The position numbers and the translations under genes are program-made. Below are positions 1-31,150 of a stretch of DNA of 31,150 nucleotides, one piece after another. Origin of the DNA: a virus; the IMG/VR virus record IMGVR_UViG_3300037042_002528, positions 1-31,150 of that record. One strand, given 5' to 3'. The notes beneath the pieces were generated by a model. The model searched no databases and was not told the origin of the DNA. It was given only the letters and a program-made list of their open reading frames with translations. Every line of letters starts with the position of its first letter. The stretch's first letter is position 1.

Positions 1-2
1 GT

Positions 3-416
3 ACTAATTTATCATTAGTAGGAGTTTATAAGTTTTACGCAGTTGGTGCACCTTATGATACTAATGCATGTTGGACAATAACTCCATCAGCAATGGGTGG
101 AACTTTCTCAACTATGATGACATCTCATGTAGATTGTGGTGATTGTGCAGGAACAACAACTAGTAGCAGTACAACAACAATGCCAACTACAACTAGTAGT
201 ACAACAACGAGTAGCAGTACAACAACAATGCCAACTTCTACAAGTAGCACTACAATGTACACAAGTACAACTACAATGCCAACTTCTACAACTAGCAGTA
301 CTAGTACAACATCATACGACCCGTACTCTACAACTAGTAGTACAACAACGTTCCCTACTTCTACAACTAGTAGCAGTACAACAACAATGTACTATTCAAC
401 AACAACAATGCCATAA
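3..416 (+). CDS. Thr/Ser-rich tail or adhesin protein, 3' end only
   Basis: The reading frame is open from the left edge, so the true start lies outside the window; the ATG at 93 is internal. The visible N-terminal part is a small Cys-containing module with 'NACWTI' and 'DCGDC'. From about 160 the protein is almost only Thr, Ser, Met and Pro, in units such as TTTSSSTTTMP, and it stops at 414-416. Thr-rich tails and linkers of this kind recur in two other tail proteins of this window (2401-3402 and 12201-13499), where they separate globular modules. The likely role is in an external tail appendage. The Thr/Ser tract could be an extended spacer or a substrate for O-glycosylation; neither is proven. 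The next gene starts four bases after the stop, which suggests one operon. Confidence 0.7.
   Translation, partial: TNLSLVGVYKFYAVGAPYDTNACWTITPSAMGGTFSTMMTSHVDCGDCAGTTTSSSTTTMPTTTSSTTTSSSTTTMPTSTSSTTMYTSTTTMPTSTTSSTSTTSYDPYSTTSSTTTFPTSTTSSSTTTMYYSTTTMP
160..413 (+). repeat. Degenerate ACA/ACT/AGT triplet repeats coding the Thr/Ser tract
   Basis: Low-complexity DNA made of acaacaacaatgcca and acaactagtagcagt-like units, repeated with variation. It follows the reading frame and encodes TTTMP and TSSSTTT units. The period is a multiple of three, so protein-level repetition is enough to explain it. Confidence 0.75.
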
Positions 417-419
417 GAT

Positions 420-1238
420 ATGAATCCAGTTTATATAGGAAATACACTTATTAATGATGTGATGTTAGGAACACAAAGAATGTCTGACGTTATTGCACAA
501 ACACAAGCATTACCTCCATTAACTATTGAATGGTTATTATTAGGAGGTGGCGCTGGAGGTGGAGGTGCTAATGGTGCAAATAATAATGGTGGTGGAGGTG
601 GAGCAGGTATATTTGTATCATCATCTTTTATAGCACAACCATTAACTACAAGTAATACAATAATAATTGGTTTAGGTGGTAATGGCGGTAATAATACATT
701 TGGTGCACAAGGTGGAGAGAGTACTATAACAGGAACAATAAGTCAAACTGCACCAGGTGGTGGAGGAGGCGGTAAAGGTGGAAATAATGCTGGAAGTGCT
801 GACAATGGTAGAGCTGGTGGCTCCGGTGGAGGAGCAGGTGATAGTTCAACTGGTGCTGGTGGTGGAGTTAGTAATGTTGGAAGTCCACTACAAGGATTTT
901 TTGGAGTTGGAGGAAGTTCTAATGGTACATTAACAATTGGTGAAGGTGGTGGAGGAGCTGGAGGTAACCATCAAGGTTTAGGTAATGGTGGACCAGGAAG
1001 AGCTTGGGTAGATGGAGTAACTTATGGTAATGGTGGAAATGGATTTGGTGGTGGCACTGCAGGAACTTATGGTAGTGGTGGTAATGGAACTAATACAACA
1101 GGTGGTAATGGAGCTAATGGTGTTTGTATATTTAGATACGCTGGAGCTCCATTAGCAACAGGCGGTACAATTACACAAAGTGGTGGATACACATATCATA
1201 CATTTACATCAAACGTTGCAACAACATTCTCATATTAA
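420..1238 (+). CDS. Glycine-rich tail/adhesin protein, copy 1
   Basis: The 272-residue protein has a short N-terminal segment (about 1-45, VYIGNTLINDVMLGTQRM), then a long Gly/Asn/Ala-rich body (about 55-240) of GGGG and GGNG clusters. It ends in a short conserved beta motif, 'GGTITQSGGYTYHTFTS'. This end motif and the Gly-rich body are typical of the glycine-rich domain found in phage tail tip and adhesin proteins, including T4-like gp38 adhesins, whose Gly-rich region folds as polyglycine helices. The neighbour at 1248-2069 has the same architecture. The position among appendage genes suggests a receptor-binding tip. Function is inferred from composition and context; target unknown. Confidence 0.65.
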   Translation: MNPVYIGNTLINDVMLGTQRMSDVIAQTQALPPLTIEWLLLGGGAGGGGANGANNNGGGGGAGIFVSSSFIAQPLTTSNTIIIGLGGNGGNNTFGAQGGESTITGTISQTAPGGGGGGKGGNNAGSADNGRAGGSGGGAGDSSTGAGGGVSNVGSPLQGFFGVGGSSNGTLTIGEGGGGAGGNHQGLGNGGPGRAWVDGVTYGNGGNGFGGGTAGTYGSGGNGTNTTGGNGANGVCIFRYAGAPLATGGTITQSGGYTYHTFTSNVATTFSY

Positions 1239-1247
1239 TAAAAACTT

Positions 1248-2069
1248 ATGATAGTATATTTTGGAGATAAAAAGATAAACGCAATTTACGCTGGTTCAAA
1301 GGAGATGATAAATCCAACAACACCACAACAACTTAACAACGCATTAAATGTTGAATATGTTGTAATTGGTGGTGGAGGTAGAGGCGGCGGAGGTGGCGGC
1401 GGAGGTGCACCTAGATTCCAAGGATTTGGTGGAGCTGGTGGAGCAGGTGGTTTATCATCTGGTTCAGCAACTTTATTTGTAGGAGTATATCCAGTTGTAG
1501 CAGGAGATAAAGGAAGCGCAAATGGTGGAGCAGCAATTCTTAGAAATGGTTACTCATCATCATTCAACGGACTTGCAGTAGCAGGTGGAGGTGGAGGTGG
1601 TAACGCTGGAGATAGAGATAATCCAAATTGTGCAAATGGTACAGGCGCTGATGGTGGCTCAGGTGGTGGTAATACATCATGGAGTAGTACATGGGGTTGT
1701 GGTAGTTCAAATGGTATTGTTGGACAAGGATTTGGTGGTAACACAACTACTGCCGGCGGTGGAGCAAGTAGTGGACCTATTGGAGCTAATGGTGGTTCGG
1801 GTTCAATATGGTTAGATGGAATTGAATACTCACGTGGAGGTGGTGGTGGGATGATACCAACCAATTATGGAGATGGAGGTATTGGTGGAAACTATTTCCC
1901 TCTTTCATCACCTTATATAAATGGTATTGAAGGAGCAGTTATTATTAGATACCCTGGTACGCAAGTAGCATTAGGTGGAACAATAATACAATATACAGGT
2001 GGATACACATATCATACATTCATTTCAGGGTTATTTGTTAATCCATTTGTGATACCATCTAAGGAGTAA
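1248..2069 (+). CDS. Glycine-rich tail/adhesin protein, copy 2
   Basis: The 273-residue protein is a paralogue of the preceding gene. The N-terminus (VYFGDKKINAIYAGSKEM) aligns with VYIGNTLINDVMLGTQRM, the body is Gly-rich, and the C-terminus has the same motif (GGTIIQYTGGYTYHTF). It has more Cys in the body (NPNCANG, TWGCGSS) than copy 1. It starts nine bases after copy 1 stops and is probably co-transcribed. Two divergent Gly-rich adhesins in tandem suggest duplication followed by diversification of a receptor-recognising tip, or two subunits of one tip. No enzymatic motif is visible. Confidence 0.62.
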   Translation: MIVYFGDKKINAIYAGSKEMINPTTPQQLNNALNVEYVVIGGGGRGGGGGGGGAPRFQGFGGAGGAGGLSSGSATLFVGVYPVVAGDKGSANGGAAILRNGYSSSFNGLAVAGGGGGGNAGDRDNPNCANGTGADGGSGGGNTSWSSTWGCGSSNGIVGQGFGGNTTTAGGGASSGPIGANGGSGSIWLDGIEYSRGGGGGMIPTNYGDGGIGGNYFPLSSPYINGIEGAVIIRYPGTQVALGGTIIQYTGGYTYHTFISGLFVNPFVIPSKE

Positions 2070-2090
2070 TCACTATAAACTAAAACAAAA

Positions 2091-2100
2091 TTGTTAAATA
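2091..2100 (+). promoter_or_regulatory. Putative phage late-promoter motif TTGTTAAATA
   Basis: TTGTTAAATA lies 14 bases before the ATG at 2114. The same core occurs just upstream of several other structural genes in this window. It does not fit the host TAnnTTTG box, so a phage-specific sigma factor is proposed. Confidence 0.4.
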
Positions 2101-2113
2101 TAAAAAGAATATT

Positions 2114-2395
2114 ATGAAATTAGAAACTCAGAGTTCATACATTGCTAACCCCCAATTTACAGGTGGTGTAGCAGTAACCCCAACAGGTTCATTAGGATTT
2201 AATGCATTCAACGGAAACAATCCTCAATTTGGATTTGTAGCTGGTGGATTATATGTTGGTGGACAAGGTAATTTAGTTGTAAAAACTTATGATTCAAGCG
2301 TACTAACTTTTATATCAGCTAGTGGATTTATCCCTGGTTTGATAGCAGCAGTATCTTCATCATCAACAGCAACTAACATTATCGCATTAAAATAA
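2114..2395 (+). CDS. Spike-base-like small tail protein (RCAP_Rcc01079-like)
   Basis: The 93-residue protein has the order of elements seen in short phage spike-base proteins: an N-terminal 'AVTP' stretch followed by aliphatic residues, then 'GLYVGGQGNLVV', a short strand with Val/Thr/Phe, a Gly-Pro turn, and a C-terminal 'ATNIIALK' strand. In those families the pattern is VAVTP..., aIYVG..Gdl.v, v.f..v..G..lp, a..i.Al. Similarity is judged from memory of the family. The gene stands alone between adhesin genes and the LamG protein and is preceded by the WTTGTTAAAW motif. It probably forms a small beta-barrel at the base of a spike or fibre. Confidence 0.55.
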   Translation: MKLETQSSYIANPQFTGGVAVTPTGSLGFNAFNGNNPQFGFVAGGLYVGGQGNLVVKTYDSSVLTFISASGFIPGLIAAVSSSSTATNIIALK

Positions 2396-2400
2396 AATAG

Positions 2401-3402
2401 ATGTTAAATCTAAACTTAAACATATTAGGAGCAGCAAATAAACCGATTGTACCAATACAACCGGCGCCTACTCCATCAACAACTACTACGACTACTGCAG
2501 CGCCTTTAGATTATTATTATATAACTAAATGTTCTGACTCTACTCCTCAATTTACTGTAGGATACCCTGTGGGTACTTTCTCAGTTAATTCTAAAGTGAC
2601 TAGTAGTATTAATGATAACTATGTTGTTGTAAGTGTAGGTAGTGAGCAATTAGGTTCATTCGTAGTTGGTGCAACTGGATTAAGTGGATGTGGACCTGGT
2701 CAGTTTAGAAATGACCCGTATTCAGCATCTTTATTATTTGCAACGCCAGGTAATAGATTTAATGATTTAGGAATGGCGGTTGATTACTCAGACGTACACG
2801 CTACCATAGCTGGTGTAGGAAGTAACTTAGCAGTTAATACTGGTTCAATTGGTGACCCTGCTTACACAAACTTCTTAGCAAATGGGTATATTAATTCTAC
2901 AAAAGTACAATCTTCTGCTTCTTTCTATAATCAAAATAACTCAGATTTTAACTTTGGAGCACAACCTATTACTATTGAAGGTTGGATTAACTTTGGTAAT
3001 ACTGGAGCTAGTCAAAAAGGATTTTACTCTGATTATACAATAAGTGTTCCATCACTATCTGGTATATGGTGTTCAGTTTTATCAGATGGTAGATTAAGAT
3101 TTATCACATCAATAGGTAGTGGTGAGTATATTATACAATCAGGCGTATTAGGATGGACTGATAATACATGGTATCACATAGCATTTGTTAGAAATGGTTC
3201 AACATATAAGATTTATAGAGATGGAACTGAGGTTGCAACTGGAACAGTATCTGGAACTATTAATAGTACAACTCGTCCTAAGTATATTATGAACTTTAAT
3301 AATTTAGCAGAAACGCAAGTATTTGTTCAGGATTATAAAATATACACAGCAGCAGTGTACACAAGCAGCTTTACACCACCATTAAGCATGGTAACATTAT
3401 AA
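2401..3402 (+). CDS. LamG/concanavalin-like tail protein with Thr-rich linker
   Basis: The 333-residue protein has three parts. Residues 1-22 form a short N-terminal segment. Residues about 23-37 are a Pro/Thr linker (PTPSTTTTTTAAP). Residues about 38-110 form a Cys-containing module ('YYYITKCSDS' to 'GCGPG'). The C-terminal 170 residues fit a laminin-G-like jelly roll: 'TIEGWINFGNT', 'NTWYHIAFVRNGSTYKIYRD', 'GTVSGTINS', and an end strand 'QDYKIYTAAVYTSSFTPP'. LamG domains in phage appendages usually bind carbohydrates. It begins five bases after the previous stop. The likely role is a receptor- or glycan-binding appendage protein. Domain assignment is good; target unknown. Confidence 0.72.
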   Translation: MLNLNLNILGAANKPIVPIQPAPTPSTTTTTTAAPLDYYYITKCSDSTPQFTVGYPVGTFSVNSKVTSSINDNYVVVSVGSEQLGSFVVGATGLSGCGPGQFRNDPYSASLLFATPGNRFNDLGMAVDYSDVHATIAGVGSNLAVNTGSIGDPAYTNFLANGYINSTKVQSSASFYNQNNSDFNFGAQPITIEGWINFGNTGASQKGFYSDYTISVPSLSGIWCSVLSDGRLRFITSIGSGEYIIQSGVLGWTDNTWYHIAFVRNGSTYKIYRDGTEVATGTVSGTINSTTRPKYIMNFNNLAETQVFVQDYKIYTAAVYTSSFTPPLSMVTL

Positions 3403-3427
3403 AAAAATAACTACAAAACAAATTAAA

Positions 3428-3438
3428 TTTGTTAAATA
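3428..3438 (+). promoter_or_regulatory. Putative late-promoter motif TTTGTTAAATA
   Basis: TTTGTTAAATA lies 16 bases before the ATG of the scaffold gene. It overlaps a TAAATTTG sequence (3424-3431) that resembles the host -7 box, but no TTTG is seen 19-21 bases further upstream. Confidence 0.42.
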
Positions 3439-3454
3439 ACTAAATACAAATAAT

Positions 3455-4111
3455 ATGAACGCAAAACAAGTATTAAGTAAAATCATAGCAGCACTTTCAA
3501 ATGAGAAAGAAGTTGTTAATTTTACATACGCTAAAATGGAAGATGGTACAATATTAGAATCTCCAACCTTTGATTTAGGTGAGGATGTTGAAGTTGTAGC
3601 AGAAGATGGAAAAACTCCAGCACCAGATGGTGAGCATGAAATTGCTTTGAAAGATTCAGAAGGTAAGGAAGTTGTAATTCGCATTCAAACTAAAGACGGT
3701 AAGATTACTGAAAGAGAGAATGTTGAAGAAGCAAAACCTGAAGTACCTGAAGCTGGTGAAGAAGAAATGGCATCAATCGCAGGTGAAGACATCGCAGGTG
3801 ATGGTTTAGAAGGCGGAGATGCAGTAGATGCACCTGTTGACCCATTAACTGAAGATATGAGTAAGATGGTTGCAAAACTACAATACCGTATTGATGAGAT
3901 GGAAAAGAAAATGGCATCTTTTGAAGAAGCTATGAAACCAGCTGAAGATAAAAAAGAAGCTGATGTTAAAATGGAAGAAGAAGAAGAACTTCCTAAATTA
4001 GATGGTGCACCGGTAGATGAATCTCCAGTAGCTAAATCTCAAAAACAAAATAAATTTGGTAAGACAATTGTGAATCCACAATCAACATTCTTATCAAAAC
4101 TATATAAATAA
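3455..4111 (+). CDS. Putative capsid scaffolding protein
   Basis: The 218-residue protein is very acidic (Glu/Asp-rich throughout), with a predicted coiled coil at about 138-175 ('MVAKLQYRIDEMEKKMASFEE') and a basic C-terminal tail ('KFGKTIVNP...FLSKLYK'). An acidic, coiled-coil protein with a basic C-terminal segment directly before the major capsid gene is the classic layout of a phage scaffold. The scaffold's C-terminal helix usually contacts the capsid protein. The XkdF-type protease at 17075 may remove it during maturation. There is no enzyme motif. The assignment rests on composition and position, not on recognised sequence homology. Confidence 0.6.
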   Translation: MNAKQVLSKIIAALSNEKEVVNFTYAKMEDGTILESPTFDLGEDVEVVAEDGKTPAPDGEHEIALKDSEGKEVVIRIQTKDGKITERENVEEAKPEVPEAGEEEMASIAGEDIAGDGLEGGDAVDAPVDPLTEDMSKMVAKLQYRIDEMEKKMASFEEAMKPAEDKKEADVKMEEEEELPKLDGAPVDESPVAKSQKQNKFGKTIVNPQSTFLSKLYK

Positions 4112-4132
4112 TTAAACAAAAAAAAGATTAAA

Positions 4133-5086
4133 ATGAGAAAAAATCAAAACTTTGCTCAGCCTTCTGTTACCACAACTTACGCAGGTGAGTTCGCTGGTAA
4201 ATATATCGCTGCTGCTTTGTTATCAGCAAGAACGCTTGATAACAAATACATCACAATAATGCCAAACGTGAAATTCAAAGCTGTTATCCAAAAGATTGCA
4301 GTTGATTCTATCGTTAATGATGCATCTTGTGATTTCACAACTTCTGGTACTGTAGCTCTTACTGAGAGAATCTTAGAACCAAAAGAATTACAAGTAAACT
4401 TACAATTATGTAAGCAAGAATTCGTAGATAGCTGGGAAGCTTTACAATTGGGCTATAGCGCATTTGATACTATCCCTGCATCATTTACTGATTTCTTAAT
4501 CTCTTATGTAGGTGGTAAAGTTGCTGAAGCAACTGAAACTTCTATTTGGCAAGGTAACAGCGCAACAAACGGACAATTCTCTGGTTTGTATAACGCATTA
4601 TCTTCTTCAGTAGTACCTGCTGGTGTAAACTCTCCTGTAACAGCTTCTGTTTCTGGTTCAGTAACATCTGCAAACGTATTAGCTGCATTAGATTCTCTTT
4701 ACAACGCTATTCCTCAAACTATCTATGGTAAGGAAGATTTAACTATCTACATCCCTACTAACGTAGCTAAGGCTTACCAACAAGCATTATCTGGCGGAAC
4801 AGCTGGAGCAAATGGTTGGAACAACCAAATGAACGTAGGAGAAAAACCAATGAACTTCCAAGGAATTGAATTGGCATTATGTCCTGGTCTTGCATCTTCT
4901 GCTATGGTAGCTGCACAAAAATCTAACTTATTCTTCGGAACTGGTTTGATGAGTGATTACAACCAAGTTAAAGTGTTAGACATGGAAGACTTAGATGGTT
5001 CTCAAAACTTTAGAATCATAATGAGATACACTGCTGATACTGAATTTGGTATCGGTAATGACATCGCTATTTACAAAAACTATTAA
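4133..5086 (+). CDS. Major capsid protein (HK97-fold)
   Basis: The 317-residue protein matches the pattern of major capsid proteins I associate with Bacteroidota siphoviruses. There is a short N-arm, then 'YAGEFAGKYIAAALLSA', a central stretch with 'ITIMPNVKFKAVIQK', a long helix ('FTDFLISYVGGKVAEATE') and a C-terminal 'FRIIMRYTADTEFGIG' strand, which fits the P-domain. It lacks a long N-terminal delta domain, which agrees with a separate scaffold gene upstream. By eye it uses C-ending Phe, Asn and Ile codons more than its neighbours, as expected for the most highly expressed protein. A strong hairpin follows it. Confidence 0.85.
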   Translation: MRKNQNFAQPSVTTTYAGEFAGKYIAAALLSARTLDNKYITIMPNVKFKAVIQKIAVDSIVNDASCDFTTSGTVALTERILEPKELQVNLQLCKQEFVDSWEALQLGYSAFDTIPASFTDFLISYVGGKVAEATETSIWQGNSATNGQFSGLYNALSSSVVPAGVNSPVTASVSGSVTSANVLAALDSLYNAIPQTIYGKEDLTIYIPTNVAKAYQQALSGGTAGANGWNNQMNVGEKPMNFQGIELALCPGLASSAMVAAQKSNLFFGTGLMSDYNQVKVLDMEDLDGSQNFRIIMRYTADTEFGIGNDIAIYKNY

Positions 5087-5090
5087 TATT

Positions 5091-5132
5091 TGAGTAAGTA
5101 ATAGGGAGATTAACCATATCTCCCTTTACTCA
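5091..5132 (+). terminator. Bulged hairpin after the capsid gene
   Basis: TGAGTAA (5091-5097) pairs with TTACTCA (5126-5132), and AGGGAGAT (5103-5110) pairs with ATCTCCCT (5118-5125). This leaves a 5-nt bulge (5098-5102) and a 7-nt loop. The total is 15 base pairs without mismatch. There is no poly-T run after it, so it may be a partial terminator or an RNA-stabilising/processing structure that raises capsid mRNA relative to downstream genes. Confidence 0.6.
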
Positions 5133-5176
5133 TAATAGTTTCAGAACAAAAATTAAAAACTAAAAACTTAATCAAC

Positions 5177-5728
5177 ATGCCTTGTACAATTAACTTAGGA
5201 CGTAACGAAGTTTGTAAGGAATCCGTAGGTGGATTGGCTGGAGTTTACTTTGTAAACTGGACCGGTTCACTTTCTAACGCAACAAATGGCGTACAGGATG
5301 ATTTAATAGAATCATTACCTGCAGGCCTTACAGCTTACTACTACGAACTTAAAGGAACGAGTGCATATACTGAAACTGTAAACTCCTCAAGAGAAAATGG
5401 TACTACATTCTTCAACCAAGAATTAGTATTAAACTTGAAGAAGTTGACAAATGAGATGACGACTCAATTAAAAACTTTAGCTTATGGAAGACCTCAAATC
5501 TTTGTACACACTATGAATGGAGATACTCTATTAGTAGGACAAAGAGAGGGAGCAGATGTAACAGCAGGTACAATTCAAACAGGAGCAGCATTAGGTGACC
5601 TTTATGGTTATTCTATTACTTTCACTGGTATGGAACAATTCCCTGCATCATTTATCTCAGGTTCAACATTTGGTAATCCATTCGGTTCAGTTACTAATCC
5701 GCCTACAATCGTAAACGGAACTAACTAA
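5177..5728 (+). CDS. Putative major tail tube protein
   Basis: The 183-residue, beta-rich protein opens with a Cys-containing pattern ('MPCTINLGRNEVCKESVGG') and contains 'FFNQELVLNLKKL', 'LAYGRPQIFVHTMNGDTLLVG', 'REGADVTAG' and 'GYSITFTGMEQFPA'. This order (a strand, an N/L-rich helix, 'grp.vfV...G...l.G..eG', then 'Gy.itf.G.E..P') is one I associate with abundant tail proteins of Bacteroidota siphoviruses. The gene lies alone between two strong hairpins, directly after the capsid gene, as expected for a second abundant virion protein. A head-decoration protein is the main alternative. Confidence 0.5.
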   Translation: MPCTINLGRNEVCKESVGGLAGVYFVNWTGSLSNATNGVQDDLIESLPAGLTAYYYELKGTSAYTETVNSSRENGTTFFNQELVLNLKKLTNEMTTQLKTLAYGRPQIFVHTMNGDTLLVGQREGADVTAGTIQTGAALGDLYGYSITFTGMEQFPASFISGSTFGNPFGSVTNPPTIVNGTN

Positions 5729-5750
5729 TCAGTATATCGCTTAAAATATT

Positions 5751-5779
5751 AAAGAGAGGACTCAGTTCTCTCTTTTTTT
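5751..5779 (+). terminator. Intrinsic terminator
   Basis: AAAGAGAG (5751-5758) pairs with CTCTCTTT (5768-5775), extended inward by a G-T and an A-T pair. A T run covers 5773-5779. This is a typical rho-independent terminator at the end of the capsid/tail-tube unit. Confidence 0.85.
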
Positions 5780-5807
5780 ATGCTACTTCACTATATTGCT
5801 AGATAAG

Positions 5808-5817
5808 TTTGTTAAAA
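5808..5817 (+). promoter_or_regulatory. Putative late-promoter motif TTTGTTAAAA
   Basis: It lies shortly after the terminator ending at 5779 and 31 bases before the ATG at 5849, where a new transcription unit must begin. TAAGTTTG (5804-5811) overlaps it and resembles the host -7 box, but no good -33 box is present. Confidence 0.45.
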
Positions 5818-5848
5818 GAGTAGATAAAAACAATATAAAGACAACATA

Positions 5849-6223
5849 ATGCTAGCTTATTACATTTCAGGAAGCAATTATTACACTTTTAGAACAGAAC
5901 CAACGGCATCATCAAACCTTGTATTACAATTGCAAGATATGTTGACACTGCAAAATACATCAGCATCAGTTAGTTCTTCTACAAGACCTTACACATACGA
6001 TGCTTATGAAAGTAAATTAAATTGGACTGCATCTTTAGTATCGGCATCAGTAGGTGACCAATATAGAGCATACATAACTGATGGAACATCTTCTATTTGG
6101 CATGGTTCTATTTCAGTATTTGCATCTCAATCAGTAGAGAAGTTTGAATACCAATCACAATTAGGAGTTGAAGAAAGATACATAAGTAATCTAACACAGA
6201 ACGAATACATAATAATGGAATAA
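5849..6223 (+). CDS. Small beta-rich virion protein of unknown role
   Basis: The 124-residue protein has a pattern of alternating strands, 'DQYRAYITDGTSSIWHGSI' near the middle, then 'FASQSVEKFEYQSQ' and a C-terminal 'NEYIIME'. No enzyme motif, signal peptide or membrane segment is visible. It is the first gene of the unit after the terminator and stops one base before the portal start at 6225, so translation is probably coupled to the portal. It may be a head-closure, decoration or tail accessory protein. I recognise the general style from Bacteroidota phages but cannot name the family. Confidence 0.5.
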   Translation: MLAYYISGSNYYTFRTEPTASSNLVLQLQDMLTLQNTSASVSSSTRPYTYDAYESKLNWTASLVSASVGDQYRAYITDGTSSIWHGSISVFASQSVEKFEYQSQLGVEERYISNLTQNEYIIME

Positions 6224-6224
6224 T

Positions 6225-7493
6225 ATGAAACAAAGTACGAATTTTTCGGTTGTAAACCTATCACAGCAAGATATACCTATCGTAATTGAAGATACAAAAA
6301 CACGTTACCAATGGGTACCTGTTGGTATTATAGGACCTGATGATTACTTCCAAAACATAACGGATAGTTACACAACATCAACAACTAACGCAGCTTGCGT
6401 TGAGGGAATAGCAGATTTAATATTTGGTAAAGGATTGTACTCAAAAGATGAGGCTTTCCAAACTGTATTAGATAAATTGATTCCGCAAGAAGAAATTAAA
6501 AGAGCTATCTTTGATTTGAAACTATATGGTAATGGTTGTTTCCAAGTATATTGGGATGATGCACATACTAAGATTGTTAAATTATATCATATTCCAGTTC
6601 AAACAATTCGTGCTGAAAAGATATACGATAATCCTAAGATAGAAAATTATTTCTATTGCATAGATTGGAATGACCAAAAAGCACAAAGAAACAAAAAGAA
6701 GATTCCTGCATTTGGTTGTTCAAATGAAAAGATGGAATTACTTTATATTAAGAATTATTCACCAGGTAAATACTACTACTCACTTCCTGATTGGATGAGT
6801 GCATTACAATTTGCTTATGTAGAAGCTGAATTATCAAACTTACATCTTAATAACATTGAGAATGGATTTATGCCATTAGTAATGATTAATATGAACAATG
6901 GTATTCCAGCACCTGAAGAAAGACAAACAATAGAATCAATGATTGAATCTAAATTTACAGGCACTAGAAACGCTGGTAGATTTATGATTTCATTTAACGA
7001 TGATGCTGATAGAAGACCTACGCTAGATACAATCAACATAGATAATTTGCATGACAAGTACAAATATGTTGCTGAGTACGCACAGGATAGAATCTTAGTT
7101 GGACATAGAATTACTTCTCCTCTTTTATTTGGTATTCGTACACAGGCAAATGGTTTTAGTTCTCAGTCAGAAGAAATGAAAACGGCTTACTCTATCTTAC
7201 AAACAATGACAATTAATCCGTTTCAAAACCTAATTATAAACTTCTTAACTACTGCACTAAGTGAAGGTGGATACGAAGATACTGAATTATACTTTGAGCA
7301 ATTAACTCCATTGGCTATTTTGTCTGAAACTGCTGAAGAAACAGGACAAACAACTGAACAGGTGCAAGATGATATTAACGAAGAAGGTGAGAACCCAGCA
7401 GCAATAGATGATAAAGGTGCAGTAGATGATACAATCAATGATGAAAGAATTATGATGGGAACACCACAATTTGTTAAAACATATTCAAACTAA
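6225..7493 (+). CDS. Portal protein
   Basis: The 422-residue protein has the features of a phage portal. It has an N-terminal 'WVPVG..GPDDYFQNI' segment, an 'ACVEGIADLIFGKGL' helix, and a core with 'LKLYGNGCFQVYWD' (the 'yGn.y' strand of portals). It has a stem-like helix 'QFAYVEAELSNLHLNNIENGF' and a late 'RITSPLLFGI' segment, followed by an acidic C-terminal tail from about 370. The length is at the short end for portals. It forms the dodecameric ring at the capsid vertex through which DNA is packaged by the terminase at 25643. It lies downstream of the capsid gene, which is the reverse of the common order. Confidence 0.82.
   Translation: MKQSTNFSVVNLSQQDIPIVIEDTKTRYQWVPVGIIGPDDYFQNITDSYTTSTTNAACVEGIADLIFGKGLYSKDEAFQTVLDKLIPQEEIKRAIFDLKLYGNGCFQVYWDDAHTKIVKLYHIPVQTIRAEKIYDNPKIENYFYCIDWNDQKAQRNKKKIPAFGCSNEKMELLYIKNYSPGKYYYSLPDWMSALQFAYVEAELSNLHLNNIENGFMPLVMINMNNGIPAPEERQTIESMIESKFTGTRNAGRFMISFNDDADRRPTLDTINIDNLHDKYKYVAEYAQDRILVGHRITSPLLFGIRTQANGFSSQSEEMKTAYSILQTMTINPFQNLIINFLTTALSEGGYEDTELYFEQLTPLAILSETAEETGQTTEQVQDDINEEGENPAAIDDKGAVDDTINDERIMMGTPQFVKTYSN
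7470..7480 (+). promoter_or_regulatory. Putative late-promoter motif TTTGTTAAAAC inside portal 3' end
   Basis: It lies in the last codons of the portal gene, 25 bases before the ATG at 7506. It shares the TTGTTAAA core with the intergenic copies. Being inside a coding region, it is weaker evidence than they are. Confidence 0.25.
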
Positions 7494-7505
7494 AAATTAA
7501 ATACA

Positions 7506-8024
7506 ATGGCATACGCTTTATTTGTAAGTAGAAACGATATTATTAAGAACTCACCATTACAGGGTTCAATTGATGCTGATAGATTATTACCTTTTGTAAG
7601 AACAGCGCAAGACAAATACATGCTTAACTTGTTAGGTACTGTATTGTTTTATTTCTTACAAGGACATATTGAGAACAATACTGTGAGTACATTATCTCCT
7701 TATTATCAGGATTTAATCAATGACCACATCAAACCTACCCTAATATGGTACTCCTGCGTTGAATACATCCCCTTCTCTGGTATCCAATTCAAAAGTGAAG
7801 GTGCTGTTAAACATCAGTCAGAAGTATCCGTTTCACCGGGTAAGAATGAGATTGATTACCTATTGCAGAAAGCATTAAATTCTGCTGATTTCTACGCAAC
7901 TCGTTTACAAAATTATTTAGTAGCTTATTCTAACCAAATACCACAATATCTTGAAAGTGTTGGTAACCTTACACAGGTTTACCCTGATTTCACTAATCAA
8001 TACTTTGGCGGTATCCAATTATAA
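7506..8024 (+). CDS. Head-tail connector (gp6-like adaptor) candidate
   Basis: The 172-residue, mostly helical protein opens 'LFVSRNDIIKNSPLQGSID' and continues 'LLPFVRTAQDKYMLNLLGT'. This resembles the first helices of small head-tail adaptor proteins of Bacteroidota phages. It has a further helix with 'DHIKPTLIWYSCVEYIPF' and 'LQKALNSADFYATRLQNYL' near the end. The place directly after the portal and before neck proteins supports a connector ring that docks under the portal. Exact family not certain. Confidence 0.6.
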   Translation: MAYALFVSRNDIIKNSPLQGSIDADRLLPFVRTAQDKYMLNLLGTVLFYFLQGHIENNTVSTLSPYYQDLINDHIKPTLIWYSCVEYIPFSGIQFKSEGAVKHQSEVSVSPGKNEIDYLLQKALNSADFYATRLQNYLVAYSNQIPQYLESVGNLTQVYPDFTNQYFGGIQL

Positions 8025-8029
8025 ATCTT

Positions 8030-8551
8030 ATGGGAAATGTAGTTCAAAATACTGGTGTAAACTATTCGTTATATTATAACGTATTGGAATACTTCAAAAC
8101 AATAATGGATAACCATCCATCTATTGATGCTGTAACGCAAGGTAATATCTTTGAAATAGATACTGATGAATTTCCATCCTATCCAATTGGTAACATTTTA
8201 ATTAATGCTACACGATTTGAAGATTCACAAACAATTTATACTTGTCAACTTACAATTGCTGATAAAGTTAAATTAAAGAATAATGAATCAGTAGGTAAAT
8301 TCAATAAAGATATAATTCCATTTTATCGTAATAATGATGCAGTTGATATTCATGCAAATACATTAGCTATTCTTAACGATTTACTTTCATACACACAATA
8401 CGCTGTGAATAACTTTGATATAGATGGTGGAATTGATTGCCAAGCATTTGCTGATACATTTGATAATGGTTTAGCTGGATGGGTAGCTACATTTGATTTA
8501 ACTACGCATAATGCTAGACCGAGATGTATGTATGATTTATATCCATTCTAA
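8030..8551 (+). CDS. Neck/tail-terminator-like protein
   Basis: The 173-residue alpha/beta protein contains 'YNVLEYFKTIMDNHPSI', then strands 'YPIGNILINATRF' and 'TIYTCQLTIADKV', a helix 'ANTLAILNDLLSYTQYAV', and a final strand 'GWVATFDLTTHNARPRC'. This fold order (helix, strands, helix, strand) resembles tail-terminator or head-completion proteins, and such a gene is expected between connector and gp10-like protein. The stop overlaps the next start (TAATG at 8549-8553), which shows translational coupling. The assignment comes mainly from gene order. Confidence 0.5.
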   Translation: MGNVVQNTGVNYSLYYNVLEYFKTIMDNHPSIDAVTQGNIFEIDTDEFPSYPIGNILINATRFEDSQTIYTCQLTIADKVKLKNNESVGKFNKDIIPFYRNNDAVDIHANTLAILNDLLSYTQYAVNNFDIDGGIDCQAFADTFDNGLAGWVATFDLTTHNARPRCMYDLYPF

Positions 8552-8961
8552 TGAAAGAATTCAGACAAGTTGCCGATTCGTTTAGGACACTAGCCAAAAC
8601 CTATATGATAAACAGGTCTAAACCTGCGTATAAGACCGGTAATTTATTTAATACAGTTGGTTCTTTTAACACAACTGATAAGATGCTTAGTTCAAAGAAA
8701 ACTAAGACAGGTACAAAGATTAAGATAGAAACGCCAAAAGTATATATTACTTTGAATTATGCTCCTCCTGGTGCAGAATATGGTAAGTTTGTGGAAGAAG
8801 GTACAGTTAAAATGAAGAAAAGACCATTTGCTGAGGAAGCTGCCAATGACCCATTATTAAAGAGACAGATAGATAACGCAGTTAATGGTATAATACAAAC
8901 TACTGTAATAAATGCCATTGATATAGGATTAAAAAGAGCATTTAGAAGGTTACCATCGTAA
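8551..8961 (+). CDS. HK97 gp10-like neck protein
   Basis: The 136-residue basic protein contains 'YGKFVEEGTVKMKKRPFAEEA'-type sequence at about 75-95. This matches the signature of the HK97 gp10-like family (Y..fvE.GT..m..rPF...A). The N-terminus has 'NRSKPAYKTGNLFNTV', the usual 'tG.L..s' segment of that family. In siphoviruses it lies at the head-tail joint and precedes the tail genes, as here. It starts on the TAATG overlap with the preceding gene. Confidence 0.68.
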   Translation: MKEFRQVADSFRTLAKTYMINRSKPAYKTGNLFNTVGSFNTTDKMLSSKKTKTGTKIKIETPKVYITLNYAPPGAEYGKFVEEGTVKMKKRPFAEEAANDPLLKRQIDNAVNGIIQTTVINAIDIGLKRAFRRLPS

Positions 8962-9009
8962 CCATCCAATACAAAATCGTTTTTGTTGGTTAAAAGATAA
9001 AAGATTACT

Positions 9010-10176
9010 ATGGCTTTGAATATAACTCAATATCCAGCAACCGCATCTTTAGCACAATCGCCTATGGCGTTTACGGTGTTTGAGAATACAGCTGTTGTAT
9101 TAAGTTCATCATTTCAGTATTACGCTGATTTATACTATTGGACTGGTTCAGCTAATGCAAAACCTGCAGTACCTGAATATGTACTTACGAAGTATCCAAA
9201 CGATTCCTTTCGTGGCATATTTGATGTAAGCAGAATAATGAATTCTACACTTACTGATTTAGCATTTGCAAATACTTCAAATGTTAAATACTATGCAGTA
9301 GATTTCTATTGGCAATATCAAAGCGGAACAACTTTTATTACAGGTTCGCATGTATCTAGCTCAGCATATAAAGCATTAGATGGATACGCTATATTTCAAG
9401 AACCAATTAATCAACAAATTACATCTAAATCAGTTCATTGGCCTATAATGAGTGATGGACCTGTATCTCAATCTTTTTTAGATGATACTAACGGATGGAT
9501 GACAGTTTTTACTGGTACTGCTGGAGCATCTCAACCAACCCGAATGGTTTATTCAGGTTCGTTAGGTAATGGTTCAATTAACGTAAGTAGCTCATTATCA
9601 TCTTCACAACAAACACAATATTTTCCTATTGGACCTTTATGTAGTGATTTTCCATTAAACGTATTAACGGATACATTTAGTGTACAAGCTTATAATGGTT
9701 CAACTCCATTAGGTTCTTCTATTAATTTTACAGATGTTTGTTTACAAAAGTATCCTAATGTTAGAATTAAATGGAAAAATAGATACGGACAATTTGATTA
9801 CTTTAACTTTTATTTAGTTAATAGACAATCATTCCAATCTACTAAGAGAACATACCAACCACAATTAGGAACATGGCAAAGTACTGGTTTATCTTATCAA
9901 AATTATGATAGTTCTAACTTAAATTATCTTTCAGATAGTAAGCAAACTCTAAGTGTTAATTCAGATTACATAGATGATGATTACAACAACATATTAAAAC
10001 AATTGTTAGTAGCAGATGAAATCTATTGGGTATATGAACAAAGTTCAACAACTGAAACTGTTAGACCAATTACAATTAGAACTGATTCAGTTACATTCAA
10101 AACAGGTGTAAACGATAAATTAGTACAATACGCATTTGATTTTGATTGGGGACAATCTTATAAATTAATTATATAA
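9010..10176 (+). CDS. Tail protein, distal-tail or baseplate region
   Basis: The 388-residue, beta-rich protein has many aromatic residues (Tyr, Phe, Trp) and few charges. It opens 'ALNITQYPATASLAQSPM' and has 'FRGIFDVSRIMNSTLTD', 'PNVRIKWKNRYGQFDYFNF' and a C-terminal 'DKLVQYAFDFDWGQSYKLI'. The segment 'W.N+YGqfDyf.F' is one I associate with tail proteins of Bacteroidota phages that lie before the large baseplate gene. Its stop overlaps the next start (TAATG at 10174-10178). It is probably a distal tail or baseplate component. A TTGGTTAAAAG sequence, related to the WTTGTTAAAW motif, occurs at 8986-8996. Confidence 0.55.
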   Translation: MALNITQYPATASLAQSPMAFTVFENTAVVLSSSFQYYADLYYWTGSANAKPAVPEYVLTKYPNDSFRGIFDVSRIMNSTLTDLAFANTSNVKYYAVDFYWQYQSGTTFITGSHVSSSAYKALDGYAIFQEPINQQITSKSVHWPIMSDGPVSQSFLDDTNGWMTVFTGTAGASQPTRMVYSGSLGNGSINVSSSLSSSQQTQYFPIGPLCSDFPLNVLTDTFSVQAYNGSTPLGSSINFTDVCLQKYPNVRIKWKNRYGQFDYFNFYLVNRQSFQSTKRTYQPQLGTWQSTGLSYQNYDSSNLNYLSDSKQTLSVNSDYIDDDYNNILKQLLVADEIYWVYEQSSTTETVRPITIRTDSVTFKTGVNDKLVQYAFDFDWGQSYKLII

Positions 10177-12185
10177 TGGGAATAGTTACAACGCAAGGTT
10201 TCATTTTCAAACTAGTGGCAAATGGTGAAATCTTAGACCTTTTTGCTGATGAAGAAATAAAGCTATCCGATAACGTTACAGGTCTTTTTGACTTGGGTGT
10301 TATTCCAGCTGATTTTACTCGTCAACTTTCTTTGCCTGGTACTAAAAAGAATAACGCATTCTTTGAGCACGTATATGATATATCAGTATTTAATCCTGAT
10401 ACATTTGCTACAAATATTAAAGTACCAGCTTACTTAGATTTTGATGGTATCTATATTTCGCAAGGATACCTACAATTAAATAAAGTAAATGTAATAGCTA
10501 ATAAATTTATTGATTCATACGAAGTAACTCTTTTTGGAGCAGTATCTTCTTTTGCTAAAACAATTACAAATACATACCTTACTCAATTAAGTACATTAGA
10601 CAAATACAACCACACTGCATCTTATGAAAATATTTCAGCAAGTTGGGGTGGTAATTTATTTAGTGGTGATATAGTTTATCCTTTAGCTGATTATGGTAGT
10701 GGATACCAATATACATCAGGCCAATATGAATTGTTTGGTATGGATGATATAAATGGTTCATTAACATCACAAAACTTCAAACCAGCAATCCGTATGAAAA
10801 AAGTATGGGATGCGATATTTGAATATGCTGGATACACTTATAGTAGTTCATTTTTTAATGAACCATTCTTAGATGATGTTTACTTAGTTTGTAATAACTC
10901 ATTAAAATACCCTGAATTTGCAGGTGTTGATTTAGAAGGATATGGTAAAATAAAAGTAGGAGCAATATCTGGAAGTGGGATGACCGATATAGTTTTGACA
11001 GAAAATACATTTGTTACACTACCTTGGTATAACTCATTCTCAGACCCTCAAAACTTTTATAATAATGGTGCATACGAAGTAAAAGAAAGAACTAATCTAT
11101 CAGGTATACTAAATGTAAATCTAAATGTAAGTTGTTCTGCAAATAATATGCCTGGTACTTTAACAGCAAATGGTACATGGCAAATACAAATGATAGAAAC
11201 AGGTAGTTCTACACCTTACTCACTTCGTGCAATACAATCTTATATATTTTTTTTTGACCAATTACAAAATAGTAGGAGTGGTGGAATCAATACAACATAT
11301 CAATTACAAACTGAATTTTTAATGGATGATATACCTCCGGGTAATTATTATTTCCAATTAAAACAAAGACCTAACTTTCCTGCACCAACTGCTCAACCAA
11401 AAGTAACATTAGACCCGTTAGGAACAACTAAATCTTATTTAGAAATAAGAGAAGTAAAACAAGCTGGTGATGGTAGAATTATGGATATTATGAGTAATAT
11501 GCCATTTGCTACTAGTGGAATTAAATTAATTGATTTTATTAAAGGAATTCAAAAGAAATTTAACTTAGTAATATATCCATCTAAAACTCAAAGAAATGAG
11601 TTTATAGTTGAAACATTTAACACATGGTATCAACAAGGTGAGATAAAAGATTTTAATAGATACATAAATTTAGATGAAAAGATAGAAGTAATTCCAGCTA
11701 ATAATTTAGCTGTAAACGAACTTAACTTTGGTGATGCATTAGACCAAGACTATGTTTCTCAACAATTTAGTAAAGCAGCAAATAGAGAGTATGGTAAAAC
11801 ATATTATGTAGATACTCAAAACTTTTTCTCACAAGGTAAGTTTGAAGTTAAAACAACTTTAGCATCATCTCCTTTATTACAAATATCTGGAACTGGATTA
11901 TCAGGTTCAGTATCTGGATTAAGTCCAAGTGTAAGTCAATATAGTGCAGGTAATTATAAATTTGTTAGTTCAAATAACCCTTTTGATGTATGTTATAGTC
12001 CATTTGAATTTGAAATGTTTACTTTAGATGGTATGATTTCGCCGAATCAAATTGCATACTATGACCAATATGGTGCAGTAGCAATTAAAGGATACAAATA
12101 CTTTACCTATGGTGGTGGTAATGAAATTTATGAAATGAATCCAGCTACAGGTGAAATACTATATGGAACTGGAAATTTCTGCTAA
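10176..12185 (+). CDS. Large tail tip/baseplate protein
   Basis: The 669-residue protein has an N-terminal domain (about 1-130) with 'LSDNVTGLFDLGVIPADFT' and 'LPGTKKNNAFFEHVYDI'. This resembles large tail proteins of Bacteroidota phages that carry 'ip.dFT..f.lP.T..N...F'. The middle is beta-rich and Gly/Ser/Asn-rich. Residues about 430-470 carry 'MPFATSGIKLIDFIKGIQK' and 'FNLVIYPSK', which look like a hub-type fold. It is coupled to the gene before and followed after 15 bases by another tail gene. It probably forms the baseplate hub. No lytic or peptidase motif was recognised. Confidence 0.55.
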   Translation: MGIVTTQGFIFKLVANGEILDLFADEEIKLSDNVTGLFDLGVIPADFTRQLSLPGTKKNNAFFEHVYDISVFNPDTFATNIKVPAYLDFDGIYISQGYLQLNKVNVIANKFIDSYEVTLFGAVSSFAKTITNTYLTQLSTLDKYNHTASYENISASWGGNLFSGDIVYPLADYGSGYQYTSGQYELFGMDDINGSLTSQNFKPAIRMKKVWDAIFEYAGYTYSSSFFNEPFLDDVYLVCNNSLKYPEFAGVDLEGYGKIKVGAISGSGMTDIVLTENTFVTLPWYNSFSDPQNFYNNGAYEVKERTNLSGILNVNLNVSCSANNMPGTLTANGTWQIQMIETGSSTPYSLRAIQSYIFFFDQLQNSRSGGINTTYQLQTEFLMDDIPPGNYYFQLKQRPNFPAPTAQPKVTLDPLGTTKSYLEIREVKQAGDGRIMDIMSNMPFATSGIKLIDFIKGIQKKFNLVIYPSKTQRNEFIVETFNTWYQQGEIKDFNRYINLDEKIEVIPANNLAVNELNFGDALDQDYVSQQFSKAANREYGKTYYVDTQNFFSQGKFEVKTTLASSPLLQISGTGLSGSVSGLSPSVSQYSAGNYKFVSSNNPFDVCYSPFEFEMFTLDGMISPNQIAYYDQYGAVAIKGYKYFTYGGGNEIYEMNPATGEILYGTGNFC

Positions 12186-12200
12186 AATAAAATAAACTAT

Positions 12201-13499
12201 ATGTCACAATCAATACCAATATACATACCAACTTACATTTCAGACGCAACATACAATCCGTCTAGAGTATTACCAAGATTATTATTTTATAATGGAATGC
12301 TTGAATGTCAGCCTTGGTATTTTGACAGCGGTTCATCTGCTTCACCAGCAGCAACAGCAAAAAAACAATTTGCATTTCCTTACTTTGATAACTACAATGT
12401 AGTATCAGGTTCTTTTCCTACAACTGATTCTAAATCCCTTTTGTTTTTTAATGAATCTGCTGTATATGGTGAAGTTCCAACAAATTCGTTATATAATGAT
12501 TATTGGGAAACTTATGTTGAGTTACTCTATAATCCACGCACTAGATTGTTGAACGCTTCAGCAATCATTCCCTTAGCAGATTATTTTAAGATGGAATTAA
12601 ATGATGTAGTACAATTTAGAGGTAACTATTATCATCTTCGTGCAATTAATGATTATAATTTGAAAAATGGAGAATGTGCAATTCAATTGCTTGGTCCTAT
12701 ATTACCGGATGCTTTACCGTTTGCCAACCCTGTCGTACCAACTACAACTACTACAACTACTACAACCGCAGCACCTGCAACAGTTAAAATACACGTTGAA
12801 GAATATAATGCATCTCCAACTGCATTCTTTGATTTAAATGTATTTGCTAATGGTGTATCATATTTCTTTAGTGGTGATTTTACTCAATCAGTAGCACCAA
12901 ATACTTCAATTGTTGAAATGGAAGTTGCACAAAGTAGTCCATCACAAAACTGGGGACCTTATTTAACAGCAAGTGCAACTATGACAATTACTGATAATGG
13001 TTCTAATATATTTAATAATACATCAACTTATACAAGTGGAAGTCCAAATTATTCAGTAACATCATCTGTTAATTTCTTAAGTGGACACACATATATTGTT
13101 TCAGCATCTAATCAACCTATTACATCAACTACAACTACTACTACAACATCTGGCGGTGCTACATTAGCATGGAGTTATAGTGAAACAGGTGGAGCTAATG
13201 GACAAATGGATTTATATGTAAATGGTTCAGTTGTTGAAAGTAGAACTAGTACAGCAAGTGGGACTAGAACTGTATATGTTGGAGATACAATTTATGTAGA
13301 ATTGCAAATAGTGACTGCATGTGGTCCAGGTGATACACACGCAAATATTGAGGTAAATGGAAATATATTAACTGACAACGATTGTGCTAATAATGCAGGT
13401 GTATCTTTAACTACATCAACATATACAGTAGTAAGCGGTGATATAGGTAGTACATTGACGGTGAATACATTCGCATCATGTGATGGTGGATGTTTATAA
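12201..13499 (+). CDS. Tail tip protein with poly-Thr linkers and two C-terminal modules
   Basis: The 432-residue protein has a clear modular build. Residues 1-170 form a tail-attachment domain ('YWETYVELLYNPRTRLL', 'IPLADYFKMELNDVVQFRG', 'AIQLLGP'). A Thr linker (PTTTTTTTTTAAP, about 178-192) follows. A beta-sandwich-like module covers about 193-310. A second linker (STTTTTTTSGG) follows, and the last module (about 325-432) has three Cys near 'VTACGPG', 'NDCANN' and 'ASCDGGCL'. The conserved N-terminus probably docks on the baseplate and the variable modules point outward, as in receptor-binding proteins. The modules themselves are not recognised. Confidence 0.58.
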   Translation: MSQSIPIYIPTYISDATYNPSRVLPRLLFYNGMLECQPWYFDSGSSASPAATAKKQFAFPYFDNYNVVSGSFPTTDSKSLLFFNESAVYGEVPTNSLYNDYWETYVELLYNPRTRLLNASAIIPLADYFKMELNDVVQFRGNYYHLRAINDYNLKNGECAIQLLGPILPDALPFANPVVPTTTTTTTTTAAPATVKIHVEEYNASPTAFFDLNVFANGVSYFFSGDFTQSVAPNTSIVEMEVAQSSPSQNWGPYLTASATMTITDNGSNIFNNTSTYTSGSPNYSVTSSVNFLSGHTYIVSASNQPITSTTTTTTTSGGATLAWSYSETGGANGQMDLYVNGSVVESRTSTASGTRTVYVGDTIYVELQIVTACGPGDTHANIEVNGNILTDNDCANNAGVSLTTSTYTVVSGDIGSTLTVNTFASCDGGCL

Positions 13500-13510
13500 A
13501 ATAAAATGTT

Positions 13511-14446
13511 ATGCAACAAACACGATTTATATGTGCTCAACCAGCCAACAATTATTATACTTGGCAAGTTGAAGTATTAATTAATAACTTCATTAAGCAT
13601 GGAGTAAACCCAAATCAGATTGATATATTGGGTGCAATAAACAATGGACATGTGCCTGATGATTGGAGAAGACTTCAATCTCATTACAATACCGTTCGTT
13701 TCTTTTTCTATGAGGATACTAGAGAAGATTATTCCTACATCCCATCAATCTATTTTAACTTAATGAAACAACATCTTAAAGCATACCCTGCTTTAAAAGA
13801 TGAGTGGTTATTTTTACATGATAGTGATATTGTGTTTACTCGTCCGCCTGAATTAAATTGGACTAGAAATAACAACACATGGTATATGAGTGATACAAAC
13901 TCATACATAAATTACGATTACATACAACAAAAAGGAAATCACATATATGAGGATATGTGTGACATAATTGGTATAGATAAACAAATACCTAAGCTAATGA
14001 ATAATCATTCAGGAGGCGCTCAGTATTTGATTAAGGGAGAAGGATTTGAGTTTTGGGATAAGGTAGAGAAAGATGCAATTAAAATGTATGCTTACTTTAA
14101 TTCAGTAGAGCATTTACATATTAAGAAAGCTGATTGGGATTATCCAATACAAAAGTGGACAGCGGGTATGTGGAGTTTATTATGGAACGCATGGTTGTTT
14201 GGACATCCTACGCAAGTGGATGAAAGAATGTCATTTGGATGGAGTACTGATAATGTAAGTTCAGTTGAAAAGTATTGGATATTACATAATGCCGGGGTGA
14301 TGGATGCTGATAGTGGAATGTTTCACAAAGCATCTTACATTAATAGATTACCATATAGTGATGAATTAATAGTAGATGAGAATAAAGCAAGTACATACTA
14401 TTGGCAACAAGTAAAAGAAACAGCTAAAAAAACAATATTGTTATGA
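13511..14446 (+). CDS. Putative GT-A glycosyltransferase with DSD motif
   Basis: The 311-residue protein has a GT-A look: an N-terminal 'RFICAQPANNYYTWQVEVLINNF' strand-helix unit, 'NQIDILGAINNG', then 'EWLFLHDSDIVFTRPPE' with a DxD motif (D104-S-D106) for metal and nucleotide-sugar binding. Later comes 'HSGGAQYLIKG', like the acceptor-loop Gly-rich segment, and 'WTAGMWSLLWNAWLFGH' plus a late 'WILHNAGV' His. The overall order resembles peptidyl Ser/Hyp glycosyltransferases in general style. It sits in the tail operon and overlaps the methyltransferase gene by four bases (ATGA). The substrate may be tail proteins or a host glycan. Enzyme class fairly clear; acceptor unknown. Confidence 0.62.
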   Translation: MQQTRFICAQPANNYYTWQVEVLINNFIKHGVNPNQIDILGAINNGHVPDDWRRLQSHYNTVRFFFYEDTREDYSYIPSIYFNLMKQHLKAYPALKDEWLFLHDSDIVFTRPPELNWTRNNNTWYMSDTNSYINYDYIQQKGNHIYEDMCDIIGIDKQIPKLMNNHSGGAQYLIKGEGFEFWDKVEKDAIKMYAYFNSVEHLHIKKADWDYPIQKWTAGMWSLLWNAWLFGHPTQVDERMSFGWSTDNVSSVEKYWILHNAGVMDADSGMFHKASYINRLPYSDELIVDENKASTYYWQQVKETAKKTILL

Positions 14447-15042
14447 GTGTAAAAGAAAAGTTTACAGAGATTTACGAAAAGAATCTATGGTGTTCACCTG
14501 AAAGTGTGAGTGGTGGTGGTTCAGAAATGCAAAATACAAAAGTAATTCGTAGAGAATTGCCTGTATTAATACAAAAATTTGGTATCACATCTATTTTAGA
14601 TATTCCTTGCGGAGATTGGAATTGGATGAAAGATGTAGATTTATGTGGAGCATCTTACATAGGTGCAGATATAGTAGAACCATTGATAGGATTAAACAAA
14701 GCAAACTACACAAATGTTGATTTTAGGGTGCTAGATTTAATCAATGACCCACTACCTAAAGTAGACTTAATCTTTACCAGAGATTGCTTAGGACACCTAA
14801 GTAATGATAATGTATCAAAGGCTATAAGAAACTGTCAGGAGAGTGGCTCAAAATACCTCCTGGCTACATCCTTTACTAAATGGGATATGAACCCTGATAT
14901 AGAAGATGGTGGCTGGAAGTGTATAAATCTAATGATACCTCCATTTCAGCTAAATCCAATTTATCTAATAAATGAAGATTGTCAGGAAGGATACCCTCAT
15001 TATAACGATAAGTGTATGATTCTATTCCAATTAAACCCTTAA
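14443..15042 (+). CDS. Class I SAM-dependent methyltransferase
   Basis: The 199-residue protein has SAM methyltransferase motif I 'ILDIPCGDWNWM' (about 51-62), motif II 'YIGADIVEPLI' (about 72-82), an acidic segment 'FRVLDLINDPLP', and 'DLIFTRDCLGHLS' (motif IV region). The N-terminal 'SVSGGGSEMQNTKVIRRELP' and C-terminal 'DKCMILFQL' agree with a methyltransferase family common in phages and in polysaccharide gene clusters. It overlaps the glycosyltransferase by four bases, so the two enzymes are made together. This suggests methylation of the sugar that the upstream enzyme adds. Methylation of a protein or small molecule is also possible. DNA methyltransferase motifs (DPPY/NPPY) are absent. 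Confidence 0.75.
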   Translation: MSVKEKFTEIYEKNLWCSPESVSGGGSEMQNTKVIRRELPVLIQKFGITSILDIPCGDWNWMKDVDLCGASYIGADIVEPLIGLNKANYTNVDFRVLDLINDPLPKVDLIFTRDCLGHLSNDNVSKAIRNCQESGSKYLLATSFTKWDMNPDIEDGGWKCINLMIPPFQLNPIYLINEDCQEGYPHYNDKCMILFQLNP

Positions 15043-15067
15043 TCACAAAACCCAACTTAAATGTTAA

Positions 15068-15223
15068 ATGGATATGATAAAGACTGTAATTGATTTATTG
15101 AACTTAGGAGAATTTTATGGAGTAAACGAAGATATTGATATTGCCAAAGGTAAATACAAATATCCTCAATCCATAAGCGAAGGAAAATTGTTACTAAAAA
15201 GAATCTGGAAAAGTAAAAAATAA
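15068..15223 (+). CDS. Small protein coupled to the tape measure gene
   Basis: This short frame (51 codons from ATG 15068, or 49 from ATG 15074) reads 'MIKTVIDLLNLGEFYGVNED...KLLLKRIWKSKK'. A stop at 15065 bounds it upstream. Its stop overlaps the tape-measure start as TAATG (15221-15225), the same arrangement as other real gene pairs here, which is the main support. It is a small, basic-tailed helical protein. The place right before the tape measure is where tail-assembly chaperones usually lie, but it is too short for one of those. Function unknown. Confidence 0.55.
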   Translation: MDMIKTVIDLLNLGEFYGVNEDIDIAKGKYKYPQSISEGKLLLKRIWKSKK

Positions 15224-17019
15224 TGGCTGATAATACAACCACATACACCGCAATCATTGATACCCAAGTAAAGGGTGCGGAAGAAGTAGGAGACTTAGGA
15301 GATAAGGCCGAAGAAACAGCCGGCGCCTTTGTCAAACTGCAATTGCAGATTCGTAAAACCCAAAAGGATTTACAGGAAGCAGCTGCAGCCGGAGATAAAG
15401 TAAAATTCAATAAGTTAAGAGCACAATTGGATGATTTGGAAGATGGATTAGAAAAGGTTCAATTCCAATCAAAACAATTTGAAGACCAACTATCTGCGTT
15501 ACCAGGTCCTGCAGGTCAGGCGGGTGGTGCAATTAAAGGTATTGGTGATGCATTCAAAATGATGTTAGCTAATCCAGTTGTAGCAGTTATTGCCGCAATT
15601 GCAGGAGCATTAATCTTAATGAAGAAATCATTAGAATCTACTGCAGAAGGTCAGAAAACTCTTAATAGATTATCGCAAGGATTCTCATCAATATTAGGTC
15701 CTATCTTAGCAATTGTTGAAAAGGTAGCAGTACCCCTATTTAATGGATTTGCAGCAGTGTTAGAAAAAACAGGTCAAGCATTTGCATGGTTTGCTGAAAA
15801 GCTTGGTATATCTTCTGCTAAAATTAAAGAAGCAACTCTATCAGTAGATGAGGTTCAACAAAAAACAAATGAAGCTGAGAAGAAAAGACAAGAAGAATTA
15901 ACTAAGAAGCAAGACGAACAAGCTAAGAAAAGAGCAGAGAATGCAGCTAAAGCAGCTGAAAAAAGAAAGAAGCAAGAAGAAGAAGCAGCTAAGAATTTAG
16001 CAGATGCAAATAAAGTACTAACTGAAGCTTATGTATCTACATTAGAACAAAGAGACCAAGACATATTCAATGCTGGATTAAAACAAAACGAAAGATTAGT
16101 AGCATTAGAAAAGGCTGGTATTAAAGATAAATCTTCAGTAATAGAGCAAGGTAGATTAGAAGTAGCCGCAATCAATAAAAAGTACGATGATGAGGAGTTA
16201 AAGAAGAAAGAAGAAGCTGATAAAGCAAAAGCAGAGAAAGATAAAGAAGCAGCTGATAAAGAAAAAGAAAGAGTTAATAAGCAAAGAGAAGATGATTTAT
16301 TAGGTGTTGATGCTCAATTAGAGTTTGATGCTATGACATTTGACCAAAGGAGAGCATTAATAAATGAGAAAGAACAAATCCTTTTAAGTGAAAAAGATTT
16401 AACTGAGAATCAAAAAACAGCAATTGCTAAAGGAGCAGCAGACCAAAGGAAGCAAATTGATATGGCTGAGTTGGATGCTAAAGCTGAATTACAAAATGCT
16501 CAATTAGATTTAATTGGAAACTTTGGTTCGTTCTTACAACAAATAGCTGGAAAGAATAAGAAGTTAGCAATCGCTGGTATCGTAGTAGAACAGGCAGCAG
16601 CAATTGGAAAGATTGTAGCAAATACGGCAGTAGCTAACGCTAAAGCAGTAGCAGCATTTCCATTGACGGTAGGACAACCTTGGGTTACTATTAATACAAT
16701 ATCTGCAGCATTAGGTATAGCATCTACAATAGCAGGAGCAGCTAAATCAATATCAGCAATTAATAGTAGTGATAATGCAACATCAGCAAGTAGTGGTGGA
16801 GCATCTTTACCACCAGCACCAACCGCACCTACGGTAGCAGGTACACCAGCACCACAAATAGGTGGAACACAAGCGGCATCACCTGGCGCACAAATAGCAG
16901 GTACATTAGCAGCAACCAGCGGAAAGCCCATGAAGGCGTACGTTGTCGCAGGTGACGTGTCATCGCAGCAAGCATTAGATAGAAGAACTTCAAACGCAGC
17001 AACCTTTGGTGGTTACTAA
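15223..17019 (+). CDS. Tail tape measure protein
   Basis: The 598-residue protein has an N-terminal helical region with heptad-like patterns (about 28-95). A hydrophobic segment follows ('MMLANPVVAVIAAIAGALILM', about 113-133). A long Lys/Glu/Ala coiled coil covers about 205-430. A second hydrophobic helical region lies at about 450-520, then a Pro/Ala/Thr/Gly-rich tail. This order is typical of tape measure proteins, which run through the tail lumen, set tail length and help pass DNA through the host envelope. At about 0.15 nm per residue, the predicted tail is roughly 90 nm. The start is fixed by the TAATG overlap. Confidence 0.85.
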   Translation: MADNTTTYTAIIDTQVKGAEEVGDLGDKAEETAGAFVKLQLQIRKTQKDLQEAAAAGDKVKFNKLRAQLDDLEDGLEKVQFQSKQFEDQLSALPGPAGQAGGAIKGIGDAFKMMLANPVVAVIAAIAGALILMKKSLESTAEGQKTLNRLSQGFSSILGPILAIVEKVAVPLFNGFAAVLEKTGQAFAWFAEKLGISSAKIKEATLSVDEVQQKTNEAEKKRQEELTKKQDEQAKKRAENAAKAAEKRKKQEEEAAKNLADANKVLTEAYVSTLEQRDQDIFNAGLKQNERLVALEKAGIKDKSSVIEQGRLEVAAINKKYDDEELKKKEEADKAKAEKDKEAADKEKERVNKQREDDLLGVDAQLEFDAMTFDQRRALINEKEQILLSEKDLTENQKTAIAKGAADQRKQIDMAELDAKAELQNAQLDLIGNFGSFLQQIAGKNKKLAIAGIVVEQAAAIGKIVANTAVANAKAVAAFPLTVGQPWVTINTISAALGIASTIAGAAKSISAINSSDNATSASSGGASLPPAPTAPTVAGTPAPQIGGTQAASPGAQIAGTLAATSGKPMKAYVVAGDVSSQQALDRRTSNAATFGGY

Positions 17020-17021
17020 TA

Positions 17022-17046
17022 TATAAATATATATGTATATATACAA
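17022..17046. other. Alternating AT tract before the protease gene
   Basis: A run of TATATAAATATATATG-type sequence between the tape measure and protease genes. It lies directly upstream of a TTGTTAAAA motif. A similar TATATATA tract precedes the TTGTTAAATA motif at 25329. It may be an easily melted or curved upstream element. Confidence 0.35.
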
Positions 17047-17061
17047 CATTTCATTAGTTAA

Positions 17062-17070
17062 TTGTTAAAA
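17062..17070 (+). promoter_or_regulatory. Putative late-promoter motif TTGTTAAAA
   Basis: It lies only four bases before the ATG at 17075, nearer than the other copies. If it is a true -10 element, the transcript would be leaderless or start inside the gene, so this copy is the weakest fit to a promoter. Confidence 0.3.
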
Positions 17071-17074
17071 CATT

Positions 17075-18112
17075 ATGATAACAGAAGATTTAGTTTACGA
17101 ACTTATTATTGAAGGAGATGAAGATGAGGTTTATGCAATCTCAATGGTATCTGAGCCGGCTATTGAGTCTGGTTGGATAGCATTTGATAAAGAGCAAGTT
17201 CAATTTCAAGCAGTAGATAATGATAAAAGATTGGTCTTAGGACCTATATTGGTGCCAGACAAAAGAATACTTCGCATAGATGGTGAAGGTAAACCATATC
17301 ACGTATTCTTATCTGCACCAACTATTAAGAAATTAAGTGAGAAATACTTACAAAACAAATATACTGATAAGGTAACTGTTGAACATCAGAAAGCAATTTC
17401 AGATGTATCATTAGTTGAGAGCTGGATAGTAGAGAGTAGAACAAAAGATAAATCAGCTGTGTACGGATTATCATTAGCGCCAGGCACATGGGCAGGTACA
17501 ATGAAGGTGAACAATGAAAAGTTGTGGCAAGATTTTGTAAAAACGGGTAAGTTGACAGGCTTCAGTATAGAGGGCTTATTCTCACATCAGTTAGTTGAGG
17601 CTGCAAGTGAAAGATATTTATTAAAAGATATTAATGAATTAACGGAAGTTGAAGCTGAGTTAGTACTAAGTAAGATTAGAACTATGTTTGAATCTTATTC
17701 TGATTATGGTGAAGGTATTCGTAACAATGCCAAAAAAGGTATAGAGTTAAACGAAAAGAATGGTAACAAATGTGCTACTCAGGTTGGTAAAGTGAGAGCA
17801 CAACAATTAGCAGATGGTGAAGCAATTAGTGTAGAAACTATCAAACGTATGTATTCATATCTTAGTAGAGCAGAAGCATACTACGATGAAACGGATATGA
17901 ACGCATGTGGTACGATTAGTTTCTTACTATGGGGTGGTAAAGCAGCATTAGGATATAGTAAAAACAAATTAGAAGAATTAGGTCTATTAGAAGAAGCTGA
18001 ACAACCAACAACTGATGGTTCAACATACGCAGGAGAACCTGCTAAAGATAAGAAGAAAGTAAAAGGTGGTGATATACCACCAATATTGCAAGATTTCAAT
18101 GATAGAAAATAA
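17075..18112 (+). CDS. Prohead protease, XkdF-like, with extra C-terminal module
   Basis: The 345-residue protein has an N-terminal domain (about 1-175) that fits the XkdF/S78_2 prohead protease family: 'YAISMVSEPAIESGWIAF', 'LGPILVPDKRILR', 'VFLSAPTIKKLSEKYL', 'VEHQ....VSLVESWIVES' and 'TGFSIEGLF'. His104 and Ser164 are the best catalytic candidates. A second module (about 215-310) has 'GIRNNAKKGIELNEK', 'VGKVRAQQLADG', 'ISVETIKRMYSYLSRAE' and 'FLLWGGKAALG', a module I have seen attached to phage head proteins. The enzyme should cleave scaffold and capsid proteins. It lies after the tape measure, far from its substrates at 3455-5086. Confidence 0.75.
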   Translation: MITEDLVYELIIEGDEDEVYAISMVSEPAIESGWIAFDKEQVQFQAVDNDKRLVLGPILVPDKRILRIDGEGKPYHVFLSAPTIKKLSEKYLQNKYTDKVTVEHQKAISDVSLVESWIVESRTKDKSAVYGLSLAPGTWAGTMKVNNEKLWQDFVKTGKLTGFSIEGLFSHQLVEAASERYLLKDINELTEVEAELVLSKIRTMFESYSDYGEGIRNNAKKGIELNEKNGNKCATQVGKVRAQQLADGEAISVETIKRMYSYLSRAEAYYDETDMNACGTISFLLWGGKAALGYSKNKLEELGLLEEAEQPTTDGSTYAGEPAKDKKKVKGGDIPPILQDFNDRK

Positions 18113-18422
18113 CGTACATAATAAGATATTACAATTCGCTGTACCTGAAATTACATTCACACAGTTTTATGATTTCCTATTGGATAGTAATGCTAGTAAA
18201 CCTATTTGGGTTAAGTGGAATAAAGTTGATGGTGCTCAAACATCACGTTCAGTATATTGGGGCCCTTTCTTAAATGGTATTGCTAGAGGTGCTATCTATG
18301 ATTATGAGGCCTATGATTATATGGTTGTAAAGTCAGAAGATAACAACGATGAGTGGAGAACAATCAACTTAGGATTTGTTACTGAATGCCGTTGGGAAGG
18401 TAAGAGATATAGAGTTAGATAG
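18099..18422 (+). CDS. Small beta-rich protein of unknown function
   Basis: I choose ATG 18099 (107 codons), which overlaps the end of the protease gene by 14 bases. An in-frame ATG at 18066 would give a longer overlap. The protein opens with a helix ('VHNKILQFAVPEITFTQFYDFLLD') and continues with strands rich in Trp and Tyr ('IWVKWNKVDG', 'SVYWGPFLNGIARGAIYDYE', 'TINLGFVTECRWEGKRYRV'). The C-terminal half looks like a small SH3-like barrel. It is the last gene of the long plus-strand structural unit and overlaps the sigma gene on the other strand tail-to-tail by eight bases (18415-18422). Function unknown. Confidence 0.5.
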   Translation: MIENNVHNKILQFAVPEITFTQFYDFLLDSNASKPIWVKWNKVDGAQTSRSVYWGPFLNGIARGAIYDYEAYDYMVVKSEDNNDEWRTINLGFVTECRWEGKRYRVR

Positions 18423-19275
18423 CAGCTAAACCAGCTGAATACAATTCTTTTCTTACTATATATTCCTCTACATTAAATCTTTTAGATAATCCTACAATAC
18501 TATATCCACCTTTATTGGGTACATAGTTTTCTATACAAAATTTTATTTCTTCAGGACTTAGTTTATCTTTATCCCAAAACGGAATTGCTTTACCTGTTTT
18601 CAACCATTCCCTACTAAACACACCATAGTGTATTTGTAATCGGTTAAATACCTTAGTGATATAATGTCTATCTACTTTGTATCCGTTTATTTCGGTTAAG
18701 TCATTCATTATATTTCTACGATTAAAATCTTCAATAGAATCTACATCACGTAGGAAATCAACAAGAGCACTTACTACTATATTTCCTTTTTTAGTATTAA
18801 CAAACTTTTCTTTATGTTCATCTATATAATCTACAAATGCGTGGAATAGTTTAGCTGAATCCTCCATCTGCTCTATTCGTTTAGAACTATCATCAGCTAT
18901 ATCCCAATTCTCATTAAGTACATCTAACTTAAGTGTCTTTTGTACTGCTTTATATTGTTTCTGATTCCAAAATATATAATAGTTCTTAGCACATATTGTA
19001 AAGTAAGAAAATGCTTTTCCTTTACCTTCTCTAATTCTATGTAATCTTTCAGTAAGGTAGCAAGTACAATCCATTTGAATCTCTAATGGTTCACCTTCCA
19101 TATACACAGGTTTAATTTTATTGTAATATACTTCTGAAATCTTTGCTAAAGCAGGATATATTAGTGTGAATAGCCTATTACGCTCTAGCTCAGATTCAGT
19201 TTTATTATATAATTGGATAGCTTCTTCTATCCCTTCATGGAAGTAGTTGTTAGCAGGATTCTTTTTTCTTGGCAT
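18415..19275 (-). CDS. Phage sigma factor, T4 gp55-like
   Basis: The 286-residue protein has a region resembling sigma region 2 (about 38-115): 'LFTLIYPALAKISEVYYNK', an acidic helix ('EIQMDCTCYLTERLHRI'), 'GKGKAFSYFTICAKNYYIFWNQK', then 'KTLKLD'. The 'GkGKAFSYFt..aKNyyi..n' string is the hallmark of small phage late sigma factors related to T4 gp55. The C-terminus (about 240-286) looks like a helix-turn-helix ('GGYSIVGLSKRFNVEEYIVRKEL'). It would bind host RNA polymerase core and redirect it to phage promoters. The gene is alone on the minus strand behind a host-type promoter, which suits early expression. Moderately sure of the family. Confidence 0.65.
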   Translation of the reverse strand: MPRKKNPANNYFHEGIEEAIQLYNKTESELERNRLFTLIYPALAKISEVYYNKIKPVYMEGEPLEIQMDCTCYLTERLHRIREGKGKAFSYFTICAKNYYIFWNQKQYKAVQKTLKLDVLNENWDIADDSSKRIEQMEDSAKLFHAFVDYIDEHKEKFVNTKKGNIVVSALVDFLRDVDSIEDFNRRNIMNDLTEINGYKVDRHYITKVFNRLQIHYGVFSREWLKTGKAIPFWDKDKLSPEEIKFCIENYVPNKGGYSIVGLSKRFNVEEYIVRKELYSAGLAAI

Positions 19276-19323
19276 TATAACATTGTTTATATTATAACAA
19301 TTTCATTTTCGTTTGTTATAAGA

Positions 19324-19355
19324 CAAAGGTACGAAAAATACCTGATAAAACCAAA
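19324..19355 (-). promoter_or_regulatory. Bacteroidota-type promoter for the sigma gene
   Basis: On the minus strand, TTTG (complement of 19352-19355), 20 nt, then TACCTTTG (complement of 19324-19331). This fits the Bacteroidota vegetative consensus TTTG-N19..21-TAnnTTTG. Start of transcription is expected near 19317, giving a leader of about 40 nt before the ATG at 19275. Confidence 0.7.
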
Positions 19356-19360
19356 TTATT

Positions 19361-19669
19361 ATGCCAGTAGATAAACCAAAAGCAGGAGAAACACAAGAAG
19401 AATACTTAGCGTATTGCATACCAGCGGAAATTAATGCTGGTTACGAACAAGACCAAGCATCAGCTATATGTTATGAAACATATCGTAAAGAGACTGGAAT
19501 GAGTGGAGTAAGTTTAATAGCATCTAAACTAAGAGAGATTCAATACAAAGGAATTAAACTTGCGGAAGGTGATGGATTAGAAGATGCATGTTGGGATGGA
19601 TACGAAGCAATAGGTACTAAGATATTAGACGGAAGGTCAGTACCCAATTGTGTTCCTATAAAAGATTAA
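19361..19669 (+). CDS. Small phage protein with head-protein accessory motifs
   Basis: The 102-residue protein has two short conserved segments. Residues 5-47 ('KAGETQEEYLAYC...ASAICYETYRKE') resemble the 'GEs.dey...C......qdqA.AiCy' segment. Residues 74-100 contain 'LEDACWDGYEAIGTK' and 'GRSVPNCVPIKD', a motif often found at ends of phage head-related proteins. Here they form a free-standing protein close to the protease, not a tail on a larger one. Four Cys are conserved in the two motifs, which suggests metal binding or disulfides. The gene is alone, bounded by a divergent gene upstream and an intrinsic terminator downstream. Confidence 0.6.
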   Translation: MPVDKPKAGETQEEYLAYCIPAEINAGYEQDQASAICYETYRKETGMSGVSLIASKLREIQYKGIKLAEGDGLEDACWDGYEAIGTKILDGRSVPNCVPIKD

Positions 19670-19696
19670 AAACTAACAAACCTTATATATATTATT

Positions 19697-19761
19697 GGTG
19701 GGCGCCCTATATCTAAATTGCCATTTATATATTCTATTATTTTAAGTTAATAAAGCCCACC
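19697..19761. repeat. Long-loop inverted repeat
   Basis: A 7-bp GC stem, GGTGGGC/GCCCACC, closes an AT-rich 51-nt loop. GC-rich arms in such AT-rich DNA are unusual. It could be a structured 3' UTR or a small RNA; nothing else identifies it. Confidence 0.35.
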
Positions 19762-19764
19762 CTT

Positions 19765-19798
19765 AAGAACCTGTTTTCATTTACAGGTTCTTTTTTTT
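19765..19798 (+). terminator. Strong intrinsic terminator, plus strand
   Basis: AAGAACCTGT (19765-19774) pairs perfectly with ACAGGTTCTT (19783-19792) around an 8-nt loop, followed by a T run (19791-19798). It ends the 19361 transcript. Confidence 0.9.
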
Positions 19799-19802
19799 GC
19801 GC

Positions 19803-19835
19803 ATAAGAAAGGGGAGACTATGAAGAACTCCCCTT
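19803..19835 (-). terminator. Intrinsic terminator of the minus-strand operon
   Basis: Read on the minus strand, AAGGGGAG (from 19835) pairs with CTCCCCTT (to 19809) around 11 nt, followed by TCTTAT. It lies 34 bases beyond the stop of the GT-B gene and ends the operon running from 22282. Confidence 0.7.
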
Positions 19836-19868
19836 ATACATAGGAATAAAAAGTGGCAGCTTAAAGAC

Positions 19869-20966
19869 CTATGTAATTTCTAAATACTTTTTTAATTGTT
19901 TGATATTGTATAAACTATTATTAGTAAGTTTATGTGCACCTTCAATACCCCATTCACTAAACTCAGCTCTATGTCTATAATCATCTAAATAGTAATCTAA
20001 ACATCTTTCTAATTGTTTGTAACCATTAAACATAATAGCCCTATCATCAATCTCTTTATAACAATCCTGCTCCTCAAATAACATAGGACATCCTCTCATC
20101 ATACAATCAGTAGCCGATACACTCCAACCAGCGTGTAATTGTTTTGGTTGAACTCCTACTGCACATTTGGAAAGCATTTCATAATACAATTCTTTAGGAT
20201 ACTTTGTTTTATCAATCCAACTTTCACTAACAGGCTTATCCAATAAAGGAGCCCATACTTTGAAATCCTGTCTATGCTCTCTATACTTCTTCATCCACTC
20301 ATAGAAACGAGGCCAACCTTTATATGTTTCAGTTCGGTGATTGAATACAATAATCTTTTCATAAGGATATGTTGGGTCATCAACTATCCATTGTTTATCT
20401 ACACCTAAATGCATTACCTGAAGTATCTTATCTAACTTACCTACTACATCATCTGAGAATATCTTACGAGCGTTAGTTAATACCATCTCCTTTTGTTGGT
20501 GAGTATTTAAGAAACATACTTTGTAATCTAATAAGTTAATCATCTCATGCCCAAAGTTAAGAGAACGATTTAACCAACTCAATCCATTAACACCTTCCAT
20601 CTCAAACCAATGAGCGTATCCAACGATAGGCATGTTGGTAAATCTACTTATATGCCAATCAGGCAGATGTGAGTAAACAACATTGTATTGTTCGTTCTTT
20701 AGAAGTTTAATCATATCCAAAGGTAAGTTGGAACGCATCCATATCATATTACCACTCATATTGATTTCTACCTGCCTTACGTTGAATAAGTTTAACTTAC
20801 TGATACCTTTCCCCTTTGGAACGGGAAGTATCCAAGACGCCCCCTCTAATGCTTTTATTTGAGAGTATAGAACATCAACGAATGAGTCCTTCTCTATATC
20901 TTCACTAAATGTGTAATTAGGAACAACCAGTATTGTTTGGTGCCCCCTTCCATTTTCCCAAAACAT
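19869..20966 (-). CDS. GT-B glycosyltransferase (GT4-like)
   Basis: The 365-residue protein has two Rossmann-like halves. The C-terminal half carries the features of GT4 enzymes: 'IIVFNHRTETYKGWPRFYEW' (about 205-224), 'FKVWAPLLD', 'ELYYEMLSKCAVGVQP' and 'SVSATDCMMRGCPMLFEE' (about 282-299). The last of these corresponds to the donor-binding 'E...l...a.G.Pv' region, although the usual first Glu is not obvious. N-terminal 'VVYSHLPDWHISRF' and 'MHLGVD' are also typical. It is the last gene of the minus-strand operon, two bases from its neighbour's stop. It probably adds a sugar to host surface, phage protein or modified DNA; the acceptor cannot be read from sequence. Confidence 0.7.
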   Translation of the reverse strand: MFWENGRGHQTILVVPNYTFSEDIEKDSFVDVLYSQIKALEGASWILPVPKGKGISKLNLFNVRQVEINMSGNMIWMRSNLPLDMIKLLKNEQYNVVYSHLPDWHISRFTNMPIVGYAHWFEMEGVNGLSWLNRSLNFGHEMINLLDYKVCFLNTHQQKEMVLTNARKIFSDDVVGKLDKILQVMHLGVDKQWIVDDPTYPYEKIIVFNHRTETYKGWPRFYEWMKKYREHRQDFKVWAPLLDKPVSESWIDKTKYPKELYYEMLSKCAVGVQPKQLHAGWSVSATDCMMRGCPMLFEEQDCYKEIDDRAIMFNGYKQLERCLDYYLDDYRHRAEFSEWGIEGAHKLTNNSLYNIKQLKKYLEIT

Positions 20967-20967
20967 A

Positions 20968-21279
20968 TTATATAATTTTTTTGTTTATTATTTTATAGAA
21001 CCTAATAGTTCCATTTGCCTGTAATCTATCCATCTCCGGCTTTACATTAAGGATAGTACCAATGTACATAGCATCATTATCACTCCATGCCCATATATCA
21101 TCAATGGTAATAGGTTTAGTACCCTTATCAGTTTCAATAAGGAATTGTACCTTATACTTCTTACCACTTTCTTTTCTCATTACGATTTTCTCCTCATCAA
21201 CTTTATCTTTTAATGATTGAGGAAGAACTCGTAGGAGAGCTTCTAAACGTCTCTCCAACGATAATATTCTATCTTCCAT
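20968..21279 (-). CDS. Small protein of unknown function, minus-strand operon
   Basis: The 103-residue protein begins with an amphipathic helix ('RILSLERRLEALLRVLPQSL'), continues with a basic stretch, and ends in a beta-rich part with 'KKYKVQFLIETDKGTKPITI', 'DDIWAWSDNDAMYIGTIL' and 'GTIRFYKIINKK'. Not recognised. Its stop lies two bases before the glycosyltransferase start, so the two are probably translated together. The helix may form dimers. Confidence 0.55.
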   Translation of the reverse strand: MEDRILSLERRLEALLRVLPQSLKDKVDEEKIVMRKESGKKYKVQFLIETDKGTKPITIDDIWAWSDNDAMYIGTILNVKPEMDRLQANGTIRFYKIINKKII

Positions 21280-21283
21280 ACTA

Positions 21284-21466
21284 TTAATCTAATGGGTACA
21301 TAAGGTTATCTAATTCAGATTCTAAGTAAGATAATCTATACTTCAACACATACGATTGTGTTTCGTTTGCTGGAGTATTATGTGTTTCACACCATTTAAC
21401 TTCGGCTTTAGTTTCTTTGATTTGATTCTCTAACCAATTTTGTAATGCTTGTTGTTCGTTATTCAT
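21284..21466 (-). CDS. Small helical protein of unknown function
   Basis: The 60-residue protein is mainly two helices ('ALQNWLENQIKETKAEVKWC' and 'VLKYRLSYLESELDNLMYP') around a polar turn, perhaps a helical hairpin. It stands four bases from the next gene and has an A-rich leader. Not recognised. Confidence 0.5.
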   Translation of the reverse strand: MNNEQQALQNWLENQIKETKAEVKWCETHNTPANETQSYVLKYRLSYLESELDNLMYPLD

Positions 21467-21477
21467 AACTTTAATTT

Positions 21478-21663
21478 TTAGTGTTTTTTTAATTGCTTTT
21501 GTAATTTTATAATATCTTCTATCTCATACCCTAAGATTTGTTGCATATTCTCATCAGTATTTTGATAGTACTCATTTAACCAACTTAATCTAATTAAGAG
21601 GGCTTTGTTAAAATCAGCTTTGATTTCGCTGTAAGACTTTGGTTGTTTTTCTAAATTTGCCAT
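21478..21663 (-). CDS. Small helical protein of unknown function
   Basis: The 61-residue charged protein is predicted to be mostly helical ('SYSEIKADFNKALLIRLSWL', 'EIEDIIKLQKQLKK'). A leader of A-rich sequence precedes its ATG, typical of translation starts in this group. Not recognised; it lies in the run of small early-type genes. Confidence 0.5.
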   Translation of the reverse strand: MANLEKQPKSYSEIKADFNKALLIRLSWLNEYYQNTDENMQQILGYEIEDIIKLQKQLKKH

Positions 21664-21667
21664 TGTT

Positions 21668-21916
21668 TTATTTTTTGATTAAACCAATAATTGTTTTGTT
21701 GTAATGATTTCTATTCAAAAGGAATAGATTTGTGTGTAATTTACCTTCACCTGGTATTCTAGATTGAACTACAATATAGATTAGTGGAGGTACATCCTTA
21801 CCATTAGGAAATTGAACATCTTTGAAATCCATAATGATGTGACCTTCTAAATGATTTACCATCAAATGATGAAGGATGTTCTCATTGTTTTGTTGAGTTA
21901 ATTTTACTTTAGCCAT
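21668..21916 (-). CDS. Small protein of unknown function
   Basis: The 82-residue protein has helix and strand elements: 'NNENILHHLMVNHLEGHIIM', 'DFKDVQFPNGKDVPPLIYIV' and 'LHTNLFLLNRNHYNKTIIG'. Its ATG is preceded by a long A-rich leader after the hairpin at 21949-21970. Not recognised. Position suggests an early host-takeover or regulatory role, which is only inference. Confidence 0.5.
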   Translation of the reverse strand: MAKVKLTQQNNENILHHLMVNHLEGHIIMDFKDVQFPNGKDVPPLIYIVVQSRIPGEGKLHTNLFLLNRNHYNKTIIGLIKK

Positions 21917-21948
21917 TTTGTTTTATTTTTTATTTGTTTGAAAATTAA

Positions 21949-21970
21949 GGGGAGTATATTTCAACTCCCC
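21949..21970 (-). terminator. Hairpin inside the minus-strand operon
   Basis: GGGGAGT (21970 to 21964 on the minus strand) pairs with ACTCCCC (21955 to 21949) around an 8-nt loop, followed by TTAATTTTC. It resembles a leaky terminator between the first gene and the remaining five and may lower their expression. Confidence 0.5.
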
Positions 21971-21979
21971 ATTGATTGA

Positions 21980-22282
21980 TTACTTATTAATTTCTTTTAC
22001 GATATCACATACTACATTGATAGGGAAGCCTGGTATTTCATTGATACCAAACGGAATTAATTCTCTATGTGTAATACCACCACTTTTATCAGGTGTACCA
22101 GACCACAATGTATATGTGTTGGATGTTGTATCAAACTGAACATAGTAGATACTTTTTACACCATTAAGTAAAACATCATAATGTTCTACTTTCATTGTAC
22201 CTTTACCATCATAGTTAAAGGTTTTTTCTTTGTTGAAACTGAACTCATAAGTTGTTTCGTTGAATTTTACTGAATTTACCAC
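21980..22282 (-). CDS. First gene of the minus-strand operon, unknown function
   Basis: The 100-residue, beta-rich protein has 'VKFNETTYEFSFNKEKTF', 'VEHYDVLLNGVKSIYYVQF', 'TYTLWSGTPDKSG' and 'FPINVVCDIVKEINK'. Not recognised. It is the gene nearest the promoter, so it is probably the most highly expressed of the set, and the hairpin at 21949-21970 would strengthen that. Phage proteins of this size made first after infection often bind host proteins; this is inference only. Confidence 0.5.
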   Translation of the reverse strand: MVNSVKFNETTYEFSFNKEKTFNYDGKGTMKVEHYDVLLNGVKSIYYVQFDTTSNTYTLWSGTPDKSGGITHRELIPFGINEIPGFPINVVCDIVKEINK

Positions 22283-22354
22283 TTTATTTACCCGATTGGC
22301 CTGTACATCGGAAGGTTTTAGTTAAGTTGGAGAATACCCCCAACCCTTATAAGA

Positions 22355-22386
22355 CAAAGGTACGAAGAATATTCCACATTTCCAAA
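22355..22386 (-). promoter_or_regulatory. Bacteroidota-type promoter for the minus-strand operon
   Basis: On the minus strand, TTTG (complement of 22383-22386), 20 nt, TACCTTTG (complement of 22355-22362). It shares an exact 20-base stretch (22347-22366) with the sigma-gene promoter (19316-19335). Transcription should start near 22348, about 65 bases before the ATG. Confidence 0.72.
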
Positions 22387-22513
22387 TATATTTTGATATA
22401 TTTATAACTAATTATGTAACTAATTGATTTACAATGAGTTATGCTTAACCCGTTGATTATCAATAAGTTATGTGAAAGTACCCTATTTTTTACCATTTTT
22501 ATCATTTACAAGG

Positions 22514-22545
22514 CAAAGTTACGAAAAATTTGGTTACTAAACAAG
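22514..22545 (-). promoter_or_regulatory. Second minus-strand promoter candidate
   Basis: TAACTTTG (complement of 22514-22521) fits TAnnTTTG. At 20 nt upstream is CTTG (complement of 22542-22545), one base off TTTG. It is a weaker tandem promoter upstream of the one at 22355-22386. Confidence 0.45.
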
Positions 22546-22560
22546 TCATTTTAGGGTTGA

Positions 22561-22580
22561 TTATCCACAAGTTATCCACA
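22561..22580 (+). other. Two tandem perfect DnaA boxes
   Basis: TTATCCACA at 22561-22569 and again at 22572-22580, same orientation, 11 bp from start to start, about one helical turn. They fit the bacterial DnaA box TTATNCACA and could allow host DnaA to act at a phage origin. Confidence 0.65.
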
Positions 22581-22688
22581 TTCTGCTAACTTGTTGATTA
22601 TCAATAACTTACAGTTTAACAAAAAATAACATATTTGAACTTACCATTCATCAAGTTATATTACCGCTCATCACATAACGTAAAAAAC

Positions 22689-22720
22689 TTTGCTACTTTT
22701 TTATCGTTTACTTAAAAGTG
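22689..22720 (+). promoter_or_regulatory. Weak promoter candidate for the initiator gene
   Basis: TTTG (22689-22692), 20 nt, TAAAAGTG (22713-22720) matches the host consensus in the -33 box and spacing but only six of eight in the -7 pattern. It lies 36 bases before the ATG at 22757. Confidence 0.3.
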
Positions 22721-22756
22721 ATATACTTATATATACAACAAACTTAAAATAACTCT

Positions 22757-23473
22757 ATGGCAAAAAGATTTACTGACACTGATAAGTGGAAAGATGAATG
22801 GTACACAGACTTACCTAATGATTATAAAATCATTTGGCAGTACCTATTAGATACCTGTGATAATGCTGGTATCTATAAACGCAATATTAAATTGCTTAAT
22901 ATAATGTGTAATACTAATGTATCTGAAACTGATATATTAAATGCATACAAACTTAGAGTTACTCCTATCTCTGATGAAAAATGGATAATCAATAAATTTT
23001 GTGTATTTCAGTATGGACCTGATTTCTTAGAGAGTAAGAATAAAGCTGTAATCTCTGTAGTTAATAAACTAATAGAAAACAACCTCTATCAATCCTCTAC
23101 CAATACCCTATTGATACCCTATCTATCCCCTATTAATACTCTATCAATACCCTATCAATACTCTATTGATACCCCCAGAGAACAAGAACAGGAACAAGAA
23201 CAAGTTAAAGATAAATTAAAAGAACAGGTTAAAGAAGAAGTAGAATATGAATACAGTGATAGAGCTAAAGGTAATACAAAGAATATAGCAGAAAGATTAC
23301 TGGATGTATTAATGAATGCTGATTCAGATGATTTGAAATACAATAGAGCAGTAGAAGATTGGAGAGAGTTAGGTGGAATAGATGGAGTATCAGAATTATT
23401 AGAATGGGATGAATCACAAAAGAATAATTGGAAGAATAAATTAGAAACAATATACAAAATTAAAACAGCATAA
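22757..23473 (+). CDS. Replication initiator/replisome organizer candidate
   Basis: The 238-residue protein has an N-terminal domain (about 1-105) of the winged-helix type seen in phage replisome organizers: 'DTDKWKDEWYTDLPNDYKII', 'WQYLLDTCDNAGIYKRN', then 'EKWIINKFCVFQYG'. Residues 110-140 are a low-complexity linker encoded by 11-bp DNA repeats. Residues 141-165 are Gln/Glu/Lys-rich. The C-terminal part (about 170-238) is helical. In lambda O and in many replisome organizers of Gram-positive phages, origin iterons lie inside the initiator gene between two domains, and the same layout is seen here. It probably binds these repeats and recruits the helicase. No helicase or polymerase gene lies in the window. 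Confidence 0.65.
   Translation: MAKRFTDTDKWKDEWYTDLPNDYKIIWQYLLDTCDNAGIYKRNIKLLNIMCNTNVSETDILNAYKLRVTPISDEKWIINKFCVFQYGPDFLESKNKAVISVVNKLIENNLYQSSTNTLLIPYLSPINTLSIPYQYSIDTPREQEQEQEQVKDKLKEQVKEEVEYEYSDRAKGNTKNIAERLLDVLMNADSDDLKYNRAVEDWRELGGIDGVSELLEWDESQKNNWKNKLETIYKIKTA
23086..23173 (+). repeat. Eight 11-bp iterons inside the initiator gene (candidate origin)
   Basis: Eight contiguous units of exactly 11 bp with consensus CTATCAATACC: 23086, 23097, 23108, 23119, 23130, 23141, 23152 and 23163. Some carry CTATTGATACC, where TATTGATA is the reverse complement of TATCAATA. Period 11 is not a multiple of three, so selection on DNA, not on protein, is the likely cause. Spacing is near one helical turn. 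Confidence 0.75.
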
Positions 23474-23474
23474 A

Positions 23475-23693
23475 ATGAAAACACAAGCAGATTTAGCAAA
23501 TGATATCCAAAAGGATATGGAACAAATGGGTTACTTAGCAATCCCAGACTTTAGTAAGGTTGGTGACCTTATTGATACAAAAGACTATGATTTAGAAAAG
23601 AAGAATGCATATTATCAAAACCTTAGTAAGTTAGCACTATCACAGGCATTTGATGAGATGATGGATGAATTTACAAACAATAAAATTAAATAA
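23475..23693 (+). CDS. Small helical protein of unknown function
   Basis: The 72-residue acidic protein is predicted helical ('QADLANDIQKDMEQMGYLAI', 'EKKNAYYQNLSKLALSQAFD'). It starts one base after the initiator gene stops and belongs to that operon. It may be an accessory replication protein such as a loader partner; this is inference from position only. Not recognised. Confidence 0.5.
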   Translation: MKTQADLANDIQKDMEQMGYLAIPDFSKVGDLIDTKDYDLEKKNAYYQNLSKLALSQAFDEMMDEFTNNKIK

Positions 23694-23694
23694 G

Positions 23695-24267
23695 ATGAAA
23701 GTAAAACCAATACAGGGATTTAATGATTACTTTATATCAGATACAGGTATAGTATATTCAAACAAATTATCTAACAGAGCATTCTTTTCTGGTGGTATGT
23801 ATCCTATTGCACCAAAGGAGCACAACAGAGGATATTGGGAAGTAGGTTTATTTCCACCAATGGTAGGAAAGAATAAGGGATTGCGTAAATGGTTTAGAGT
23901 ACATCAGTTAGTAGCAAACGCTTTCATTAAGAAACCTAAAGCAACTTTTGATGTATATGGTAATGTAATTGAATTAATACCTAATCATATCAACGGAAAC
24001 AAAAAAGATAATAGAGTAGAGAACTTAGAATGGTTGACTCGTTCAGAGAATATGACACATGCTTATGTAGTGTTGGGTAGAGAAAACGTTACACGTCCTA
24101 TTTATTATGACGGAGTAAGATACAACTCAATCAAAGAATGTGCTATGGTAAATGGATTTAATCACAACTCACTTTGCTCCACACTATCACAACATAAAAC
24201 TTTATATAAAAAGAAATCAATCGGTTACGCTACGGATGGATTAATAAACAATAATATAAAAGCTTAA
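23695..24267 (+). CDS. NUMOD4/HNH homing endonuclease
   Basis: I choose ATG 23695 (190 codons), just after the upstream stop, over the in-frame ATG at 23665. Residues 1-25 ('VKPIQGFNDYFISDTGIVYS') fit a NUMOD4 DNA-binding motif. 'WFRVHQLVANAFI' followed by 'NHINGNKKDNRVENLEWLT' (about 67-115) fits an HNH_3 nuclease with candidate catalytic His70, Asn97-His98 and Asn110. The tail ('YNSIKECAMVNGFNHNSLC') fits a NUMOD1-type helix-turn-helix. Such free-standing homing endonucleases cut a specific DNA site in related phages and spread by repair. It lies beside the origin. It could also assist packaging, but the NUMOD parts favour homing. Confidence 0.8.
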   Translation: MKVKPIQGFNDYFISDTGIVYSNKLSNRAFFSGGMYPIAPKEHNRGYWEVGLFPPMVGKNKGLRKWFRVHQLVANAFIKKPKATFDVYGNVIELIPNHINGNKKDNRVENLEWLTRSENMTHAYVVLGRENVTRPIYYDGVRYNSIKECAMVNGFNHNSLCSTLSQHKTLYKKKSIGYATDGLINNNIKA

Positions 24268-24269
24268 TT

Positions 24270-24470
24270 ATGAAATGGATTAAATTAGGAACGTGGTTAG
24301 AATGGACAATAGACTTTCTAACAATGGGACAAGGAGAAAGAATTGCACTATGGATTGCAAGAAAGGTATTCGGACGAAATGAATGTGGATGTTGCCAAAG
24401 AAAAGAATGGCTAAACAAACTAACTAACCCTGAATACGATGGAGAATGTAACGGAATAAACTTATACTAA
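24270..24470 (+). CDS. Small Cys-containing protein
   Basis: The 66-residue protein has an amphipathic helix ('TWLEWTIDFLTMGQGERIAL') and then 'ECGCCQRKEWLNKL', a CxCC cluster, with a last Cys near the end ('DGECNG'). Three clustered Cys can bind zinc. A 'C.CC.+R...LN' motif is common in small phage genes near the packaging genes. It starts two bases after the HNH stop and one base before its neighbour. Function unknown. Confidence 0.55.
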   Translation: MKWIKLGTWLEWTIDFLTMGQGERIALWIARKVFGRNECGCCQRKEWLNKLTNPEYDGECNGINLY

Positions 24471-24471
24471 T

Positions 24472-24705
24472 ATGGCAGAAGAAAATAAATACTCACCTTT
24501 CTCAGAGGCAGAGTTTAATGAAATGAGAGAAGAACTATCATCAATCAGAATGCATTTACCTGAGCACTTAATGGGTAAGATGTGGAGTAGATGTACAAGG
24601 GCTAGAGGGACTAGAGAGAACCAACCCTGCAGCTGCAAATCATCAGGTGGCCTATGGGCTAGATGTATTGATGAGTTGAGAAAATTTGTAAGTGATAGAA
24701 TTTAA
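24472..24705 (+). CDS. Small Cys-containing protein
   Basis: The 77-residue protein has a helical N-terminus ('SEAEFNEMREELSSIRMHLP') and 'RENQPCSCKSSGGLWARCID', so Cys residues in 'SRC', 'PCSC' and 'ARC' could make a zinc site. The segment 'PCsC.ss..lW..c...L..F' is one I associate with small Bacteroidota phage proteins. Its stop overlaps the next start (TAATG at 24703-24707), showing coupling to the sigma-like gene. Confidence 0.55.
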   Translation: MAEENKYSPFSEAEFNEMREELSSIRMHLPEHLMGKMWSRCTRARGTRENQPCSCKSSGGLWARCIDELRKFVSDRI

Positions 24706-25259
24706 TGAAGATAGAAGAAATTCAAAAAGAAAACAATAGAAGGCTGGACATTCTTTATAGAGTTAAGAATGATTGGTTGATGTCAGCAGCATATAACATA
24801 ACAAAGAATAGAGAGATGGCTAAGGAATTAGTTGCAGAACTCTATTCTTACATTGCGGAAAGAGGTAATCCAAATATATGGTATGGTGTAGATGATTTCA
24901 ATATGATGTATCTCCATAGCTTCCTGCGTACCAGACACATTAATATGGTAAAGAGTAATGGTAAGGTGCAGACCATTTCGGACACTTATGATGTAGTAGA
25001 TGAAGAATACAATGAGGAGATGGATACTAAAGTACAGCAATGCTATGATGATATAGTAAATGAGATACAACAATTACAAAGAACAAAGATGTGGAGTTCA
25101 GCCCGTTTAGCTGAATTATATTTTTTTAGTGGAGATAAGATGACATTAGATAAGTTGAGTAAAGATATAGGGATAAGCAAGAGCACATCCTTTCTAAATG
25201 TCAAAAAGATTAAACAACATATAAGACTAACTAAGGTTAATCCCTTCAAACCATCCTAG
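24705..25259 (+). CDS. Sigma-70/ECF-like transcription factor
   Basis: The 184-residue protein has a region resembling sigma region 2: 'WLMSAAYNITKNREMAKELVAELYSYI' (about 24-50), with 'FLRTRHINMVKSNGKV' following. The C-terminus (about 140-175) forms a region-4-like helix-turn-helix: 'LYFFSGDKMTLDKLSKDIGI', 'SKSTSFLNVKKIKQHI'. This two-domain layout is that of small alternative sigma factors. It lies just before the packaging genes. It could regulate late genes with, or instead of, the gp55-like factor at 18415. A non-sigma HTH regulator is the alternative. Confidence 0.55.
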   Translation: MKIEEIQKENNRRLDILYRVKNDWLMSAAYNITKNREMAKELVAELYSYIAERGNPNIWYGVDDFNMMYLHSFLRTRHINMVKSNGKVQTISDTYDVVDEEYNEEMDTKVQQCYDDIVNEIQQLQRTKMWSSARLAELYFFSGDKMTLDKLSKDIGISKSTSFLNVKKIKQHIRLTKVNPFKPS

Positions 25260-25328
25260 AAACGATTTTAAGGTGGCAAGGTTCAACGATAACTACGAAG
25301 GTGGATATAGTTGTTATATCTATATATA

Positions 25329-25338
25329 TTGTTAAATA
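25329..25338 (+). promoter_or_regulatory. Putative late-promoter motif TTGTTAAATA
   Basis: It lies 12 bases before the ATG of the small terminase gene and follows a TATATATA tract (25321-25328), like the copy at 17062. Confidence 0.42.
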
Positions 25339-25350
25339 CAACGAATTACA

Positions 25351-25671
25351 ATGGCATTTGAAAAGAACGATAAGAGAATCAATAGAGCAGGCAGACCGGC
25401 AGGTGCACTGAATAGAAGTACGGAGATGATGAAACTATCATTAGCTCGTGCTACTAATAAAGTAATGGATAATCTCCCAGCACTTATGGAAGATATGATG
25501 AAGAAAGACCCGAAGGGTGCAGTAGACATCACACTTAAAATGTTGGAGTTTCATTTACCTAAGCAGAGTAGAATGGAATTGAAAGCAGAAGTAGAACAAA
25601 GAATACAGCAAATATCCGTAAACATTAATCAAAAGGTAGTAGATGCATCTGGAAGTCAACACAACGATTAG
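25351..25671 (+). CDS. Terminase small subunit candidate
   Basis: The 106-residue basic protein opens 'KRINRAGRPAGALNRSTEMM', a 'GRP.GA.N+.T' start common to small phage proteins placed before the large terminase. Helices follow ('ATNKVMDNLPALMEDMMKK', 'AVDITLKMLEFHLPKQ'). It should recognise viral DNA for packaging. The large subunit gene starts inside its 3' end (29-base overlap). The assignment is by position and N-terminal motif. Confidence 0.55.
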   Translation: MAFEKNDKRINRAGRPAGALNRSTEMMKLSLARATNKVMDNLPALMEDMMKKDPKGAVDITLKMLEFHLPKQSRMELKAEVEQRIQQISVNINQKVVDASGSQHND

Positions 25672-26806
25672 TTATAAGCACATAGAGGATTGCCCTACTA
25701 GGGTTTGTCATTTAGTGGGTGGTAGCCGTAGTGGTAAGACATACGCTGCACTTCAATGGCTTATCGTACAAGCGCTTCAAAACAAAGAGGTGGTAACTAT
25801 TGTAAGGAAAACAATACCATCGCTTAAAAGGACTGTAATGAAGGATTTCAAAGACCTGATGCAGTTGATGGGTATATGGAATGAGAATGATTTTAATATA
25901 TCGGATAGGACATATACGTTCTATAATGATTCACAAATACAATTCATCAGTACGGATAACGCTGAGAAGCTGAGAGGAGTTAAATCAAACATACTATGGA
26001 TTGAGGAAGCATCCGAGGTAGATAGTGAATCATACCTACAATTACAAATTCGTACAACAGGCAGAATCATATTGAGTTATAACCCTACGGTAAGCCCGTG
26101 GCACTGGCTTCGTGAGATGGTAGATTGTACTCGTTACTTCACATCATACAAAGATAATCCTTATTTAGAAAAGAGTGTAATCAGAGCCTTAGAGGATTTG
26201 AAGAATACAAACATTAAAGCATGGCAAGTATATACAAAGGGTGAGTACACAACAAACGATAAGGCTATATTTGAATTTGAATTAGTAGAGTGGTTGCCTG
26301 ATGAAGCAGAGTTTGTAGCATGGGGATTGGACTTTGGATATGCTAATGACCCTAACGCATTGGTGAGTATGTGGAAGCTGAATGGTAATGAGCTATACAT
26401 CTTAGAACACTGCTATGAGAAGGGAATGGTGACAAACGAAATAGTGGATATGTTGAAGAAAGCAGTGAGTGGTAATGAGGAGATATGGGCGGATAGTAGT
26501 GAACCAAGACTTATAGAAGAAATTCGTAGAGCTGGGTTTAATATTAAGCCGGTAACAAAAGGTAAGGATAGTATTAACTTTGGTATAGGTGTATTGCAGA
26601 ACTATAAGATAAAGATACCTAAGAGTTGTCAGAACCTAATCAATGAGTTCTATTCGTATGAGTGGGAAACGGATAGGTTCGGAAAGATATTAGATAGGCC
26701 TGTTGATTTTAACAATCACTTATTAGATGCTGCTCGTTATGTAGCAATGATGAAGTTATCACAAAAAGCAACAGCTATGGGAAAATATGTAATCTCAATA
26801 AAGTAA
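25643..26806 (+). CDS. terL: Terminase large subunit
   Basis: The 387-residue protein has an ATPase domain with Walker A 'GGSRSGKT' (26-33), Walker B 'ILWIEEAS' (about 115-122) and a 'LSYNP' coupling motif. It also has a nuclease domain with 'WGLDFGYANDPNAL' (first acidic residue), 'EEIWADSSEP' (second) and 'NHLLDAARY' (third). This fits the PBSX/Terminase_3 family. It pumps DNA through the portal and cuts concatemers. The start overlaps the small subunit gene by 29 bases; no better ATG is visible upstream of Walker A. The length is at the short end of the family. Confidence 0.93.
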   Translation: MHLEVNTTISYKHIEDCPTRVCHLVGGSRSGKTYAALQWLIVQALQNKEVVTIVRKTIPSLKRTVMKDFKDLMQLMGIWNENDFNISDRTYTFYNDSQIQFISTDNAEKLRGVKSNILWIEEASEVDSESYLQLQIRTTGRIILSYNPTVSPWHWLREMVDCTRYFTSYKDNPYLEKSVIRALEDLKNTNIKAWQVYTKGEYTTNDKAIFEFELVEWLPDEAEFVAWGLDFGYANDPNALVSMWKLNGNELYILEHCYEKGMVTNEIVDMLKKAVSGNEEIWADSSEPRLIEEIRRAGFNIKPVTKGKDSINFGIGVLQNYKIKIPKSCQNLINEFYSYEWETDRFGKILDRPVDFNNHLLDAARYVAMMKLSQKATAMGKYVISIK

Positions 26807-26807
26807 T

Positions 26808-27431
26808 ATGAAAAGATGTATAATAGTACAAGGACCTGCTTATAGTAATTCCATATCACAAATAAGAGAATGTTGGAAAGGCTATGATGTTATCTATTCA
26901 ACATGGAAAGGATACGAAGGATTGCATACGGAAGATGAGATAGTAATATATTCAGAGCTACCTAATAACAATGGAGTAAAGAATCTAAACTATCAAAAGG
27001 TAAGTACATTAGCTGGATTAGAATTGGCTAAGGAGATGGGATATGAAAGAGCACTGAAATGGAGAAGTGATATGTGGACTAATAACGCTGATGGATTAAT
27101 GGATTTATTTACGGATGGATACAACACATTATGCTGGGTAGATAGTGAAGGTGGCTACCTAACTGATTTCTTTATGGAAGATAGTGTAGATAACCTTATT
27201 AAAGCATGGGACATTCATCCGCATGGTTCGTTTCCTGAGAAGATAATCACCAATAGGATAGATGAGTTAGGATGGATGGATAGAGTGAATCTAATCGTAT
27301 CAGAATTAACCCCTGAGCTGGACATATATTGGAATACAAGATATGGAGCTTATTGGCAACACAACTTAAATAAAGAAACAATATATAAAAACAATAGAAC
27401 ATGGAAAAAGAATTTGACATCAACAATCTAA
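26808..27431 (+). CDS. WavE-like glycosyltransferase
   Basis: The 207-residue protein shows the signature of the WavE family of LPS-core glycosyltransferases: 'IIVQGPAYSNSI' (5-16), 'DVIYSTWKG' (27-35), 'DEIVIYSELP', 'NLNYQKVSTLAGLELAK' (59-75) and 'ALKWRSDMW' (82-90). In relatives the last is '.lK.RtDm', thought to bind metal and sugar nucleotide. The C-terminal half is shorter than in bacterial WavE. It starts one base after the terminase stop and overlaps the next gene by 31 bases, so it belongs to the packaging operon. The acceptor is unknown: virion protein or host surface sugar. Confidence 0.7.
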   Translation: MKRCIIVQGPAYSNSISQIRECWKGYDVIYSTWKGYEGLHTEDEIVIYSELPNNNGVKNLNYQKVSTLAGLELAKEMGYERALKWRSDMWTNNADGLMDLFTDGYNTLCWVDSEGGYLTDFFMEDSVDNLIKAWDIHPHGSFPEKIITNRIDELGWMDRVNLIVSELTPELDIYWNTRYGAYWQHNLNKETIYKNNRTWKKNLTSTI

Positions 27432-27718
27432 CACAACAGGACTTCATGGAGATGGCAGCGTATGTGGCAATGAGTGAGAAGAAGAACGTAGAACTTCTCA
27501 ATGAATTAAGAGAAACTAAATCGTATTTAGCTGCAACACTACAACAAAGGAATTCAGCAGAGATGAAGTACCAAAACCTTTTAGCTGATAAGGCTTTAAA
27601 GACTGTACCTATTACGGAAGCAGTAGTAATGAATGCATCCTTTGATTTAATTAATCCAGAACAATGGGCTGTACCTGCTGATAAAGTTAGTGTAGTACCA
27701 AAATCAAATAAGATATAA
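27401..27718 (+). CDS. Small coiled-coil protein of unknown function
   Basis: The 105-residue protein has a central helical, probably coiled-coil region (about 25-60: 'EKKNVELLNELRETKSYLAA', 'LQQRNSAEMKYQNLLADKA') and a polar end with 'EQWAVPADKVSVVPK'. It overlaps the WavE-like gene by 31 bases and stops one base before the chaperone-like gene. It may be a partner of that gene in tail or head assembly. Not recognised. Confidence 0.5.
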   Translation: MEKEFDINNLTQQDFMEMAAYVAMSEKKNVELLNELRETKSYLAATLQQRNSAEMKYQNLLADKALKTVPITEAVVMNASFDLINPEQWAVPADKVSVVPKSNKI

Positions 27719-27719
27719 T

Positions 27720-28349
27720 ATGAAGAAAGAAATTAAAATAGTAGTACCAACTAAATGGTCAGCTGTAACGCTAAAACAATACCTAGCACTACAAAGAGAT
27801 TTGAAAGTGTATGGAGAAGATGAGAATGCTTATGTGGCATGTTTGTTACATCACCTATGTGGATTCTCAGCAGAGTATCTGCATAACTTAGATACTGAAA
27901 CCTTTATTAAGATTAAGAAAGACCTTACAGGCTTTATGACCAATACGGATAGTGAGCTACAAAGGTTTATTAAAATTGATGGGGTTGAATATGGATTTGA
28001 ACCTAACCTATCAAAAATGTCTTATGGTTCTTATTTGGACATTACTAAGCATGATACATTTGCTATTGATGAGAATTGGGCAAAGATAATGAGTATCCTA
28101 TATAGACCTGTAAAGAGAAAGAGTATGGGAACGTATGAGATAGAAGAATACGCATTAAAGGATAATGAAGCTCTTTTCTTAGAAGTTCCAATGGATGTAC
28201 ATTACGGAGCATTGTTTTTTTTTGTTCGTTTATTAACGGCCTTACCGAGCGTTATCCTGAAATCTATGATGGATTCGGAGAAGCTCCCTCCGAGCATCAA
28301 GTCCGTTTTGGAAAGAAGTGGAAAAATTACAGCTCAGTTATCCAATTAG
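27720..28349 (+). CDS. Tail-assembly-chaperone-like protein, zero-frame product
   Basis: The 209-residue protein is helical, with 'AVTLKQYLALQRDLK', 'CLLHHLCGFSAEYLHNLD', 'SKMSYGSYLDITKH', 'WAKIMSILYRPVKRKSMGTY' and 'MDVHYGALFFFVRLL'. The 'LYRPv....Y.ie.Y' and 'dv.yGAl.FF..Ll..L' segments are ones I associate with Bacteroidota phage proteins in the packaging/tail region. At 28215-28223 a run of nine T covers codons FFF; the heptamer T_TTT_TTT (28217-28223) suits a -1 ribosomal frameshift, and a -1 frame stays open to 28486. Lambda gpG/gpGT uses the same scheme. A genuine frameshift mutation or a miscounted homopolymer would look similar. Confidence 0.55.
   Translation: MKKEIKIVVPTKWSAVTLKQYLALQRDLKVYGEDENAYVACLLHHLCGFSAEYLHNLDTETFIKIKKDLTGFMTNTDSELQRFIKIDGVEYGFEPNLSKMSYGSYLDITKHDTFAIDENWAKIMSILYRPVKRKSMGTYEIEEYALKDNEALFLEVPMDVHYGALFFFVRLLTALPSVILKSMMDSEKLPPSIKSVLERSGKITAQLSN
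28217..28223 (+). promoter_or_regulatory. Slippery heptamer T_TTT_TTT
   Basis: In the zero frame the codons are TTT at 28218 and 28221, preceded by T at 28217, a perfect X_XXY_YYZ heptamer inside a 9-T run (28215-28223). A modest hairpin, TTCGGAG (28274-28280) with CTCCGAG (28288-28294), lies about 50 bases downstream. Confidence 0.5.
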
Positions 28350-28486
28350 CAGGAGGAGATATAAATAAGATGAATGATGTTGTGGAGTTACCATTAGAGC
28401 AGTGCTTGTTATTCTTAGCTTATAACTCAGATTACAATTACTTACAGAACCTATTACATAAAGAAGTTTTAGCTAGAACAAAATGA
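28223..28486 (+). CDS. -1 frame extension of the chaperone-like gene
   Basis: After the T run the -1 frame stays open for 87 codons to TGA 28484-28486, well past the zero-frame stop at 28349. It reads as ordinary protein ('FINGLTERYPEIYDGFGEAP', 'VRFGKKWKNYSSVIQLAGGD', 'VVELPLEQCLLFLAYNSDYN'). It has no ATG of its own near the T run; a lone ATG lies at 28370. The fused product would be about 255 residues. Bases 28223-28349 would code in two frames. Confidence 0.5.
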   Translation, partial: CSFINGLTERYPEIYDGFGEAPSEHQVRFGKKWKNYSSVIQLAGGDINKMNDVVELPLEQCLLFLAYNSDYNYLQNLLHKEVLARTK

Positions 28487-28510
28487 TAATCCACTACAAT
28501 TGGGTATTTG

Positions 28511-28521
28511 TTTGTTAAATA
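28511..28521 (+). promoter_or_regulatory. Putative late-promoter motif TTTGTTAAATA
   Basis: It lies 16 bases before the ATG at 28538, in a 51-base gap that separates the chaperone-like gene from the fibre unit. Same core as the copies at 2091, 3428 and 25329. Confidence 0.42.
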
Positions 28522-28537
28522 ATAAAATCATTAGTAT

Positions 28538-28783
28538 ATGCCAACTCCAGCTTACTTAGCCCGATTTAAAGCAACTTCGGGTGTTTACTTAGGACCTACC
28601 AGGGGAAAGAGTTCACCAAAGAATAATAGACAAGCTTGTTTATGTGCGAATTCAAACACATACTCACGCAAATGTTGTGATGGTGCATTGATTCAGCAAG
28701 GGATAGGACAAACACAATCGCCAGCAGTAGTGTTAGGTGGATTTAGTAATGGGTTTAGTAACGGGTTTAACATCATATCATAA
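28538..28783 (+). CDS. Small Cys-rich phage protein
   Basis: The 81-residue protein contains 'ACLCANSNTYSRKCCDGALI' (about 33-52) and 'QQGIG', a pattern (CLC...nTYs..CCdG...qGIG) that I associate with small proteins near tail fibre genes of Bacteroidota phages. It ends with a short repeated 'GFSNGFSNGFN'. Four Cys suggest disulfides or a metal site. It lies 19 bases before the tail fibre gene. Function not known; possibly a small virion or fibre-tip protein. Confidence 0.6.
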   Translation: MPTPAYLARFKATSGVYLGPTRGKSSPKNNRQACLCANSNTYSRKCCDGALIQQGIGQTQSPAVVLGGFSNGFSNGFNIIS

Positions 28784-28802
28784 GTAAAATTAATTAACGT
28801 AT

Positions 28803-31150
28803 ATGTCTCAATTAAATAAAACACAGTTAGAAGCAGAAAATCAAAGTAGCTTTCCTAATAACAATGCTGGATTTATTACTCCTCTAATATTAAGAGAGTA
28901 TAATACCGATGTTATTGATAGTACTGTTAATCAGGGAGTCTACACTACTAACTCAGCATCTTTCTCAAGCAGTATTGCATCACTACAAACTTTCAGTTCA
29001 TCATTACAAGCAACGTTTGTAACTGAAGCTGAGTTGACAGCAACCTCATCAGCATTACAGGCTGGGATTGATAGCAAATTATCTACATCATCATTTAACT
29101 CATTTAGTTCATCTAACTCAACAACGTTTACTAATTACTCAGCATCAACTGCTGCAGTGATAGCATCTATTGATGCGGTGAACGATACTATATTCGGACA
29201 ATATACGGCATCAACAAATGCATTTACTGCATCGGTTAATAGCACAACAGGAAGTTTGAATAGTAAGACTGGTTCATACGCAACTACTGGAAGTAATAAC
29301 TTTGTAGGTGGACAATCTATTAGTAGCACATTAGCAGTAAACGATTTAATATCTTCTGGTTCAGGTGGTACTAGATTACAAATATCAGCAAGTAGAGTTA
29401 TCATTGATTCAGCTTTAGATGCAACTATCAAAGGTGGCTTAATCGTAAGTGGTGGAGCATTATCTACAAATAATATAACTGAATATACAGTAGGAGCTGG
29501 TGTAACTGTAGGTGGTAAGAACTTACAAATAACAAATGAGTTAGCAGTTTCCGGTTCATTTACTGCTTCATTAAAAGAAGGATATATTTGGGTTGGAGAT
29601 TCTTTAAATAAGAGTACATTACAAATACCTACATCATCAATAGGTGGTGGGGGAAGTGGTGTTGGATTTCCATTCTCTGGTTCTGCACAAATAACAGGTA
29701 GCTTAGGTGTTACAGGTTCAGTTAGTATAATTGGTAATACTAGAGTGACTGGTAGTATTGGTGTAACTGGTTCATTAAGTGTTAGTGGCAGTAACCCAAC
29801 ACAACAATCAGGTTCATTCTCTGGTAGTTTAATTTCAAATATCTTAGACATATACACATCGGTATTACCGGCGAAGTATGTGGTAACAATAGATAGTGCA
29901 TCTTATGGCACTATATTACAATCAGGTACAGCAGACCCTAACACATTATATTTCGTTTCGGGTTCTGCAAATGGTACAAATGGTACGGCAGGTACATCAG
30001 GCACTTCAGGTGTAAATGGTAGCTCAGGTACTTCTGGATATGGTGGTGACAAATACGCATCTCAATCTACATCTTCAATTTCAATTGGAACTGCAGGACA
30101 AAGTAGAACAATCAATATATCATCATCTTTACAATGGACAGTTGGACAAGGTGTATTAGTAGCTTACGATAACGCCAATAAAATGGAAGGTAACGTAACT
30201 GCATATAGTATATCAACAGGCGTAATGACATTTGATATTGTAACACCAACAGGTGCTGGAACATACGCATTATGGAATGTAAACACATTAGGTGCAGCTG
30301 GACAAGCTGGTACTAATGGTACTTCAGGTATCAATGGTGTAGCAGGTACATCAGGCGTAAACGGAACATCAGGTGTTAATGGGACTAGTGGAGTAAACGG
30401 AACTTCTGGTTTGACGGGTACTTCAGGTCTATCAGGCACATCGGGTGTTAATGGAACATCAGGCACAAGCGGATTAGATGGAGCAGATGGAGCAGATGGT
30501 ACATCAGGCGTAAATGGTACTTCTGGATTAACAGGAACCTCAGGAATCAACGGAACTTCTGGATTGAATGGAACATCAGGCATCAATGGAGTTAATGGCT
30601 CTAATGGAACTTCTGGTGTATCAGGCACTTCAGGTCTTAATGGGACTAGTGGAGTAAACGGAGCAGATGGTAGTTCGGGTGTAAACGGAACTTCTGGAAT
30701 CAATGGAGTAGCAGGTACATCAGGTGTTAATGGAACAAGCGGTGTGAATGGTACTTCAGGTATCAATGGTATAAACGGAACTTCAGGTATTAATGGAGTG
30801 AACGGAACTGATGGTGTGAGTGGAACGAATGGAGTTTCTGGTACATCAGGTGTTTCAGGAACTTCTGGTATTAACGGAGTAGCAGGTACTTCTGGAGTAA
30901 ATGGTACATCTGGTATTGATGGTGTAGCAGGTACATCAGGTGTAAATGGAACTTCCGGTATAAATGGAACATCAGGCATTAACGGAGTAAATGGTACATC
31001 AGGTTTAACTGGTACATCAGGAACTTCTGGATTAACAACAATATTAACAATAGCTGATGAAGGTACAGCGCAAGGTTCAGCAACATTCTTAAACTTTAGT
31101 GGGAGTGGTGTTACTGCAACGGTAAGTGCTGGTACAGCATCAATCATAAT
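28803..31150 (+). CDS. Collagen-like tail fibre protein, 5' part
   Basis: The frame is open from ATG 28803 to the right edge (782 codons, no stop), so the end lies outside. Residues 1-55 form an N-terminal attachment segment ('NNNAGFITPLILREYNTDVI'). Residues about 56-160 are Ser/Thr-rich helical repeats. Residues about 165-385 are beta-rich with 'GSLGVTGSVS'-type repeats. A short Gly-X-Y patch lies near residue 391. From residue 497 to about 743, some 80 Gly-X-Y triplets follow, mostly GTS, GVN, GIN and GLN. A beta segment ('ILTIADEGTAQGSATFLNFS') then begins. Collagen-like triplets form trimeric rods in phage fibres. It probably is the main side or central fibre. Confidence 0.82.
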   Translation, partial: MSQLNKTQLEAENQSSFPNNNAGFITPLILREYNTDVIDSTVNQGVYTTNSASFSSSIASLQTFSSSLQATFVTEAELTATSSALQAGIDSKLSTSSFNSFSSSNSTTFTNYSASTAAVIASIDAVNDTIFGQYTASTNAFTASVNSTTGSLNSKTGSYATTGSNNFVGGQSISSTLAVNDLISSGSGGTRLQISASRVIIDSALDATIKGGLIVSGGALSTNNITEYTVGAGVTVGGKNLQITNELAVSGSFTASLKEGYIWVGDSLNKSTLQIPTSSIGGGGSGVGFPFSGSAQITGSLGVTGSVSIIGNTRVTGSIGVTGSLSVSGSNPTQQSGSFSGSLISNILDIYTSVLPAKYVVTIDSASYGTILQSGTADPNTLYFVSGSANGTNGTAGTSGTSGVNGSSGTSGYGGDKYASQSTSSISIGTAGQSRTINISSSLQWTVGQGVLVAYDNANKMEGNVTAYSISTGVMTFDIVTPTGAGTYALWNVNTLGAAGQAGTNGTSGINGVAGTSGVNGTSGVNGTSGVNGTSGLTGTSGLSGTSGVNGTSGTSGLDGADGADGTSGVNGTSGLTGTSGINGTSGLNGTSGINGVNGSNGTSGVSGTSGLNGTSGVNGADGSSGVNGTSGINGVAGTSGVNGTSGVNGTSGINGINGTSGINGVNGTDGVSGTNGVSGTSGVSGTSGINGVAGTSGVNGTSGIDGVAGTSGVNGTSGINGTSGINGVNGTSGLTGTSGTSGLTTILTIADEGTAQGSATFLNFSGSGVTATVSAGTASII
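30291..31031 (+). repeat. Collagen-like Gly-X-Y coding repeat
   Basis: About 82 triplets of the GTSGVN type, 741 bases in frame. The DNA varies at silent positions (aca/act, tca/tct/agc), so the protein repeat is conserved more than the DNA, which argues against very recent expansion by slippage. The antisense strand yields long Pro-rich frames that are artefacts. Confidence 0.85.

Follow-up and report, generated by a model that had tools for sequence, protein, structure and literature searches.

An array of 11-bp iterons inside a phage initiator-like gene: probable binding sites of its own product and a candidate replication origin

Why should a gene carry, in the middle of its coding sequence, a run of DNA repeats whose period does not fit the codon? 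The question is raised by a viral sequence of 31,150 nucleotides (IMG/VR record IMGVR_UViG_3300037042_002528; hereafter the window, meaning the whole stretch of DNA that was analysed), in which eight abutting 11-bp iterons are found at 23086-23173 on the + strand, inside an initiator-like open reading frame of 238 amino acids (22757-23473, + strand). Is the repeat a property of the protein or of the DNA? If of the DNA, which protein reads it, and does the array mark the place where the phage starts its replication?

The eight units begin at 23086, 23097, 23108, 23119, 23130, 23141, 23152 and 23163, with no indel between them; the array sits 329 bp into the gene and encodes residues 110-139. 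Tandem Repeats Finder (TRF) gives a period of 11, 8.1 copies, 75% matches and 0% indels over 23086-23173, and the self-match of the array at lag 11 is 59 of 78 positions, compared with 38.8 ± 4.3 (maximum 55) in synonymous recodings, a value of 59 being reached by none of 20,000 recodings of the window protein. These measures confirm the eight gapless units described in an earlier, sequence-only reading of this DNA, and its period stands as well, but the consensus it proposed is better written CTATnnATACY: the two centre bases of the unit are free, which is also why some units appeared to hold the reverse complement TATTGATA. That reading had rightly warned that sites of this type occur elsewhere, since 34 single TATnnATA sites are present in the window, unphased, the copy at 23570 being part of this background. 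No other run of at least three TATnnATA-like sites at 11-bp spacing was found in the window.

The array is under selection as DNA, as had been suspected from the letters, and both the synonymous recodings and the constraint on motif columns bear this out. Six close homologues have arrays that align in register. Synonymous sites among them differ in 9 of 364 pairwise comparisons in motif columns (2.5%), in 23 of 68 in the two centre columns (34%) and in 188 of 1572 (12%) in the remaining N-half, these counts being pooled over related pairs and thus non-independent. Columns 1-3 (C, T, A), 7-8 (A, T) and 10 (C) are near-invariant in all three codon phases, and conservation in these homologues tracks the DNA column, not the codon phase. 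Array copy number varies among relatives by three units: relative to the window, L016 lacks 33 bp, and a difference of the same size separates the longer L020-L022 from L017-L019, 33 bp being the smallest step that retains both frame and phase. A protein-level repeat is rejected on the synonymous constraint together with the rotation of the reading frame, and the linker codons hold tandem repeats constrained as DNA, a feature of iteron origins that lie inside an initiator gene.

The period extends far beyond the window. The family was surveyed through 276 genes, forming 61 clusters at 60% N-domain identity and drawn from viral contigs, two genome contigs and phage Pan5. Over 60 clusters, the linker scores high against synonymous recoding at lag 11 (mean z +2.54) and lag 22 (+1.82), every other lag between 7 and 32 that is not a multiple of three gives a mean z of about 0, and control stretches in the N-domain and at the C-terminus stay at about 0 with no lag peak. 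The best lag is 11 or 22 in 39 of the 60 clusters, 6.7 being expected. At a spacing of 11 bp, chains of at least three 7-mers are carried by 34 of about 60 cluster representatives; at spacings of 7, 8, 10, 13, 14, 16 and 17, by 0-1 each. Counted by gene, spacing-11 chains are found in 155 of 274 and, after codon shuffling, in 8 of 274, nearly half of the family genes being without a clear array under the chain criteria. Applied to lambda O, the lag test recovered the iterons, at lags 20 and 23; in TP901-1 rep, taken as a positive control, it showed no period. Pseudanabaena phage Pan5 is the only relative from a cultured phage, and by the lag test its initiator gene has no lag-11 array; no family relative was found in plasmids.

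What is repeated every 11 bp differs from one lineage to another. TATnnATA is the motif of the window's own group, and other lineages carry AGGGGCT/AGCCCCT, AATSATT, AACWGTT, AACCCTT, AACTCTT, AGCTCCT or AGAGGCT, with units frequently inverted in alternation. The same 7-mer is read in several ways, AGGGGCT being met in five of the six combinations of frame and orientation, AACTGTT and AAGGGTT in five each, and AATGATT in three, so that a single motif across frames and orientations encodes unrelated peptides. The sequence-only reading had proposed a comparison of homologues for conservation of the period despite amino-acid change, and would have been refuted by homologues with the peptide conserved and the period gone; the outcome is the reverse, since the peptide and the motif itself are lost and the period stays.

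Which part of the protein follows the motif when it changes? The N-domain, predicted to bind DNA (residues 8-107), is encoded by 22778-23077 on the + strand, and its helix at residues 94-107 (codons 23036-23077, + strand) is the segment that co-varies with the array: for residues 94-106, motif distance and sequence distance remain correlated once the rest of the domain is removed (partial Mantel r 0.254, reached in 0 of 2000 permutations), all other segments having a partial r of at most 0.10. Helix 54-68, the recognition helix, was also considered as the reader and rejected, as it shows no co-variation (partial r -0.05). The key position is residue 95 (codon 23039-23041). Where the helix opens with an Asn and, three residues on, a His (N..H), the array is AGnnnCT in 54 of 54 genes, and genes without N..H have AAnnnTT arrays in 70 of 70, the agreement of all 124 genes being obtained with a strict anchor pattern. 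On a tree of the preceding residues, each trait changes 13 times, and the supported independent pairs are concordant in 6 of 6 (sign test p 0.031). For example, L207 (VNAH, AACAGTT) and L214 (NRAH, AGGGGCT) have N-domains that are 87% identical. In leave-cluster-out prediction, column 95 gives the correct motif class in 95% of cases, and the neighbouring columns 94, 96 and 97 in 56, 38 and 60%, which makes simple physical linkage unlikely. Residue 95 lies only some 45 nt from the array, a distance so short that joint transfer could mimic co-variation, but the immediate neighbours of this residue show none.

The rule was then fixed and applied to a blind set of 111 unseen genes, 97 of them at less than 85% identity to earlier ones. 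It is obeyed by 47 of 47 genes (29 AG, 18 AA) without exception, the AA calls and 23 of the AG calls being automatic and six more AG genes, with a differing anchor, having their N..H read by eye; many genes of the set have no phased array and are uninformative. L041 (1728-2459), of the N..H type, conforms to the residue rule and breaks the spacing, its AGGGTCT sites being 12 bp apart instead of 11 and the peptide EGST being repeated. The class of the window (TATnnATA, with Asn at residue 95 and Val at residue 98) falls outside the two-way rule, which therefore gives no direct test for the window's own phage. Judged from the co-variation of residue class and motif class across the family, it is very probable that the gene's own product binds the array.

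An AlphaFold2 (AF2) model of the window protein, built with 42 relatives (mean pLDDT 74.8), predicts a winged-helix N-domain at a pLDDT of about 90, a disordered linker (residues 123-171 below 50) and a helical C-domain (residues 164-236, codons 23246-23467, + strand) presumed to recruit partners, and the iterons fall in the linker between the two domains. The model was compared with the PDB by Foldseek without any significant match, and a PDB sequence search gave nothing meaningful. A second look at structural matches returned winged-helix domains, including RepA_N initiator N-domains (4pql, 4pta, 4pt7 and 5kbj) at Z 4.7-5.0 and 18% identity, tied with other winged-helix domains; this RepA_N-type match of the predicted fold is too weak for family membership, and the RepA_N profile PF06970 is matched by 0 of 42 members at E 0.01. 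Among viral models, weak matches point to a replisome organizer, a DnaD-like replication protein and the N-terminal part of lambda O. In profile searches the window protein has no family match at a useful level, including phrog_345 (lambda O / replication initiation O-like), which is matched by only 2 of 42 relatives. Several relatives do match PHROGs annotated as DnaD-like helicase loader, replication initiation protein, replisome organizer or O-like; those of the DnaD-like and replisome-organizer type comprise phrog_1701, phrog_10469, phrog_13246 and others, none matched by the window protein. The sole NCBIfam match is the C-terminal phage domain TIGR02220, in 3 relatives. The placement given by the sequence-only reading is supported: the units fall between two parts of a protein resembling replisome organizers, the layout known from lambda O.

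A DnaB helicase gene lies directly downstream of the initiator gene in L025, L026 and L123; the window proteins scanned include no recognisable helicase or other replication protein. An HNH endonuclease gene (HNH_3, 23689-24267) stands shortly behind the initiator gene, and HNH genes also adjoin it in L104 and phage Pan5. In L003 (574-1008) the array is kept but the codons downstream of it are gone, and the frame is reduced to 144 amino acids, either by natural deletion or by assembly error. Elsewhere in the window, repeats of 45 and 63 bp (30476-30968, + strand) encode GTSGINGTSG-like stretches, probably of a fibre-like protein truncated where the window stops, and a Thr/Ser-rich repeat open reading frame (TTTSSSTTTMP) is found at 93-416.

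Immediately after the array, the gene changes in composition. A purine-rich track with a 6/12-bp period, a candidate unwinding region, extends over 23179-23241 on the + strand (TRF 23179-23204 and 23196-23241), with a purine content of 76% at 23175-23260 vs 33% in the array. Across the family, a synonymous excess, though small, is seen in this track at lags 6, 12, 18 and 24 and is absent at 3, 9, 15 and 21; microsatellite-like slippage could account for an excess at multiples of 6 bp. The encoded dipeptide varies in relatives (KD, EQ, MD, GI, GT, ND) and the 6-bp period of the DNA persists. GC skew was discarded as evidence for an origin: its sign tracks gene orientation and is thus uninformative.

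What would such an array do? Judging by its sequence and layout, it would consist of binding sites for the gene's own product and is most likely the core of the phage replication origin, with a build like that of lambda oriO or the origins of RepA_N plasmids, and a lambda-O-like or RepA_N-like origin within the initiator gene appears to be the best reading of the analysis as a whole. The winged-helix N-domain would bind the array, with the N-terminal end of helix 94-107 as the reader. With one site per helical turn (11 bp), neighbouring molecules would be placed on one face of the DNA and could pack side by side; the resulting strain on the DNA, or a filament, may open the adjacent purine-rich track of 6-bp period, and the C-domain would recruit a DnaB-type helicase, from the host or phage-encoded where present. 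The filament-like packing, the melting of the purine track, the recruitment of helicase and whatever part the DnaA boxes upstream may play are steps that we infer.

These upstream boxes are the starting point of the alternative that survives best, in which the origin proper, or a part of it, would lie in the noncoding region before the gene, leaving the in-gene array an auxiliary or regulatory task (titration, handcuffing, incompatibility). The intergenic region upstream of the initiator gene has a GC content of 26% and carries two perfect DnaA boxes TTATCCACA, 11 bp apart (22561-22569 and 22572-22580, + strand), a pair that arose in 2 of 20,000 shuffles of the region and that is kept at about -164 to -196 in L001, L003 and L009-L013, which are near relatives only. 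However, the pair is absent upstream in L004, L016-L020, L022 and L023, a single box being left in L021, and these less close relatives still retain the array, the element conserved family-wide being the one inside the gene. The same divergent intergenic region holds, in the window and its near relatives only, four palindromic repeats of about 25 bp with a TTGATTATCAA core (22417-22441, 22446-22470, 22550-22574 and 22587-22611), of the form TAAC-nnn-TTGATTATCAA-nnn-GTTA, which are probably operators or an accessory element. The sequence-only reading had tied the octamer TATCAATA, found upstream at 22458 and 22599, to the iterons, a link that proves weak: both copies fall within these palindromes, whose core varies among relatives (TTGATTTACAA, TTGATAATCAA, TTGATACTCAA), so that the octamer common to palindromes and array looks incidental and the upstream copies were rejected as the same iteron. 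An origin lying upstream is, on this evidence, unlikely.

The array might instead be an internal operator that damps transcription or translation of its own gene, with replication starting elsewhere. Initiators commonly autoregulate, and co-variation speaks for protein binding, not for replication. Against this, the combination of reader domain, linker iterons and purine track, with DnaB genes as neighbours, fits known in-gene origins (PMC5703833, PMC6316719). The array is also 329 bp inside the gene, away from the promoter, which leaves the internal operator as a distinctly improbable account. The unit length and tandem layout would suit a centromere-like (parC) or packaging site, the parC of plasmid R1 also having 11-bp repeats; such a role is very improbable, as the repeats change in step with the initiator-like protein in whose gene they lie, and none of the window proteins scanned could be recognised as ParM- or ParR-like, several small open reading frames having no family match. 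Least credible of all is a linker repeat kept for the protein or left by neutral slippage, to which the predicted disorder of the linker and the frame-preserving 33-bp steps of 11-bp slippage would be suited, since motif columns are synonymously constrained with free centre bases, wholly different peptides lie beneath one motif, and distant lineages share the period with other motifs.

An origin within the initiator gene thus remains the preferred reading, and a broader form of it can be proposed, on which we are evenly divided: a large, mostly uncultured family of phage initiators with a rapidly rewritten in-gene 11-bp origin array, in which the reader helix would change together with the array, the presence or absence of Asn three residues ahead of a His would set the second base of the site, and a filament with one molecule per turn would melt the purine track of 6-bp period. 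If this is true, each phage would have a private origin identity, with origin and specificity readable from the sequence alone, and the origins of very many metagenomic phages could be pinpointed with base-pair precision and grouped by specificity. The residue-base rule would offer a direct and cheap handle on the co-evolution of initiator and origin inside one gene. Iterons of 11 bp, with one site per turn, would also be a system for asking if initiators assemble into filaments along double-stranded DNA; for plasmid Rep proteins, a recent review called this unproven (PMC10797057).

How does this arrangement compare with known systems? Direct repeats of 11 bp bound once per helical turn are known from pMV158 RepB and R1 parC, but the former belong to a rolling-circle origin and the latter to a partition site, and, unlike the window array, they lie outside coding sequence. 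Origin repeats inside the initiator gene are found in lambda, SPP1 and RepA_N plasmids (PMC5703833, PMC6316719, PMC7466680). In lambda O/ori-lambda, and in the O of Stx phages, in-gene iterons lie as in the window between the DNA-binding and C-terminal parts and are followed by an A/G-rich track, and iteron insertions in lambda-type O genes add in-frame amino acids (PMC7466680); the lambda iterons are, however, 18 bp long and spaced by 20-24 bp, whereas the window units are 11 bp long and abutting, and the window protein has no O-family match. RepA_N initiators (pSK41, pTZ2162, and the PLE RepA of Vibrio) bind central rep repeats by a winged-helix N-domain (PMC5703833, PMC7145576), the linker encoded by the repeats being dispensable in pSK41 (PMC5703833) and the C-domain host-specific (PMC5703833, PMC7145576), but their iterons are described as inverted repeats of 8-9 bp around a poly-A tract, with no abutting 11-bp arrays described. 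In SPP1, gp38/oriL has its direct repeats within the gene for the protein that binds them, together with an AT-rich element for unwinding (PMC6316719); this phage differs by its second origin, oriR, and by its own helicase and loader, and is likened to the window by layout, not by sequence match. For 11-bp iterons in phage initiator genes and for a one-residue code, no counterpart was found in the open-licence literature. The design of an iteron origin within the initiator gene is already known, and what appears to be new is the 11-bp grammar and the one-residue code.
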